This document shows, one piece after another, positions 1 to 64,000 of a stretch of 64,000 nucleotides of DNA. Source of the stretch: Calditrichota bacterium (lineage in GTDB: Bacteria; Calditrichota; Calditrichia; RBG-13-44-9; J042). A program made the translations under genes and the position numbers. Location: NCBI GenBank assembly GCA_013150955.1, contig JAADJD010000062.1, positions 1 through 64,000 on the forward strand. The letters run 5' to 3'. Position 1 is the stretch's first letter, and each line of letters begins with the position of its first letter. The notes under the pieces are model-generated. The model saw only the letters and a program-made list of their open reading frames with translations, was not told the origin of the DNA and did not search any database.

Positions 1-6
1 CTCTCC

Positions 7-765
7 TTAATTTTTATTCAAATATCTTAAACGCCAGAACCAAACGGCAACAAACAACAGGTTAATTAATAATGTAAAATATTGGCCATAACGAAAAATG
101 CTAAACTGAAATCTAACCCCAATATAGTAAAGTGCATCCAGTATATTTGATAGCATAAAGAAAAATATGATCAAATTCAAATATTCACTAAGTACAAAAT
201 GTTTTCGATAATAAAAAATCCAGAAGATCATCAGAGAAAAAATGCTGAGCGACTTAAAATAATAAACCTTCTTGCTGTAAATTGGCCAAATTTCTTGAAG
301 GTTCAGCTGGTCAGGTAAGGTAACGATTGAATAAAAATTAAGGAGAGAAAAAGCGATACAAATAATAAAAACAACAATTAGAGATTTACTATATCCGAGA
401 AATTGAGTAAAACCCAACGCATAAAAAAGCAAATAGAGAGAAACAACAAGAATCAAACTGGTTAAAATAATGTCTGCATAAAAATAAGCCGCATTATTAA
501 ATGGGCTGCTCATTATCGTATATAAAAAAAAGGGAATAAGCAAAATAAACGCCAGATAGAAATAAAATATTTTAAAAAGTAAAACAATATCCCGATTATA
601 TTTCGATAGTTTTAGGTTTTCGTTAATTAAAATGTAGGTCAACAAATAGATAAAGTAATAAACATACGACAAAAGAAATTTTTCACCTTTAAAAAAAATA
701 AATATTAATACGATAATGTAGAATAAAATTAACTTTAGGTACTTTTTTGTTAAAGATAAAATCAT
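7..765 (-). CDS. Polytopic membrane protein, unknown function
   Basis: The 252-residue product is almost wholly hydrophobic. Seven or eight membrane segments can be read, roughly at residues 10-25, 31-47, 63-84, 98-119, 128-146, 173-187, 195-215 and 229-245, joined by short polar loops. I see no catalytic or ligand motif and do not recognise the family. The layout loosely recalls the membrane sensor half of 7TM signalling proteins, but no output domain is attached, as the stop lies 6 bases from the window edge. ATG at 765 has a GAGG ribosome site just upstream. The DNA is much more AT-rich than the housekeeping genes to the right, which may mean transfer or may only reflect Phe/Ile/Leu/Tyr-rich composition. 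A bidirectional terminator isolates it from the repeat-protein gene upstream. Confidence 0.7.
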   Translation of the reverse strand: MILSLTKKYLKLILFYIIVLIFIFFKGEKFLLSYVYYFIYLLTYILINENLKLSKYNRDIVLLFKIFYFYLAFILLIPFFLYTIMSSPFNNAAYFYADIILTSLILVVSLYLLFYALGFTQFLGYSKSLIVVFIICIAFSLLNFYSIVTLPDQLNLQEIWPIYSKKVYYFKSLSIFSLMIFWIFYYRKHFVLSEYLNLIIFFFMLSNILDALYYIGVRFQFSIFRYGQYFTLLINLLFVAVWFWRLRYLNKN

Positions 766-837
766 TCCCTCTATAAGTTATAGTTTAACCATTAAATTAT
801 CGTCATTTTTCTCTTGAAAGTTAGTTAAAAATAAAAA

Positions 838-864
838 AGTGCTAATCCACATGGGATTAGCACT
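838..864. terminator. Bidirectional rho-independent terminator
   Basis: A perfect 10-bp stem, GTGCTAATCC (839-848) with GGATTAGCAC (854-863) and a five-base loop, is extended by an A/T pair. It is flanked by an A-run on the left and a T-run on the right, so it has the intrinsic-terminator form on either strand. It lies 29 bases past the stop of the secreted repeat protein (leftward transcription) and upstream of the membrane-protein gene. Confidence 0.85.
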
Positions 865-892
865 TTTTATCTCAATTAAAGAGTTTTCTGTT

Positions 893-1510
893 CTATCGAG
901 GCAATCCAGGAGGAGGAATCGGATTCCAAATATTCACTCGCGGCAATCCAGGTGGGGGAATCGGATTCCAGATTGAAGCCTCTCCTTTTTGTTCATTTTT
1001 CAACTCATTAACAGCTAAGGCCACTCGCGGCAAACCAGGAGGTGGAATGGGGTTCCAAATGGACAACCGCGGCAAACCGGGAGGAGGAATCGGATTCCAG
1101 ATAGCGACCCGAGGTAACCCAGGAGGAGGAATTGGATTCCAGATCTCTGTTCGAGGTAACCCGGGTGGGGGGATTGGATTCCAGATCGACAAACGAGGCA
1201 ATCCAGGGGGCGGTATCGGGTTCCAAATAGAAATCCGAGGTAACCCCGGTGGGGGAATCGGATTCCATATGGAAATGTCCAGATTTTCTTCTGACGGAGG
1301 CGGTAACGGATTCCAAACATTCAAATTCACAACATCCATAGATGCATCCGGAGAAAAAGAACTATTGGACACAAAATTAACAAAATAAGCACCTGAAACC
1401 GTTACCTTTGCATCTACCGTACCGAAAGTGGTAGATGCAAAAAGACTCAGCGTGAAGATGAGGGCTAATGCCAAGCCCACGACCAGGAGCTTTTTGATGA
1501 TAGTACGCAT
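893..1510 (-). CDS. Secreted proline-rich repeat protein (IWNPIPPPGLPR repeats)
   Basis: The 205-residue product starts at ATG 1510, chosen because AAAGGAGGT lies 6-7 bases upstream; the longer ORF from 1540 lacks such a site. Residues 1-36 form a signal peptide (RTIIKK, then a hydrophobic core, then an Ala/Ser/Thr-rich end). After a short linker come a degenerate unit (VWNPLPPPS, 65-73) and eight perfect IWNPIPPPGLPR units at 81-92, 95-106, 109-120, 123-134, 137-148, 151-162, 180-191 and 194-205. The period is 14 residues with variable dipeptides between units, plus one 17-residue spacer before the last two. The protein ends exactly at the last Arg. Codons differ between units although the peptide does not, which points to selection on the peptide rather than recent duplication. 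PPPG stretches are known to stall ribosomes without EF-P. The function is unknown: a surface or structural repeat and an Arg-processed peptide precursor are both possible. Confidence 0.8.
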   Translation of the reverse strand: MRTIIKKLLVVGLALALIFTLSLFASTTFGTVDAKVTVSGAYFVNFVSNSSFSPDASMDVVNLNVWNPLPPPSEENLDISIWNPIPPPGLPRISIWNPIPPPGLPRLSIWNPIPPPGLPRTEIWNPIPPPGLPRVAIWNPIPPPGLPRLSIWNPIPPPGLPRVALAVNELKNEQKGEASIWNPIPPPGLPRVNIWNPIPPPGLPR

Positions 1511-1579
1511 AACGTACCTCCTTTGGGTTAGATGGGACAAAATTATTGGGACAAATTAACGATTTAATCTTCTTTTGTC

Positions 1580-2065
1580 TTATTTTATTTCCTGTTTAAT
1601 GGCTTCCAGATGTTTTCGAGTGGTTAAAAATTTTTCTCGATTCTGACGATCGATCTTCTCCTGCCGATTGTTCAAAATTAACCAGGAAAAAAACTCATCC
1701 TTGTAGAATAAAATAAACTGATCATTTAACCGGATATGGGGAATTTTCTTGCGTCGGATATGGGTATAAACCGACTTTTTGTGATGCAAATCCAGGTAGG
1801 GATACACATCTTCCACACTCATCATCTCGCGATAGGCAGGCATCCGTTTTATAAACCAGTACCGGTTTTGCTTCTTATACGCACCAAATATTTTATTGGC
1901 TATGGCCATGCGGCGCAAAGGCAATCCTGGACTGCTCTGACTGTCCCGTAACAGGCCAGCATCATGTAGCCAACGTGCAGCTTCCATTAATGGCACTTCT
2001 GCCACGTTATTTTCTCTTAATTTTGATTGGAGAAAATTATTAATTTCCGCTATATTTTTAAACAT
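1580..2065 (-). CDS. DNA-binding protein with two excisionase-like modules
   Basis: The 161-residue protein ends in a basic helix. Residues 82-129 match the excisionase/MerR-type HTH_17 pattern: an SVEDVYPYL first helix, SVYTHIRRKKIPHIR for the recognition helix and turn, then a wing and a KDEFFSWL end. Residues about 21-74 look like a second, diverged module (EAARWLHDAGLL, SSPGLPLRRM, FGAYKKQNRYWFIKR) of the kind seen in phage- or plasmid-type DNA-binding proteins. ATG at 2065 lacks a clear ribosome site, so the start is uncertain. It is transcribed toward the secreted repeat-protein gene with 69 bases between, so it could regulate or be co-transcribed with it; this is inference. No integrase or relaxase lies nearby. 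Confidence 0.65.
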   Translation of the reverse strand: MFKNIAEINNFLQSKLRENNVAEVPLMEAARWLHDAGLLRDSQSSPGLPLRRMAIANKIFGAYKKQNRYWFIKRMPAYREMMSVEDVYPYLDLHHKKSVYTHIRRKKIPHIRLNDQFILFYKDEFFSWLILNNRQEKIDRQNREKFLTTRKHLEAIKQEIK

Positions 2066-2208
2066 GGTAGAAAAAGTATAAATACTTTCGATTTAAAAAA
2101 CAAATTTTCTGACAAAATGATTACCAATAGTAACATATTGTAGTTTATACAAACAAGCAAAACCCCTGAAATTGTATTTAATGTAAAAATAACAACGGGA
2201 GAACAACG

Positions 2209-2943
2209 ATGGAAATGAAAAATAGAGTCGTGTTCATTACAGGAAGCGCTGAACGGGTAGGAAAACACATTGCCCTTTTTTTGGCTCAAAAAGGGGCTTC
2301 TGTTGTGATTCACTATCATACAAAAAAAGAAAAAGCCCGGCAAACTGCTCAAGAAATTGCTCAATTGGGAACCCCTCCCCTGGTCGTTCAGGGGGACATT
2401 TCAAGTGCAGCCGATTGGGAACGCATGCGGGACACCATCCTTCAACACCACGGCCGCATTGACGTCCTGGTCAACAATGCCGCGATTTTCTACAAAACAC
2501 CCTTTCTGGACTCCGACGAAAAGGACTGGGATCGTTTTATGAATGTCAATTTGAAAAGCGTCTACCTGGGATCAAGAATTATTGGCGCCGAAATGGTTCG
2601 CCAAAAAAGCGGTAAAATAATAAATATTGCGGATGTTTCGGCTTACACCATCTGGCCGCAATATATTCCCTATTGCGTTTCCAAAGCCGGGGTCATTGCT
2701 CTTACCAGAGGCCTGGCCAAAGCCCTTGCCCCCCATGTCCTGGTAAACGCCATTGCACCGGGTACCATTTTACTTGCCGAGCAGTATGATGAAGAAGAGG
2801 AGATGGCCTTAATCCAGAAAACCCCCTTAAAACGCATCGGCGATCCGCAGGATATTGCCGCAACGGTGGCCTTTTTGATTGAAGGCAGCGACTTTATTAC
2901 CGGTGCCGTAATCAATGTAGATGGAGGGCGTTCCCTGACCTGA
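2209..2943 (+). CDS. SDR oxidoreductase, pteridine-reductase-like
   Basis: The 244-residue protein has the full length of classical short-chain dehydrogenases. The cofactor site is TGSAERVG (residues 11-18), where the Arg after the glycine turn suggests NADPH use. NNAA is at 89-92, and the catalytic Tyr and Lys are in YCVSK (155-159). The usual catalytic Ser is replaced by Asp142 in NIADVSAY. That replacement is typical of PTR1/FolM-type pteridine reductases, which reduce dihydrobiopterin, dihydromonapterin or dihydrofolate, so this is the best assignment over a generic 3-oxoacyl-ACP reductase. ATG at 2209 follows ACGGGAGAAC. It stands alone, divergent from the HTH gene. Confidence 0.75.
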   Translation: MEMKNRVVFITGSAERVGKHIALFLAQKGASVVIHYHTKKEKARQTAQEIAQLGTPPLVVQGDISSAADWERMRDTILQHHGRIDVLVNNAAIFYKTPFLDSDEKDWDRFMNVNLKSVYLGSRIIGAEMVRQKSGKIINIADVSAYTIWPQYIPYCVSKAGVIALTRGLAKALAPHVLVNAIAPGTILLAEQYDEEEEMALIQKTPLKRIGDPQDIAATVAFLIEGSDFITGAVINVDGGRSLT

Positions 2944-3215
2944 TTACTCCCCACTGCAGCATTCTAATCCCTGAAAATTGCCCTCATCCACAAAATTGGA
3001 TGGAGCGGGAACGTTTATCGTTTCACACTCGTTTATTGGATAGCCGTGGGTGGTAAAAAGGCATCTGAATATAAAAAAGTTTAAAATTTAGATAAGTTTT
3101 AAAAAGATTAAAAGCAAAAATATATTTAAATTGAAAATTTTAAATTAATTTGTTATTATTGGAAGTCTAAATGAAACTGGAAAAATTGACGTTTTAGGCG
3201 AGTGGAGGTGTATAA
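2944..3215. other. Intergenic region, AT-rich, no gene seen
   Basis: The 272 bases between the SDR and the pentapeptide-repeat gene include a strongly AT-rich right half (about 3075-3180) that probably carries the promoter of the downstream gene. The ribosome site GTGGAGGTG ends about 6 bases before the ATG at 3216. No RNA gene, hairpin terminator or small ORF with a good start was recognised. Confidence 0.5.
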
Positions 3216-4103
3216 ATGACGTATCATAAATGTGCTGAAGAAGGTTGCCCTTTTAAACCCATTTCTTTTTCCCACTATTGCTGGCAACATATTCCTGATA
3301 AAAAAGCGTTTCTAAAAAAGTTACGCAAGAATATAGAGGGATCCGTTGCCCCCGTAACCCTGGATAAAATCGTTCTGGAAAACTACGATCTTTCAGGATT
3401 GGATTTGCGGAGTGCATCCTTTAACGGTGCGGTGTTCATTGATGTGGATTTTAGCAACTCCAATCTGACCAATATTAATTTTAAACGAAGCTTTATCCAG
3501 GGATCAAAATTCCATCACACCAAACTGATTCAGGCGACCTTAAGCAGCACCATTATCCTGGATTCCGAGTTTGTGGATGTGGACATGTCTCTGGTGGAAG
3601 GCAACTTACTGAAAATCAAAAATACGCGTTTCGAGAATCTCTACATTAAATCCGCCGATCTGAAAAATTCCTTCTGGAAGCAGGTGGAATTCAAATCGGT
3701 ACAGATCATCGATGGTAATTTTATGATGAGCTTTTTTGACAACCTGGTGGTCACCGACAGCAAACTGGATAATGCGTTATGTTCTGGAAGTCAATTTTAC
3801 AAGTGTATTTTTAATATGAATGATCTAATTGAAGTGAACTTCATTGGCTGCCTGATCGATGAAAATGAATACAAAAACAATCTGCTTCAAAACTGTCGGT
3901 TTGCCACCGCCATTATTCGAAATACAACATATGAAAACTGTAAAATCACCAAACCAATCATGCGAGAAACTCAGATTGTTAATAGCACATTTCCACGATG
4001 TACGATTACCACGCCAGTATTACAGCGGGCAGTGCTGATTCACACGAATCTGAATGTTAAAAAACTGGCAAATGCCAACACGGAAGGCCTGGTCGTGATG
4101 TAA
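3216..4103 (+). CDS. Pentapeptide-repeat protein with N-terminal zinc-knuckle-like motif
   Basis: The 295-residue protein opens with Cys6, Cys11, Cys22 and His25 (C-x4-C-x10-C-x2-H), a likely small zinc site. From about residue 50 onward it consists of five-residue repeats with a central Leu/Phe (for example DLSGLDLRSASFNGAVF and DFSNSNLTNINF). Such repeats fold as a right-handed square beta-helix. The repeats become irregular after residue 150, with many Asn and Cys. Some pentapeptide proteins (Qnr, MfpA) mimic DNA and bind gyrase, and gyrA/gyrB lie 4-9 kb away, but the repeat register is loose and nothing shows such a role. ATG at 3216 has a good GGAGGTG site. A terminator follows at 4132-4160. 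Confidence 0.8.
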   Translation: MTYHKCAEEGCPFKPISFSHYCWQHIPDKKAFLKKLRKNIEGSVAPVTLDKIVLENYDLSGLDLRSASFNGAVFIDVDFSNSNLTNINFKRSFIQGSKFHHTKLIQATLSSTIILDSEFVDVDMSLVEGNLLKIKNTRFENLYIKSADLKNSFWKQVEFKSVQIIDGNFMMSFFDNLVVTDSKLDNALCSGSQFYKCIFNMNDLIEVNFIGCLIDENEYKNNLLQNCRFATAIIRNTTYENCKITKPIMRETQIVNSTFPRCTITTPVLQRAVLIHTNLNVKKLANANTEGLVVM

Positions 4104-4131
4104 TTCTTGCGAAATGCCATCTGATACTTGT

Positions 4132-4160
4132 AAAAAGCCGTCCATATGGATGGCTTTTTT
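4132..4160 (+). terminator. Rho-independent terminator after pentapeptide gene
   Basis: AAAAAGCCGTCCA pairs with TGGATGGCTTTTT (one G-T pair) around a two-base loop and is followed by a run of T, 29 bases past the stop at 4103. Confidence 0.85.
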
Positions 4161-4194
4161 CTTTTTAGTACTTCGCAGAAAGATTCCGAGTCAC

Positions 4195-4408
4195 TTAAAC
4201 CCAAATAATGCGTTAAACCGCGAATCACGCGAATGAAGCCTTAAAATATAAACAAAATTAGGATCAAACACTTCTTATTCGGATATAATCAAACGAATTT
4301 TATTATTTTTTTTCGCGTTAATTCGTGTCATTGCGTAGACTATTGCATAATCTGGGTTTATTTGTGGTCATTCGCGTGATTCGTGGTCTACAGCATAATC
4401 CGGGTTAA
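4195..4408. repeat. Interspersed palindromic repeat, copy A (long subtype)
   Basis: The left arm begins TTAAACCCAAATAATGCG and continues into a CGCGAATCACGCGAATGAA core. The right side carries two successive inverted arms, the first ending ATAATCTGGGTTT and the second ending ATAATCCGGGTTAA. The outer ends are inverted repeats. The AT-rich middle contains TCCGGATATAATCAAACGAATTTTATT-like sequence shared with copies B, D and E. The right end runs into pgpA and provides its stop codon (CTA at 4388-4390 on this strand) and last six codons. Confidence 0.8.
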
Positions 4409-4864
4409 AAAATGCACCAGAACCATGGCGTAAAGTCCGGCCACCACATCATCCATCATCACTCCCCAGCCATCCGGCAACCCTTGAAATTTATTGACCG
4501 GGAACGGTTTCCAGACATCAAACAAACGAAAGGCACCAAAAGCCAGCGCGTAAATCCACCCATTCAATGGCAGGAACAACACACTGATCCACATGCCGAC
4601 CATTTCATCAATCACCACTAAAGAGGGATCATGACGCTCCAATTCCCGCTCCACAAAAGTCGCCGAATACACCCCAACGAAAAAGAAAAACAGGATGCAG
4701 GCAATCAGAATGAACCACCGATCCTGGATCAGGAAATAGGCGGCCAACACGGCTAACAAACTTCCCGCAGTACCGGGCGCTATTGGCGCATAACCGGTAC
4801 CAAATCCCGAAGCAAATATGAAATAAATATTCCGCATGCTTTTTCCGTTTGCTTTTGTAAACAT
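4388..4864 (-). CDS. pgpA: Phosphatidylglycerophosphatase A
   Basis: It dephosphorylates phosphatidylglycerophosphate to phosphatidylglycerol at the inner membrane. The family signature is complete: GFGTGYAPIAPGTAGSL near the start, VVIDEMVGMW, FRLFDVWKPFPV and LPDGWGVMMDDVVAG, with hydrophobic segments between. The length of 149-158 residues is normal for the family. The start is unsure: ATG 4864 has no ribosome site and ATG 4837 (MRNIYF) has only a weak one, though 4837 fits the family N-terminus better. The C-terminus LTRIML and the stop codon lie inside the terminal arm of repeat copy A, so the original 3' end has probably been replaced or extended by the repeat. The gene is divergent from the CoA-binding gene. 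Confidence 0.92.
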   Translation of the reverse strand: MFTKANGKSMRNIYFIFASGFGTGYAPIAPGTAGSLLAVLAAYFLIQDRWFILIACILFFFFVGVYSATFVERELERHDPSLVVIDEMVGMWISVLFLPLNGWIYALAFGAFRLFDVWKPFPVNKFQGLPDGWGVMMDDVVAGLYAMVLVHFLTRIML

Positions 4865-4919
4865 AAAAATAGAAAATCAGCTGGAGTGGAAACAAGTTGA
4901 ATTAAAAAAGGACGGTACG

Positions 4920-5363
4920 ATGCTTAAAAGAGATCCATCTATGGATCAGCAAATTGTAAAGATTTTAACCGCTTACCGAAACGTCGCCATCGTGGGGGCA
5001 TCGAACAAACCGCATCGGGATAGCTTCCAGGTTACGCAATTTCTAATGGAACAGGGCTTTCAGATTTTCCCGGTCAACCCCAATGTCGAGGAAATACTGG
5101 GACGCAAATGCTACCCTTCTTTAATGGACATCCCGGAAACCGTAGAAATCGTCGACATTTTCCGTCGTCCCGAAGAAGTTGTCCCAATCGTGGAACAGGC
5201 CATTGCCATCGGCGCAAAAGTGATCTGGATGCAACTTGGGGTGATCAACGAAGAAGCAGCGCGCCTTGCCCGAAAGAGCGGGCTTTCTGTGATTATGAAT
5301 CGATGTATAAAAATCGAATTTCAGAGATGGATGTCAGACACAGAATATCCTAAAGACCGGTGA
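4920..5363 (+). CDS. CoA-binding domain protein (YccU family)
   Basis: The 147-residue Rossmann-like protein shows the CoA_binding_2 pattern: NVAIVGASNKPHRDSFQV near residue 25, FPVNPNVEEILGRKCYPSL, VEIVDIFRRPEEV, AIGAKVIWMQLGVINEEA and a conserved Cys in NRCIKIE near the end. The fold resembles the CoA-binding half of succinyl-CoA synthetase, but the cellular role of stand-alone members is not established. ATG 4920 was chosen over the upstream in-frame ATG at 4836 because AAAAAGGACGG lies just before it and the upstream extension overlaps the pgpA start region. mtnA follows after 116 bases on the same strand, so the two may share a transcript. Confidence 0.85.
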   Translation: MLKRDPSMDQQIVKILTAYRNVAIVGASNKPHRDSFQVTQFLMEQGFQIFPVNPNVEEILGRKCYPSLMDIPETVEIVDIFRRPEEVVPIVEQAIAIGAKVIWMQLGVINEEAARLARKSGLSVIMNRCIKIEFQRWMSDTEYPKDR

Positions 5364-5479
5364 GTCCTAACAGGAGATATCCCCTGGCGATTTACAAAAA
5401 CGCAAAAAATAAAATGCCTTGAAAAATCAGAATGAGTATCCTAAATTTTTTCGTTTACAAGAAAAAAATTTGATGTCGG

Positions 5480-6538
5480 ATGACTCAAGCGCTCGAATGG
5501 AAGGGAAGTTATTTACGAATCATTGATCAAACCCGGCTTCCCTTTCAAAAAGTTTATGTGGACTTGCATACCATTCAGGACGTGCACCATGCCATTCGCT
5601 CCATGCAAGTGCGGGGTGCACCGGTCATTGGCATCACAGCGGCCTATGGATTGTATCTTGGCGTGAAAGATTTCCCCAACGATCACATTTCCCAATTTCA
5701 GGATCAGGTGGCGGCGCATGCGGAATACCTAAAATCCGCCCGACCAACGGCGGTCAATCTGGCCTGGGCAGTGGACTCGATCACCAATAAACTCCGCCAG
5801 CTGCAGATCACCGATGTGGAACAGGGTAAACGCTTTCTTCTTGAGCAGGCACAAGCCCTGCATGACGACGATCGCCGACGGTGCGAGGGCATCGCCCAGA
5901 ACGGAGTTCCCTTAATCCCCCAACGAGCCCGAATTTTAACGCATTGCAATACCGGCGCCCTGGCCACGGGGGGCATCGGTACAGCACTGGGCATTATCTA
6001 CAAAGCACATCAAAATGGGAAAGAGGTGGTGGTATATGCTGATGAAACCCGCCCATTCCTGCAGGGTGCCCGACTCACCGTCTGGGAACTTCAGCAAGCG
6101 GGAATACCGGTCACCTTAATCTGCGATAATATGGCCGCCTGGTTAATGAAACAGGGGCACGTGGATCTGGTTTTAGTCGGGGCAGATCGGATCACCCGCC
6201 ACGGTTATGTGGCAAATAAAATTGGCACGTACAATCTGGCCATACTGGCCCATCATCATAAAATTCCCTTTTATGTGGCGGCTCCCATTTCCACGTTCGA
6301 TTTTCAACTGGAACATGGGGATGACATCCCCATTGAAGAACGTGATTGCGAGGAAATTCGAAACATCCTGGGTCGGTGTGAGGTGGCTCCAGCAAATACA
6401 TCGTGCTGGAATCCAGCGTTCGATGTGACACCACCGGAATTCGTCACTGCCATCATCACCGAGGCTGGAGTCATTGAAACGCCGGTATCCGAAAACATTC
6501 GTCAGTTAAAAGAGAATTTAAAATTAACCATTCATTAA
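5480..6538 (+). CDS. mtnA: S-methyl-5-thioribose-1-phosphate isomerase
   Basis: It converts methylthioribose-1-phosphate to methylthioribulose-1-phosphate in the methionine salvage pathway. The 352 residues match the family length. Signatures visible are RGAPVIG (45-51), the Cys-containing HCNTGALATGGIGTALG (catalytic Cys near 156), DETRPFLQGARLTVWEL, and GADRITRHGYVANKIGTYN with the catalytic Asp near 236. These distinguish it from eIF2B-type regulatory subunits, which share the fold. ATG 5480 has only a weak upstream site. No other salvage gene lies in the window. The next gene, the TPR lipoprotein, begins 18 bases after the stop and probably shares the transcript. Confidence 0.94.
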   Translation: MTQALEWKGSYLRIIDQTRLPFQKVYVDLHTIQDVHHAIRSMQVRGAPVIGITAAYGLYLGVKDFPNDHISQFQDQVAAHAEYLKSARPTAVNLAWAVDSITNKLRQLQITDVEQGKRFLLEQAQALHDDDRRRCEGIAQNGVPLIPQRARILTHCNTGALATGGIGTALGIIYKAHQNGKEVVVYADETRPFLQGARLTVWELQQAGIPVTLICDNMAAWLMKQGHVDLVLVGADRITRHGYVANKIGTYNLAILAHHHKIPFYVAAPISTFDFQLEHGDDIPIEERDCEEIRNILGRCEVAPANTSCWNPAFDVTPPEFVTAIITEAGVIETPVSENIRQLKENLKLTIH

Positions 6539-6556
6539 ACGGAAGGAGAAGTTCTA

Positions 6557-7648
6557 ATGAAAAAATTGGTAGGCATTGCGTTGATCGCGCTACTGTTGGT
6601 TTCTTTTCTGCTTACAGGTTGTCGTCCCCCCGAGGTGGAAGGGGTAGTAGTGGACATTCAACATGGAATGTACGATAAGGCACTTGAAGGTGCCCAGAAG
6701 GCTGTGGAGTTATACCCCGATAATGCGGAAGCCTGGTATTACCTGGGATTTTTGTATGGCCGCAAGGGCGAATTCAAAAAGATGAACGAAGCATTTGATA
6801 AGGCACTGGCTTTGAATCCCGATCAAAAGGTCAAATATGACAATGTGGACGTGCCTCTGAAAAAAGCCGTGGAACAGATCCGTCTGAATTATTTTGTACA
6901 GAATCACAACTCCGGAATTCAGGACTTCAACAAAGCCAATCAAACGGATGATCCCGAACAGCGCAAACAGTATCTGGCCAGTGCAGCGAAAAAATTCACC
7001 GCAGCACACGAAGCGTATCCCACCCGTGTGGAACCGTTGCAACCCCTGGCCCTGACTTATTTGCAGCTGGGCGATACCGCCACCGCCGAAAAATATTTTT
7101 TGGAAACCCTGCAAACCAACCCCAACAACGACACCCTGCTTTCCATGGTCGGGGAATTTTACATGATGGCGGGGAAACTGGATAAAGCCCAGGAAATGTA
7201 CGACAGGGCGCTGGAAATCAATCCCCAAAACGTGAACGCTCTGTTGGCCATGGCTCAGTTGATGACCACCAAAGACGACTGGGAAAAAGCGGTGACCTAT
7301 TTTGAAAAGGCACTGGAACTGGAACCCGACAACGCTGACATTTCCTTCAACATTGGATTGAGTTACTACCGACTGGAAAAATATCAGGAAGCCATACCTT
7401 ACCTGATGCGCACGCTGGAAAAAGAACCGGACAATGAAAAGGTGTACGAAGTGATTGGCGTATGCTACATTCAGGGTAAAATGTACGAAGAAGCATTGCC
7501 GTTTCTAAAGAAAGCTGTGGAAAAATTTCCGAACAACCATTACCTGTGGAATTACATCGCCATTGCGTATGCCAATCTGGGTAATGATGAAGAAGCCCAA
7601 AAGGCTTACGAAAAGGCCAAAGCACTGGAAAGTGCTCAACTGCAATGA
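6557..7648 (+). CDS. TPR-repeat lipoprotein
   Basis: The 363-residue protein has a lipoprotein signal peptide, a short basic start, a Leu/Val-rich core and lipobox LLTGC, with Cys22 as the expected lipidated residue. The rest is tetratricopeptide repeats, clear at about residues 38-75, 145-180, 182-215, 217-250, 252-285 and 320-355, with the usual W-x2-L-G-x2-Y, A-x3-F/Y-x-K-A-L and P-x-N-A positions. It is most likely a periplasm-facing scaffold attached to a membrane; no catalytic domain is present and partners are unknown. ATG 6557 has GGAAGGAGAAG upstream. A strong terminator follows. Confidence 0.9.
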   Translation: MKKLVGIALIALLLVSFLLTGCRPPEVEGVVVDIQHGMYDKALEGAQKAVELYPDNAEAWYYLGFLYGRKGEFKKMNEAFDKALALNPDQKVKYDNVDVPLKKAVEQIRLNYFVQNHNSGIQDFNKANQTDDPEQRKQYLASAAKKFTAAHEAYPTRVEPLQPLALTYLQLGDTATAEKYFLETLQTNPNNDTLLSMVGEFYMMAGKLDKAQEMYDRALEINPQNVNALLAMAQLMTTKDDWEKAVTYFEKALELEPDNADISFNIGLSYYRLEKYQEAIPYLMRTLEKEPDNEKVYEVIGVCYIQGKMYEEALPFLKKAVEKFPNNHYLWNYIAIAYANLGNDEEAQKAYEKAKALESAQLQ

Positions 7649-7675
7649 TCTCTTCGTTTCATGGAATTGCTATGG

Positions 7676-7706
7676 AAAAGGGGCTCCATAGTGAGCCCCT
7701 TTTTTG
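7676..7706. terminator. Bidirectional terminator between TPR gene and rex
   Basis: GGGGCTC (7680-7686) pairs with GAGCCCC (7693-7699) around a six-base loop, preceded by AAAA and followed by TTTTTT. It closes the rightward TPR transcript and could also close the leftward dnaN-rex operon, which ends at 7737. Confidence 0.85.
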
Positions 7707-7736
7707 TTGAAGAAATCAGGAAACTTTCGTACTTAT

Positions 7737-8372
7737 TCAGGAATTGGCTCGATTGCGGTTGCTCAGATGATAGGACAGCGCCTCGATTTCTATAGCCATA
7801 TTTTCGTTTTTAATATGCACGTGGGGAGGCACTTTCAAACTGCGGGGAGCAAAATTTAAAATGGCTTTCACGCCAGCTTCCACCAGCATATCGGCCACCT
7901 GTTGGGCGGCATTTGCGGGAACGGCGATGATGGCGATATCGATCCGCTCCTGAGCGATGAGCTCCGGTGCACGATTGACGTCCTCGATCCGGAGCCCGTG
8001 AATTTCGTTACCAATTTTTTGGGGATCCGAATCCATGATCAATTTGATATCGAAGCCCTGCTTGCGAAATTCTTCGTAGGCGACCAAGGCGCGGCCGATG
8101 TTCCCCGCACCGACGATCGCCACATTCCAGCGACGATTTAATCCCAGGATTTCGGCAATCTGATCCTTTAACGCACGGGTGTTATACCCCAGACCCCGTT
8201 TCCCGAACGTCCCAAAAAAGGACAAATCTTTACGCACCTGAGCGGAAGTGATCCCATCCATTTCAGCCAGTTCTTCTGACGAAACGGTTTCCACTCCCTT
8301 TTCAATCAGGTGCTCCAGCGAACGATAATACTTGGATAAACGTTTGACGGTTGAATCGGATATTTTTTTCAT
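7737..8372 (-). CDS. rex: Redox-sensing transcriptional repressor Rex
   Basis: Rex represses fermentation and respiration genes and releases DNA when the NADH/NAD+ ratio rises. The 211 residues comprise a winged-helix domain (1-80, with SSEELAEMDGITSAQVRKDL and the FGTFGKRGLGYN wing) and a Rossmann domain with VAIVGAGNIGRAL (NADH-binding glycines at 88-93), followed by an acidic loop and a C-terminal domain-swap helix. ATG 8372 follows CTGGAGGCGCC. The gene sits 21 bases after gyrA, so it is likely expressed from the replication/gyrase operon, which ties its level to growth. I did not find a convincing Rex operator in the window. Confidence 0.95.
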   Translation of the reverse strand: MKKISDSTVKRLSKYYRSLEHLIEKGVETVSSEELAEMDGITSAQVRKDLSFFGTFGKRGLGYNTRALKDQIAEILGLNRRWNVAIVGAGNIGRALVAYEEFRKQGFDIKLIMDSDPQKIGNEIHGLRIEDVNRAPELIAQERIDIAIIAVPANAAQQVADMLVEAGVKAILNFAPRSLKVPPHVHIKNENMAIEIEALSYHLSNRNRANS

Positions 8373-8393
8373 GGCGCCTCCAGAAATATAACA

Positions 8394-10838
8394 TCACTCC
8401 TCATTTGACGCATTTTCTTCCCGGATGACTCGAGCAACATCGCTGACACGATCGCCTTCGTCCAGCTTCATCAGCCGAACACCCATCGTATCCCGTCCGG
8501 TTACATTAATATTGCCCACATGAATCCGCAAAATCACGGCCTTGGTGGTAATTAGCATGAGATCATCCCGGTCAACAACTTCCATGATCGACACCAATCG
8601 CCCCGTCTTGTCACTGACTTTAAATGTTTTTACGCCCTTTCCACCCCGATGCGTTCGACGATACTGCCGAATATCGGTGCGTTTACCAAATCCTTTTTCC
8701 GACACCGAAAGCAGGGTACCTTCCCGCTTGACCACCACCATGCCAATCACTTCATCGTCAGCATCCAGGGTAATTCCGCGAACGCCAGCGGCAATCCGCC
8801 CCATTTCTCGCACTTCAGATTCGCTGAACCGGATGGCCATTCCCTTTGCCGTCGCCAGAATAATGTCGTTGTTTCCATCCGTTTGTTTGACCTCGATGAG
8901 GGTATCATCCGGATTCAATTTGATGGCATAAATTCCATCCCGGCGCGGATTTTTAAAGGCGGAAAGATTGGTCTTTTTCACCAATCCCCGGCGGGTCGCC
9001 ATCATGAGATATTTATCGCTGCTAAACTCCCGTACATTTACAAAGGCGGTGATCTTCTCGTCCCTGGAAATTTGAATCATATTCACGATGGCGCGCCCTT
9101 TACCCGCCTTGCCCACCTGAGGAATTTCGTGTACCTTCAGCCAGTATACCTTCCCCTTATCGGTAAAAAAGAGAATGTAATTATGGGTGGAAGCGATAAA
9201 AAGATGTTCCACAAAATCTTCGCCTTTGGCCACGGCCCCGGCACTTCCCCTGGTGTTGCGATGCTGTCGCCGGTATCCGCTCACCGGAAAGCGCTTGATG
9301 TAGCCATCCCGCGTGATGGTAATGACCATGTCTTCCTCGGCGATCATGTCCTCGATGGAAAACTCTTCGAAATCCTTGACAATTTCCGTACGGCGCTCGT
9401 CTCCGTAATTCTCCTTCAACTCCAGCAATTCTTCTTTGATAATTTCCATCTGCAAGGCATGACTTTCCAGGATCGATCGCAGCCGTTCAATGGTCTTCAG
9501 CAACTCGCGGTATTCCTCTTCGATTTTGCGGCGTTCCAGTCCCGTCAGGCGCTGCAATCGCATATCCAGAATCGCCTTGGCCTGCACCTCGCTCAATCCA
9601 AACTTTCGCATTAAATTGGTTTTGGCCGTTTCGGGATCACGCGATTTTTTGATCGTTTCGATGATCGCATCGATGTTGTCCAGGGCGATCTTTAACCCTT
9701 CCAGAATGTGCGCCCGCTTTTCCGCCTGATCCAGTTCGTAACGGGTGCGCCGGAGAATGACCGTGTGGCGATGCTTGATAAACTCATCCAGCAACTGCTT
9801 TAAATTTAAAATACGGGGAATGCCATCCACCAGTGCCAGATTGATGATGCCAAACGTCACCTGCAATTGCGTGTGCTTGAAAAGTTGATTCAGGATGACT
9901 TCCGGTTGCGCATCCCGACGCAGCTCAATCACCACCCGAATACCATCGCGATCGGACTCATCCCGAATATCGGTGATGCCATCGATTTTTTTCTCCCGCA
10001 CCAGTGCCGCAATCTTTTCGATCACGGAGGCCTTGTTCACCTGGTAGGGCATTTCGGTGATGACAATGTTGCTTCGGTTGTTGCGCGTGTGCTCAATATT
10101 GGCCCTGGCGCGGACAACGATCTTCCCACGACCGGTCTCGTATGCCTCCCGAATGCCATCGCTTCCGAAGATAATACCCGCTGTGGGAAAGTCCGGCCCC
10201 TTAATGTGTTGCATCAGCTCGGCAATGGTAATGTCCGGGTTGTCGATTTGCGCCACCAGCGCATCCACCACCTCATTTAAATTATGTGGCGGAATGTTGG
10301 TGGCCATTCCCACTGCAATACCGGACGATCCATTGCACAATAAATTGGGGAAAACCGTTGGCAACACCACCGGTTCCTGGAGGGACTCATCAAAATTGGG
10401 GCGCCAGTCCACGGTGTCCTTCTGCAAATCGCGCAGCATTTCCCCCGCAATCTTGGCCAGACGCACCTCGGTGTACCGCATGGCTGCGGGAGAATCTCCA
10501 TCGATGGAACCAAAATTTCCCTGGCCATCCAACAATGGGTAGCGCAGGGAAAAATCCTGCACCATACGCACCATGGTGTCGTAAACGGCGCTATCCCCGT
10601 GGGGATGGTACTTCCCCAGCACCTCACCGACCACACGGGCGCTCTTCTTATACGGCCGGTTATAAAACAGGCCCATTTCGTACATGCCATATAATACCCG
10701 GCGATGCACCGGCTTTAACCCATCCCGTACATCCGGCAATGCCCGGGCAACAATCACGGACATGGAATAATCCAGGTAGGAGACCTTCATCTCCTCTTCA
10801 ATGTCCGTGGGAATAATGCGCTGTCGTTGCAATTCCAT
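8394..10838 (-). CDS. gyrA: DNA gyrase subunit A
   Basis: This is the breakage-reunion subunit of gyrase, introducing negative supercoils with GyrB. It has 814 residues. The active-site Tyr122 lies in [12 protein letters not shown]. The quinolone region [10 protein letters not shown] keeps Ser83 and Asp87 in the same numbering as E. coli, so no resistance substitution is seen there. The C-terminal beta-pinwheel repeats are present, and the GyrA-box is the variant THRGGKG near residue 750, which argues for gyrase rather than topoisomerase IV ParC. The acidic tail is very short. ATG 10838 has AGAGGAAGAACG upstream. It follows gyrB by 97 bases and precedes rex. Confidence 0.96.
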
Positions 10839-10935
10839 AAAACGTTCTTCCTCTCGATTTGTCCTGCTAACGCCTACAATTTACATCTCACGAAAATCAC
10901 TTAAACCCGGCAGGGACTCCCTTCCATCCCTGGGA

Positions 10936-13163
<2,228 letters not shown>

Positions 13164-13164
13164 A

Positions 13165-14277
13165 TTACGCTTCCACGGGCGATATTGTTCCTTCCTTCAC
13201 ATAATAGTAATGGACATCCGCCAGCGCATTCCCCACCTTTTCAAAAAAATTTCGAGACGTGGTGGTGACAAATACCTGCCCCATGGAACCCAGATGGTTT
13301 AGCATTTGGGTGATCCGATCCGCATCCAGCTCTCCAAAAATATCATCGAACAGTAAGATGGGGGTTTCGCTTTTCTGGCGCTGCAAATAGTGGTATTCGG
13401 CCAGCTTCAGGGCAATCACAAAGGTTTTGTGTTCTCCCTGGCTGGCAAAGGTTTTCATGGGTTTCCCATTTATCAAAAACAGTAGATCATCCCGATGTGG
13501 CCCTACCAGTGTACTGCCCAACTCTTTTTCCATCGGGCGGTGAGATCGGAGCGTTTCCCGATAAACCGTTTCCAGATCCTGTCCTTTCCCCGGATTGATG
13601 CGCGATCGGTACACCATTTTCACCTTATCCCCGGTCTTGCTCAGCCGTTGATACAACTCCTGCACCCGATGGCTTAACTCTTCCACCACTTCCAGGCGTT
13701 TCTGGATCAGTAAAACCCCGTTCTTAATCAGATTCTCTTCCCAGCTTTCCAGTAACGAATCTTCCACGGCCGTCTGTTGCAACAATAAATTGCGCTGTTT
13801 CAATGCCCGGCGATATTGCACCAGGTGATGCAGGTAAATTTTGCTGGATTGGGAAAGCAACACATCCAGAAAGCGGCGGCGTTGCTGTGGGCTCCCCTGC
13901 GAAAGGGACAAATCGGATGGACAAAGCAACACCACCGGAATGTCTCCGATGTAATCAGCAAATCGGGTTATCTTCTGCCCGTTGACACTCAAATGCTTGC
14001 CCCGGGTAATGGAATAAGCAATGTGGGCAACAATTTCCTGTCCCTGGGTTGTGTGAAACAATCCCTGAATTCGAAACATATCTCTGGCCGAAAAAATTAA
14101 GTGTTTATCGATCGAGGTTCGAAAACTTTTGGTAATTGCCAGGTAATAAATTGCTTCCAGAATATTGGTTTTCCCGGCCCCATTCGGCCCATACAGAATA
14201 TTGATGCCTTCCTGAAACGGAATGGTTGCATCCTGATAATTTCGAAAGTGATTTAATCGCAATTCCAGCAATTTCAT
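13165..14277 (-). CDS. recF: DNA replication and repair protein RecF
   Basis: This SMC-like ATPase binds gapped DNA and helps load RecA. The 370 residues are of normal length. Walker A is GPNGAGKTN (30-38). The ABC-type signature region is LSLSQGSPQQRRRFLD and the Walker B/D-loop is LLFDDIFGELDADR. The start ATG overlaps the dnaN stop by one base (TAATG), which indicates translational coupling. Confidence 0.96.
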   Translation of the reverse strand: MKLLELRLNHFRNYQDATIPFQEGINILYGPNGAGKTNILEAIYYLAITKSFRTSIDKHLIFSARDMFRIQGLFHTTQGQEIVAHIAYSITRGKHLSVNGQKITRFADYIGDIPVVLLCPSDLSLSQGSPQQRRRFLDVLLSQSSKIYLHHLVQYRRALKQRNLLLQQTAVEDSLLESWEENLIKNGVLLIQKRLEVVEELSHRVQELYQRLSKTGDKVKMVYRSRINPGKGQDLETVYRETLRSHRPMEKELGSTLVGPHRDDLLFLINGKPMKTFASQGEHKTFVIALKLAEYHYLQRQKSETPILLFDDIFGELDADRITQMLNHLGSMGQVFVTTTSRNFFEKVGNALADVHYYYVKEGTISPVEA

Positions 14278-15395
14278 TAAACCTGATCAAGCCTCACCGG
14301 CATTAACAACATTAATTGCTCCTCGTTTTCGGGCGGATCTACCGGGCGAACCAGTACTGCATAATCGGGTCGAACAAATTGCATCCGTACCTGGCTGGAG
14401 TCGACATGACGCAACACCTCCTGCAAATAGCGGGAGTTGAATCCCACGACGAATTCATCCCCGGTAAATTCACAGGGAATGCGCTCCTGCGCTTCGCCAC
14501 CATAATCTATATCCTGAGCAAAAATTTCCATATAATCCCGGTAAATACGCATGATGATCTGCAAGGTGATCGGATTGGCAAAAAGGGACACGCGCTTAAT
14601 CGATGCCATTAGTTGATCGGTATCGGCGATCATCTCGTAATGGATTTCCGGTGGAATGACCCGATGATAATCCACATAGGCTTCATCGATCAGGCGGGCA
14701 AAGATCAGTGTGGAATCCAGTCGGAACACCACATGATTCTGCCCAATCTCCATGATCGTCGTCGATTCCGGATTCAGGTTTCGCAGCAGCAGGTTTAGCG
14801 CCCGGGTAGAAATGATGACATTGCCCAGCGCTTCCTGAATATTCGGTTCATTATACTTCATCATGGAAAGGCGATGGCCATCGGTGGCCACGGTACGGAT
14901 ATAGCCCTCTTCAAATTCGAAATAAACGCCCGTCAAAGCGGGACGCAGTTCATCCGTAGAACAGGCAAAAACGGTTTTTTCGATTAGCCTCCTCAGCACA
15001 TCATTTTTCAGCGAAATTTCAAACTGCTTTTCAAATTCCGGACGTTTGGGAAAGTTGGCGGGATTATCTCCGGCAATTTTATAATTTCCAAAATCCGTTC
15101 GCAGAATCAATCGATTTTCGGGTTCCACCTCAAAGTGCAGAGTAGATTCGGGAAGTTCGCGGATAATTTCATATAGCATGCGACCGACCACGGCAGCCGA
15201 GCCCGGTTCTTCGATTTGTGCATTGACGTGGGCAGCCATGGTGATTTCCAGATCGGTCGCGACCAGATCGACGCCTGCGTTGGTCGCCTGGATCAATATG
15301 GTCTGGGTAATGGATATGGTCGATCGCTGGGGAACAACGTTGATGACTTTTTGGAGAACATCAAAAAGCGCGTTCCGATCAATGGAGAACTTCAT
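14277..15395 (-). CDS. dnaN: DNA polymerase III beta subunit (sliding clamp)
   Basis: The 372-residue protein forms the ring-shaped processivity clamp dimer. The three-domain clamp repeat is readable from MKFSIDRNALFDVLQKV, through TVATDGHRLSMMK in the middle domain, to YLQEVLRHVDSSQVRMQF and the C-terminal LMLLMPVRL, which forms part of the partner-binding cleft. ATG 15395 follows TTGGAGGAAAAGC. It heads the dnaN-recF-DUF721-gyrB-gyrA-rex run. dnaA, usually upstream of dnaN, is not there; addA precedes it instead. Confidence 0.96.
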   Translation of the reverse strand: MKFSIDRNALFDVLQKVINVVPQRSTISITQTILIQATNAGVDLVATDLEITMAAHVNAQIEEPGSAAVVGRMLYEIIRELPESTLHFEVEPENRLILRTDFGNYKIAGDNPANFPKRPEFEKQFEISLKNDVLRRLIEKTVFACSTDELRPALTGVYFEFEEGYIRTVATDGHRLSMMKYNEPNIQEALGNVIISTRALNLLLRNLNPESTTIMEIGQNHVVFRLDSTLIFARLIDEAYVDYHRVIPPEIHYEMIADTDQLMASIKRVSLFANPITLQIIMRIYRDYMEIFAQDIDYGGEAQERIPCEFTGDEFVVGFNSRYLQEVLRHVDSSQVRMQFVRPDYAVLVRPVDPPENEEQLMLLMPVRLDQV

Positions 15396-15572
15396 GCTTT
15401 TCCTCCAATTAAAAAATTATTTTAAACTAATGAATTTAATGAAATTTCTATTGATTTTCAAGCAATTTACCGATTATCTGACAATCTTTTGTGCCTCTTT
15501 TCCCAAAACTCCAGGATCCGCCTCATGTTTTTAATCTTATCAATCTCGAAGCACCAGAAAAATGTTTTTCTC

Positions 15573-18500
15573 TCACAGCTCTTCCAGCAGATGGCGCTCC
15601 TTATCCTGCAACTGACATATGGTTGTTTCCACCTCCCGCGAAATTTCCTTCATATCATCCGGGGTAAAAATGACCCGATGCCCCCGCTGCGGTCGCAAAA
15701 AGTACAATTGAACCGGAAACTGCTCCTGTTCCGGAAAAAGCTCGCTTAGCAACAGGGCATAATAGCGCACCTGGGGCGTGTATTTTTTTACCATTTCCGG
15801 GATCTGTTCCGCAGTAATCTGGTTGGTCTTAAAGTCCACAACTTCCCAGTGGCCATCCGAATTTCGAAACAGGCGATCGAAGATGCCCACCAGCGTACCC
15901 GAAGGCAGCGGACATTTCACCCGCAATTCCGCATATTGGGGGGCTGCCTTCATCAACCATCGTCCCAGTGCCGTTTGCCGGAAATTGGAAATGGTCTTCA
16001 ACAAGTCCTGCTGTAAGCGGGAATGTTCCTTTCGCGGAATTTTTTGCGCCCACAGGATACTTTGAATGGCCTGGACATCCTGTTCAGGTGCACGCAGGTG
16101 AACATCCTGAAGCAGTCGGTGCACCAGCGTTCCCCACAACAATCCCCCCGGCTCGTCTTCATACTCCAGATCGATCAAGGGGGGATGGATGATGCCATCC
16201 CGTAAATAAAAATGGCGCACATAGCGGGCGGGATCTTCCTTAAAAATCATGAGCTGAGTGGCAGAATATTCTTTATACGAGGCCGTGACCGGTAGCGGCT
16301 CAGCAAAAGGCAGGCTTTTCCGAAATTGCTCCTGGCCGATTTGGCTCTGTTGATGTCCGATCGGAGGATGACCACCCGTTTCGGAGACCGCTTTCGACGG
16401 ATCGATTTTGGTGGGAACTATTTTCAGGTGATTCTCAACCTCAACGCGATTTAAATTCCCGGGCGAAATATCCAGTGCCTGTAACACCATCTGAAGATGG
16501 CTTTTAGCGGCGTTTCTCCCTCTCAATCCCCAGGAACCCAATAAATACAGGCGCTCCCGTGCCCGTGTGGTGGCAACATACAGGATGCGTTTTTCCTCCG
16601 CCCACAATCGGGCTTGCGACAGTTGCCTGAAATACGCATAAATAAACGTTTTTTCAGACGTGTTATTTATTTTCACTTTCGGGAAGAATCCCACCTGTTT
16701 ATGAAACCACAGCACATCCCGATTGGGCATTCCCGATTCCAGCAGAGGAATAATCACCACAGGAAATTCCAGACCCTTGGCGGCATGAATGGTCATGATT
16801 TTTACCCGATTGCCTTCCTCCACCGGCACAACCGCCTCACCTTCTACCGCTTCTCCGGTAATCAGCTGATAAAAGGCCTGTAAAAAATCGGAAACGCGCT
16901 GGCTTCGGGTCTGTTCAAACTGATAAACAAACTGCAATAGCTTGTCCAGATTGGCCAGTTTTTGCCGACCATACGCTTCCAGGACAAGCAGTGGGCGCAC
17001 GTGTAAATCTTCAATGATTTGACTCAACAATTGACTGAATTTTAACTGCGGAGCTTGCTGCACCCAGCGGCGATACCGCTTCCAGAAATCAAGAAAGACC
17101 TGCCGGTCTTCTTCACGAAATTGGGGTTTCAGGTTGTGCGTGCGGAGAAATTGAACAAAGCCGGGCTCGAAACAGTCCTGAATGGCCTCCCCTTCCAGCC
17201 AGCGTGCCAGATACCCGGCTTTTTGAAAATAGGTGGCTCCCTGGCAATGCCGGAGGTAAAACAATGCTTCGTCCGACAGACCCACATACGGCGTGCGCAA
17301 TGCGGTAACCAGGGCAAAATCATCTTCGGGTTGATACAGCGATTTCATCAGATAAAACATATCCTGCACTTCGGGCTTCTGGTAAAATCCCGCACCTTTG
17401 TAGACTTCATAAGGAATTCCGGCCTCCATCAACGCCTGTTCGATATCCGGCAGACGATTCCGCCCCCGAATCAGGATCGCTATATCCCCATAATTTACTC
17501 GCCGCGCAGTTTCCCGATCCTTCCCATCCGCAACCAATCCCTGAATGAGCTTTACCAGATGATCCATCTGGTAGGGGAGATAGACCGAGCTTTTGAGAGT
17601 GTTCTCCAGGAGCAAGAGGTGCATTTCCGCCGGAAGATCAGGATCCGGAGGGGCTTCTCGCCCCGCCTCCAAAGGGGAAAAGGGTACATCGAATTCCGTG
17701 GTCGCATCGAAAATTCGGCGAAAGGCAGCGTTCAGAAAATCTATTAACGGAGGTACACTTCGGAAATTATGGGGGAGTTGAATCTTTCCCTGATGTTCCT
17801 CCGGAGTTGCCGTTAAACTACCCTTCCCGGACGGATGAAGAAACGAAGGGGGATCATTATTCCGCTGACAAATGCGTTTCTGGAATTCCATAAACAAGGC
17901 CACTTCCGCCCGGCGGAATCCGTAAATCGACTGCTTGGGATCACCCACAATAAACACATTGGGCAGGCCATCCGTGGGTTTCTCATCAAACCCGGCGAGA
18001 AGACCAATTATCTCCGCCTGCAATTCATCCGTGTCCTGAAACTCGTCCACCAGAATCCAGGGATACCGCTGTCGCATATGCTGGAGAATATTTGGGTGTT
18101 GCCGGAATAAATCCCGCGTGCGGATCAACAGATCGGTAAAATCCAGAACTTCCAGCTGCCGCTTTTCTTCTTCCAGACGATCCAGAAAACCGGTAAACAA
18201 GTGGCTCAATCCACAAACCACCTCGGCAAAGATCTGCTCCTGATTGTCGCTTTCTTCTGGAAAAATGAAATCTTCACGTAGGTGCTCGAGGTTTTCCAGC
18301 AAACGATCGTAAACAGGCTTTACGGCAGACGCCTTCTCAATCAACTTTTCCAATTGCTTTCTGGGTGTCCCCTGTTTGGTAAAAAACGCGTTTAACAATC
18401 CTGAAATACCACCGGCAAGGGCATCTGCAGAGACGGATTCTGCTAAATTCTGCAATTGAGTGTCAACATCCACCAACGTATTGACCGTAGCCCTGCTGGC

Positions 18501-19202
18501 ATTCGACGGTAGCTGGGCCACCAGTTTGTGGAAATCCTCAACAACCTGCAATTCCTGTAAGGTCTGGTAGATCTGTTGATAATAGCGGGTTTTCCACTTT
18601 GCCCATTCCCGCCGTAACGCATCCGGCGACAGGCGGGCATATTGCCTGGCAAAAGGTTCCACGCTGGCCCGTTGTTCATACATTTCCCAGAACAAGCCTT
18701 TCAGTTCAGCCGGGTTTAGATGGCTCATGGCTGCCATTACCCACTGCCGTTCGGAATCGCTGGCGGGTTGATAGTGATAAAAGAATTCCCAGAACACCCG
18801 ATTGAACAGGCTTCTCATCTGCAGATCATCTGCCACCTCGAATTGAGGCGACAGTCCTGCCTCCAGCGAAAAATTTTTTAACACCTGACGACAAAACGCA
18901 TGGATGGTTGAAATCTGTGTGCTGGAAAGCGATTTCATGACCTGAAACAGGCGCGCGCGGCTTTCGGGGCGGGAATCGAACAGTTCGTAAATCCGGCGCA
19001 CCACCCGCTCTTTCATCTCGGCCGCCGCTTTATCGGTGTAAGTAATGGCCAGAATTTGATGAACGGAAGCATTCGGCCGGGACAAAAGAATGTGAACGTA
19101 CCGTTCAACCAGAACGGTTGTTTTCCCCGATCCCGCACCGGCGGTGACTACAATATGCCGCTGTAAATCCAGGGCTTTTAATTGCTGTTCGGTTAGCTGC
19201 AT
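15573..19202 (-). CDS. addA: AddA-type helicase-nuclease (UvrD/RecB family)
   Basis: The 1209-residue protein acts in double-strand-break end resection, normally as a complex with AddB. The N-terminus carries Walker A in VVTAGAGSGKTTVLVERY (residues 19-36), then ILAITYTDKAAAEMKERV, WILVDEFQDTDELQAEII (Walker B) and VFIVGDPKQSIYGFRRA. Later come VKIMTIHAAKGLEFPVVIIP and LYVATTRARERLYLLG. The C-terminal 130 residues hold a RecB-type nuclease: GTLVHRLLQDVH, then GIFDRLFR and WEVVDFKTNQ with the D...DxK metal site. Start: TTG 19211 is in frame, but ATG 19202 is preferred. No addB partner is in the window. It is separated by 177 bases from dnaN on the same strand. Confidence 0.9.
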   Translation of the reverse strand: MQLTEQQLKALDLQRHIVVTAGAGSGKTTVLVERYVHILLSRPNASVHQILAITYTDKAAAEMKERVVRRIYELFDSRPESRARLFQVMKSLSSTQISTIHAFCRQVLKNFSLEAGLSPQFEVADDLQMRSLFNRVFWEFFYHYQPASDSERQWVMAAMSHLNPAELKGLFWEMYEQRASVEPFARQYARLSPDALRREWAKWKTRYYQQIYQTLQELQVVEDFHKLVAQLPSNASRATVNTLVDVDTQLQNLAESVSADALAGGISGLLNAFFTKQGTPRKQLEKLIEKASAVKPVYDRLLENLEHLREDFIFPEESDNQEQIFAEVVCGLSHLFTGFLDRLEEEKRQLEVLDFTDLLIRTRDLFRQHPNILQHMRQRYPWILVDEFQDTDELQAEIIGLLAGFDEKPTDGLPNVFIVGDPKQSIYGFRRAEVALFMEFQKRICQRNNDPPSFLHPSGKGSLTATPEEHQGKIQLPHNFRSVPPLIDFLNAAFRRIFDATTEFDVPFSPLEAGREAPPDPDLPAEMHLLLLENTLKSSVYLPYQMDHLVKLIQGLVADGKDRETARRVNYGDIAILIRGRNRLPDIEQALMEAGIPYEVYKGAGFYQKPEVQDMFYLMKSLYQPEDDFALVTALRTPYVGLSDEALFYLRHCQGATYFQKAGYLARWLEGEAIQDCFEPGFVQFLRTHNLKPQFREEDRQVFLDFWKRYRRWVQQAPQLKFSQLLSQIIEDLHVRPLLVLEAYGRQKLANLDKLLQFVYQFEQTRSQRVSDFLQAFYQLITGEAVEGEAVVPVEEGNRVKIMTIHAAKGLEFPVVIIPLLESGMPNRDVLWFHKQVGFFPKVKINNTSEKTFIYAYFRQLSQARLWAEEKRILYVATTRARERLYLLGSWGLRGRNAAKSHLQMVLQALDISPGNLNRVEVENHLKIVPTKIDPSKAVSETGGHPPIGHQQSQIGQEQFRKSLPFAEPLPVTASYKEYSATQLMIFKEDPARYVRHFYLRDGIIHPPLIDLEYEDEPGGLLWGTLVHRLLQDVHLRAPEQDVQAIQSILWAQKIPRKEHSRLQQDLLKTISNFRQTALGRWLMKAAPQYAELRVKCPLPSGTLVGIFDRLFRNSDGHWEVVDFKTNQITAEQIPEMVKKYTPQVRYYALLLSELFPEQEQFPVQLYFLRPQRGHRVIFTPDDMKEISREVETTICQLQDKERHLLEEL

Positions 19203-19374
19203 ATCACTCAAACGTTTCTGGAAACCTGCCTTAATTTAGGGATGCACCGGGGCGTTTTCCAACGATCTTTTTGTTGCAGACCCATTCGCCGGTTGATAAT
19301 TTTTGTTTGCAGCTTGCGTTGATTATTGGAAATCGTTTACTTTTTTGCAAATCACAAAAAGGAAGGAAGAGGTC

Positions 19375-20601
19375 ATGCCACTGGACAAATTAGATAGTGC
19401 CCTTCAATCCGACGTGGAAGCCCTGCAACAGGAAGGTCGAGCCAAGGCCCCGGAACGCATCATTGTGGATTACATTCCACCCCGCGGGGAAAAAGGGCCG
19501 CGGTATAAATTAAAGGGATCGGATCAGGAATATATTCGCATGAATTCCAATAGTTACCTGTCGCTATCGCATCATCCGGCATTGATCGAGGCTGCCGACG
19601 AAGCCACTCGCAAATTTGGCGTGGGGCCCGGGGCCGTTCGCTTTATTGACGGCACCTTCCATTATCACGTGGAACTGGAAGCGCGCATTGCCCGGTTTGT
19701 GGGAAAACCCGCGGCTAAGATTTTCAATTCGGCTTACACAGCCAATCTGGGTCTGGCACTGGCCATTAACACCAAACAAACTTACTGGATTGGTGACGAG
19801 CTTAATCACAACAGTATCATCCGGGCCATGCGTATTGCCAACGTCCCGCGGGAAAATAAGGGCATTTATCCCCACAACAATATGGATGAATTGAAGCGTT
19901 GCCTGGATGCGGTGCCTTCCCACATCGAACGCGTGGTGATTATTTTCGATGGAATCTTTAGCATGCGAGGCGATTACGCCCCCATTCCGGAAATCTTGCA
20001 ACTGGCCCGGGAATACCATCCGAAATTCAAAGACGGTGTAATCACGGTGGTGGATGACTCCCATGGAATCGGCGCTTTCGGCGATACGGGTCGGGGAACG
20101 GCTGAATTTACCGGTGCCACTCCTGACATCATCGTGGGGACTTTTGGTAAGGCCTTTGGGGTCAATGGCGGATTTGTGGCCGCCAGCGAATCGGTGATCG
20201 AGGCCATTCGCCAGAAAGCAGATACCTACATATACACCAATCCCTTGGGTGTTGCCGATTGTGCGGCAGCCATCAAGGCTATCGAAATTGCCGATGGCCC
20301 CGAAGGCCGAAAACGGCTGGCGAATTTAAAAGAACGCACCCGGCAATTTCGGGAAGGTATTACCGCACTGGGGATGGAATCCATTCCCGGCCCTCATCCT
20401 ATTGTTCCCTTGCTGGTGCGGGATACGCATAAAACTCACGAAATGGTGAATCGGCTGTTCGAGAAAGGGGTGCTGGTGGTTGGCCTGACCTTTCCGGTGG
20501 TTCCACGCGGTGATGAAACCATTCGATTTCAAATCAATGCAGCCCACACCGAAGCCGATGTCGATTATGTGCTGAGTGTTTTGAAAGAATTTGCGGGCTA
20601 A
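19375..20601 (+). CDS. Alpha-oxoamine synthase (2-amino-3-ketobutyrate CoA ligase-like)
   Basis: This PLP-dependent enzyme of 408 residues condenses an amino acid with an acyl-CoA, as do glycine C-acetyltransferase (Kbl), BioF and serine palmitoyltransferase. Visible are NSYLSLSHHP, GVGPGAVRFIDGTFHYHVEL, DELNHNSIIRAMR, DDSHGIGAFGDTGRGTAEF and the PLP Lys in GTFGKAFGVNGG (about residue 257). The variant GTFGKAFG instead of GTLGKALG and the N-terminal extension leave the substrate open; glycine/acetyl-CoA is the default guess. ATG 19375 was chosen for its AAGGAAGGAAGAGG site over an in-frame start at 19303. No threonine dehydrogenase neighbour is present to support the threonine-degradation role. 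Confidence 0.85.
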   Translation: MPLDKLDSALQSDVEALQQEGRAKAPERIIVDYIPPRGEKGPRYKLKGSDQEYIRMNSNSYLSLSHHPALIEAADEATRKFGVGPGAVRFIDGTFHYHVELEARIARFVGKPAAKIFNSAYTANLGLALAINTKQTYWIGDELNHNSIIRAMRIANVPRENKGIYPHNNMDELKRCLDAVPSHIERVVIIFDGIFSMRGDYAPIPEILQLAREYHPKFKDGVITVVDDSHGIGAFGDTGRGTAEFTGATPDIIVGTFGKAFGVNGGFVAASESVIEAIRQKADTYIYTNPLGVADCAAAIKAIEIADGPEGRKRLANLKERTRQFREGITALGMESIPGPHPIVPLLVRDTHKTHEMVNRLFEKGVLVVGLTFPVVPRGDETIRFQINAAHTEADVDYVLSVLKEFAG

Positions 20602-20617
20602 GGATTGTCCTGGCGAT

Positions 20618-20639
20618 CCCCGATGTGCGTCCATCGGGG
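20618..20639. terminator. Hairpin after the oxoamine synthase gene
   Basis: CCCCGATG (20618-20625) pairs perfectly with CATCGGGG (20632-20639) around six bases, 16 bases past the stop. There is no T-run, so a rho-independent role is doubtful; it may stabilise the 3' end. Confidence 0.4.
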
Positions 20640-20759
20640 GGTCAACCGTTCTGAACACGGGGCGGTGATGTTTGGCACTCCCCATAATTCCTCCACCGGA
20701 AACTTTAACTCCGCCCGGAGGTTTGTTATATTGTTAAGAATTCGGTATAAGCGGAAAAT

Positions 20760-22052
20760 ATGATCGATACGCTAAAAATATTCAATGAACTTAAAGAGAA
20801 GCTCGATCCGGAAGCGGCTTTGAAGCTGGCCGAAATCATCGGATCGGTATATTCAGAGCTATCGGACACCGTTACCAAGGCCGAGTTCAATGAGTTAAAA
20901 GATATTGTTCACGATCTGCTAAATGCCCAGAGGCAGACGACGGATCACCTTAATCGCCTGCTGGAGTTCCAGCAAAAAGTTGAAAAACAACTGGAAACGC
21001 TTACCCGACGGGTTGACCAGCTTACAGTCGCGCAACAAAAGACCGAAGAACGGCTCAATCAACTGGCTGAAGCCCAGCAAAAAACCGAAGAACAGCTGGA
21101 GAAGCTTACGCAACGTGTCGATCAGTTGACGATCGCCCAGCAGAAAACTGAGGAGCGACTGGAAAAACTCACTCAACGGGTAGATCAACTGGCCGAAGCT
21201 CAGCGAAAAACCGAAGAACGGCTGGAAAAACTCACCCAACATGTCGATCAGCTGACGATCGCCCAGCAGAAAACTGAGGAGCGACTGGAAAAACTCACTC
21301 AACGGGTGGATCAACTGGCCGAAGCTCAGCGAAAAACCGAAGAACGGCTCAATCAACTGGCACAAGCCCAACAAAAAACCGAAGAACGGCTGGAGAAACT
21401 CACCCAACGCGTCGATCAGCTGACGATCGCCCAGCAGAAAACTGAGGAGCGACTGGAAAAACTCACTCAACGGGTGGATCAACTGGCCGAAGCTCAGCAA
21501 AAAACCGAGCAACGCCTCAATCAGCTGGCCCAAGCCCAACAAAAAACCGAGGAACGGCTCGAGCAATTAGCCGAGGCTCAGAGGAAAACCGAGGAGACGA
21601 TCCGGAAGCTCACCCGCCGGGTGGACGACATCGCGGAACAACTGGGCGGTATTAGCAACACCATCGGGTATCGGCTGGAAGACCAAGCCTACAAACCGCT
21701 GAAACAGATCCTGGAAAAAGAATACCGGATTTCCGTTGATCGCCTCTACCGCAAGAATCTGGTCTATTCCCCCAAAAAATACGATGAAATTAACATCTAC
21801 GGTGAAGGTCAACGGAACGGCAATCGGGTATTTGTAATAGGCGAATGCAAGGCTCAGTTTGGTGTGCGCGATGTAAATCGTTTCCTGAAACTGCTGGAAC
21901 GCCTGAAAAGCCGTCTCGAAGGCGAAATATTCCCTATCACCCTGGCATACCAGTATCATCCGGTAGCCGAGGAAATTCTGAAACAAAAAGGAATCCGCGT
22001 TTTCTGGTCTTACGAAATACCCAATGTCCTCCCTTACTCGGACATTTTTTAA
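20760..22052 (+). CDS. Heptad-repeat coiled coil fused to PD-(D/E)XK-like domain
   Basis: In this 430-residue protein, residues about 60-290 form one long coiled coil built from 14- and 21-residue units such as QQKTEERLNQLAEA and EKLTQRVDQLTIA, always in whole heptads. The last 140 residues are globular and resemble DUF3782-type nuclease-fold proteins: the KKYDEINIYGEG and VFVIGECKAQFG segments give a D...ExK pattern of the PD-(D/E)XK superfamily, and RFLKLLERL and FPITLAYQYHP follow. The coil probably sets oligomer state or spacing. At DNA level the repeat block is nearly identical at 21127, 21253 and 21421 (spacings 126 and 168), showing recent internal duplication. ATG 20760 lacks a strong ribosome site. 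The function is unknown. Confidence 0.75.
   Translation: MIDTLKIFNELKEKLDPEAALKLAEIIGSVYSELSDTVTKAEFNELKDIVHDLLNAQRQTTDHLNRLLEFQQKVEKQLETLTRRVDQLTVAQQKTEERLNQLAEAQQKTEEQLEKLTQRVDQLTIAQQKTEERLEKLTQRVDQLAEAQRKTEERLEKLTQHVDQLTIAQQKTEERLEKLTQRVDQLAEAQRKTEERLNQLAQAQQKTEERLEKLTQRVDQLTIAQQKTEERLEKLTQRVDQLAEAQQKTEQRLNQLAQAQQKTEERLEQLAEAQRKTEETIRKLTRRVDDIAEQLGGISNTIGYRLEDQAYKPLKQILEKEYRISVDRLYRKNLVYSPKKYDEINIYGEGQRNGNRVFVIGECKAQFGVRDVNRFLKLLERLKSRLEGEIFPITLAYQYHPVAEEILKQKGIRVFWSYEIPNVLPYSDIF
20990..21610 (+). repeat. Tandem heptad-coding minisatellite inside the coiled-coil gene
   Basis: A block beginning TGACGATCGCCCAGCAGAAA recurs at 21127, 21253 and 21421 with almost no substitutions over about 90 bases. 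Shorter related units fill the rest. Spacings of 126 and 168 bases are multiples of 42 (two heptads), so gain or loss of units keeps both the reading frame and the coil register. Confidence 0.8.
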
Positions 22053-22224
22053 TACCTTAACCACTGGCCTACGAATGCAAAACCTGAGATAAAATTCACC
22101 AGAAAACAAGGTTTGAATTGGACTGGATTCGGTTAAACCTAAACCCAAACTGGTTCAAATTTGCAGCGGGATTTAGCCAATTGTCCCCGGGTCTATTCCA
22201 AACCTCAATCCACAGGAATTTCTC

Positions 22225-23166
22225 GTGAGGGCAAAAAAGATTTTAACACTGGGTGGCACAGGATTTATTGGACAGGAAGTGCTCCGAACACTGGTAGAAC
22301 AGTCCTATTCTGCCACCTGTCTGATTCATCAAACGGCTTTACCGGATGATTTACACGGGAAAGTCGAATTGGTTCACGGATCGTTGGAACGACTACCACT
22401 GGCTGGTGAGCATTTTGAATCGGCTACAGCCATTGTCCATCTGGCACGCATTGCCAGATCCACCCGGTTCGGTCGCTGGCTGGCAGCCCGCAAAAGTGCA
22501 CGTGCCAATCAAAAATTGATCCATTTGCTGTGGCAACCGATGCACCCTCCCCTGCTGGTTCTGGTGGCCGGGACACTGGCTTATGGGGATGGGCACGACC
22601 AGATTATCACCGAAAACACTCCACTCCATCCCGTCAGCTACGCCCGATACTACGCCCGTGGAGAAGCGCCGCTGGTGGAAGCCATTGTCCAGAAAAAAAT
22701 CAAGGGCATCATCTTACGTCCCGCCTGGGTTTACGGGACTGGATCATGGTTTCGGCAATTTTATCTTTTACCCATGCAGAAGCTCCAGATCGTTCCGCTC
22801 TATGGCAACGGAAAAAACTGGATGACGCTCATTCACGTTAAAGACTGTGCCCGGATGATTGTGCATTTACTGGAACGGGGTCAACCAGGAGAAACATACA
22901 ACTTATTTGCGGGCAACGCCATTCGGCAGGAACAGCTGGCCGAACAGCTGGCGTCTATCACCGGGCTTCCCATTCAGAAAATCTCCCTCACGCAGGTTGA
23001 GAAACGCTTTGGCAAATTGGCCGCCGAGGCTTTTTCCATTTCCCAGATCATTCAAAGCAGACATCAATCCCTGCTGGAAGAAATCCCCTTGCTGTTTCCA
23101 GACTTAACAAGGGGGCTGGCTAACGTTGTACTGCCTTTTCTGGCACAGAAAAAAGCATCCACCTGA
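22225..23166 (+). CDS. NAD-dependent epimerase/dehydratase family protein
   Basis: The 313-residue extended-SDR protein has LGGTGFIGQEVLRTL (nucleotide-binding glycines at 10-16), a LVAGTLAYGDG segment at the SSxxVYG position, LRPAWVYGTGSW and MTLIHVKDCARMIVHLL, all typical of sugar-nucleotide epimerases. The catalytic YxxxK reads Y139-A-R-Y-Y143, so the Lys is replaced by Tyr, and the enzyme may be altered or non-catalytic. Start is GTG 22225, supported by CACAGGAATTT upstream; no ATG fits. It lies just before the glycan-type cluster on the opposite strand, which would suit a nucleotide-sugar role, but the substrate is unknown. Confidence 0.8.
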   Translation: MRAKKILTLGGTGFIGQEVLRTLVEQSYSATCLIHQTALPDDLHGKVELVHGSLERLPLAGEHFESATAIVHLARIARSTRFGRWLAARKSARANQKLIHLLWQPMHPPLLVLVAGTLAYGDGHDQIITENTPLHPVSYARYYARGEAPLVEAIVQKKIKGIILRPAWVYGTGSWFRQFYLLPMQKLQIVPLYGNGKNWMTLIHVKDCARMIVHLLERGQPGETYNLFAGNAIRQEQLAEQLASITGLPIQKISLTQVEKRFGKLAAEAFSISQIIQSRHQSLLEEIPLLFPDLTRGLANVVLPFLAQKKAST

Positions 23167-23240
23167 TCTCTCAACCACTACGAATTTGATGGATTAAAAT
23201 CAGTAAATCGTTTTTCCTTTTGAGAAGGTTTTCTCTATTC

Positions 23241-23450
23241 ATCCCAAATAATCACTAAACCGCAAATCACACGAATGAATCCTAAAAATATCAACAAAAA
23301 AGAGAATAAATCCCGGAACACATTTTTTATCCGGATATAATCAAACGAATTTTATTGTTTTTGTTCGCGTTAATTCGTGTAATTCGTGGTTTTAATGCAT
23401 AATCTGGGTTTAATGATGTACATTCGCAGGCTAATGCTAAATTTGGGTTA
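23241..23450. repeat. Interspersed palindromic repeat, copy B (long subtype)
   Basis: This copy fills most of the 306-base gap between the convergent epimerase and methyltransferase genes. The left arm ATCCCAAATAATCACTAAAC leads into CGCAAATCACACGAATGAA. The right side has TTAATTCGTGTAATTCGTGG, GCATAATCTGGGTTTAAT and a second, more decayed arm ending AAATTTGGGTTA. The middle shares TCCGGATATAATCAAACGAA with copy A. Confidence 0.8.
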
Positions 23451-23472
23451 GTTGCACAGGCACCTGATGTCC

Positions 23473-24342
23473 TCAGCGTTTAAACACCAGACAGGCTACC
23501 TGATCCGCAACGAATGCCAATCCCGGGATTCGCAGCGATCGGTATTCCAGGGCGCGATGAATGGGAAGCCGCACCCCTGTCGCCCGATATCCCGTTTGAA
23601 AGGGGGGCGTCCAGCAGAGCACCGGACGCACCATCAAGCGCCTGGGCAATCCCCGTAATAACTTTTTCACGCGCGCGGGGGAACGCAGCCACATCCGCTG
23701 TTGCCGACCCCGAATGTTAACCGTCAACGTGCCTGACCACCGCCGAAATGCCAGACGCGGATGGCCTTTGAATAGGTAATAAACCGTTTCCGACAGACAA
23801 ACCGGAGCTAAATGTGCAGTTAATAATACCCCACCCGCAGTCAACATGCGGTACAACACCTGATGAGCCCGAACAAACGCTTCATCATCCAAATACGAAA
23901 ATCCTCCCGTTGTGGAAAAAATCAGATCGAATGTCTGGCCATCAAAACTATTGGGTTGCAAACGCTCTGCCCGTCCCAGGTACAGCATGACCCGTTTATC
24001 CTGACAGGCCTGACTGAATTTTTTCCAGGCAACCCGCAACATGCCGGGCGATCCATCGCATCCAACCACCTGAAATCCCTGCTCCAGAAAAAAGGGAAAA
24101 TCATTACCCGGACCACAATTGAAATCCAGCATTCTCCAGGGTAAGGCCTGCTTTTTCAGGCGCGGACAGATTTCCTCAAGCACCAGCCGATACAGGAGCT
24201 CTTTTGTCAGCCGGAAAATGGGGTTCGTTGCTGGCAACCGACCGTATTCCTCCGCCCATGCATCGAACCCATCACTGGAATCCAGCGATACCCATTCTCC
24301 GGGATCAAACAGTCGATATATGCCCTGTGATACGGGAATCAT
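23473..24342 (-). CDS. SAM-dependent methyltransferase (class I)
   Basis: The 289-residue protein has motif I MLDFNCGPGNDF (71-82), VVGCDGSPGML for the SAM-binding acidic strand, FDLIFSTTGGFSYL for motif IV and a GGVLLTAHLAP strand, all of the Methyltransf_25/11 type. The C-terminal 90 residues are basic and rich in Arg. It is the last gene of the leftward glycan-type cluster (87 bases after the glycosyltransferase), so a role in modifying a sugar or lipid-linked glycan is likely but inferred. The ATG at 24342 has an AGGGA site unusually close, so the start may be slightly off. The substrate cannot be read from the sequence. Confidence 0.8.
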   Translation of the reverse strand: MIPVSQGIYRLFDPGEWVSLDSSDGFDAWAEEYGRLPATNPIFRLTKELLYRLVLEEICPRLKKQALPWRMLDFNCGPGNDFPFFLEQGFQVVGCDGSPGMLRVAWKKFSQACQDKRVMLYLGRAERLQPNSFDGQTFDLIFSTTGGFSYLDDEAFVRAHQVLYRMLTAGGVLLTAHLAPVCLSETVYYLFKGHPRLAFRRWSGTLTVNIRGRQQRMWLRSPARVKKLLRGLPRRLMVRPVLCWTPPFQTGYRATGVRLPIHRALEYRSLRIPGLAFVADQVACLVFKR

Positions 24343-24429
24343 TCCCTGTTTTGTGAATTAAGCCAATATTTCAATTGACGCAAAATGTACAAAATCCTAT
24401 CCAACCCAACTCGTCCACGCTCATCTTTT

Positions 24430-25476
24430 TTAAACCATTTTCGAACGCGTTGATTCAAGGGAGGGGCGAGACAGGAAAAATCCTTTTTTCCAGGAAAAAA
24501 CCTGAAATGCGCGCACCGGGTGCTGTAGAATCCATTGACCGAACCGCCGGATCATTTTCAGGGGTGGTCGTCCGGGCACCCGACGCATCAATCCCAGCAT
24601 TTGATACAGTAATGTTTCCTGAAACGCTGCCGATGTCAGGGCTTGCGGATGCCCGGCCACGAACCGTTCCAGCAATTCCAGGTAGCAATCCCAGAAGCGT
24701 TTGGCGTTTGCCACCCGGATTCCTCTGGGCACAGCGGCCAGAATTCGTACGCAATCCCGGGGGAACGCTTCCTTCAGCAAACATCGAACATAATGATGCA
24801 GGACTGGAAGTACCTGTTTCTCAAAAAGGGCTTCAATTGAATCCGCGGCAATTTGACGAATGGTGGATTGCTCATGGACGCGGTAGTCAATCAGGGGTAG
24901 GGGCAAATTTGCAGCCGGGCCCTGCAACAGCAGCCGCGACCAGAGGGCAATATCTTCGCAGTGGTGGCATTCCGGATAACCCCCAAACCGATCCACAACT
25001 GGCTGTCGTCGGAACATGACAGAGGTGTGAATAAACGGTGATTCGAAGCACTGTATCCAGCGCAAACTTTGCGCATCCACCGGTTTAAATAGATACCCCA
25101 ATCGAGTACCCGTGCGATTCACCCGAAATCCATGGCTGCCCACGATCAGATAATCCGGATGGGATTGCAAAAACCGCCACTGATATTCCAGGCGTTGGGG
25201 ATGCGATCGATCATCGGCATCCTGACGGGCAACCAGAGGATAACGCGCTCTGGCCAGCCCCAGATTCAGACAGTAACGAATACCCTGATGACTTTCCAGC
25301 CGAAAGTATCGGATGCGCGGATCGCTAAACTGACGGATTCGGAACCCGGTATCGTCCGTGGAGGCATCATCAATGATCAATAATTCAAAACGGGAAAATG
25401 TCTGATTCAAAATGCTACGTATGGCTTCCTCCACAAATTCCGCCCCGTTATAAACAGGCATAAGCACCGTGATCAC
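24430..25476 (-). CDS. Family 2 glycosyltransferase
   Basis: The 348-residue protein has the N-terminal GT-A fold: ITVLMPVYNGAEFVEEAIRS, ELLIIDDASTDDT and the metal-binding DADD at 86-89 within LVARQDADDRSHPQRLEYQ. Further on, FIHTSVMFRRQPVVDRFGGY and CEDIALWSRLL (ED-type catalytic motif) are as expected for inverting GT2 enzymes. The C-terminal 110 residues are family-specific. It probably adds sugars to a surface glycan; donor and acceptor are unknown. Its start overlaps the stop of the upstream methyltransferase by four bases (ATGA). Confidence 0.88.
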   Translation of the reverse strand: MITVLMPVYNGAEFVEEAIRSILNQTFSRFELLIIDDASTDDTGFRIRQFSDPRIRYFRLESHQGIRYCLNLGLARARYPLVARQDADDRSHPQRLEYQWRFLQSHPDYLIVGSHGFRVNRTGTRLGYLFKPVDAQSLRWIQCFESPFIHTSVMFRRQPVVDRFGGYPECHHCEDIALWSRLLLQGPAANLPLPLIDYRVHEQSTIRQIAADSIEALFEKQVLPVLHHYVRCLLKEAFPRDCVRILAAVPRGIRVANAKRFWDCYLELLERFVAGHPQALTSAAFQETLLYQMLGLMRRVPGRPPLKMIRRFGQWILQHPVRAFQVFSWKKGFFLSRPSLESTRSKMV

Positions 25477-26330
25477 CGACGATCCTCCCCTGTGCCCTTT
25501 GCTGGCTTCAGCACATAAAGGCTGTACTCACCAATATTCCAGAAGGGGGTTTTATTCATCCATTGATCCATCCGCCACAGCCAGTGGGCCAATTTGCTGT
25601 TCGAAGCAACCCGATGTTGTCGGTACCAGGCCGGGAAGAAGATAGAGTAGCCTTTCTTGCGAACAATCTGGAAGTGCGGATGAAAATAATGTTTGATCTC
25701 CCGGGCCGAGCGGCAGGTGCTCTCCAACTGTTTTACCGGGGAATAACCCGCCCAGCGGTTGGTGATGCGCGAAAATGCTCGCCGATAGTTACCTCGCAGC
25801 AGGTAAAACAGCAAGTCAAACACATACCAGCGATTCACAAAGGTCAGCACCAGCGTACCGTTGGGAGAAACAACCCGCCGTAACGCATGCGCCACCTGTC
25901 TCAAATCCTTCACGGTATTCAACGCCCCGAAATAGCAGTAAATCATATCAAAAGTACGATGAGGGAAAAGTTGCTCCACATCTTCCACTGTGCCCACCTC
26001 CACCTGTACCTGCTGGAGCCCGTTTTGCGCCAGCAGGTGTCGGGCACGCCTGACCATTTCCCCGGAAACGTCAATCCCCACAATTTCCACTGTGGGATAC
26101 TTTTGTGCAAAATACCGTAAGTCGACCCCCGGGCCGCACCCAACTTCCAGCATCGAGCGGAAAGAAAATTGTTCGGTAATCTGGCGAAAATCATTTCGGA
26201 TGCGCTGCAACACATGATTCTGCTGATAGCGTTCCAGGAAATCCCGGGCATCCTGATCATAATAGGCCGCCACTTTGCGGTAATAATCATCCGAGCTGGC
26301 CTGCAGCTTTACGTCGTGAAGTGCACTCAT
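25473..26330 (-). CDS. SAM-dependent methyltransferase (class I)
   Basis: The 285-residue protein has motif I MLEVGCGPGVDLRYF, VEIVGIDVSGEMVRRAR, FDMIYCYFGALNTV and NGTLVLTFVNRW, typical of class I methyltransferases. It begins after a helical segment with YYDQDARDFLERYQQN. ATG 26330 was chosen: AAAGGAGAG lies about 10 bases upstream, while the in-frame TTG at 26339 sits too close to it. It couples to the glycosyltransferase gene downstream and belongs to the same cluster; the substrate is probably a glycan or lipid carrier, by context only. Confidence 0.82.
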   Translation of the reverse strand: MSALHDVKLQASSDDYYRKVAAYYDQDARDFLERYQQNHVLQRIRNDFRQITEQFSFRSMLEVGCGPGVDLRYFAQKYPTVEIVGIDVSGEMVRRARHLLAQNGLQQVQVEVGTVEDVEQLFPHRTFDMIYCYFGALNTVKDLRQVAHALRRVVSPNGTLVLTFVNRWYVFDLLFYLLRGNYRRAFSRITNRWAGYSPVKQLESTCRSAREIKHYFHPHFQIVRKKGYSIFFPAWYRQHRVASNSKLAHWLWRMDQWMNKTPFWNIGEYSLYVLKPAKGTGEDRR

Positions 26331-26375
26331 GGAATACAACTCTCCTTTTCCTTATTGATCCTGCCCTTCCTCAAA

Positions 26376-27308
26376 TCACAACTCATCCAATCCCGCATCG
26401 CGATAAACGGCTTTTCGCAAATCTTCCCGGGAGGTAATGCCCGCATCGATCATCTGGTAAACCTCCTGATAATCCACTCGATTCAACTTGGCCAATCCCG
26501 GTTTAATAATGATGTTGCGTCCAACTAACCTGGGAAACTTCCGTTGCAGCCGGTTCCGGTACCACAAAAATAACCAGTGGTTGAGCTTGGTTAATCCGAA
26601 TCCCTTACCCTTCCCGGCAGGGCGAGGCTTTTCTCCCAGATAATAACGGGCATTGGGTTGCTCTTCCACCCGGGCATTGGGTAAAATGCGATAGATCCAG
26701 CGATTCTCCTGAACAAATCGGTTTTTAAAAGAATGATTGATGACCGACTGCATCTGTACGATTTGAACGGCCGTAAAATAATTTTGCTGTGAGAGGTTCA
26801 GGTTGGACTCATCGAGCAAAAAATTTACACACAGTTTCTTCCGAACCTTTAACACATGACTGACCATCACAATGATGCCATAGGTTAACCACAAACGATT
26901 GGGAGCGGTGACAATAAACAAGTCGACATCATCGTCGGCATTGCAGGACTCGAATGCATTGGCACCGGTCAAAGCAACATAACGCACCCAGGGAATTCGC
27001 ACAATCCATTTCAGATGCTTCCTGTTTTCATCGAATACGCGTTGACTCCATTCCCGGCGACGCTCGAACCCGTTCTTTTCGTTGGTGTGCTGCACCCAAC
27101 CCCCAACATCCCACAATTCACCTTCTTGTTGTATACGGGACAGCACGGCCTGAAAATCGGACTGGGAAACGGGCACCCGGATAAACCGACGCACCTGTTC
27201 CGCAGTGAACGCGCTGTCGAAGCTGCTGGCAATTTTCAGCACCCGGAAAATCTCTTTCCGAATTTGAAAAAATGCCTCCTCGTCCGGTATGTTTTCCGTG
27301 GCATTCAA
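26376..27308 (-). CDS. Nucleotidyltransferase-like protein
   Basis: The 310-residue protein has, near residues 110-135, RYVALTGANAFESC followed by DDDVDLFIVT. This is the G-[G/S/A]...DxD arrangement of the polymerase-beta nucleotidyltransferase fold, with two metal-binding Asp. An N-terminal winged-helix-like region (FTAEQVRRFIRVPVSQSDFQ) precedes it, and the C-terminus is basic. I do not recognise a named family. Start is TTG 27308 with TGGAGATGG upstream. Lying within a run of glycosyltransferase and methyltransferase genes, it may modify a sugar or protein involved in glycan synthesis; this is inference only. Confidence 0.65.
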   Translation of the reverse strand: MNATENIPDEEAFFQIRKEIFRVLKIASSFDSAFTAEQVRRFIRVPVSQSDFQAVLSRIQQEGELWDVGGWVQHTNEKNGFERRREWSQRVFDENRKHLKWIVRIPWVRYVALTGANAFESCNADDDVDLFIVTAPNRLWLTYGIIVMVSHVLKVRKKLCVNFLLDESNLNLSQQNYFTAVQIVQMQSVINHSFKNRFVQENRWIYRILPNARVEEQPNARYYLGEKPRPAGKGKGFGLTKLNHWLFLWYRNRLQRKFPRLVGRNIIIKPGLAKLNRVDYQEVYQMIDAGITSREDLRKAVYRDAGLDEL

Positions 27309-27348
27309 TAGTCCATCTCCATTCGTTACCCTACCTTCGCCTTAAATA

Positions 27349-28506
27349 TTACATGACGCGAACCCGTTGCTCCCATTTTCGATGGGGCGGTTGTAACCCC
27401 ACCCCTTCGTCCATTACCTGTAAATAAAGTTGAACGGCTTTATGGGCGGTTACCTCCCAGGAAAGATGCCGAATTTGCCGGGGGGAAAGCCTTTCCGGGA
27501 ACTGCTGACGATATGCTCGATGCCACACGTCCATCCACCGATCGATCTGGTAATGGGGAAAATGATAGGGATGATCCCCCAGCAATTCCGCCACCGTGTT
27601 GTTGCGATACAGAAACGCAGGAACGCCCATCCAAACGGCTTCAAAGGGGGTAAAACCAAAGCCTTCATATTCCGAAGCACTTAAGAAACAAAGCGCCCGC
27701 GCGTACAGGGTTTTTAAAAAGGATGGTTGAACATTGCTGTAAAAGAAAATGTCCTTTCGGAATGGCGACTCCTGCACGGCTCGTCTCACTTCTCCAAAAC
27801 CGTTGGCCGGGTAGCCCACAATAACCAGTCGGGCATTTTTCAAATGAGAAGCCTTTACTCGATTAAATAACTGGATTAAAAAGGGAATGTTTTTCCGTTT
27901 CTCGATGGAGTTTACGGACAAGAAATACGGTTGGGGAACGGGGATGGATGCGTCCGGCTCCACATCGTTCAGGTGATTCACCCCGGGATAAATGGTCACC
28001 AATTTGGTGTGGTATTCCGGAAAGAAAGCCGCCACTGCCTGACGGGTGGAATGGGACACCGTCCAGATCCGATCGGCTCGTTTTAAAAAGGTAGCAAATC
28101 GCTGGCGGAAATATGCGCGTTTTATAAGCGGATATTTATCGGGGTACAGGAAAAATCCCATATCGTGCACCGTGGTGATCAATTTGTAGGAAGAATGAAC
28201 CGGTGGTGTTAAATAATGGGTGGCATGAAACAACCGCACTTTTTCCCGGCGCAACGCCCGCGGTAACCCGACTTCGTAATAAGCCAGCAGATGGGCTCGG
28301 TTGCGGATGGGGACGGCAACCACCTGATCCCCTGGCTGTAAAATTGTTTGAAAAAGGGACGCGTGGGTGGGTTTACAAAAGACTTTTAATAAAAATGGCC
28401 GGTCAATCTGGCACAATGCGCTTACCAGATTGTACATGAAGAATCCGGCCCCGCTGTAATGGCCTGGCATGGCCAGGCAATCTATTCCAATGAATGGGAT
28501 ATTCAA
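27349..28506 (-). CDS. Family 4-type glycosyltransferase
   Basis: The 385-residue protein has a GT-B fold. The N-terminus IGIDCLAMPGHYSGAGFFMY is the usual donor/acceptor loop start, followed by LFHATHYLTPPV and VHDMGFFLYPDKYP. In the C-terminal half, YFLSVNSIEKRKNIPFLIQL leads to ALCFLSASEYEGFGFTPFEA, the E-x7-E motif of retaining GT1/GT4 enzymes. Start is TTG 28506 with a weak ribosome site; the family N-terminus supports it. It is the first gene of the leftward cluster reaching 23473. The sugar is unknown. Confidence 0.87.
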   Translation of the reverse strand: MNIPFIGIDCLAMPGHYSGAGFFMYNLVSALCQIDRPFLLKVFCKPTHASLFQTILQPGDQVVAVPIRNRAHLLAYYEVGLPRALRREKVRLFHATHYLTPPVHSSYKLITTVHDMGFFLYPDKYPLIKRAYFRQRFATFLKRADRIWTVSHSTRQAVAAFFPEYHTKLVTIYPGVNHLNDVEPDASIPVPQPYFLSVNSIEKRKNIPFLIQLFNRVKASHLKNARLVIVGYPANGFGEVRRAVQESPFRKDIFFYSNVQPSFLKTLYARALCFLSASEYEGFGFTPFEAVWMGVPAFLYRNNTVAELLGDHPYHFPHYQIDRWMDVWHRAYRQQFPERLSPRQIRHLSWEVTAHKAVQLYLQVMDEGVGLQPPHRKWEQRVRVM

Positions 28507-28660
28507 ACTTAAACGTCCAGGTTAAATTCTCGTTCAGCTTCTGTATTCTATCGTCGACCGCTTCAACCGTCCCTGGGTGTTTTCTGTTGCCGAACCAACA
28601 AATTCCACTTCATCGATATTGATTTAAATTACCAGCCACTCTTTTTGTTCCGGATTGACC

Positions 28661-29716
28661 CTACCCCCGTCCCACAATTTCAAGAACCTTTCCTTCCAGA
28701 CGGGTGGATACCTGAAAAAATTGCTCCACCAGCCACAAGCGGGCATCAACGTGATCGGTGCATTCCGGTATCCGATAGCGCGTGATGCCTTTTGCCATAG
28801 CGGCATATGGTATCAGCTGATCGGCCAGGTAGCGATCCACAGTGGCACCGGTTTTCCAGTCGGCCACCAGCTGTCGGGCAACTTGCTGCCCGATCCACTC
28901 CGCCCGCCGACCGGGTTTGCCTGCCATATCGGCACCCAGATAACCATTCCAAGACGTTTGCGCCCAGATAGCCAGCGCCGCACCAGGCTGCACCGATGGC
29001 CGACGAAAGGCGGGATCATCGGCCTCGTCATACACTCGCTCAATTTTGGCAGCGATGCCTTCCTTCTGAAGCTCCTGCAAACAGGCATCCGCCATGCGAT
29101 GGGACACCCGCCGTTCCCGTAAGTGAGAAGAAAGGGCAATCCCCCGGACGTTTTCCAGGTGCCCACTCCCCAGCAATTCCAGGCTGCGCAGCGGGCCGCC
29201 ATGGGGTTGTACCCGTAAACGAATCTCTCCTTCCCCCACCGGGACATACCCCGGACGAACAATCTCCAGCTCCACCCGGATACCCATCTTGCGCAGCAGA
29301 GGCAAAAACAACTGTTGAAAATGAAAAGCGGAAGGGGCGAAATCCTGAAACACTCCCCCAACAATGTGGAATTCGGATGGTGCCTCCGCGAAGAGTGCCA
29401 GGGGCAGCACGGCCATCGCTAACATGATGGTGGAACCGGCAGTACCAATGTCCCAGCGATAGTGCCCTCCGCGAATGCGATCTCCGGGAGAAAAGTAAAT
29501 TTCGGATGAACCTACCGCATCTCCCTTCAGGCGCCCTCCGCACATCTGCGCACAGGCACGAATGGCTGTCACATGCTGCGCCCGCAATCCCGGATTCTTC
29601 CGGCGGGCACGAATATTAAACAGGTGCAGGGACTGTCCCGTCAAGACGGCGAAAGGGACAGCATCTCGAACAATGGTTCCGGAGCCCGATTTCTGACTGC
29701 CATCGATGCGAATCAT
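28661..29716 (-). CDS. rtcA: RNA 3'-terminal phosphate cyclase
   Basis: It converts RNA 3'-phosphate to 2',3'-cyclic phosphate using ATP through a histidine-AMP intermediate. The 351 residues include MIRIDGSQKSGSGTIVRDAV at the start, IRARRKNPGLRAQH, RWDIGTAGSTIMLAMAVLPL, and the catalytic His in ECTDHVDARLWLVEQFF near residue 323, all diagnostic of the family. In enterobacteria rtcA is paired with rtcB and a sigma-54 regulator; neither is present here. The gene has no close partner, with a repeat upstream and the glycan cluster 154 bases downstream. Confidence 0.93.
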   Translation of the reverse strand: MIRIDGSQKSGSGTIVRDAVPFAVLTGQSLHLFNIRARRKNPGLRAQHVTAIRACAQMCGGRLKGDAVGSSEIYFSPGDRIRGGHYRWDIGTAGSTIMLAMAVLPLALFAEAPSEFHIVGGVFQDFAPSAFHFQQLFLPLLRKMGIRVELEIVRPGYVPVGEGEIRLRVQPHGGPLRSLELLGSGHLENVRGIALSSHLRERRVSHRMADACLQELQKEGIAAKIERVYDEADDPAFRRPSVQPGAALAIWAQTSWNGYLGADMAGKPGRRAEWIGQQVARQLVADWKTGATVDRYLADQLIPYAAMAKGITRYRIPECTDHVDARLWLVEQFFQVSTRLEGKVLEIVGRG

Positions 29717-29730
29717 AACCTTCTGATGGA

Positions 29731-29900
29731 TCCAGATTTTTCATTATCCTGCAAATGACACGAATTCACACAAATAAAGATAATAAAATACATTGGACTA
29801 TATCTGGATGAAAAGGTGTTTTAGAGTTTATTTGCGATTTTGGGGATAATTTTCGGTTTCATTCATTTAATTCGCGGGTTATTGCATTATCTGGGATTAA
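29731..29900. repeat. Interspersed palindromic repeat, copy C (short subtype)
   Basis: It begins with a decayed left arm TCCAGATTTTTCATTATCC, followed by GACACGAATTCACACAAATA, a middle with AATAAAATACATTGGACTAT and TTTGCGATTTTGGGGATAA, and a right arm GCATTATCTGGGATTAA. It occupies the gap between rtcA and carB, beginning 15 bases from the rtcA start, so it lies in the rtcA promoter region. Confidence 0.8.
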
Positions 29901-29933
29901 TCCCTGAAAAAACGGCCGTTTTGATATGACGCT

Positions 29934-32900
29934 TTACGAATACTCTTCCCAGCTGCGAATTTGCAAATCCGCCAACCGCTTTCGGGAGATGGCCTCTGCA
30001 AATCGCATGGCCAGCTGGCGATTGGTAATCAACGGTACATTGTAATCCACCGCCGTGCGGCGAATCAGGTAGTCGTTGGTCAACTCTTCTTCCTGATAAT
30101 TTTTCGGGATGTTGATCACCAGATCAATTTTGCCCGATTTAATATAATCCAGTGTATTGGGCTGCTTATTTTCCAGTGGCCAGTGAAGAATTTCTGCCGG
30201 AATTCCATTGGCCTGCATGAAGCGCGCTGTTCCCCGGGTGGCATAAAAACGAATGCCCATCTGGTGCATCAGGCGGGTGCTTTCCAGCAGTTCCGCTTTG
30301 GACTCGATGTTACCGGTGGACAGCAATATCGCTCGCACTGGCAGGCGGAATCCCACCGAAAGCAGCGCTTTTAAGAACGCTTCGTCAAAATCATCGCCCA
30401 GGCATCCCACCTCCCCGGTGGATGCCATTTCCACCCCGGTGGTGGGATCCGCCCCTTCCAGCCGCGTAAAGGAAAACTGGGGCGCTTTGACCCCCACGTA
30501 ATCCAGATCAAACAGGGAATCGATGGCCGGTGCAACCCCATCGCCCATCATTACCCGGGTGGCCAGCTCGATGAAATTGCGTTTCAGGATTTTCGAGACA
30601 AATGGAAAACTTCGGGATGCCCGAAGATTGCATTCAATCACTTTCACTTCATTTTGTTTGGCAATGAACTGTATGTTAAACGGGCCATGAATGTTTAGCG
30701 CGCGGGCAATTTTGCGTGCAATCGCCCGAACCTGACGGATGGTTTCCAGATAAGTCCGTTGCGGGGGCAAAACCAGCGTGGCATCCCCCGAGTGCACTCC
30801 GGCATTTTCCACATGTTCAGAAATGGCTTCTGCAACAATTTCTCCATTTCGGGCCACGCCATCCAGTTCAATCTCCTTGGCATTCTCCAGAAATTTGCTC
30901 ACCACCGTGGGATGTTCCGGAGATACCTCGGTTGCCCGTTGCAGGTAGCGATACAACTCGTTTTCGTTTGAAGCGACCGCCATGGCTGCCCCGCTCAATA
31001 CGTAGGAGGGTCGAATTAAAACGGGATACCCCACCTCTTCGGCGAACTGACGGATTTCTTCCAGAGACGTCAGCTCCCGCCAGGCGGGTTGATCAATTCC
31101 CAGTTCATCCAGCAATCGCGAAAACTTGCCCCGGTTTTCTGCCTGATCAATGCTCTCCGGGGGTGTTCCCAGAATGGGAATCCCATTGCGATGTAATTTC
31201 AACGCCAGATTGTTGGGGATCTGTCCTCCCATGGAGACGATGACTCCCCGGGGTGAGAGTTTCCGCCACAGTTCGATGACCGTCTCCAGACGAATTTCAT
31301 CAAACACCAGCAAATCGGATTCATCGTAATCGGTGCTGACGGTTTCCGGATTGTAATTTAGCATAATCGTCTTTTTACCCATCTGACGCAACGTGCGGCT
31401 GGCGTTGACACAGCACCAATCGAATTCCACGCTACTGCCGATGCGATAGGTACCGGAGCCCAGAATAAGCACGCTTTCTCCCTTTGGTGGGGCTACATCA
31501 TCCGATAGCCCGTGGTAGGTCAGATACAGGTAATTGGTGCGGGCTGGAAATTCCGCGGCCAGGGTATCGATCTGGTGTAACACGGGAAAGATGTTCCAGT
31601 GCTCCCGCAAGCGGCGCACCTTTTCTTCCGGTAGCCCCAGAAGAACCCCAATCTGTTCATCGGAGAAACCGGCTTTTTTTGCCTGCAGCAATAAATCCCG
31701 ATCCACTTCCCGGCCGCGATTCTGTTTCAGCAACTCTGCCAGCTGAACCACGCGCTGGATCTTGTACAGAAACCAGCGGTCGATATGGGACAATCGGTGA
31801 ATGCGGGAAATGGACATCCCCTGCCGCAGGGCTTCCACGATGGCAAAAATGCGCTCTTCGGTGGGTTCCCGGATTTCCCGCGCCAGATTTTGAAACTGGA
31901 AGTTCTCGTTTGCCACCAGCCCGCGGGCGCCAATCTCCACCATCCGCAAGGCCTTTTGAAGCGCCTCTTCAAATGTCCGTCCAATGGCCATGACTTCTCC
32001 AACCGACTTCATACCGGAGCCAATGCGCCGGGAAACCCGCCGAAATTTCTTTAAGTCCCAGCGGGGAATTTTCACCACCACATAATCGAGTGCCGGTTCA
32101 AAAAACGCCCGGGTCACCCGGGTTACACTATTGGGTAGCTCGAACAATCCGTACCCCAGGGCCAGTTTAGCGGCCACAAATGCCAGAGGATATCCGGTCG
32201 CTTTGGAGGCCAGGGCTGAACTGCGAGACAACCGCGCGTTCACCTCGATGATGCGATAATCCTCGGAGCGCGGATCCAGCGCAAACTGAATGTTGCATTC
32301 CCCCACAATCCCCAGGTGGCGAATCACCCGAATGGCCACCTCCCGTAACAGATGATACTCACGATTGTTCAGCGTCTGGCTGGGCGCAACGACGATGCTT
32401 TCTCCGGTGTGGATGCCCAGAGGATCGAAATTCTCCATGTTACACACCGTGATGCAATTGTCATAGCGATCGCGCACCACTTCGTATTCAATTTCCTTCC
32501 ATCCTTCCAGGTATTCCTCGATCAGGATCTGGTGGGTGTAGGAGAGGGCCTTGCTCGCCAGGCGGCGCAGTTGCCGTTCCGTGCGGCACACGCCTGACCC
32601 CAGACCACCCAGGGCATAGGCGATCCGCACCATCACCGGATAACCCAGCCTGCGGGCCACGGCTACCGCTTCTTCTACCGTTCCCACCGCCTGACTGCGC
32701 GGTGTCCTGGCGTCGATCTCGTTTAACCGCTTTACAAATTGATCCCGGTTCTCCGTATCCTGAATGGCCTGAATCGGTGTACCCAGCACCCGAACGCCGT
32801 ATTTTTCCAGGATGCCCTTCTCGTGCAGGGCAATCCCCACATTGAGCGCGGTTTGTCCGCCAAAACTGAGCAAAATGCCATCGGGACGCTCGCGAGCAAT

Positions 32901-33185
32901 TACCTGTTCCACAAAATGAACATCCACGGGCAGAAAATACACCCGGTCGGCCATCGCTTCGGAGGTTTGAATGGTGGCAATGTTCGGATTTACCAGCACG
33001 GTGTAAATGCCTTCTTCTTTCAGGGCCTTAATAGCCTGACTGCCGGAATAATCGAATTCGCCGGCTTCGCCAATCTTCAGGGCGGCACTGCCCAGAATAA
33101 GCACTTTCCGGGGTAAAGAATCCGGTCTGGTATCCTTCGCTTCACCGGTCATGTTTTGCATGGATTGTTCCATCTTGCCGTACAT
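29934..33185 (-). CDS. carB: Carbamoyl-phosphate synthase large subunit
   Basis: It makes carbamoyl phosphate from bicarbonate, ATP and the ammonia supplied by CarA, for pyrimidine and arginine synthesis. The protein, about 1083 residues, has two homologous ATP-grasp halves. The first starts VLILGSAALKIGEAGEFDYS and the second starts VLILGSGTYRIGSSVEFDWC. A C-terminal MGS-type allosteric domain includes RFYATRGTARFM and LVINIPKNY. Several stretches (GESIVVAPSQTLNN, RHLGIVGECNIQFAL, EVNARLSRSSALASKATGYP, KIPRWDLKKF) resemble eukaryotic CPSase more than the E. coli enzyme. The start is unsure among ATGs at 33185, 33173, 33161 and 33152; the ORF extends further upstream, toward carA. Downstream of carA as usual. 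Confidence 0.94.
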   Translation of the reverse strand: MYGKMEQSMQNMTGEAKDTRPDSLPRKVLILGSAALKIGEAGEFDYSGSQAIKALKEEGIYTVLVNPNIATIQTSEAMADRVYFLPVDVHFVEQVIARERPDGILLSFGGQTALNVGIALHEKGILEKYGVRVLGTPIQAIQDTENRDQFVKRLNEIDARTPRSQAVGTVEEAVAVARRLGYPVMVRIAYALGGLGSGVCRTERQLRRLASKALSYTHQILIEEYLEGWKEIEYEVVRDRYDNCITVCNMENFDPLGIHTGESIVVAPSQTLNNREYHLLREVAIRVIRHLGIVGECNIQFALDPRSEDYRIIEVNARLSRSSALASKATGYPLAFVAAKLALGYGLFELPNSVTRVTRAFFEPALDYVVVKIPRWDLKKFRRVSRRIGSGMKSVGEVMAIGRTFEEALQKALRMVEIGARGLVANENFQFQNLAREIREPTEERIFAIVEALRQGMSISRIHRLSHIDRWFLYKIQRVVQLAELLKQNRGREVDRDLLLQAKKAGFSDEQIGVLLGLPEEKVRRLREHWNIFPVLHQIDTLAAEFPARTNYLYLTYHGLSDDVAPPKGESVLILGSGTYRIGSSVEFDWCCVNASRTLRQMGKKTIMLNYNPETVSTDYDESDLLVFDEIRLETVIELWRKLSPRGVIVSMGGQIPNNLALKLHRNGIPILGTPPESIDQAENRGKFSRLLDELGIDQPAWRELTSLEEIRQFAEEVGYPVLIRPSYVLSGAAMAVASNENELYRYLQRATEVSPEHPTVVSKFLENAKEIELDGVARNGEIVAEAISEHVENAGVHSGDATLVLPPQRTYLETIRQVRAIARKIARALNIHGPFNIQFIAKQNEVKVIECNLRASRSFPFVSKILKRNFIELATRVMMGDGVAPAIDSLFDLDYVGVKAPQFSFTRLEGADPTTGVEMASTGEVGCLGDDFDEAFLKALLSVGFRLPVRAILLSTGNIESKAELLESTRLMHQMGIRFYATRGTARFMQANGIPAEILHWPLENKQPNTLDYIKSGKIDLVINIPKNYQEEELTNDYLIRRTAVDYNVPLITNRQLAMRFAEAISRKRLADLQIRSWEEYS

Positions 33186-33279
33186 TTCGTTATGTTTATT
33201 CCGATTTCTTTCCCTGCCAATCTTTTCTGCGGATGATTCACCAACCCCTGCGGAAAGACCGGGGGACTCGCATGACATT

Positions 33280-34392
33280 TCAACGGTGCGAATGCTCCTC
33301 CTGAACCATCTCCATGAAGGCATCGAAAATGAATCGTGTATCCACCGGCCCCGGGGATGCTTCTGGATGGAACTGCACACTCAGAAAAGGGCGCTCCCGA
33401 TGCCGCATACCCTCGTTGGTACCATCATTCAAATTGATAAACCAGGTGTCCCAGTCGTCCGGCAGGGTGTGGATGTCCACCGCAAATCCATGATTCTGGG
33501 AAGTAATAAAGCAGCGGTGGTTGCCTTTTTCCTGTACGGGTTGATTTTGTCCCCGGTGGCCATATTTCAACTTGAAGGTATTGGCCCCTGCCGCCAGCGC
33601 CATCAATTGATGCCCCAGACAAATGCCCAGCATGGGCCGATTCCGCGCCATCACCTGACGAATCTGCAGGATGGCCTTGCGGCACATTTTGGGATTTCCC
33701 GGCCCGTTGGAAATGACCAGCCCATCAAACTCCAGCTGCCGCAAATCGTAATCCCAGGGCACGCGAATTACCTGTACATCGTGCGCAAGTAAGTTCCTCA
33801 GAATATTTTCCTTACACCCGCAATCCAGGAGCACAATCCTGAATCGCCCTTCCCCGTAAGTGCGCACCCGGCGAATGCTCACCTTCCGAACCAGATTTTC
33901 CTGATCGGGATCATAAAATGCGATTGGCTGGTTTGCAAACTCAATTTTCCCCAGCATGGTGCCCTTCTCGCGCAACTTGCGGGTTAGCGTCCGGGTGTCC
34001 ACACCGGAAAGGGCAGGCACCTTCTGCGCCTGCAACCAGCGACTGAGCGACCGATAGCTGTTCCAGTGGGAGAATTCTTCGGAGTCGCTGGCCACAATCA
34101 ATCCCTGCACCTGAATGCGTCGGGACTCAAAATGCTGTAAAATGCCATTCTGCTGACGGTTGGCCGGTACTCCATAGTTCCCGATCAATGGATAGGTTAA
34201 TACCAGAATCTGACCAAAGTAGGAAGGATCGGTGAGGGCTTCGGGATAACCCACCATGCCAGTGTTAAACACGACTTCCCCTGCCCGGGAAGCCGGATAA
34301 CCAAAGGAGATGCCTTCAAAAACGGAACCATCTTCGAGAATGAGACGGGCCTTGAGCGGTGGGGACTTCGTTGAAACTGCAAATGCTGCCAT
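33280..34392 (-). CDS. carA: Carbamoyl-phosphate synthase small subunit
   Basis: This glutamine amidotransferase subunit, 370 residues, hydrolyses glutamine and channels ammonia to CarB. The N-terminal domain opens ARLILEDGSVFEGISFGYP and contains VVFNTGMVGYPEALTDPSY. The class I glutaminase domain has the nucleophile Cys in PMLGICLGHQLMALAAG and the His/Glu pair in SVQFHPEASPGP. The phrase FINLNDGTNEGMRH also has the form seen in Bacteroidetes and eukaryotic proteins. ATG 34392 was preferred; the ORF runs further back to 34506 but that part (hydrophobic, Cys/Phe-rich) does not look like CarA. carB follows on the same strand. Confidence 0.94.
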   Translation of the reverse strand: MAAFAVSTKSPPLKARLILEDGSVFEGISFGYPASRAGEVVFNTGMVGYPEALTDPSYFGQILVLTYPLIGNYGVPANRQQNGILQHFESRRIQVQGLIVASDSEEFSHWNSYRSLSRWLQAQKVPALSGVDTRTLTRKLREKGTMLGKIEFANQPIAFYDPDQENLVRKVSIRRVRTYGEGRFRIVLLDCGCKENILRNLLAHDVQVIRVPWDYDLRQLEFDGLVISNGPGNPKMCRKAILQIRQVMARNRPMLGICLGHQLMALAAGANTFKLKYGHRGQNQPVQEKGNHRCFITSQNHGFAVDIHTLPDDWDTWFINLNDGTNEGMRHRERPFLSVQFHPEASPGPVDTRFIFDAFMEMVQEEHSHR

Positions 34393-34555
34393 AATACCCA
34401 AAAATTTTCCGCCAAATATACAGAAAAACCCATGGGAATAAAACAGAAAAAAGAGAAAGGAATGGCAAAAATGGTACAAGCAGAACCCGGGCACGGGAAT
34501 CGCCACAAGGCACCAATGGGCAGGGATGGGTAGTGGATCAAAACCACCGGATGGG

Positions 34556-34630
34556 TCACCAGAAAAAGACCGCTCCCACGACCAGAAAAATGGCGCTCAT
34601 TCCCAGCATGGGGTTATGGGTGGTGATCAT
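34556..34630 (-). CDS. Candidate 24-residue membrane peptide
   Basis: A short ORF starts at ATG 34630 with TATGGGAAATA upstream and ends at TGA 34556-34558. It would encode a peptide of 24 residues, MITTHNPMLGMSAIFLVVGA plus four more hydrophobic or aromatic residues: a single possible membrane helix. It precedes carA on the same strand by about 160 bases. Nothing but composition and the ribosome site supports it, and it could be chance. Confidence 0.25.
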   Translation of the reverse strand: MITTHNPMLGMSAIFLVVGAVFFW

Positions 34631-34672
34631 TATTTCCCATAAGGTTTTTATCCACAACAATGGCTTCCATTT

Positions 34673-34936
34673 CCCCAAATAATAAACCGCGAATCATGCG
34701 AATGAATTTAAACCCAAATAATGTGTTAAACCACGAATCACACGAATAAATTCGAATCATATTAACAAAATAGCGAATATATCCCGGGAAACATTTTCAT
34801 CCAGACACAATCCAATGTATTTGATTGGTTTTATTTGTATTAATTCGTGTCATTCGTAGGCTATTGCTTAATCTGGGATTATTTTTATTTGTATTCATTC
34901 GTGTCATTCGCGGTCTAATGCATCATCTGGATTTAA
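34673..34936. repeat. Interspersed palindromic repeat, copy D (long subtype, doubled arms)
   Basis: The left side has two successive arms: CCCAAATAATAAACCGCGAA, then AAACCCAAATAATGTGTTAA. The middle contains ATCCCGGGAAACATTTTCAT. The right side also has two successive arms, ending GCTTAATCTGGGATT and GCATCATCTGGATTTAA. It lies between the converging ends of the carA upstream region and the TonB-receptor stop at 34959. Confidence 0.8.
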
Positions 34937-34958
34937 GGGGCAACAACCCGATCGGCGC

Positions 34959-36812
34959 TTACAGCGCCAATCGGGCACCCACGATGGCCGTTCGCCCAAA
35001 CATGGGACGACCATCAAAAGTTTCGTACGTTTGATTGGTAAGATTGGCTACCCGACCCACCAGATGAATGTATTTATTCAACCGCACCTGAAGTGCCAGG
35101 TTGATCAGCAGCCAGTCATCCAGTACCGTGGGGGCACCCCGCATGGCCTGCACGCCCCGGGCTTCGCCACCATAGCGCACTTCCAGTTGCCCCTTCAGCC
35201 AGGTTCCCGAATAAGTGATGCCGGCATTCATCAACAGATCCGGGGCACTGTATGCTAAATACGCACCGGACGGTTCCCGACGCACCTTATTCAACGTTGC
35301 ATTGGCGAATCCATTCCACTGCCGGGAAAGGCGCCAGCGGGTTTCCAGTTCCAGTCCACGGGAGACCACCCGGTCTGTTTCGTTGCGATAATAAAAGCGC
35401 GGAAACTGTCCCGAAAAATCGGCCACAAAACGGGCCTCGTTCCTCAACGTCAGGTAAAAGTAGTTTACCTGCACATCCAGTTGCCGGGGAATCACCTGCA
35501 CCTCCACGCCAAGGTCGTGCCCCTCCAGACGCTCTCCCTGCAAACCGGTACCGGCCTCCTCGATGGCAAATTCGCTCAAACCCGGCCATCGGGTGGACTG
35601 GCTCCAATGTCCCTGCAGGGATACCCACGGGAAGGGTTCAAACCGGAAGGCAAGAGCCGGATTCCAGTAGCCCTGATCTTCAGAGTGGTCATCAAAACGA
35701 ATTCCAAGGGTGATCCATAACGGATCGATGGGCTGCCACTGATCTTCCAGATACAGCCCCAGGACGGTTGTCCGGGTCAGCGGCAATGGCGCGGCCAACC
35801 GTTCCTCCGCCAGGTTTTGCTTCCAGTACAGCCCCATGGACAGGCGATGATTTCCCGGCAGGGCCAGCCAGGCATCGATCCGCGTGCCCTGAACCACCCG
35901 CTTCTGATCCCGCACCGTGGGATGTTGCATCAAATTTAACCGATAGGTTTCATCGGTGCGGAAAACCGTTGCCTTCAGAAACGCGCGCTCTCGATAGTTC
36001 CACTGGTAATTCAGGTTCATCATGTACAGCTCCCGATCCCGGAATTCCCGCTGATCCCGAAAGATGCGATCGGAGAACAGCTTATAACTTTTCACGTACT
36101 GACCGTACCAGGAAAGGCGGGACGACGGGCTCAACTGCAGCATCACTTTTCCGGCGGGTTTAACAATCCAGTAAGAGCGATCCCCATACACCAGATTGTC
36201 TTTAGGCGGAGTGCGACGCACGCCGGTCAGATTGTCGGTTTTTAAATAATCCACAAAGGCCAGATAGTTCAGGGCACCTCGCGCACCCTGCGTTTGAAAC
36301 GCCCCCAGCAGTGACTGGTATTCTCCATACCCGCCGGAAAATTCCGCCTCATATTCCCGTACCGCGCTGCGGGTAAAGATTTCGATGGCCGCATGGGCAC
36401 CCCCAAAACGAACCGGAATGGGCGGTTTGTACACCACAATCTTTTCAATCAGTTCAATCGGGGGCAGATGGGCGAATTCGTTTGCGCCACTCAATCCATC
36501 ATTCAACGGCATGCCATCGATCAGCACGAGAACGTTTCGGCCACTGTCCCGGGGGTATCCCCGAATGAGCAACCAATCCTCTGCACCAACATCACTGGAG
36601 CTTTTCACCGTAATGCCCGCTTTGACCCACAATGCCGCCAGGACGTCAAACAGGTCGTAACCATAAAGTCCGCTCTGTAATTCTTCCGCGGTCACCACCA
36701 CAACATTGGATGAATTTAATGTATCCGACTGTCCATAAATCGAAGCGATTCCAAAGAACAATCCCAATAAAACACTCATGATATTCAACGGTAACTTCCA
36801 ACGGGTCACCAT
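34959..36812 (-). CDS. TonB-dependent outer-membrane receptor
   Basis: The 617-residue protein starts with a signal peptide (cleavage likely after IASIYGQ). A plug domain follows: VVVVTAEELQSGLYGYDLFD, LLIRGYPRDSGRNVLVLIDG and RFGGAHAAIEIFTR. The remainder has alternating aromatic beta-strands of the barrel, with VSRGLELETRW, RVANLTNQTYE and a last strand VGARLAL. The length is close to cobalamin or siderophore transporters of the BtuB/CirA type, but the ligand cannot be told. No carboxypeptidase-like or SusC extension precedes the plug. ATG 36812 follows TTAAGGGAGGGCC. No TonB/ExbBD or ABC partner is nearby. A 53-residue ORF lies upstream on the same strand. Confidence 0.9.
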   Translation of the reverse strand: MVTRWKLPLNIMSVLLGLFFGIASIYGQSDTLNSSNVVVVTAEELQSGLYGYDLFDVLAALWVKAGITVKSSSDVGAEDWLLIRGYPRDSGRNVLVLIDGMPLNDGLSGANEFAHLPPIELIEKIVVYKPPIPVRFGGAHAAIEIFTRSAVREYEAEFSGGYGEYQSLLGAFQTQGARGALNYLAFVDYLKTDNLTGVRRTPPKDNLVYGDRSYWIVKPAGKVMLQLSPSSRLSWYGQYVKSYKLFSDRIFRDQREFRDRELYMMNLNYQWNYRERAFLKATVFRTDETYRLNLMQHPTVRDQKRVVQGTRIDAWLALPGNHRLSMGLYWKQNLAEERLAAPLPLTRTTVLGLYLEDQWQPIDPLWITLGIRFDDHSEDQGYWNPALAFRFEPFPWVSLQGHWSQSTRWPGLSEFAIEEAGTGLQGERLEGHDLGVEVQVIPRQLDVQVNYFYLTLRNEARFVADFSGQFPRFYYRNETDRVVSRGLELETRWRLSRQWNGFANATLNKVRREPSGAYLAYSAPDLLMNAGITYSGTWLKGQLEVRYGGEARGVQAMRGAPTVLDDWLLINLALQVRLNKYIHLVGRVANLTNQTYETFDGRPMFGRTAIVGARLAL

Positions 36813-36916
36813 GTTGGCCCTCCCTTAAGATTTTGTTTTTAACTGAACACTTAACAGATTCCGAGACGGGTCATGGCAAAACGGTTGGCGCCCTGCCATT
36901 TGCGGGAAAATTCCTC

Positions 36917-37078
36917 TCACCGCGCTCGCCGATAACGGTTCGCCGTTTCATCGCTATCCAGGTACTCTTTGCAAAATACGGCCGGTCGGTTAAACAGGAA
37001 TCTTTGCCTGACTCGTGGGTACGTAAAAACCTCAATGGACGGATTTAAGATGAGCATGTATCGTCGTAAAGCCATCAT
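36917..37078 (-). CDS. Candidate 53-residue basic small protein
   Basis: This ORF is too short for usual length cut-offs. It begins at ATG 37078 (or the next codon, ATG 37075) with TGGAGAGAG five bases upstream, and ends at TGA 36917-36919. The product starts MMALRRYMLILNPSIEVFTY and ends NRYRRAR, with 10 Arg and one Cys. A TATAAT-like element on the same strand at 37128-37133 would place a transcript start just upstream. It is 104 bases ahead of the TonB-receptor gene and may share its mRNA. No family is recognised; support is the ribosome site, the possible promoter and otherwise unexplained intergenic length. Confidence 0.45.
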   Translation of the reverse strand: MMALRRYMLILNPSIEVFTYPRVRQRFLFNRPAVFCKEYLDSDETANRYRRAR

Positions 37079-37454
37079 AGACTCTCTCCATCATTAAAAT
37101 TTTTCAATCCTCAAATTTTCACGCCGGATTATAAAAACAAAACCGGTGGGCAAAAATACTTTTTGAAAACAAGAATCTGTATTATGTTAAAGGAAGTTTT
37201 TCGCTGGAAGCTTAGTTGAACAAATGCCAGTTCACTCCTGAAATCATTGTCAGGGGAAAAACCACCGACAGTTGCCTGCGGCATTCGAACTTCCGGAAGG
37301 ATCATCCGGGAACACGGGCTCTCCCGAAGAAACCCCCGTAAAAATTGAGGGAACAGGGTTTTACAAAAAATTTCCCGTGGAAAATTTGTATCTTTCCTTT
37401 TTTTTCTGCATTTTATAGGTGCAATCATTTTTCATCATAAAAGGAGGAGCCACC
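37079..37454. other. Intergenic region between divergent units
   Basis: This 376-base stretch separates the leftward small ORF/TonB-receptor unit from the rightward DUF2892 gene and should contain both promoters. A TATAAT-like element for the left unit lies at 37128-37133. Short GC-rich inverted repeats around CTTCCGGAAG (about 37291-37300) and AACACGGGCTCTCCC are visible, but I could not fit them to a known riboswitch. No copy of the interspersed repeat is present. Confidence 0.4.
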
Positions 37455-37646
37455 ATGAAACGCAATGTGGGAAAAACGGATCGCGTGATCCGGATCGTAC
37501 TGGGGCTGGTCATCATCGTTCTGGGGTATTTAAATAACAGCTGGTGGGGGGCAATTGGATTGATTCCATTGCTGACAGCCTTTGTGGGATTCTGTCCCCT
37601 GTACGTTCCCTTCAAGATCAACACCGAGAAGTCCGCAGCAGAATAG
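37455..37646 (+). CDS. DUF2892 small membrane protein
   Basis: The 63-residue protein matches the DUF2892/YgaP-type membrane domain: MKRNVGKTDRVIRIVLGLVI at the start, a first helix ending GYLNN, then a second helix GLIPLLTAFVGFCPLYVPFK. The conserved Asn-x-G, Asp-Arg-x-x-R and G-x-C-P-x-Y positions are all present. In other bacteria the domain may be fused to a rhodanese, and the conserved Cys suggests a redox or sulfur role, though the function is not settled. ATG 37455 has AAAAGGAGGAGCCACC upstream. A hairpin at 37661-37690 follows. Confidence 0.85.
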   Translation: MKRNVGKTDRVIRIVLGLVIIVLGYLNNSWWGAIGLIPLLTAFVGFCPLYVPFKINTEKSAAE

Positions 37647-37660
37647 ATGGCAACCGCCGG

Positions 37661-37690
37661 CCCATCCACCGACCCATTCCGGTGGATGGG
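37661..37690 (+). terminator. Hairpin after the DUF2892 gene
   Basis: CCCATCCACC (37661-37670) pairs perfectly with GGTGGATGGG (37681-37690) and is followed by only three T, 15 bases past the stop. It is a plausible but weak terminator. Confidence 0.55.
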
Positions 37691-37875
37691 TTTGGATTCC
37701 GCTTCATCCTTCGCATGTCCCACCCCGGTGTGCACATCGTGCGCTACCAGGAACCGTTTTGTGCACATTTTTTGCTCATCTCATGGATTCATCGAAAAAC
37801 ACCACCCATGACGGTCGCTTGTAAGTCCATATAAATCAATAGATTCTACCATTCCCGTTGGACACGCCTTTTTTC

Positions 37876-37891
37876 TGGCACACCTTTTGAA
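37876..37891 (+). promoter_or_regulatory. Possible sigma-54-like promoter before the DUF5666 protein gene
   Basis: TGGCACACCTTTTGAA resembles the -24/-12 consensus (TGGCAC, then TTGCA) with correct spacing, but the -12 GC is GA. It lies 38 bases before the ATG at 37930. One mismatch at a critical position keeps confidence low. Confidence 0.25.
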
Positions 37892-37929
37892 CATTCCTGG
37901 CGAGACAAAACAATAACAGGAGGTTCAAT

Positions 37930-40410
37930 ATGCATTCTTGGTTCAAATTCAACAACAGGATGATGTTCAGCATCATCGTTAGCATTCTGGTGCTTATGGT
38001 CTCGTCCTTTGTCATGGCAGACACTCCGGACGACGACGAAATTCGCACCACGGGCTACATCCAGGCCATTGGAAACGACAGCCTGGTGGTAAACGACATG
38101 GTCTTCTGGGTCAACGAGAATACGCGAGTCAAAAGCGAGCACCACATGCACATTCGTTTCTCGGATTTAAAAGTTGGGGATTATGTGGAAGTGGAGGCAC
38201 GGGTGCTGGATGATGGACGCTACCTGGCAAAAGTGATCGAGCTGAAGGATGATGACGGGGATCGGGAAATCGAGGTGGAAGGATTCATCGAAGCGCTGGG
38301 GGATGATTCCCTGGTGGTGGAAGGTATAACCTTCTTTGTGGATTCCAACACGGTCATCCGCGGTGACCATCACATGGAATTGTCTTTCAGCGATCTGCAG
38401 GTTGGCGATTACGTGGAAGTAAAGGGCATTATTCAGGCGGACAGCAGCTACCTGGCCATCCGGATCAAAGTTGAAAACGAAATGAAGATGTTCGAAATCG
38501 AGGGCTTCATCGAAGCGATCGGTCAGGACAGTCTGGTTGTCAACGGCTGGGTATTCTGGGTGGATTCCAGCACCATGATCATGAATGACGACGATGATCC
38601 CATCTCTTTTGACGAGCTGCAAGTCGGACAATTCGTGGAAATTAAGGCGGAACGTCAGCCGGATGGCTCCTACCTGGCACGCAAAATCAAACTGGAAGAC
38701 TACGATGATGACTTCATGAAAATGGAACTGGAAGGCTTCATTCAGGAAGTGGGGCCGGATTACATCATGGTCAACTTCATGCAGATTTTTGTGGATTCCA
38801 GCACCGTCATCGAAGCGGATGATGATTCCCTGCTTCAATTCAGCGATCTTCAGGTGAACATGTATGTGGAAGTGAAAGCCATTCGGCAGATGGACGGCAC
38901 CCTGCTGGCGAAAAAGATTGAAGTGAAACGTGAAGATGATTACAGCGACGAATTCGAGATCAAAGGCCCCATCGATGATCTGGGTATCGACTCCACCAAC
39001 ACGCAGTACATCGTCGTTCGTGGCATCACCTTCCTGCTCAACGATCAGACCCGAATCGAAGGCAAGCACCACACGCCATTAACCTTCGATGACCTGAGTG
39101 TGGGCACGGTGGTGGAAGTGGAAGCGGTCTTGCAGGCAGATGGTTCCTACCTGGCCAAAAAGATCAAGGTCAAAGAAAGCCAGCTGGTCGAGATCGAGCT
39201 GACCGCACCCATCGACACCCTGTACAACAACGTGGTGGTTGTGGCCGGTATTCCGTTCCAGACCGATTCCAGCACCGAAATTTATGGTCGGCACCGGACG
39301 CCACTGACGTTCGCCGATTTGCGAATCGGGATGATTGTAAAAGTAAAAGGCTATCAGTTGCAGGATGGCAGCTTTTATGCCTACCGGATTAAAGTCGAAG
39401 AGCTGTGGCGAGAAGAAGTTGAGTTCGAAGCCGTCATTGACAGCGTGGGATTTGACTGGATAGCGGTACTGGGACAGAAAATTTACGTCACCGACAGCAC
39501 CCGGATTTACGACGAATCCAAGAATCCGGTAGACTTCAGCTACCTGCAGGCCGGACAGTGGGTAGAGGTGAAAGCCTTCATCCAGTCCGACGGCAAGCTG
39601 ATTGCGATCAAGATTAAAGTGAAAGACGTGAATCGGGTAGAAATCGAAATCCACGCCACTATCGACACCCTGTACGCCAACATCGTACGTGCCGGTGGGA
39701 TTAACTTTCTGGTGGACAATCGTACGGAAATCCTAGATCAATCCGGGGATTCCATCACACTGGGCGATTTGAGCATCGGGATGGTGGTGGAAATTAAGGC
39801 CGTGCAGGAAGCCGATGGTAGCTACCGCGCCTTACGAATTAAAGTGGAAGACGATCCCAATGTCAACACGGTGGCGGGTAGTGTGGCGGGTCTCAGCGGA
39901 GGTCAACTGGTGGTCGGCAACACCAGCGTGGATTTAACGCCGCAAACGGTCGTGCTGGATCAGAACTTCAACCCGATTTCGGTTGATCAATTGAATCTGG
40001 GCGATCAGGTAACCGTGTGGGCAGATTACTCTGACCCGAGCAATCCCCAGGCGGTACAGGTTCAACAGGGAACCACGGATACGGTTACCGGACTGGAAGA
40101 CGATCCTATCTCCGGCATCCCAACGCGGTTCGAGCTGGGTCAGAATTATCCCAACCCGTTCAACCCGTCCACGACCATCCCGGTGACCATCGCCGGTAAT
40201 GAATGGCAGAATGTCCAGCTGATCGTTTACAACATCCTGGGTCAGAAAGTCCGCACCCTGTTCAATGGCGTGCTGCAGGGTGGCACCTACAAATTCCAGT
40301 GGAACGGTCGGAACGATCAGGGCCAGATTCTGCCATCGGGAATTTACTTCTATCGATTAACGGTGAATCAGCAGCCCATTCAGACTCGACGGATGATCTT
40401 TCTGAAATAA
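37930..40410 (+). CDS. Secreted nine-repeat DUF5666 protein with C-terminal sorting domain
   Basis: The 826-residue protein has a signal peptide (residues 1-31, ending SFVMADT). Nine successive DUF5666-like units of about 75 residues follow, each running E-x-E-G-x-I-x-x-x-G, SLVV, F-W/F-V-D-S-T, F-D-L-x-V-G, V-E-V-K-A and A-x-K-I-K-V. The units form small beta-barrels of the OB/SH3 kind and are strongly acidic. The last about 90 residues (FELGQNYPNPFNPSTTI, LIVYNILGQKVRTL, GIYFYRLTV, RRMIFLK) are a FlgD-like/type IX-style sorting domain common in Calditrichota and Ignavibacteria, so export to the cell surface is expected. ATG 37930 follows AACAGGAGGTTC. The ligand is unknown; the acidic faces could bind metal ions. 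Confidence 0.88.
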   Translation: MHSWFKFNNRMMFSIIVSILVLMVSSFVMADTPDDDEIRTTGYIQAIGNDSLVVNDMVFWVNENTRVKSEHHMHIRFSDLKVGDYVEVEARVLDDGRYLAKVIELKDDDGDREIEVEGFIEALGDDSLVVEGITFFVDSNTVIRGDHHMELSFSDLQVGDYVEVKGIIQADSSYLAIRIKVENEMKMFEIEGFIEAIGQDSLVVNGWVFWVDSSTMIMNDDDDPISFDELQVGQFVEIKAERQPDGSYLARKIKLEDYDDDFMKMELEGFIQEVGPDYIMVNFMQIFVDSSTVIEADDDSLLQFSDLQVNMYVEVKAIRQMDGTLLAKKIEVKREDDYSDEFEIKGPIDDLGIDSTNTQYIVVRGITFLLNDQTRIEGKHHTPLTFDDLSVGTVVEVEAVLQADGSYLAKKIKVKESQLVEIELTAPIDTLYNNVVVVAGIPFQTDSSTEIYGRHRTPLTFADLRIGMIVKVKGYQLQDGSFYAYRIKVEELWREEVEFEAVIDSVGFDWIAVLGQKIYVTDSTRIYDESKNPVDFSYLQAGQWVEVKAFIQSDGKLIAIKIKVKDVNRVEIEIHATIDTLYANIVRAGGINFLVDNRTEILDQSGDSITLGDLSIGMVVEIKAVQEADGSYRALRIKVEDDPNVNTVAGSVAGLSGGQLVVGNTSVDLTPQTVVLDQNFNPISVDQLNLGDQVTVWADYSDPSNPQAVQVQQGTTDTVTGLEDDPISGIPTRFELGQNYPNPFNPSTTIPVTIAGNEWQNVQLIVYNILGQKVRTLFNGVLQGGTYKFQWNGRNDQGQILPSGIYFYRLTVNQQPIQTRRMIFLK

Positions 40411-40432
40411 AACCCAAGGCAGGGGTTGTGTT

Positions 40433-40464
40433 GTCTGGAAGGGGATTGGGTTCCCCTTCCAGAC
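40433..40464 (+). terminator. Terminator-like hairpin after the DUF5666 protein gene
   Basis: A perfect 13-bp stem, GTCTGGAAGGGGA (40433-40445) with TCCCCTTCCAGAC (40452-40464) and a six-base loop, starts 22 bases past the stop. The T-run is poor (CTAATTTAAAC), so it may slow rather than end transcription into the next gene. Confidence 0.6.
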
Positions 40465-40495
40465 CTAATTTAAACAAAAATTGCAGGTAACCCAT

Positions 40496-40780
40496 ATGTC
40501 CCGATTGCCCATCAAATCATTCATCATCACCACCATGGAACCGTTGCGAGCCACCGAACGAGATCGGGTGAACCAGGTACTGGCCGGTGTGAGCCACCAC
40601 ACTTTTCAACTGGGGCAACACTGGATCGTGAAAACCCGTCTTTCGGCGCGGCAACTTCGGGACGTGTTAAACCAGAGCACCCATCAACCCACATCGTTTT
40701 TAATTTTGCGTTTAAATCACGAGGCCGCCTGGACAAACACCTGCGAACAGGAGGCCCAATGGTTAAAAACCCATTTATGA
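40496..40780 (+). CDS. SinR/Cas2-fold-like small protein
   Basis: The 94-residue protein follows the layout of SinR-family proteins, stand-alone relatives of Cas2/VapD. It has a first beta-strand (KSFIITTMEPL), a helix, LGQHWIVKTRLSARQLRDVL in place of the usual STWLVKTDLSAEQIRD, then TSFLILRLNHEAAWTN in place of the LLVVKL...AAW strand, and QWLKTHL at the end. The N-terminal strand lacks the typical YDL, so any nuclease activity of the Cas2 type is doubtful. ATG 40496 has GCAGGTAAC upstream; a longer start at 40481 is less likely. No cas genes or CRISPR array are in the window. The Crp/Fnr gene follows 40 bases later on the same strand. Confidence 0.55.
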   Translation: MSRLPIKSFIITTMEPLRATERDRVNQVLAGVSHHTFQLGQHWIVKTRLSARQLRDVLNQSTHQPTSFLILRLNHEAAWTNTCEQEAQWLKTHL

Positions 40781-40820
40781 TGAGCAGGGCACATGGGCAA
40801 ATCTGCACAAGGAGGCAACC

Positions 40821-41501
40821 ATGAGGGATCAACTGTTAAGTGCGTTCCCCATCCTGAAAAACGCCAACGATAAAATCTGGAACGAGCTTGAAGAATTTGC
40901 CATCTTCAAGAAATACAATGCCAATGAGATTGTGGCATTGGAGGGGGACACCACCCACTATTTTCCGCTGGTGCTATCGGGGAGCATCCGGGTGTACAAA
41001 TGCGGGGACTCCGGTAAAGAAATCACCCTGTACAAAGTACGGCGGGGGGATTGTTGTGTGCTGACGGCCCTGTCGATCATGGGACAAACCGGCTTTGGTG
41101 CCAATGCGGTGGTGGATACGGCCTGCAGCACCGTTTCTATTCCGGCACCGGTGTTTCGGGACTGGATCAATCGGCACGATCTGTGGCGCAACTTTGTGTT
41201 CAAGCTCATTTTCCATCGGCTGACGGAAATCATTTCCAAAGTAGAAGCACTGGCGTTCCAACGGGTCGACGAACGGGTGGCTGCTTTTCTGCTCCAGTCT
41301 TTTATGAAAGAACACAAGCCGGTCATTCGGGTAACCCATTCCGATATTGCCCGAGAACTGGGCACCGCCCGCGAAGTGGTCAGCCGGGTGCTGAAATCTT
41401 TCGAACGTGAAAAGCTGGTGCAGCTGTCCCGCGGACGCATCACCATCATCAACCATCGGGATCTGCGTCGCCACAGCCGACTGTTCCATATGACCAACTA
41501 A
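40821..41501 (+). CDS. Crp/Fnr family transcriptional regulator
   Basis: The 226-residue protein has an N-terminal cyclic-nucleotide-binding-like beta-roll (about 20-120), a dimerisation helix and a C-terminal Crp-type winged helix with VTHSDIARELGTAREVVSRV as the HTH. The beta-roll carries clustered Cys (YKCGDSGKE, RRGDCCVLTALSIMG, TACSTVSIP). The C-x-LT form is shared by a large Crp/Fnr subgroup tied to anaerobic or nitrosative control; the Fnr N-terminal Fe-S Cys set is absent. ATG 40821 has CACAAGGAGGCAACC upstream. It may control neighbouring genes such as the DUF2892 or DUF5666 genes, but no palindromic operator was found. Confidence 0.9.
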   Translation: MRDQLLSAFPILKNANDKIWNELEEFAIFKKYNANEIVALEGDTTHYFPLVLSGSIRVYKCGDSGKEITLYKVRRGDCCVLTALSIMGQTGFGANAVVDTACSTVSIPAPVFRDWINRHDLWRNFVFKLIFHRLTEIISKVEALAFQRVDERVAAFLLQSFMKEHKPVIRVTHSDIARELGTAREVVSRVLKSFEREKLVQLSRGRITIINHRDLRRHSRLFHMTN

Positions 41502-41536
41502 AACCCTGGTGCATAGCGCAAACCTCACCCCCCAAC

Positions 41537-41574
41537 ACCTGACCGGTTGGTATCGATCATCCAGCCGGTCAGGT
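41537..41574 (+). terminator. Hairpin after the Crp/Fnr gene
   Basis: ACCTGACCGG (41537-41546) pairs perfectly with CCGGTCAGGT (41565-41574); a weak T/C-rich tail follows, 36 bases beyond the stop. Confidence 0.5.
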
Positions 41575-41585
41575 TCCTCTATTCG

Positions 41586-41921
41586 ACCCGGATTATGTAC
41601 CCGTATTAGACCGCGAATTAACACCAATAAAAACAATAAAATCCATTGATTTAGATCTGTATGAAAATTCGCTTCGAGGTTTATTCGTGATTTTATTCCA
41701 AATAATGCGTTAAACCACGAATCACGCGAATGAATTCGAATCATATCAACAAAATAGCGAATATATCCGGGAAAACATTTTCATCCAGATAGAATCAAGA
41801 GCATTTTATTAATTTTATTGGTGTTTATTCGTGTCATTCGTAGGCTATTGCATAATCTGGGTTTATTGATATTTTTGTGTTCATTCGCGTGATTCGCGGT
41901 TTCATGCATGATTTGGGTTAA
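41586..41921. repeat. Interspersed palindromic repeat, copy E (composite of both subtypes)
   Basis: The left part (41586-41695) is the short subtype: ACCCGGATTATGTACCCG, GACCGCGAATTAACACCAAT, AATAAAATCCATTGATTTAG and TTTATTCGTGATTTTATT. It runs directly into a complete long subtype starting CCAAATAATGCGTTAAACC, with AATCATATCAACAAAATAGC and ATATCCGGGAAAACATTTTC in the middle and two right arms, the last ending GCATGATTTGGGTTAA. The short element looks truncated by insertion of the long one, or the pair arose by recombination. It fills the gap between the Crp/Fnr gene and the ABC permease. Confidence 0.8.
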
Positions 41922-41988
41922 ACCAATGACGAGCGGAGGATCCTCCCCCCATCAGGCAGGTTCTCAGAGAACGGTCACGACGATACCT

Positions 41989-43491
41989 TTAGCCCTTACC
42001 CCACAACAGCTTCCACACTTCCGTCCAGCCCGGCCGGTGATGATAAAACAGGCTGGACGTACGGAATAATCGGATGGAAACCAGCAACGCCACAATCGTG
42101 GACACCAGCATCACCGCGATGGAAATAACATAATCAATTTCCGGTGGGTGTCCCAGCGGGGTGCGCAGAATCATGAACGTCGGGGTTAAAAAGGGAATAA
42201 AGGACAGGATGCGAACAAAGACGGCATTGGGGAACATCAAAATGGGTACCGAAAACAAAATGGGGGAAATGGAGAGCATTCGTAACACCAGGTGAACGTG
42301 GTGTGCCTCGTCCTCATCGGAATAGACCGTGCCAATCCCCACGTAAATGGCCGCAAAAAAGAAGTAGCCCAGCACAAAATAAAGCACAAAAACCCCAAGG
42401 TTCCGCAACGTGAAAAAGGTTAAATTTTCCACCGAAAGCAATTCGGCCAGAATCAGCCCTTCGGTTAATAGCAACCAGATCAAAATCTGAACCAATCCCA
42501 GGAATCCCAGTCCCAGGATTTTCCCCGCAATTATCTGAAAACTGTTGGCGGAGGTCATCAACACTTCCAGCACCCGGTTGCCCTTTTCCGATAGCAAACT
42601 GTAGAACAAAAATCCCGCCGGTGTAAAAATAGAAATAAAAAGGAACACCACCACGATAATGGGCGCCAGATACGACTGTAGAAAACTAAACTCCCGTTTT
42701 TTGGCCCCCTCCACCAGTATCTCGTTGATGACCACCGGCTTCAGCCATTCGTGTATCTGCGAAATGGTAATGCCTTCCTGGCGTAACCGCATTTCTACCA
42801 GAAATTCCTGAAGTACTGTCTTCAACGGTTCAATTTGCAGGAACTGATTGGGATAGATGGAATGAAATTCCACCTCGCCGTTGAGCAATTCCTCCCCTCG
42901 CAGAATCAGATAACCTTCAACAATCTGATTAAAAAGCAAACTGTCTGCCGTGCGGAGGATCTGCGCCTGCCATAGCGAGTCCACATAGGCCTTTTTCCGG
43001 TTGAATTCAATTTCAGCCAGATCCCGCTGTTCACGGGTCATGTGGAGTTGTTCATAGGTTTGCCGGAGGAGTCGCTCTTTGGTTGGGGAGTTGGGTCGCT
43101 GGAAAATATAGCGGCGCCGCTCCTTGATGCGGTTGTAGGCATCGTTCAAGCTGTCCAGTTCATGCTTCAGGCGGGCCACTTCCTGAAAGAGATTCCGCAA
43201 GGGTTCGGTCGTATCGGCCTGGATGTCCATCAAAATGACGGCCGGGCTTCCGGTACCCGGCAGGGTGAAATTGTTGAGTTTCTCCTGCAATGCTTCACAA
43301 TACCGGGTGGTATCCAGCTCCACACAACCGATGACCCGCGGCTGTGGGGTACGCGATTCCCGATAAAAGAAAAACAAAATAAACGCCACCACGGTAAATA
43401 ACAGGGGCGGAACAAAAGTGGCCAGAATGAAACTGCGCGATTTTAAATGGCGCCAGAATTCCCACCCGGTAATGATCCAGAGATTTCTCAT
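41989..43491 (-). CDS. ABC-2 type export permease (NatB-like)
   Basis: The 500-residue protein has a first membrane helix at about 20-43, then a long extracytoplasmic coiled-coil-rich domain (about 45-270, with QEVARLKHELDSLNDAYNRI), then five or six helices from about 275 onward (APIIVVVFLFISIF, FLGLVQILIWLLLT, VLYFVLGYFFFAAIYVG, LFSVPILMFP and AVMLVSTIVALLVSIRLF). This is the ABC2_membrane_3/NatB arrangement, often linked to sodium or drug efflux. Its start overlaps the ATPase stop by four bases (ATGA), so the two are translated together. The substrate is unknown. Confidence 0.85.
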   Translation of the reverse strand: MRNLWIITGWEFWRHLKSRSFILATFVPPLLFTVVAFILFFFYRESRTPQPRVIGCVELDTTRYCEALQEKLNNFTLPGTGSPAVILMDIQADTTEPLRNLFQEVARLKHELDSLNDAYNRIKERRRYIFQRPNSPTKERLLRQTYEQLHMTREQRDLAEIEFNRKKAYVDSLWQAQILRTADSLLFNQIVEGYLILRGEELLNGEVEFHSIYPNQFLQIEPLKTVLQEFLVEMRLRQEGITISQIHEWLKPVVINEILVEGAKKREFSFLQSYLAPIIVVVFLFISIFTPAGFLFYSLLSEKGNRVLEVLMTSANSFQIIAGKILGLGFLGLVQILIWLLLTEGLILAELLSVENLTFFTLRNLGVFVLYFVLGYFFFAAIYVGIGTVYSDEDEAHHVHLVLRMLSISPILFSVPILMFPNAVFVRILSFIPFLTPTFMILRTPLGHPPEIDYVISIAVMLVSTIVALLVSIRLFRTSSLFYHHRPGWTEVWKLLWGKG

Positions 43492-44390
43492 GCTTCACCC
43501 TGATTGTTGACGGCTTCCAGATAAATATCTTCCAGGCTGGGTCGATTGACCTCCAGACGGGTAATGCGCACCTGCTTGATGATCTGATCCAGTACCTTCT
43601 GAACCGGTTGATTGGGATCCACATATAGGCGGGCCACCTGGTTTTGCAGTAAAAACTTCCTGACCCCGGAAATCTTCTTGAGGTCGGTCAGGTTGTCCTC
43701 GCCTTCCACCAGCACCAGATTCTCCCGGTATTTCTTGCGGATCTGACCCACACTGCCCTGCAAAATAGCCCGACCCTGATGCAGCAGCAGAATCTGATCA
43801 CAAAGCGATTCGGCCAGATTCATCTGCTGGGTGGCCAGAATCACCGTGCGCTGTTCCTCTTTATAACGCAAAATCAATTTCTTGATCAAATCCTGATTGA
43901 GATTGGCCATGCCCAGAAACGGCTCGTCCAGGATCAGCAGTTTGGGATCGTGCACGATGGTGACCAGAATCTGCACTTTCTGTTGCATTTCCGGGGGTAA
44001 TTCCTGCACCGTATGTTCCATAAAATCAATCATGTCAAAGCGATCCAGATGACGCACCGCCTCCACCTGCGCCTTTTTTCGGGACAACCGCTTCAACCGG
44101 GCAAAGTAGATCAGAATATCGATCACCCGATGATGCGGATACACCCCCCGCGCTTCCGGCAAATATCCGATTTGATTCCGGATTTCCGGCTTTAACTTCT
44201 GGTCATCAAAGCGTACACTGCCTTCATCCGGTTTAACCAGATCCAGAATCATGCGTAAAATGGTGGTTTTTCCCGCCCCATCTGGCCCCAGTAAACCCAG
44301 CACCTTGCCCGGTGTTACCTCGAAGGAAATATTCTCCACCGTTAACCGATCCGGCACCTTCCTGGAAAGTTTTTCGGCTACCACTTTCAT
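43488..44390 (-). CDS. ABC transporter ATPase with degenerate catalytic motifs
   Basis: This 300-residue ATPase pairs with the downstream permease. Walker A is GPDGAGKTT, and Walker B with catalytic Glu is LLILDEPF. The signature loop reads ELPPEMQQKVQI where relatives have ELSKGMQQKVQ. The D-loop reads LGMANLN instead of SGLDPVN. The switch reads ILATQQM in place of STHQM, losing the His. Either ATP hydrolysis is weak or it occurs at one asymmetric site. ATG 44390 was chosen for its GGAGGTCGGTGG site and its ATGA overlap with the gene before; the longer ORF to 44645 is an overlap artefact. The C-terminal 85 residues are typical of the NatA/DrrA group. Confidence 0.87.
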   Translation of the reverse strand: MKVVAEKLSRKVPDRLTVENISFEVTPGKVLGLLGPDGAGKTTILRMILDLVKPDEGSVRFDDQKLKPEIRNQIGYLPEARGVYPHHRVIDILIYFARLKRLSRKKAQVEAVRHLDRFDMIDFMEHTVQELPPEMQQKVQILVTIVHDPKLLILDEPFLGMANLNQDLIKKLILRYKEEQRTVILATQQMNLAESLCDQILLLHQGRAILQGSVGQIRKKYRENLVLVEGEDNLTDLKKISGVRKFLLQNQVARLYVDPNQPVQKVLDQIIKQVRITRLEVNRPSLEDIYLEAVNNQGEA

Positions 44391-44995
44391 CCACCGACCT
44401 CCTGAAATGCGATTTTCCCGCCAGCACGGGCACTCAGTTCCCCCCGAAAGGCTTCCAGCTGCTCCTGTGGTATCTCTACCGTCACCTCCACGTCCTCTCG
44501 GTAATCGGCCTCCACCAGATGTCCCCCAAATTGATGCAACAGATGGTGCAATTGCCGGATAAAGGGATAATCGCATCGGAATCGCAGCTGTTGAAAGAAA
44601 ACCACCGGCTGAACCGATGCTCCCCGAACGGTTTCCTCGGCGCACCGGGCATACGCGCGGGATAGCCCTCCGGTGCCCAGCTTAATGCCACCAAAATATC
44701 GGGTGACCACCAAGACCGCCCTGACCAGCTGAAATTTTTCCAGAATGGTCAGAATCGGGCGTCCCGCCGTTCCCGATGGCTCCCCATCATCGGAATAACG
44801 AAAAGTGGAGGGATCGATACGATAGGCATAGCAATTGTGGGTGGCATCGTGAAATGTCCTGCGAATCTGCTGAATGAACGCCTCGGCCTCCTCTTTTGTA
44901 TGCGCGGGTGCTATGGTACCAATGAATACCGACCGTTTGATTCTAACCTCATGCTGATGCGTGTTAGAGATCGTATATAATTTACCGTTGGTCAT
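44387..44995 (-). CDS. IMPACT/YigZ family protein
   Basis: The 202-residue protein has the UPF0029/IMPACT N-terminal domain with KRSVFIGTIAPAHTKEEAEA, ATHNCYAYRI, the hallmark DDGEPSGTAGRPIL and VVTRYFGGIKLGTGGLSRAY, plus the DUF1949 C-terminal domain. YigZ relatives bind nucleic acids or inhibit translation-linked kinases in eukaryotes; the bacterial role is uncertain. It heads the unit with the ABC ATPase and permease (four-base overlap), an association that looks operonic but has no obvious functional logic. ATG 44995 is preceded only by a weak ribosome site. Confidence 0.93.
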   Translation of the reverse strand: MTNGKLYTISNTHQHEVRIKRSVFIGTIAPAHTKEEAEAFIQQIRRTFHDATHNCYAYRIDPSTFRYSDDGEPSGTAGRPILTILEKFQLVRAVLVVTRYFGGIKLGTGGLSRAYARCAEETVRGASVQPVVFFQQLRFRCDYPFIRQLHHLLHQFGGHLVEADYREDVEVTVEIPQEQLEAFRGELSARAGGKIAFQEVGG

Positions 44996-45071
44996 TTACA
45001 CCCATCGTTACGGACAGGAAAATATAACGCACGGGGGGAAAATTGTCAAGCAAACCCGCGGCGTGTCCCCT

Positions 45072-45295
45072 TTAACTCAGATTTTGCATTCGGCTACGAA
45101 TTACACGAATAGTCATGAATAAACCCAGATGATGCATTAGGCCACAAATTAAACGAATTAACACAAATAAAATTAAAAAAACACCCTGGATATTAAATCT
45201 GAATGAAAATTTGTTTCGGTGTTTGTTAGCGATTTTGTGGGTATTTTTTAGATTCATTCGCGTAATTTGCGTTTAATGCACTTATTTGGGTTTAA
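45072..45295. repeat. Interspersed palindromic repeat, copy F (short subtype)
   Basis: It opens with a partial arm TTTAACTCAGATTTTGCATT and continues ACGAATTACACGAATAGTCA. A complete left arm AAACCCAGATGATGCATTAG follows. The middle has AAACACCCTGGATATTAAAT and GCGATTTTGTGGGTATTTTT. The right arm ends GCACTTATTTGGGTTTAA. It lies between yigZ and the next rightward gene, in the promoter regions of both. Confidence 0.8.
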
Positions 45296-45419
45296 CCGCA
45301 TGGCAGCCCCGAAAGATCACCATTTCTGCCCTTCTGCAATGGCTTATGGAAATTGCATTTGGAGAACGTCTAACATTTTTATAAATTTTTACTTGCAGAA
45401 AATCAGTTGGGGAACCGTC

Positions 45420-45872
45420 TTGAAATCCTTTAAATTTGGTCAGAAAGATATTCAAATCATCCAGCAAGTGTTGGGGGTCGCTCCCATTGAACGGGTGGAT
45501 CACTTCCGGTTTGTTCTGGAAAACCAGAAAGAAAACCGGCGCCTGGCACTGGAAATTTATCCAGAGGTGGAAACCGGATCGGGAAAGGGTAGCCTGATCT
45601 CCATTTACACGATGAACACCCACATTCAGCTTCACAATTGCGCGGGATATGTCCCCAGTGAGTCGCTGGGAGAGGTCATCTTCTTCAGTGAACACCAAGG
45701 ACGATTGACGGGGGTAATCGTCGAAAAAGGCGCTGGATGCTCGGTTTATGCCAACGTGGATCGCAGCTTGCTGTCTGGCGACTTTACCAAACTGGCTCCC
45801 GAAGTCATGCTGTCGGGTATTGCCCTCTCCATTACGGAACACCTGCTACCCGTGGATAACAACACCGATTGA
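45420..45872 (+). CDS. Hypothetical protein ahead of MBL hydrolase gene
   Basis: The 150-residue protein has no family I recognise. It has mixed alpha/beta composition with segments FRFVLENQKENRRLALEIY, LISIYTMNTHIQLHNCAGYV and GEVIFFSEHQGRLTGVIVEK, one Cys of possible note, and an acidic C-terminus. No signal peptide or membrane helix is seen if TTG 45420 is the start (TTGGGGAACC upstream); the open frame reaches back to 45267 but that part encodes repeat copy F and non-conserved-looking sequence. The next gene starts two bases after the stop, suggesting coupled expression with the metallo-beta-lactamase-fold protein. Confidence 0.6.
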   Translation: MKSFKFGQKDIQIIQQVLGVAPIERVDHFRFVLENQKENRRLALEIYPEVETGSGKGSLISIYTMNTHIQLHNCAGYVPSESLGEVIFFSEHQGRLTGVIVEKGAGCSVYANVDRSLLSGDFTKLAPEVMLSGIALSITEHLLPVDNNTD

Positions 45873-45874
45873 AC

Positions 45875-46498
45875 ATGGAAATATTTAAATTCACTCTGGG
45901 ATTTTTTGGGGTTAACAACTACCTGATTAAATCCTCTCAATCTAACCGCGCCATCCTCATCGATGCTGCCGAAGACGTGACTCCCATTCTCCGAAAAATT
46001 CGCGAGCTGCAACTGCAGCTGGTTTATCTGATCAATACCCACGGACACGGCGATCATATTGCGGGAAACAGCGCCATTATTCAGGAAACGGGTGCCCAAT
46101 TGCTCATCCATGCCCTGGATGCTCCCTATTTGACCGATCCCAACCTCAACCTTTCCATGATGCTGGGCATCCATCTGGAATCGCCGCCGCCGGATGCCTA
46201 TTTGAACGAAGGGGATGTCCTGGAGATTGACGACATTCGGTTAAACGTTCTCCATACACCGGGACACACGCCCGGCCACATCAGCCTGGTTGCCGAAGGC
46301 GTGGCGTTTGTGGGGGATGTGATTTTCCGGGAATCCATTGGGCGAACCGATTTCCCACAGAGTTCCCATTATCAGCTACTGGAAACCATTCGCACCAAAA
46401 TTTATACCCTGCCCGACGAAACCGTGCTCTACAACGGCCACGGGCCAGAAACGACCGTGGGCCACGAAAAGAAATACAACCCATTCGTCAGGGGATAA
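45875..46498 (+). CDS. Metallo-beta-lactamase-fold hydrolase (glyoxalase II-like)
   Basis: The 207-residue protein has the core metal site NTHGHGDHIAG (His56, His58, Asp60, His61), the next His in VLHTPGHTPGHIS, an Asp in FVGDVIFRESIGRTDFP and a last His in LYNGHGPETTVGHEKKYNPF. The RTDFP and GHGPxTT...E...NPF signatures place it with hydroxyacylglutathione hydrolase-like and persulfide-dioxygenase-like enzymes, though true glyoxalase II has a longer C-terminal domain. ATG 45875 is used; an in-frame TTG at 45869 is less likely. xerD starts seven bases after the stop, so the three rightward genes look like one transcript. Confidence 0.9.
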   Translation: MEIFKFTLGFFGVNNYLIKSSQSNRAILIDAAEDVTPILRKIRELQLQLVYLINTHGHGDHIAGNSAIIQETGAQLLIHALDAPYLTDPNLNLSMMLGIHLESPPPDAYLNEGDVLEIDDIRLNVLHTPGHTPGHISLVAEGVAFVGDVIFRESIGRTDFPQSSHYQLLETIRTKIYTLPDETVLYNGHGPETTVGHEKKYNPFVRG

Positions 46499-46504
46499 TG
46501 CCCC

Positions 46505-47404
46505 ATGAACTGGCGCAAATGGCTGGAACGGTACATGCGTTACCTGGCGCTGGAAAAGAACCTTTCCAACAACACCCAGTTTTCCTATCAAACCGACTTG
46601 AACCGTTACATCCAATTTCTGGAAGAGAAAAAGATTGACCGCGTGGAAGCGATTACCCCCCGGTGCATTCAGGAATACAATCTGTTGCTTTCTCGCATGG
46701 GGCTGGCGGCAAGCAGCTTATCGCGCAATTTTTCGGCGCTGCGGGGATTTCATAAATTTCTGGTACTGGAAGGAGTCACCGACTGGAATCCCACTGAACT
46801 GCTGGAAACACCACGCCTGCAGCGCAAACTGCCGGAAGTATTGAGCATCGAAGAGATAGAAGCCATCCTGAATCAGCCGGACGTTGAGGAACCGACGGGT
46901 ATCCGAGATCGGGCAATCCTGGAAGTATTTTACGGTGCCGGCCTGCGGGTATCGGAATTGATCCAGTTAAAAATCGAAGACGTCTTCTTTGCCGAAGAGC
47001 TGCTTCGCGTGATGGGGAAAGGCCACAAAGAACGCTACGTTCCCCTGGGTAGTCAGGCCCAACACTGGCTAAAAGTGTACCTGGCCCGCGTTCGTCCCCT
47101 GCTCACAAAAGGGCTGACCTCCCGCAGTCAGGTATTTCTCAATCGCTTTGGACGCCCCTTTTCCCGCATGGGCATCTGGAAGCTGGTACAGAAATATGTG
47201 GTGCAGGCAGGCATTTCCAAAGCGGTTTATCCCCATATCTTTCGGCATTCTTTTGCCACGCACCTGCTGGAAAACGGCGCCGACCTGCGTGCCGTGCAGG
47301 AAATGCTGGGGCATGCGGATATTTCAACCACCCAGATTTACACGCACGTCACTCACGGTTATTTAAAGGACGTTTATCAGCAATTCCATCCCCGTGCTCA
47401 ATAG
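46505..47404 (+). CDS. xerD: Tyrosine recombinase XerD/XerC
   Basis: The 299-residue recombinase is the right size for XerC/XerD, which resolve chromosome dimers at dif. The N-terminal SAM-like core-binding domain spans 1-95. In the catalytic domain the residues are Arg148 (GLRVSEL), Lys172 (GKGHKER), His244 and Arg247 (HIFRHSFATH), His270 (LGHADI) and Tyr279 (TQIYTHV), so it is complete. XerD rather than XerC is a loose call. It is next to ordinary housekeeping genes and no dif-like site or mobile cargo was recognised beside it. Confidence 0.93.
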   Translation: MNWRKWLERYMRYLALEKNLSNNTQFSYQTDLNRYIQFLEEKKIDRVEAITPRCIQEYNLLLSRMGLAASSLSRNFSALRGFHKFLVLEGVTDWNPTELLETPRLQRKLPEVLSIEEIEAILNQPDVEEPTGIRDRAILEVFYGAGLRVSELIQLKIEDVFFAEELLRVMGKGHKERYVPLGSQAQHWLKVYLARVRPLLTKGLTSRSQVFLNRFGRPFSRMGIWKLVQKYVVQAGISKAVYPHIFRHSFATHLLENGADLRAVQEMLGHADISTTQIYTHVTHGYLKDVYQQFHPRAQ

Positions 47405-47449
47405 GGCGCCGGCAGGCCTCCACCAATGAGAAATCCGGAAGCAACAAAA

Positions 47450-48649
47450 TCAGGCGGTATTTTTCCGCACCTTCAGCTCAATGCGGAAAACGGATCCTTT
47501 TCCGGGATGGCTTTCCTTGAGGAATATTTTCCCACCGTGGTATTCTTCGATAATGCGCTTGGCCAGACTTAATCCCAGTCCCCAGCCCCGCTTTTTAGTA
47601 CTGAAGCCCGGTTTAAAGATGTTCTTGCGATCCGAGCTGGCAATCCCCTTCCCCGAATCGCGTACCTCCAGAAAAATCTTCTGCGCGTTGATCTTGCCGG
47701 CGACAATGGCAATTTCCCCACCGTTTTCGCCCAGTGCATCCAGGGCGTTTTTTATCAAATTCTCCAGCACCCAGGAGAACAAATCCCGATTCACCATCAC
47801 AAAAGGCAAACCATCTTCCAGATGGGTATTCAAAACAATCCGACCATTCTGCCTGGGCAACCGCTTTTGAAAATACTGAATGGTCTCCTCAACAATGCGA
47901 TGTAAATTTTCCGGCTGTAAATCGGGCAATGAACCAATCTGAGAGAATCGATTGGTAATGACCTTCAATCGCTGGACGTCCTTCTCCAGCTCGGGCAAAA
48001 TCTGCTCCACGCGATCGGGAGAAGCCTTCAGGTACTCCACCCAGCCGATCAGGGACGATAAGGGTGTGCCCAGCTGGTGGGCCGTTTCCTTGGCCATGCC
48101 CACCCAGATGTACCGCTCTTCGCTTTTTTTAATGGAGCTAAATCCGGCATACCCAATCAAAATAAAGAGGGCAACCACCACAATCTCCACATACGGCAGC
48201 CAGCGCAGTTTGTAGATGATGGGGGACTCCCCGTAATGGTAATATCCCAGCACCTGATCCTGAAAGGAGATGGGAACCGGTTGATTTTCGGAATCGAATT
48301 TGGCGATCAGCGACTTGAGATACCGCAGGGTATCTTCCGGTATGGGACGATTGATGTACTGGGGAACGTCCACATTCCGCCAGTAGATGGGGTTGTTGTC
48401 CGCATCGGTGTAGATGATGGGATAATCCGCCTGCTGAATGACTTCCTGGAAGAAGAAGCTGAGATCCTGCAGGGTTTCGTTATTGATGTTTTGTTCGAAA
48501 ATTTTGATGCGAAATTTCAAAAACTCTTCCGACTGGCGCTGCAGTTCATTCACCAGGGTCTGGGTATAATACAGAAACCCCAGCGCCATGACCACCGCCA
48601 GAACAAACAAAAAGCTTTTGAAATTTCCCTTGAATCGGTATAAATTCAT
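47450..48649 (-). CDS. Orphan sensor histidine kinase
   Basis: The 399-residue protein has a first membrane helix at about 10-27, a periplasmic region of about 110 residues and a second helix near 138-155 (EIVVVALFILIGYAGF). The phospho-acceptor box is AKETAHQLGTPLSSLIGWVE, the N-box ENLIKNALDALGENGG, G1 DSGKGI and G2 KKRGWGLGLSLAKRI. The HQLGTP form is common in Bacteroidetes-type kinases. No response regulator lies next to it, so the partner must be elsewhere. ATG 48649 was chosen because the region further upstream would overlap the divergent phosphoesterase gene and lacks a membrane start. The ligand is unknown. Confidence 0.9.
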   Translation of the reverse strand: MNLYRFKGNFKSFLFVLAVVMALGFLYYTQTLVNELQRQSEEFLKFRIKIFEQNINNETLQDLSFFFQEVIQQADYPIIYTDADNNPIYWRNVDVPQYINRPIPEDTLRYLKSLIAKFDSENQPVPISFQDQVLGYYHYGESPIIYKLRWLPYVEIVVVALFILIGYAGFSSIKKSEERYIWVGMAKETAHQLGTPLSSLIGWVEYLKASPDRVEQILPELEKDVQRLKVITNRFSQIGSLPDLQPENLHRIVEETIQYFQKRLPRQNGRIVLNTHLEDGLPFVMVNRDLFSWVLENLIKNALDALGENGGEIAIVAGKINAQKIFLEVRDSGKGIASSDRKNIFKPGFSTKKRGWGLGLSLAKRIIEEYHGGKIFLKESHPGKGSVFRIELKVRKNTA

Positions 48650-48731
48650 TTTATTCTTAACGTTAGTTCTTGGTAAAATACGCTGTTTTTGGAAGCGAAT
48701 CAACTTTTTCCCGCATAAAGAAAGGAACGGC

Positions 48732-49943
48732 ATGCCCTGGCCCATACGCATATTACTGTATACTGCCCCCATTGCCTTTATTTTAACCGGCTTTGTGTGC
48801 CTGCGGTTGCGCCAATCGTTGCTGACCCTGTGGCCCGATTTTCCTTCCTGGATGCTACAGCTGTTACGCTGGATCCCACTGGGGATGCTCCTGCTACCCG
48901 GCGTGGTCATCTACCAGTACTATTCCGGCGGTATTCAACGAATATTTTTGTTGCAGGACAAGCAAAACATTCTGGATGTGGTGTTGAATTACCCCTACTG
49001 GCTGGCGTTTATTTCTGCAGTGGAACTTTTTCCTTATCTGTTGCTGCTTGCCATTGCTTCTCTAATCATCAAAAAAACCGGGCTGCCAACCGTTCCCTAT
49101 GTCAAAGGAATCGCCGTCATTCAGCTGGTGTTGATCGTCACGATCTTTCTTTACGTGGGTTTTCGTACAGCACGGGATACCTTCTCCGTGCGATTCCGGG
49201 AACATCAAATTACCCTGAAACAACTGCCGCCTCAACTGGATGGGATGACCATTCTTCTCCTGGCCGATATCCAGATCGATCGTTACACCTCCGCACGGAA
49301 GTTGACGCCTGTTCTTCCAGAAATTCAGAAGCGTTCCCCACAACTCGTCCTGTTTGCCGGCGATTTGATTACCTATCGCACCCGCGATGCCCGTGAAGGC
49401 ATCCGGCTGCTCTGCCAGTTTCCCAAAAAGATTCCCCGCGTGGCCTGCATGGGCGATCACGACTTCTGGTTTGCGCCCCGGAGCATCCCGAAGGGACTGC
49501 GTGCCTGCGGGTGGCACTTTTTAAACGATGCTCATCATATCTTCCGCTGGAAGGGAGCTCGAATTCTGGTCACGGGCGTCACCAATATTTACAGCCGCCC
49601 CATTCCCCGGAAAGCCGCCCGGACGTTATTCCGCGCGGCACCCGCTGCCGATCTAAAGATCCTGCTGGTTCACCAGCCCAGTGAATCCCTCATCGAATTG
49701 GCCCGAAAATTTGGTTACCATCTGGTAGTGGCGGGTCACACCCACGGTGGCCAGATTCTCTTCCGTCCGTTCGGCATCCCATTGACCCCCACCCAGTACG
49801 AAAACCGATTCTACTCCGGCGCATATCAACTTGGCTCCCTGCATGTGGTGGTCACCAACGGCATTGGACTGACATTTGCCCCGGTACGGTACCAGGCACC
49901 TGCCGAAATTTCCATCATTAAACTGCAAACCCAATCGGATTAA
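48732..49943 (+). CDS. Membrane-anchored metallophosphoesterase
   Basis: The 403-residue protein has about four membrane helices in the first 150 residues, followed by a calcineurin-like phosphoesterase domain of the YkuE/YaeI type: LLADIQIDRYTS, QLVLFAGDLITYRTRD, ACMGDHDFWF, LLVHQPSES and VVAGHTHGGQILFRPFGIPL. Two metal-site positions differ from consensus: the first motif D-x-H reads D-I-Q, and GNHD reads GDHD. Relatives hydrolyse UDP-sugars, phosphodiesters or act in cell-wall turnover. ATG 48732 has AAGAAAGGAACGG upstream; the open frame to 48588 overlaps the divergent kinase. dCMP deaminase follows after 16 bases. Confidence 0.87.
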   Translation: MPWPIRILLYTAPIAFILTGFVCLRLRQSLLTLWPDFPSWMLQLLRWIPLGMLLLPGVVIYQYYSGGIQRIFLLQDKQNILDVVLNYPYWLAFISAVELFPYLLLLAIASLIIKKTGLPTVPYVKGIAVIQLVLIVTIFLYVGFRTARDTFSVRFREHQITLKQLPPQLDGMTILLLADIQIDRYTSARKLTPVLPEIQKRSPQLVLFAGDLITYRTRDAREGIRLLCQFPKKIPRVACMGDHDFWFAPRSIPKGLRACGWHFLNDAHHIFRWKGARILVTGVTNIYSRPIPRKAARTLFRAAPAADLKILLVHQPSESLIELARKFGYHLVVAGHTHGGQILFRPFGIPLTPTQYENRFYSGAYQLGSLHVVVTNGIGLTFAPVRYQAPAEISIIKLQTQSD

Positions 49944-49959
49944 CAGGGGAGACCTGACG

Positions 49960-50460
49960 ATGAGTGAGCTGCTTTATTTAAGCTGGGATGAATATTTCAT
50001 GGGAATCGCCATCTTCACATCCCTGCGTTCCAAAGATCCAAACAGCAAAGTGGGGGCGGTCATCGTAAACCCGGAAAACCATATTGTGGGAACCGGATAC
50101 AATGGCTTTGTGGCCGGCGCCGATGAATCCCTGTTCAGCTGGGCACGTGAGGGGGAATGGCTGGCAACCAAATACCCTTACGTGGTGCACGCAGAGGCCA
50201 ATGCCATCCTGAATTCGACCACCAGCGATTTGCGCGGATGCCGCATTTACACCACCCTGTTCCCCTGCAACGAATGCGCCAAAAAAATTGCTCAGAAAAA
50301 AATGGCCGAGGTCATTTACCTGTCCGATAAATATCGCGGCGAAGATTTTCACCAGGCCTCGGAACTAATTTTTAAGGCCTGCGGAATCCAGACCCGAAAA
50401 CTGCACATGCCTTCCCTTCATGAAATTTTAAAAAAGTTCGAAAATTATATCCCATTATGA
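49960..50460 (+). CDS. Deoxycytidylate (dCMP) deaminase family protein
   Basis: The 166-residue zinc-dependent deaminase has HAEANAI (His77 and Glu79) and PCNECAKKI (Cys103 and Cys106), completing the zinc site, and the ComEB/dCMP-type N-terminus SWDEYFMGIAIFTSLRSKDP. dCMP deaminases make dUMP for thymidylate synthesis, and SKVGAVIV and the GYNGFVAGADE loop fit them best. It could act on a related base or nucleotide. ATG 49960 has GGGGAGACC upstream, and the gene follows the phosphoesterase by 16 bases on the same strand, suggesting one transcript. Confidence 0.88.
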   Translation: MSELLYLSWDEYFMGIAIFTSLRSKDPNSKVGAVIVNPENHIVGTGYNGFVAGADESLFSWAREGEWLATKYPYVVHAEANAILNSTTSDLRGCRIYTTLFPCNECAKKIAQKKMAEVIYLSDKYRGEDFHQASELIFKACGIQTRKLHMPSLHEILKKFENYIPL

Positions 50461-50720
50461 AAGCAGAAGCGGAACTTTTAATGGCGAAAAACTAATAATC
50501 CCTGTTGGAACACGAAAGGGAAATGAGAGAACGGTCACTATCAGAACGGAAAAGAACAAAACATATCCGCTTACGCCATACGCGATGAACGAAACGGTGA
50601 CCACAGCGATGCTCCAGAGCGGACCGATCCAATGTGGATTCCCAGTTCGGGCACCGGAATTCGGCTTGCAACCCGTCGTTTGTCCACTTAAATTGTGAGC
50701 CCCTAACAAACAAGGTGAAT
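50461..50720. other. Intergenic region before pgpH-like gene, no gene seen
   Basis: In these 260 bases the only reading frame of interest is a leftward TTG-start frame with hydrophobic content (50455-50709), which lacks a ribosome site and overlaps the deaminase end; I do not accept it. AACAAGGTGAAT before 50721 is the downstream ribosome site. Confidence 0.4.
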
Positions 50721-53147
50721 ATGTTAAAATCCTGGTGGGAAAAATTTGTTGAATTCTTAAAAACGCGGGAAGTCCTCCACACCTCCCTGGAAGATTTTCT
50801 CATCAAAGCTACCTTTGCTGCCATTCTTATTCTGGCTATTGTCTGGTTACTCCCTTCCGAACGGCCGTTTGAATACCGCAATTTAACGGTGGGCAGCATT
50901 GCACGGGAAGAGATCATTGCCCCGTTCACGTTTCCCATTTTAAAAACCGAAGATGAGCTGAAGGCCGAACGTCGGGAAGCCTGGTTGAGCGTGCCACGGG
51001 TATTCGAGTATCGTCCCAATGTGCCCAATAAACAGACCATTCTACTGAAGATTTTCTTCACCGAATTAAAAGACGTTTTTCAAAAGGCGGGCATTCCGGA
51101 TACCATCACCACGGCTGCCCCCCCGGCTTTAGACCAGACCCTGGCCGACAGCATCCTGCAGGAAATTTTCCTGAAATATAACCTCAATCTAACCCAGGAG
51201 CTGTTAAACAAGCTGGCACTGCTGTATGCCCACCAGCGACTGGATTCGCTCCACTTCTATCTGGCAAAGGGCTTTGCCGAGGTTTACAGCCAGGGAGTGG
51301 TGGATCGGGCAAAAGATCAGATTCCGGAACAGCAGGTCACCATCATTGAGAACGGGAAAGAACAGGTGGTGGCCACCAAGGAGGTTCTGGACGCCACCGA
51401 AGCGGCCACCCATATTTACAATCTGCTGCAAAATGTTTACCCGGACGATGCCCCGGAAAACGAGATTGCCAGCTACCTCATCCCGGCCTTCCTGATGCCC
51501 AATCTGGTATACAACGAAGAGCTGACCCAGGAACGCAAGGAAAAAGCCGTTCACGACGTACCCCAGACGCGAGGTTTTGTTTATAAAAACCAGCGCATTG
51601 TGGAAGAAAACGAGATCATCACCGAAGAGATTTACCGGAAACTGCAATCGCTGGCCGTGGCGCTTCGGGAACGGGCCACGCTGACGGGAAAATGGCAGCG
51701 GGTTAAATTCTACACCGGGAAATACCTGTTCGCCATCTTTGTGCTGCTCATCCCCACGCTGTTTCTCTTTTTCTTTCGGCGCCAGCTCATCCGGGATAAT
51801 AAATTACTGGGAATGATCACCCTGATATTCCTCATCCAGTTTGCCCTCACCTCCTTAATTGGCGATGTGCTGAAATGGCATCACTACAGCATTCCGGTAA
51901 TTCTGGCGCCCATGCTGTTATCCATGCTGCTGGATGCCAGCGTGGCATTTGTGGGTACGGTCTCGCTGAGCCTGATTATGGGAGCCTATCAGGGAAATGA
52001 CTACGCATTTGGATTTATGACCCTGATCGTGGGTACCATCGCCCTGTATTCGGTGCAGAAAATTCGCAACCGGGGTCAGATGTTCCGCGCCATTTTGATG
52101 ATCGTCGTCAGCTACTTTTTTGTGAACCTGACCTTTGGCATGCTGCATTTCGAATCCACCAAAAACATCCTGACCCAGTTTAGTTTCTACCTGTTGCCAA
52201 ACTCCATCTTCACCCCCACGGCGGTATTCATGCTGATTGGCATTTTCGAGCGGCTGTTCGACGTGACCACCGATATTACCCTGCTGGAGCTGTCGGACAT
52301 GAACCACCCGTTGCTGAAGCGCCTGTCTGTTGAGGCGCCGGGAACATTTCACCACAGCATTATCGTGGGAAACCTGGCCGAATCGGCAGCAAAAGCCATT
52401 GGCGCCAATGCCTTACTGGCCCGGGTGGGGTGTTATTATCATGACATCGGCAAGATGCTAAAGCCGGAATATTTTGTGGAAAACCAGATGGGGGCCATGA
52501 ATAAACATGAAACGCTTTCCCCCCATATGAGCACCCTGATTTTAATCAATCATGTGAAAGCGGGACTGGAACTGGCCGAACAGTACGGATTGCCCAATGC
52601 TGTTAAGCAGTTTATTCCCGAACACCACGGCACCAGCCTGATTACCTACTTTTACCGGAAGGCACTCGAGATCAGTGATCCCAGCGAGATTAACGAAGAC
52701 GATTTTCGTTATCCGGGCCCCAAGCCGCAGTCACGGGAAACGGCCATTGCCATGCTGGCGGACACGGTGGAAGCAGCCAGCCGCACCCTGCAGAACCCCA
52801 CCCCCCAGCGCATACGGGGACTGGTGAATTCCCTGGTTGAAAAGAAGATTTCCGAGGGCCAGCTGGATGAGTGCGATTTGACCCTGCGTGAAATTAAAAT
52901 GATTAAGGAAGCATTCATCCACATTCTGATGGGTATCCATCACCTGCGGATCGAATATCCCGTGGAAGCTACCGCCTCGGAGACCCGTGAAAGCAAGGTG
53001 GAGGCAACGGCCACGGCCTCGGCAGCAACAACACCTCAAATTCTGAAGGCAAAAAAAGCCCGCGTGGCCAATCCCGACGGCGACAATATTCAAATTCAGG
53101 AAAATGCCAAAGCCGCCCAAAATGAGAACAAAAATCGACGTTCATAA
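50721..53147 (+). CDS. pgpH: 7TM-HD phosphodiesterase (PgpH-like)
   Basis: The 808-residue protein has an N-terminal membrane helix (LIKATFAAILILAIVWLLP, about residues 28-46) and a periplasmic 7TMR-HDED domain of about 250 residues. A block of seven helices (about 345-520) and a cytoplasmic HD domain follow, with APGTFHHSIIVGNLAESAA, CYYHDIGKM and EHHGTSLITYFY metal ligands. PgpH-type proteins degrade cyclic di-AMP and so influence turgor and cell-wall homeostasis. The last about 60 residues are Ala/Thr/Glu-rich and unstructured. ATG 50721 was chosen for AAGGTG upstream over an in-frame start at 50634. The ybeY start overlaps its end by 44 bases, the usual pairing. Confidence 0.93.
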   Translation: MLKSWWEKFVEFLKTREVLHTSLEDFLIKATFAAILILAIVWLLPSERPFEYRNLTVGSIAREEIIAPFTFPILKTEDELKAERREAWLSVPRVFEYRPNVPNKQTILLKIFFTELKDVFQKAGIPDTITTAAPPALDQTLADSILQEIFLKYNLNLTQELLNKLALLYAHQRLDSLHFYLAKGFAEVYSQGVVDRAKDQIPEQQVTIIENGKEQVVATKEVLDATEAATHIYNLLQNVYPDDAPENEIASYLIPAFLMPNLVYNEELTQERKEKAVHDVPQTRGFVYKNQRIVEENEIITEEIYRKLQSLAVALRERATLTGKWQRVKFYTGKYLFAIFVLLIPTLFLFFFRRQLIRDNKLLGMITLIFLIQFALTSLIGDVLKWHHYSIPVILAPMLLSMLLDASVAFVGTVSLSLIMGAYQGNDYAFGFMTLIVGTIALYSVQKIRNRGQMFRAILMIVVSYFFVNLTFGMLHFESTKNILTQFSFYLLPNSIFTPTAVFMLIGIFERLFDVTTDITLLELSDMNHPLLKRLSVEAPGTFHHSIIVGNLAESAAKAIGANALLARVGCYYHDIGKMLKPEYFVENQMGAMNKHETLSPHMSTLILINHVKAGLELAEQYGLPNAVKQFIPEHHGTSLITYFYRKALEISDPSEINEDDFRYPGPKPQSRETAIAMLADTVEAASRTLQNPTPQRIRGLVNSLVEKKISEGQLDECDLTLREIKMIKEAFIHILMGIHHLRIEYPVEATASETRESKVEATATASAATTPQILKAKKARVANPDGDNIQIQENAKAAQNENKNRRS

Positions 53148-53565
53148 CATTCATTCCCGCTACCGGATTCATCCCGAAATGGTGAAAAAACTGGTTCAAT
53201 ACGTGCTGAAACTGGAAAAAATGAATGCTCGCGAAATCAGCGTGGTGTTTGTGGATGACGAGTACCTGCGAAAGCTTCACCGGGAATTTTTCAATGACGA
53301 TAGCTATACGGACGTGATGGCTTTCGACCTGTCGGAAAATGAAGGGCTGGAAGGGGAAATTTACGTTTCGCTGGATCGGGCTCGATATTTTGCTGGAAAA
53401 TACCGGGAACCCTTCTCCCGCGAAGTCGCCCGGTTAATTATTCACGGCCTGCTGCACCTGAAGGGATACGACGATAAAACCACCGCCCAGAAGCAGGATA
53501 TGCACCGGCGGGAAAATCAACTGCTGGCAGACTTTCCCCACATCAGCAAAATACTGGACGAGTAG
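53104..53565 (+). CDS. ybeY: Endoribonuclease YbeY (rRNA maturation factor)
   Basis: This single-strand RNase acts in 16S rRNA 3'-end maturation and ribosome quality control. The 153-residue protein has ISVVFVDDEYLRKLHREFF, the conserved FFNDDSYTDVMAFD, EGEIYVSLDRA and the zinc motif HGLLHLKGYDDKT. Here the third ligand position is Asp124 rather than His, a variant I associate with the FCB/Bacteroidetes group (GYKDKT). The start may be 53104 or the ATG at 53122; both lie inside the pgpH end. Next to PgpH and a CorC-type gene, a familiar neighbourhood. Confidence 0.93.
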   Translation: MPKPPKMRTKIDVHNIHSRYRIHPEMVKKLVQYVLKLEKMNAREISVVFVDDEYLRKLHREFFNDDSYTDVMAFDLSENEGLEGEIYVSLDRARYFAGKYREPFSREVARLIIHGLLHLKGYDDKTTAQKQDMHRRENQLLADFPHISKILDE

Positions 53566-53657
53566 GCCACGGGAAAGATGTGGATTTTTTTCCATTCAAC
53601 GATTATATTTCTTAGTAAATGGATCAGTGAAACTAAGAGAGGAGATCATAAAAAGAG

Positions 53658-54962
53658 TTGATCAGCGAACTTATTCTCTACACAATTGTCTTCTTCATCT
53701 TACTCAGTCTCTCCGCTTTCTTTTCCGGTTCAGAAACAGCTTACTTCTCCCTGTCGCCGGCCACGGTGGATCGTTTTCGCAGTTCGCGGAAACGGGCTGA
53801 ACAACGAGTAGCCACCCTGTTAACCAATCCGCGGCAGTTGCTGATCACCATCGTTGTCGGGAACACGCTGGTAAACATCACCACCGCCTCGCTGGCGGCC
53901 ATCCTGACCGAGCGCATCTCCAGGGCCATGCAGGTCAGCCAGCACATTGGCCTCATCGTTGATGTGATTGTAGTAACCTTTGTCATACTGATTGCCAGCG
54001 AAATATTGCCCAAGGTGATTGCCGTCCGGGACGCCGAACGATACGCCCGCCTGAGCAGTCGCTTTCTTTCCTTTTTCTACTACCTGATTTTTCCCGTCAG
54101 CTATTTCCTGGCCCGATTCACCCGATTCCTCCAGAAACGCCTGGGATTCACCGAGGACAAAACTTTCCTCTCCGAAGAGGAGCTGAAAACTCTGGTGGAA
54201 ATGGGGGAAGAACACGGGACGCTTCAAAAGGACGAGCGGGAAATGATCCACAGCATCTTCGAGTTTGGGGAAACTACAGTAAAAGAGATTATGGTTCCGC
54301 GAACAGACATGGTTTGCGTGGAGGCCAGCACCACCCTTACCGATCTTATGAAACTGGTGAAAACCAAATTGCATTCGCGCATTCCCGTCTATAAGGGGCG
54401 GATTGATAACGTCATTGGAATACTGTATGTTAAAGACCTGCTGCCCTATCTCACCAAACGGCGCCGGGAACGGCTGGATCTGGAGAAGCTGGTTCGTCCG
54501 GCTTACTTTGTACCCGAACAAAAGAAGATCGACGAACTGTTGCGCGAGTTCCAGAAAGAACGCATCCACATGGCACTGGTGGTGGATGAGTACGGGGGCA
54601 TTGCGGGACTGGTTACCCTGGAGGACATTATTGAGGAAATCGTTGGAGAAATACAGGACGAGTACGACAAGGAAGCGCCATTGTACAAAAAAATCGATGA
54701 AAACACCTTCATCGTGGATGGCCGCATGCCGCTGGAAGAAATCAACGAGGAACTGCACCTGAATCTGCCCACAGAAGAAGGGTTCGAAACCATCAGCGGA
54801 TTCATCCTGAGCAAGCTGGGAGCCCTTCCCAAAGAAAAGGAAAAAGTCGAGTACGATGGTTACGTGTTCATCGTCGAACGGGTAACCCGGAATCGCATCA
54901 TCAAGGTGCGGATTGAAAAGATACAACCGGATGTGCGGGTAGAGGATGAAGTCCAGAGCTGA
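53658..54962 (+). CDS. CNNM/CorC (HlyC) family membrane protein
   Basis: The 434-residue protein has a DUF21 membrane domain (residues 1-185, about four helices, FFSGSETAYFSLSP at the start), a pair of CBS domains (about 205-330, with EIMVPRTDMVCVEAS, MKLVKTKLHSRIPVYKGR, HMALVVDEYGGIAGLVTLED) and a CorC_HlyC domain at the end. The family is linked to magnesium or cobalt export and homeostasis; members of this group include GldE of gliding Bacteroidetes. The start is TTG 53658, as no ATG is suitably placed; GAGAGGAGATC lies about 13-16 bases upstream. Its end overlaps selA by 17 bases. Confidence 0.92.
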   Translation: MISELILYTIVFFILLSLSAFFSGSETAYFSLSPATVDRFRSSRKRAEQRVATLLTNPRQLLITIVVGNTLVNITTASLAAILTERISRAMQVSQHIGLIVDVIVVTFVILIASEILPKVIAVRDAERYARLSSRFLSFFYYLIFPVSYFLARFTRFLQKRLGFTEDKTFLSEEELKTLVEMGEEHGTLQKDEREMIHSIFEFGETTVKEIMVPRTDMVCVEASTTLTDLMKLVKTKLHSRIPVYKGRIDNVIGILYVKDLLPYLTKRRRERLDLEKLVRPAYFVPEQKKIDELLREFQKERIHMALVVDEYGGIAGLVTLEDIIEEIVGEIQDEYDKEAPLYKKIDENTFIVDGRMPLEEINEELHLNLPTEEGFETISGFILSKLGALPKEKEKVEYDGYVFIVERVTRNRIIKVRIEKIQPDVRVEDEVQS

Positions 54963-56337
54963 GCACGAGGTTGTACTTCGGGCCATTCCACCTGTAAAGG
55001 AATTGCTTGACCATCCCCTTTTCCAACTATTTCCGGTCTCTCGACCCTTTTTAAAACGCATCATTCAGCAGGAAATCGAACGCTTCCGCCAGCAGGTAGT
55101 TCAGCAACAGCTGGCCATCACGCCGGAATCTGTGGCCAGGCGGCTGCAGGAACAGATTACCAATCGGCTTCGTCGACTGGTATCGGCGCAACTCACGCGG
55201 GTCATCAACGCCACGGGTATCATCGCCCACACCAATCTGGGACGGGCCCCACTGGCACCGGCGGCCATCGAGGCCATCCGTCAGCTGGCGGGAGGCTATT
55301 GCAACCTGGAATTTCAGCTGGCCTCTGGAGGTCGCGGCCGCCGTGAATCCAATGTGGAAACCCTGCTCCAGCTGCTGACCGGTGCTGAAGCGGCGCTGGT
55401 AGTCAACAACAACGCGGCCGCGGTTTTGCTGGTCTTGCACGCCCTGGCCCGGCGACGCGAAGTGATTGTATCCCGCGGTGAACTGGTGGAAATCGGGGGC
55501 TCCTTTCGCCTGCCAGAAGTGCTGCAGACCAGTGGTGCCAGGCTGGTAGAAATTGGCACTACCAACAAAACCCGCCTGGATGATTACCGGAAAGCCATTG
55601 GTCCCCGCACGGCAGCCATTTTGAAAGTCCATCCCAGTAATTATCGCGTGGTGGGGTTCACCCAGTCGGTGGCGATCCAGGAACTTTCCCCGCTGTGCCG
55701 GAACCACGGCATCCCACTGATTTACGATCTGGGCAGCGGAGCCCTGGTCGATCTGCAACAATGGCAACTCCCGGCAGAACCGGTGGCATCCCGGGCGCTG
55801 CAGGATGGCGCGGACATCGTCACCTTCAGCGGCGATAAGGTGCTGGGAGGCCCACAGGCCGGAATCATCATCGGCAAGAAGGCGTATCTGGATAAAATTC
55901 GCCGGCACCCGTTAACCCGCGCCCTCCGCTGCGACAAATTGACCTACGCCGCATTGGAAGCCACCCTGCGATTGTATTTACAGCCGGAATCACTTCCACA
56001 ACACCTTCCGGTCCTGCATTTGCTAACCACCCCGGTGGAACACCTGCGCCAACGGGCACAAACCATCGTCGATACGCTAACCACCCGGGCTGTCCAGGCA
56101 CGCATTGTTCCCTCCACGGCACAAATGGGCAGTGGTGCCCTGCCGCTGGAGACCATACCTTCCATTGCCGTGGAACTGACCCCGCGGAAATTCTCCGCTG
56201 CCACCATCGCCCGCAAACTGCGGCAAAACTCGCCGCCCATCATTGGCTACGTGCAGGATGAAAAAGTTTTCCTGGACATGCGCACGGTGGACGCTTCCGA
56301 ACTGGCCGAGATTATCAAAGCCATTAACCGGCTGTAG
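54946..56337 (+). CDS. selA: L-seryl-tRNA(Sec) selenium transferase
   Basis: This PLP enzyme converts Ser-tRNA(Sec) to Sec-tRNA(Sec) with selenophosphate. The 463 residues include VINATGIIAHTNLGRAPL, GGRGRRESNVETLLQLLTGA, VVNNNAAAVLLVLHAL, SRGELVEIGGSFRLPEV, and the PLP Lys in TFSGDKVLGGPQAGII, all characteristic. ATG 54946 follows GTAGAGG and lies inside the end of the preceding gene. selB is the next gene on the strand, but 467 bases separate them and they hold repeat copy G. selD and selC are not in the window. Confidence 0.95.
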   Translation: MKSRAEHEVVLRAIPPVKELLDHPLFQLFPVSRPFLKRIIQQEIERFRQQVVQQQLAITPESVARRLQEQITNRLRRLVSAQLTRVINATGIIAHTNLGRAPLAPAAIEAIRQLAGGYCNLEFQLASGGRGRRESNVETLLQLLTGAEAALVVNNNAAAVLLVLHALARRREVIVSRGELVEIGGSFRLPEVLQTSGARLVEIGTTNKTRLDDYRKAIGPRTAAILKVHPSNYRVVGFTQSVAIQELSPLCRNHGIPLIYDLGSGALVDLQQWQLPAEPVASRALQDGADIVTFSGDKVLGGPQAGIIIGKKAYLDKIRRHPLTRALRCDKLTYAALEATLRLYLQPESLPQHLPVLHLLTTPVEHLRQRAQTIVDTLTTRAVQARIVPSTAQMGSGALPLETIPSIAVELTPRKFSAATIARKLRQNSPPIIGYVQDEKVFLDMRTVDASELAEIIKAINRL

Positions 56338-56444
56338 ACAATTGGACATACTCCCGGGTTTTTCCTTAGCCCGGCCTTGTCTCTCGATGCGTCCCCGAAG
56401 AAAGACCTCCTTATTTGCACCCGGAAAATGTTCGGCTTACATTT

Positions 56445-56650
56445 TTAACCCGGATTAAGCATAAACAACCTGCTACAGGGGGATTTAATATGCATTAGCC
56501 TACGAATTACACGAATTAAAACAAATAAAAATACAAAAACACATTGGATGGCAGCCGGATTCAAATTTGTTTCGGGATTTATTCGCGATTTTGAGGGTAT
56601 GGTTTGGATGCATTTGCATAATTCTTGGTTTGATGCATCACTTGGGTTAA
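56445..56650. repeat. Interspersed palindromic repeat, copy G (short subtype)
   Basis: The left end TTAACCCGGATTAAGCATAA is interrupted, then ATGCATTAGCCTACGAATTA, CACGAATTAAAACAAATAAA, a middle with ACATTGGATGGCAGCCGGAT and TTTATTCGCGATTTTGAGGG, and a right arm TTGATGCATCACTTGGGTTAA. It lies between selA and selB. Confidence 0.8.
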
Positions 56651-56730
56651 CTATCCACCGATTCAAAAAAATTTCTTTCAGGTAGCTTTACGGAAACATT
56701 GTCTCTCAAAAATTTATATTTATTTTTGCT

Positions 56731-56770
56731 CAATCGCGTCATTCGTGGTCCAAGGCTTGATTTGGGTTTA
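56731..56770. repeat. Solitary right arm of the interspersed repeat (copy G')
   Basis: CAATCGCGTCATTCGTGGTC followed by CAAGGCTTGATTTGGGTTTA matches the distal right arm of the family and stands alone 80 bases after copy G, directly ahead of selB (start 56805). It looks like a remnant of a second element. Confidence 0.65.
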
Positions 56771-56804
56771 TTTTATTTTAAGACCCGGCAACGAAGGGGT
56801 GGGA

Positions 56805-58733
56805 ATGCGGACAGGAAGACAATACGTCATCGGAACGGCCGGTCACATTGATCACGGAAAAACGGCCCTGGTAAAGGCTCTGACCGGTGTGGATACCGAT
56901 CGGTTGCCGGAGGAAAAGGCGCGCGGCATTACCATTGATCTGGGATTTGCCCATTTAAACGATCGCATCACCATCATTGACGTTCCAGGACACGAGCGGT
57001 TGATAAAAAATATGGTGGCCGGCGTCAGCACCATCGATCTGGTGCTGTTTGTGGTGGCCGCCGACGATGGCCTGATGCCACAGACCCATGAACATCTGGA
57101 AATCGTTCGTTTATTAAATATTCCCCGGGGTGTTTTTGCCCTCACCAAAATCGACCTGGTCTCCCCGGAGTGGTGCGAGCTGGTGAAAAGCGAGCTGCAA
57201 AACCGCCTGAAAGGAACCCCCTTTGAACAGGCACCCATCGTTCCCACCAGTGTGGTGACCGGGGAAGGCATCCAGACCCTGAGAGAAACCCTTTTGCAAA
57301 TGCTACGAGAAATACCGCCGCGAATGAGCCGGGACTATTTTCGAATGCCGGTGGATCGGGTGTTTACCCGCAAAGGATTTGGTACCATTGTAACCGGCAC
57401 CGTGCTAAGTGGCCAGCTAACGACGGGCACCTTACTGGAGTTGCAACCTTCCGGGAAGACGGTGCGCGTGCGCGGACTGCAGACGCATGGACGGGACGTG
57501 GACTCCGTGGAAACGGGCGATCGTGCGGCGCTGAATCTGGCCGGCGTTGAGCAACAGGAGGTTAAACGTGGAATGGTGCTCATCACCCCGGACTATGCAG
57601 CACCGGCCGAATCTCTGACCGTCTACCTGCAGGTGCTTTCCGACTCCCCAATCCCCCTGAAAAGTCATCAGCGGATCCGCCTGCACATTCATACCGAAGA
57701 AGTCATGGGACGATTGGTCATCCCCGGCAACCAGGCACTGCCTCCGGGACGTTCCGCTTACATTCAGATCCGTCTGGAAAAGCCCATCCAGGCGTGCTAC
57801 GGGGATCGGTTCATTGTGCGTCAGTACTCGCCCCAGGTCACCCTCGGTGGGGGCATGGTGCTCCAGGTCAATCCCCCGCGATTCCGAAAAAAGTGGGAAT
57901 CCCTTTTTCTGGAAACCGCCCGCCAGCTTCATCAGGGCACACCGGAGGAACGTATCCTGGCGTTGTTGAATCCCCTGACCGTGAAGCCGCTCTCCTTCCG
58001 GCAACTGCAGGTGGGGACGGATCTTCCCGCCGGGGAGTTGACCAGGCGGCTTCAGTCCCTCCTCTCCCGGAAGGACATTCACTCCCTTATCCTGGACGGC
58101 CACCCCCACTATTTTTCCCGGTTTCAGGCCCGGGTCATTTTACACGATTTGCAGCGAATCCTGGAAAAATACCATCACGACCACACTCTGCTCCCTGGAA
58201 TGCCGCGGAAGGAGTTGCTGGCCGCCATGCCACATCGTTATCACCCGGATTTAATCGCCGCTGTTCTTGATCTGGGAATTCAGGGAAATCACATTCAGGT
58301 GGTGGGGAATCGACTGGCATTGCCAGCGCATGCGACCCGGTCGTCTGCCGACACGGAAGCCTGGCTGCAGCGCTTGCGTAACGCCATCGAATCTGCAGAG
58401 TGGCGTCCACAGCCGATCGAATCCATTGGCCGGGAACTGGAAATTCCTCGCAAAACATTAAAGACGCTACTAACCCTGCTCATTGAGTCGGGAGAAATCT
58501 ATCCCGTAAACCACACCTATTACCTATCCCGAGATGCATACCAGAAGATGGTGCAACGGGTACGGGACTATTTTCAGAAAAAGGCACACATGCGGGTCAG
58601 CGATTTTAAAACGCTGCTGAACATCACCCGAAAACACGCCATTCCCTTGCTGGAATTTCTGGATGCCCGGGGCATTACCCGACGGGAAGGGGATGTGCGC
58701 CTGGCGGGAGACCGGCTACAGGCCGATCCCTGA
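56805..58733 (+). CDS. selB: Selenocysteine-specific elongation factor SelB
   Basis: This GTPase delivers Sec-tRNA(Sec) to UGA codons marked by a SECIS hairpin. In 642 residues, G1 is GHIDHGKT (13-20), the switch II region is DVPGHE (about 59-64) and G4 is TKID (about 113-116). EF-Tu-like domains follow (FTRKGFGTIVTGTVLSGQL), then SelB domain III, and a C-terminal half with repeated winged helices that bind SECIS RNA (around HAIPLLEFLDARGITRREGD). ATG 56805 has GAAGGGGTGGGA upstream; the frame open to 56745 encodes repeat arm G'. A separate promoter is likely because of the repeat-filled gap after selA. Confidence 0.95.
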   Translation: MRTGRQYVIGTAGHIDHGKTALVKALTGVDTDRLPEEKARGITIDLGFAHLNDRITIIDVPGHERLIKNMVAGVSTIDLVLFVVAADDGLMPQTHEHLEIVRLLNIPRGVFALTKIDLVSPEWCELVKSELQNRLKGTPFEQAPIVPTSVVTGEGIQTLRETLLQMLREIPPRMSRDYFRMPVDRVFTRKGFGTIVTGTVLSGQLTTGTLLELQPSGKTVRVRGLQTHGRDVDSVETGDRAALNLAGVEQQEVKRGMVLITPDYAAPAESLTVYLQVLSDSPIPLKSHQRIRLHIHTEEVMGRLVIPGNQALPPGRSAYIQIRLEKPIQACYGDRFIVRQYSPQVTLGGGMVLQVNPPRFRKKWESLFLETARQLHQGTPEERILALLNPLTVKPLSFRQLQVGTDLPAGELTRRLQSLLSRKDIHSLILDGHPHYFSRFQARVILHDLQRILEKYHHDHTLLPGMPRKELLAAMPHRYHPDLIAAVLDLGIQGNHIQVVGNRLALPAHATRSSADTEAWLQRLRNAIESAEWRPQPIESIGRELEIPRKTLKTLLTLLIESGEIYPVNHTYYLSRDAYQKMVQRVRDYFQKKAHMRVSDFKTLLNITRKHAIPLLEFLDARGITRREGDVRLAGDRLQADP

Positions 58734-58861
58734 ATAAAAACCGGCCATTCCTCAATGCGCCCAACGGAAACCGGATTTCACGATCGCTGAAACCGACCGG
58801 GCCACCTTCCAATATTCCTGCTCTCACTGCATCCCAAAACGGCAGTGGCAGATTCCAGGAT

Positions 58862-59491
58862 CTACTTTTTCTCTTTGGCCTTCTCTTCCTTGATGTGGAA
58901 CGACTTCACGAATTCATCGAAGCTGCTGCGCCAGTGATCCACCGTTTTCTGTGGCCCAACGGCCTTAAAAAACCAGGGGCCGTTCTTGGTTTCGGCAATC
59001 GCTGCCAGCATGGCGTAATCGGGCAATTCCTCCACCGGCCCGCCCATCATCATCATGGGATTTTTCGGCCGAATGTAAGTGCCGGTGACGTACACCAGCG
59101 TAACGGGAATGCCATTAATGATGCGGTAAGATTTCTGCACGTGATAAAGCGTACTGGTGCTGTCTGGCTGCTTGAATTGCCCATACCAGCGGGTCAGATT
59201 GGCTTCTACCGAACCGCCGGTACCGGGGAAGAAAAAGACGGCCAGAACCGCATCATCCGCCCCTTCGTAACCCGGCCAGCGAAACTGTGCCAGCCGCATC
59301 TTGCTGCGGGGTGTTTCGGACACCCAACCTTTGGGCACCGTGTAGGCCACCTCTCCGTCCGGCAGCACCCGATCTTTCTTCTTCTGAAACACGGCATGGG
59401 GGGAAACCGCACCCTGCTGTCCATGGGCTTCGGGGAATGGAAAAATAAAAAAACTCATCCATAAAAGACCAAACCACAGGTTTCGCAACAT
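58862..59491 (-). CDS. Secreted protein of unknown function
   Basis: The 209-residue protein has a signal peptide (MLRNLWFGLLWMSFFIFPFP, cleavage probably after EAHG). The mature part reads as one compact domain: VAYTVPKGWVSETPRSKMRL, then VLAVFFFPGTGGSVEANLTR, WYGQFKQ, TLVYVTGTYI and a C-terminal WFFKAVGPQKTVDHWRSSFD, ending in a Lys/Glu-rich tail. The pattern VPxGW...S.MR.A.F and a closing 'W..SFDEFVKSF' resembles small PsbP-like or lipoprotein-sensing domains in loose form, but I do not recognise the family. ATG 59491 was chosen for the signal peptide; the open frame runs on to 59530. It is convergent with selB and divergent from the dehydratase gene. Confidence 0.7.
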   Translation of the reverse strand: MLRNLWFGLLWMSFFIFPFPEAHGQQGAVSPHAVFQKKKDRVLPDGEVAYTVPKGWVSETPRSKMRLAQFRWPGYEGADDAVLAVFFFPGTGGSVEANLTRWYGQFKQPDSTSTLYHVQKSYRIINGIPVTLVYVTGTYIRPKNPMMMMGGPVEELPDYAMLAAIAETKNGPWFFKAVGPQKTVDHWRSSFDEFVKSFHIKEEKAKEKK

Positions 59492-59712
59492 ATTTTTTCT
59501 CCCAGATGGTTTTTTTATGGTAGGGCCCAAATGGCCACTTTCCTTTTTCTTTTGTCTACTAAATTATACGAACAATTCCATTCCCTCACAATCGGGAAAA
59601 ATTCTTTATTTCAATGAATTCTCTTTTAGTCTCATTTAATAATGAAGGGATTTATATTTGGCATTTGCTACGCCATAACCCATCATTAACTTTTTGTGTA
59701 AAGGAGGCGGAT

Positions 59713-60684
59713 ATGCAGGTACCGGATTGGGAAGACATTCGCCAGGCGGCAAAACGAATCGCGCCTTTTGTGAAGCGAACCCCCGTCTTCACCAGCGAAA
59801 CACTGAACCGGTTAACCGGCGCCCACCTGTTTTTTAAATGCGAAAACTTTCAGAAAGTGGGGGCTTTCAAGTTTCGGGGGGCCTGTAACGCCGTATTTTC
59901 ATTGAACGATTCCGAAGCCCGAAAGGGCGTGTGCACGCATTCTTCGGGGAATCACGCCGCGGCCTTATCGCTGGCGGCCCGCCTGCGGGGCATCCCGGCG
60001 TATGTGGTAATGCCGGAAAATTCCCCGCGGGTGAAAGTGGACGCGGTACAACATTATGGTGGACAGATCACCTTTTGTGCCCCCACCCTGACTGCCCGGG
60101 AACAAACCCTGCAGAAAATTCAACAGCAAACCGGAGCGGTGTTCATTCATCCCTACAACAATTTTCTTGTAGTGGCGGGGCAGGGCACCGTGGCGCTGGA
60201 ATTTCTGGAGGCCATCCCTGACCTGGACATCCTGCTGGCACCGGTTGGTGGCGGTGGGTTGATGAGCGGTACCTGTCTGGCCGCTTCCGTGCTGCGGCCG
60301 GATATTCAGTTAATCGGTGCAGAGCCTGCGGCCGCCGATGATGCCTGCCGCTCCCTGCAAACGGGTAAAATTATCCCGCCCGAAAATCCCCGGACCATTG
60401 CCGATGGATTGCGCACGTCCCTCTGTCCCCTCACCTTCCAGGTGCTCCAGCAGCATCTGGACAGCATTCTGACCGTCAGCGAGGAAGGAATTGTTCAGGC
60501 CATGCGCCTGATCTGGGAACGCATGAAAATTGTGGTGGAACCGTCTGCCGCCGTGCCCTTTGCAGCCGTTCTGGAACACAAAAATCGTTTTCGCAACCGG
60601 CGGGTGGGGATCATCCTGAGCGGAGGGAATGTGGATCTGGACAGGCTGCCCTGGTTTTCCCCGGCACCCGATGCCCGCAATTAA
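59713..60684 (+). CDS. Threonine/serine dehydratase family enzyme
   Basis: The 323-residue PLP enzyme is of fold type II. PLP Lys53 is in AFKFRGACNA, SSGNH (77-81) binds the carboxylate, and the phosphate-binding loop is PVGGGGLMSG (about 177-186). No C-terminal ACT-like regulatory domain is present, so it is the short catabolic or serine-racemase-like form rather than biosynthetic IlvA. Serine racemase also fits. ATG 59713 has GTAAAGGAGGCGGAT upstream; the open frame to 59614 is disregarded. The stop codon TAA (60682-60684) is also the first bases of repeat copy H. Confidence 0.9.
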   Translation: MQVPDWEDIRQAAKRIAPFVKRTPVFTSETLNRLTGAHLFFKCENFQKVGAFKFRGACNAVFSLNDSEARKGVCTHSSGNHAAALSLAARLRGIPAYVVMPENSPRVKVDAVQHYGGQITFCAPTLTAREQTLQKIQQQTGAVFIHPYNNFLVVAGQGTVALEFLEAIPDLDILLAPVGGGGLMSGTCLAASVLRPDIQLIGAEPAAADDACRSLQTGKIIPPENPRTIADGLRTSLCPLTFQVLQQHLDSILTVSEEGIVQAMRLIWERMKIVVEPSAAVPFAAVLEHKNRFRNRRVGIILSGGNVDLDRLPWFSPAPDARN

Positions 60685-60855
60685 CCCAGATTACGTATTA
60701 AACCACCAATTGCACGAATTAACACAAATTAAAAATAATCAAATACATTGGATCAAATCTGGATTAAAATTTGTTTTGGGGTATATTCGCGATTTTGTGG
60801 ATATGGTTTGGTTTCATTCGCGTGATTCGCGGTTTCATGCATTATCTGGGATTAA
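60681..60855. repeat. Interspersed palindromic repeat, copy H (best-preserved short subtype)
   Basis: The left arm TTAACCCAGATTACGTATTA and right arm TTTCATGCATTATCTGGGAT plus TAA form inverted ends. Next inward come CACGAATTAACACAAATTAA and its partner TTCATTCGCGTGATTCGCGG. The middle holds AATACATTGGATCAAATCTG and TTTTGTGGATATGGTTTGG. TTAA occurs at both extreme ends. It begins within the stop codon of the dehydratase gene. Confidence 0.85.
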
Positions 60856-60933
60856 TTTTTCTTGCAGGCTGCGGGATTATATTGTAAAATCCAAAATGGA
60901 AAAATGATAAAGGTGTTTGGAGGCAATCAATCC

Positions 60934-61518
60934 ATGTTAAACATAAAAATTACCGATCCCGCACGACGCAAAATCGTTGAGCTGATGCAGCAAATGGAGC
61001 AGCCCGTTAAAGGTTTGCGCATCGTTGCCAATGCGCGTTCTCCCCTGAACGTGGAATACAGCCTGGCTTTTGTGTACGAGGACGAAATTTTTCCCGACGA
61101 CACGGTTGTGGACATTGGCGATTTCGAGGTGTACGTGGATGCGGAAAGCGTCCCTTACATGGATGGCGTGATCCTGGATTTCCTGGACAATCCCATGGGA
61201 GGCAACTTCCGAATCGATGCGCCGCCCCCACCGGCGCCCAAACTGGAAGGCCCCCTGGCAGAACGGCTTCAAAAACTCATTCAGGAGCAGATCAATCCCG
61301 CACTGGCTTCCCACGGTGGATTTGTCCATCTGGTGGACGTTAAGGACAATGTGGCCTACATTGAAATGGGAGGGGGTTGCCAGGGATGCGGGCTGGCCAA
61401 TGTGACCCTGAAACGGGGCATTGAAATGATGATCAAACGGAACATTCCAGAAATTAAGGAAGTGCTGGATGTGACCGATCACGCCCGCGGTACCAATCCC
61501 TATTACAAACGTACCTGA
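60934..61518 (+). CDS. nfuA: Nfu-type iron-sulfur carrier with degenerate A-type domain
   Basis: The 194-residue protein has two parts. Residues 1-95 form an A-type (IscA-like) fold that lacks its Cys ligands, as in NfuA. Residues 105-190 form a NifU C-terminal domain with the Fe-S-binding Cys149 and Cys152 in GGGCQGCGLANVT, preceded by NPALASHGGFVHLVDV. It would carry 4Fe-4S clusters to client enzymes. ATG 60934 is preferred because TTTGGAGGCAATC lies upstream; the frame is open to 60862. A SNF2 gene faces it from the right. No suf or isc genes are in the window. Confidence 0.92.
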   Translation: MLNIKITDPARRKIVELMQQMEQPVKGLRIVANARSPLNVEYSLAFVYEDEIFPDDTVVDIGDFEVYVDAESVPYMDGVILDFLDNPMGGNFRIDAPPPPAPKLEGPLAERLQKLIQEQINPALASHGGFVHLVDVKDNVAYIEMGGGCQGCGLANVTLKRGIEMMIKRNIPEIKEVLDVTDHARGTNPYYKRT

Positions 61519-61541
61519 AGCCCGGATAATTATCCCCGCGA

Positions 61542-64000
61542 TTACCCCTTCTGTGCGGAACCTTCTGCTTCCTGGCGAATCTCGAAAATTTCTTCCAGAT
61601 CCTCACGGGTCAATTGCTTGACAAAACCCGTATCCGAGGTGATGAGTTCCTTGGACAGCTGGCGTTTGGCCTCCTGCAACAGACGGATCTTCTCTTCCAC
61701 AGAATCTTTAATAATGTATTTGTAGACAAAAACGCCCTTGTCCTGCCCAATCCGATGCGCCCGATCGGTGGCCTGTTGTTCCACCGCCGGATTCCACCAG
61801 GGATCCAGATGAATCACGTAATCGGCAGCCGTCAGGTTCAGTCCCAACCCACCAGCCTTTAACGAGATCAAAAACGCACCGATTTCGGGATTTTCCTGGA
61901 AATTGCGAATGTGCTTGGCCCGATTCCGCACCCGTCCATCCAGATACTCGTACTTCCAGCCTTTCTCATCAAACAACCGCCGCACCAGCGATAAAAAGCG
62001 CACAAACTGGGAAAAGATCAACACCTTATGGCCCCGCCCCAGTATTTCTTCCAGCATATCCTCCAGCAATAGAATTTTCCCGGACTGATACAGATCCATG
62101 TCCGGTTTCAAAATGGCGGGGTGACAGGCAATCTGCCGTAAATAGGTCAACGCCTCGATAATCTTCATCCGCACTTTGTTGATTCCCAGTTCGTCAATCT
62201 GGCTAAAAATCTGCTGGCGGTAAGCCTCCAGCACCTGATTGTAAATGCGGCGCTGCTTCTCGGTCATCTCCACCACCTGGATAATCTCCGAAAGCGGTGG
62301 CAATTGCTTTTCCACTTCCTCCTTCGTCCGCCGCAGGATAAACGGGTAAATTAATTTGCGCAACGTGTGCAGGGCATGTTCGCGTTCTTCCGGGGGAATT
62401 TCAACATATTTTGCGGTAAACTGCGGCAGCGTGCCCAGAAAACCCGGATTCACAAAATTGAACTGTGCCCACAAATCCTGCAGCGCATTCTCGATGGGCG
62501 TACCGGTTAGCGCCAGCCGATGCAGAGACTTCAACTTTTGCACGGCGCGGTAGGTTTTGGTCTGGGGATTCTTAATCTTTTGCGATTCGTCCAGAATCAC
62601 ATACTCAAACGTGCGTTCCGCAAGATGCTTCTGATCCTGCAAAACCACTCCGTAGCTACAAAGAATCACGTCATACTGATCGAACTTTTCCAGCATCCTG
62701 ACCCGATCGACCCGATTTCCGTAATAGCGCAAGACGCGCATTCCGGGTGCAAATTTCTGGAATTCTTCCCACCAGTTGAAAATCAGCGTTAACGGCACCA
62801 CGATCAATGCCGGGTGTCGTAACCGGCCTTCTTCTTTCAGTTTGGTTAACAGGGCAATGACCTGAACCGTCTTGCCCAGCCCCATGTCATCGGCCAGGAT
62901 GCCTCCAAACCGGAATTCGTGCAGGAAATGCAGCCAATCCAGGCCTGCCTTCTGATACTCGCGCAACTGCCCTCGAAAACCGCCGGGCACCGAAACGGGC
63001 TCGATCTCCCGAAACTCCCGATAGCGTTGAATTAACTGCCGGCTATCCTCATCAAAATTGATGTCCCCCAGGATTTCCTCCAGTTCCTGCAGCACCATCA
63101 CGCCGGCATTGGGCAGGCGGATTTTCTCATGGCCATCGCGGATGTCCAGTATTTCGGCCACCCGCAGGATCTTTTCTCGCACTTCCTGAGGCACGTAAAT
63201 GTGGGAACCATCCGACAACTTGAGATAAGGCTTCCCCGATTTCAACTGCCGTACCAGCTGGGGGATGGCCACCGAGCGATTGCCCACTCGAATCTGAAAG
63301 CGCAGTTCCAGCCAGTCCTCCAGCGCCTGTACATCCACCCGAATGCGCGGCGTTCCCCGATGCACGCGGTAGTAATGCAGCCGATCCAGCCCGTAAATTT
63401 TAAACCCAAATGCTTCCAGCCGGGGAATTTCCAGGCGCATCCAGTCCAGGGGATGGTAATCGGCGGCAATGTGCCAGTAACCGCTGCGGTAGATCAACCC
63501 ATGTTCTTCCAGGAAGTTCCGCGCCCGATCCTCTTCTTCGCGATCCCGGCGGATGATGAATAAATGACCGTTGTCGTTGGTTAAACTTTTTTCCGCCGGG
63601 GGATTGGCCGGGAATTCGAAACGGCTGTAACGGAAAAACACTTCGATTTGCAGATGCTGATTTTCTTCCGTGAACACAATCGCTTTTTCTTCCAGTGGCA
63701 GTTCGTAAGCCTTTAAATGATCCGCCAGATTCTCCCAATCCAGGATGGGCAACAGATGGGACAGGTAAATCCGGATGAAGTCATCCAGTTCACTCTTGGG
63801 AATTTCAAATTTCTCGTATACCCGGAAATAATTATTCCAGAATATGGCCGGTAAATGCGATTCAATCTTATACAGCACCTTCTGGTACAGAATGTAGATG
63901 GGATTCGAGGTCAGCACGGTTACCGGATGTTCCAGTTCCAGTGCATCGTCCTTGAATTTCAAGGTGGGTTGCAGATAGAACCCGGTTTTACCCTGTTTCA
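61542..64000 (-). CDS. SNF2-family helicase (partial, cut by window edge)
   Basis: At least 818 residues are visible; the frame stays open through position 64000, so the true N-terminus lies outside. The conventional start at 63962 would be an internal TTG. The C-terminal half is a full SNF2/Swi2 motor: LADDMGLGKTVQVIALL (motif I), ILDESQKIKN in the DEAH position, LALTGTPIENALQDLW (motif III), FSQFVRFLSLVRRLF, SLKAGGLGLNLTAADYVIHL and AVEQQATDRAHRIGQ. The N-terminal about 350 residues are of an unrecognised type, not a SWIM zinc finger. The bacterial role is unknown; RNA polymerase recycling (RapA) or DNA repair are possibilities. Confidence 0.92.
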   Translation of the reverse strand, partial: KQGKTGFYLQPTLKFKDDALELEHPVTVLTSNPIYILYQKVLYKIESHLPAIFWNNYFRVYEKFEIPKSELDDFIRIYLSHLLPILDWENLADHLKAYELPLEEKAIVFTEENQHLQIEVFFRYSRFEFPANPPAEKSLTNDNGHLFIIRRDREEEDRARNFLEEHGLIYRSGYWHIAADYHPLDWMRLEIPRLEAFGFKIYGLDRLHYYRVHRGTPRIRVDVQALEDWLELRFQIRVGNRSVAIPQLVRQLKSGKPYLKLSDGSHIYVPQEVREKILRVAEILDIRDGHEKIRLPNAGVMVLQELEEILGDINFDEDSRQLIQRYREFREIEPVSVPGGFRGQLREYQKAGLDWLHFLHEFRFGGILADDMGLGKTVQVIALLTKLKEEGRLRHPALIVVPLTLIFNWWEEFQKFAPGMRVLRYYGNRVDRVRMLEKFDQYDVILCSYGVVLQDQKHLAERTFEYVILDESQKIKNPQTKTYRAVQKLKSLHRLALTGTPIENALQDLWAQFNFVNPGFLGTLPQFTAKYVEIPPEEREHALHTLRKLIYPFILRRTKEEVEKQLPPLSEIIQVVEMTEKQRRIYNQVLEAYRQQIFSQIDELGINKVRMKIIEALTYLRQIACHPAILKPDMDLYQSGKILLLEDMLEEILGRGHKVLIFSQFVRFLSLVRRLFDEKGWKYEYLDGRVRNRAKHIRNFQENPEIGAFLISLKAGGLGLNLTAADYVIHLDPWWNPAVEQQATDRAHRIGQDKGVFVYKYIIKDSVEEKIRLLQEAKRQLSKELITSDTGFVKQLTREDLEEIFEIRQEAEGSAQKG

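Follow-up and report, generated by a model that had tools for sequence, protein, structure and literature searches.

Why would a member of the Calditrichota encode the same proline-rich peptide eight times over within one small, putatively exported protein, and keep that peptide constant while its codons vary? This question is raised by a gene in a stretch of 64,000 nucleotides (hereafter the window) that opens contig 20 of a genome of 4.07 Mb (99.7% complete). The best explanation of the gene, its relatives, and its neighbors is that a secreted peptide ligand is made from a multi-copy precursor and sensed in a pheromone-like manner by a 7TM/kinase pair, a reading that we regard as evenly poised between right and wrong.

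The Precursor and Its Repeat Units

The first-pass annotation of this gene described eight identical units, and eight exact copies of IWNPIPPPGLPR are indeed encoded on the reverse strand between 893 and 1510, with the stop codon right behind the final Arg as had been stated (Table 1). The dipeptide reported between units stands, except between units 6 and 7, where the spacer is 17 residues long. Residues 1–28 of the precursor share 61% identity with the homolog from genome G002, and in the precursors of both families that carry the gene (f1 and f3), a basic N terminus is followed by a hydrophobic core, which is scored as an export signal by our rule-based calls. The precursor has no family match in Pfam or NCBIfam, in keeping with the earlier statement that no described family was known.

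Table 1. Coordinates of the features of the precursor locus within the window.
Feature	Position	Strand	Remarks
7TM-type membrane protein, first 252 residues	7..765	-	gene leaves contig end; last 91 codons at G000:C3:3-278
Intrinsic terminator, precursor/7TM intergenic region	834..868	-	15-pair stem and T run
Precursor gene	893..1510	-	205 aa: signal sequence, degenerate unit, eight IWNPIPPPGLPR units; start codon ATG at 1510; basis: sequence and syntenic homologs
Unit 8, IWNPIPPPGLPR	896..931	-	stop codon directly after
Unit 7, IWNPIPPPGLPR	938..973	-
Spacer VALAVNELKNEQKGEAS, units 6/7	974..1024	-	17 residues
Unit 6, IWNPIPPPGLPR	1025..1060	-
Unit 5, IWNPIPPPGLPR	1067..1102	-
Unit 4, IWNPIPPPGLPR	1109..1144	-
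Unit 3, IWNPIPPPGLPR	1151..1186	-
Unit 2, IWNPIPPPGLPR	1193..1228	-
Unit 1, IWNPIPPPGLPR	1235..1270	-
Degenerate unit VWNPLPPPSEENLD	1277..1318	-	ninth unit, ahead of the eight exact ones
Predicted N-terminal signal sequence MRTIIKKLLVVGLALALIFTLSLFASTTFGTVDA	1409..1510	-	cleavage site inferred; basis: sequence
Shine-Dalgarno AAAGGAGGT	1516..1524	-	5 nt before precursor ATG; graded strong; basis: sequence
Winged-HTH protein (HTH_17; BldC/RdfS/MerR-like model)	1580..2065	-	upstream partner, conserved in f1 and f3
Short-chain dehydrogenase (SDR) gene	2209..2943	+	divergent; conserved neighbor of the locus

Tandem Repeats Finder reports the array only as a 72–74% repeat. An open reading frame on the forward strand (1047-1388), with GGGIGFQI repeats, was set aside as the antisense shadow of the precursor repeats. 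The genome encodes EF-P, and no RNA was found by Rfam within the window.

The codons of the array indicate how it has been maintained. Eleven of the 36 nucleotide columns vary among the eight units, every one at a third codon position, and the changes required between units (at least 20) are all synonymous (20 of 20). In the absence of selection, an all-silent pattern would arise by chance with a probability of about 4e-12 (27% synonymous sites), a simple count in which changes fall at random over sites and mutation bias is ignored. Because every one of these differences is silent, the unit peptide is, on this codon evidence, under strong purifying selection. The units differ pairwise by a mean of 6.75 over about 9.7 synonymous sites and therefore are not fresh copies, so that the array is judged to be neither a product of chance nor a recent expansion. 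The same holds at the peptide level in two further genomes, where all between-unit changes are likewise silent (8 of 8 in the G007 homolog, and 9 of 9 in that of G003). Protein-identical units with synonymous differences, interpreted as old repeats kept by selection, had been proposed from the window alone, and both the observation and its interpretation are borne out across the three genomes.

Homologs and Variation of the Unit

The first-pass annotation listed the lack of any homolog with a conserved unit among its refuting outcomes; this outcome did not arise, as syntenic precursor homologs occur in six other genomes from two Calditrichota families (f1 and f3), and W[NS]P-type units are found in five of the six. 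The homolog in G007 has five copies of LNTWNPLVPPGIPPELS, those in G005 and G003 have the units WNPVRPPHIPDLAT and WNPWPPPIKKEKGGDG, respectively, and that in G002 has one single unit, WNPTPRPDLPIP; the homolog in G009 is divergent and carries IIPIPRPGGGKPTI. The G013 homolog has WSPVVPPKIPKLAT units in a reading frame that is broken in the assembly. The array resumes in another frame after the frameshift (L034:5525-5680), in which the later units and the end, ...IPKFV, can be read; the fault at this point lies either in the assembly or in the gene itself.

The number of units ranges across genomes from 1 to 8 or more. Within one genome the units are near-uniform, and among genomes they vary around a W[NS]PxxPP core in a genus-specific manner (e.g., WNPLVPPGIPP, WNPVRPPHIPD, WSPVVPPKIPK, and WNPWPPPIK), which is the pattern expected of a ligand that carries specificity. 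PPPG, which had been taken as a defining feature of the unit, is not conserved, as homologs carry VPPG, RPPH, VPPK, and RPDL at this position. Only the window's genome has units with a terminal Arg; in the homologs, the units run on into PELS, D, K, IPD, or KEKGG, and no common dibasic or other processing site was found between units among the f1 and f3 homologs compared. Since the Arg is absent from the homologs, cleavage at this residue is unlikely as a general mechanism. From the earlier suggestion of an Arg-cleaved precursor, the exported multi-copy precursor is thus retained as the best reading, and the Arg cleavage is not.

We scanned 84,980 species genomes for pairs of W[NS]PxxPP units 19–49 nt apart and obtained 81 stretches, which are mostly proline-rich chance frames; only four of the 81 (L055, L062, L110, and L119) are short exported open reading frames at the syntenic locus. 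Three viral contigs also matched the pattern, and the one proline-rich frame that was read (L129) is a 582-aa protein of another type.

A Conserved Operon With a 7TM Protein and Histidine Kinases

The neighborhood of the precursor, which was outside the view of the first-pass annotation, points to signaling. As far as the contigs extend, the gene order conserved in f1 and f3 is SDR (divergent), HTH protein, precursor, 7TM-type protein, a PAS-HisKA-HATPase-REC kinase, and a HAMP-PAS-GAF-HisKA-HATPase-REC kinase; in G002 and G005, a gene for a YfiR-like protein lies between both hybrid kinases. In the window's genome, the 3' part of the 7TM gene and the kinases are located at the start of contig 3. 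The genes for the 7TM protein and the first kinase overlap or are spaced by no more than about 12 nt in f1, f3, f4, and f6, and the PAS domain of this kinase begins at about residue 19. From this coupling, and from a kinase match that opens with PAS, we take the 7TM protein to be the probable sensor half of a split receptor kinase.

The precursor and 7TM genes are separated by an intrinsic terminator (region 826-880: -21.4 kcal/mol, z -6.7), and its placement suggests that more mRNA is made from the precursor gene than from the receptor gene. The HTH protein is modeled as a winged helix whose better-aligned structural matches, none of them significant, are BldC and RdfS, and is likely a local regulator. 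Its match to the model of the MADS1 HTH defense protein (NF047737; 20.3 bits, with a cut-off of 80) is sub-threshold.

The 7TM gene is repeatedly a site of assembly breaks. In the window's genome it is split across two contig ends (window 1-10; G000:C3:1-278, L032), and the final bases of contig 20 carry an apparent frameshift; the contigs of G001 and G002 likewise break inside this gene.

Predicted Fold of the 7TM Protein

Neither Pfam (searched with 13 members) nor NCBIfam yielded a convincing match for the 7TM protein, and its profile matched no PDB sequence. An AlphaFold2 model was built for the G007 ortholog from four orthologs; its confidence is low to moderate (mean pLDDT 64), with residues 40-200 better. 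In this model, one N-terminal helix precedes seven others (34-249), after which a linker leads to two more helices. The listed Foldseek matches are almost all GPCRs, with a best E of 0.019 and none significant. The rows listed by a second structure aligner are GPCR-like, and the top row, LYCHOS, reaches Z 15.0 with an rmsd of 3.9 over 216 residues, for a model of mean pLDDT 64. Helical bundles can reach Z 13-14 without kinship, by arrangement alone, and for this reason "GPCR-like bundle" is used as a plausible description of the model rather than a statement of kinship, and LYCHOS is not accepted as a relative.

Distribution of the 7TM Protein and Proline-Rich Peptides

The survey covered 40 genomes of the class, in families f1 to f6. 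The 7TM profile was matched in three of four f1 genomes, four of five f3, three of three f4, and six of six f6, and in none of the seven f2 and 15 f5 genomes. Exported proline-rich peptides follow closely (f1 3/4, f3 4/5, f4 2/3, f6 6/6, f2 0/7, and f5 0/15). The traits disagree in G001 and G003, where a contig ends in or beside the locus, and in G019, which is 80% complete; neither trait is present in G011 (84% complete). On a GyrB tree, three changes are required for each trait, placed identically, two of which are forced by well-supported branches. The co-distribution thus rests on two or three evolutionary changes, and is suggestive, not strong.

The peptides of f4 and f6 are about 53-77 aa long and are multiplied as separate genes, and most lack the conserved Trp of the f1 and f3 units. 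In f6 their genes lie between prfA and ssb (e.g., YSLLVVFPPPGLPKDKKKKDGQ), as two tandem genes in G031, and the f4 genome G018 has a tandem cluster (VVPIPPPDYPKPKGC) beside ssb, probably in the same interval; in f6 and G018 the peptide genes are thus away from the 7TM locus. Peptide loci of the prfA/ssb interval (L142, L143, L162, L163, and L165-L168, from f6 and probably G018) sometimes hold tandem duplicates, and in G031 and G021 another small exported open reading frame (MIRHIKSLLVVL..., VVRQIKSLLVVV...) lies beside the peptide genes.

In two further genomes, the peptide and 7TM genes are close neighbors. G016 (f4) has three tandem peptide genes directly downstream of the 7TM/kinase pair, with AAIPPFEKPELPPKK occurring twice. 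The only 7TM homolog outside the phylum, among about 345 genomes, is from G040, the one genome by which its own phylum was represented in the search. Upstream of this 7TM gene is an exported 65-aa open reading frame ending in YASLQVEYPLPPRPPPK, and a DDE transposase gene (L225:6330-7562) is the sole gene between the two. The chance expectation for such a frame in the 9-kb G040 locus is about 0.04, a rate derived from roughly 450 kb of loci scanned under the same criteria, in which two hits looked like false positives; three matches in this background set are family members themselves, in two mis-included loci. A profile of the f4/f6 peptides recovered neither the f1/f3 precursors nor the G040 frame at significance (E 0.5 or worse), and homology across the families is therefore not claimed. 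What the data establish is a common architecture and linkage; descent from one ancestor is unproven.

Proposed Function and Alternative Explanations

The sequences themselves establish the architecture of an exported precursor, selection on the peptide in three genomes, units specific to each genus, a conserved operon, co-distribution with the 7TM protein, and close linkage in two further genomes; from there we infer secretion, processing, binding by the 7TM protein, and kinase output, as follows. The precursor would be exported through its signal sequence and cut by a protease to give many copies of a peptide of the W-N-P-x-x-P-P type. At the outer face of the inner membrane, this peptide would be sensed by the adjacent 7TM-type protein, which would relay the signal both to the soluble, translationally coupled PAS-HisKA-HATPase-REC kinase and to the operon's second hybrid kinase; overall, the peptide would act as a pheromone or as an autocrine signal of density. 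In some relatives, multiple copies of the peptide may come from tandem gene duplication and not from intragenic repeats.

This ligand reading is supported by the silent-only changes among units, the near-uniformity of units in each genome against their divergence among genomes, the conserved order of the locus, the coupling of the 7TM protein to the kinase, and the co-distribution of peptide and 7TM protein, as well as by the peptide genes beside the 7TM gene in G016 and G040, the alignment of the 7TM model with GPCR and GPCR-like structures, and the precedent of tandem pheromones in one exported precursor known for Phr (PMC11343458). It is weakened by the failure of the f4/f6 profile to recover the f1/f3 precursors and the G040 frame, by the location of the f6 and G018 peptides off the 7TM locus and the two or three changes behind the co-distribution, by the mean pLDDT of 64 for a bundle type that can reach high Z without kinship, by a bona fide terminator that parts the precursor from the receptor gene, and by the single unit in G002.

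The main rival, which we consider unlikely, is that the protein stays uncleaved as a periplasmic or surface repeat protein, a short polyproline rod that serves the 7TM/kinase complex as an accessory subunit or co-sensor, or that acts as a small envelope scaffold, with the repeats providing avidity rather than a supply of free peptides. The linkage and selection data would fit such a rod equally well, as would the lack of a processing site conserved among genomes, the tolerated variable spacers, and the range in unit number. A rod accounts less readily for units that differ across genera yet are uniform in each genome, and the short f4 and f6 relatives, present as separate gene copies, are a better fit for a released peptide.

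Three other roles are less likely. An antimicrobial or competition peptide, with the kinases regulating its production, would match the proline-rich repeated units of an exported precursor, and insect apidaecins offer a precedent for multi-copy precursors of proline-rich peptides; we judge this improbable, given that the positive charge of the units is low at most (IWNPIPPPGLPR is +1, WNPLVPPGIPPELS negative), whereas the known proline-rich antimicrobial peptides are cationic, and that no immunity, modification, or ABC exporter genes were recognized among the annotated neighbors. Very improbable is a RiPP precursor, in which the units would be cores for a modification enzyme acting, e.g., at the conserved Trp: a multi-core layout and a Trp conserved in f1 and f3 would be in line with this, but the signal sequence is of the Sec type rather than a RiPP leader, most f4 and f6 peptides lack the Trp, and no modification enzyme was recognized among the annotated neighbors scanned, save the short-chain dehydrogenase. 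The least probable of all is a sensor of translation arrest or EF-P, in which a polyproline nascent chain would stall ribosomes and control downstream genes in the manner of SecM or MifM. Here, PPP and PPG motifs do occur near the stop codon, behind a signal sequence, with regulatory genes downstream and a terminator in between; against this, the units of G002, G005, G007, and G013 have no PPP, eight repeats are more than arrest needs, every unit residue and not the prolines alone is kept between repeats, and in f6 the gene that follows the peptides, ssb, is unrelated.

Comparison With Known Peptide Signaling Systems

Linear peptide signaling is well studied in Bacillota and, to our knowledge, hardly known in Gram-negative-type phyla. 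Our broader proposal, held tentatively and with somewhat more doubt than belief, is that a Sec-exported, multi-copy, linear, proline-rich, genus-specific peptide is combined with a stand-alone, GPCR-like receptor of seven helices and soluble hybrid histidine kinases in several families of Calditrichota and in at least one further phylum, and that this combination is undescribed in Gram-negative-type bacteria; the literature consulted, mostly open-access journals, held no description of such a system in Calditrichota. If the ligand reading is correct, an almost uncultured phylum would have a peptide language of its own, in which the sensor recalls eukaryotic GPCRs in its predicted fold and the precursor is laid out in parallel with yeast pheromones, and convergent versus shared design of peptide-receptor systems would become testable. 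Even without a pheromone role, tiny exported proline-rich peptides that track a 7TM/kinase module across the phylum would constitute an undescribed sensory system.

The closest bacterial parallel is with Phr of the RRNPPA systems in Bacillota, which shares a small Sec-exported precursor, a C-terminal linear peptide, sometimes in several copies, and an adjacent receptor gene; Phr propeptides with tandem pheromones in one exported precursor include Phr3T/Phr105 (PMC11343458). Phr peptides are taken back up and reach TPR receptors in the cytosol, whereas the Calditrichota neighbor is a 7TM protein with histidine kinases, and the Calditrichota units are proline-rich and 11-17 residues or longer. 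No TPR receptor is adjacent to the precursor, where the neighbors are HTH_17, the 7TM protein, and histidine kinases. The Phr_nterm model (TIGR04429) does not match the window protein, and matches one f6 peptide (G022) at 19.7 bits, below the cut-off of 25 and in the signal sequence only. Fungal multi-copy precursors (S. pombe P-factor, PMC6342294; Kex2-processed repeat proteins, PMC7329392) are similar in their secreted, tandem, near-identical units, and in fungi a 7TM receptor senses the pheromone, as in Calditrichota a 7TM protein adjoins the precursor. The fungal systems differ in being eukaryotic, with Kex2 sites between units and G-protein output, while the Calditrichota precursors have no conserved dibasic site and a predicted histidine-kinase output. 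The Calditrichota system would thus work like Phr and the fungal precursors but is a member of neither class, given the lack of an adjacent TPR receptor, the below-cut-off TIGR04429 score, and the absence of Kex2-type sites.

Bacterial 7TM sensors (7TMR-type RgsP, PMC6107284; LytS-type BtsS, PMC10653868) likewise join a multi-helix membrane sensor domain to signal transduction. The Calditrichota sensor differs from these in forming a polypeptide of its own, to which a soluble hybrid kinase is coupled, and in having two additional helices at the C terminus; the 13 members searched gave no convincing Pfam match. There is a real chance that this receptor arrangement makes the system a new kind.

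Other Repeats in the Window

Two other repeats occur in the window. A long tandem repeat at 21058-21593, with units of 42/63/126 bp, reads as a repeat of the coiled-coil type (QKTEERLEKLTQ...), and a 48-bp imperfect repeat at 45074-45171 is present in two copies.
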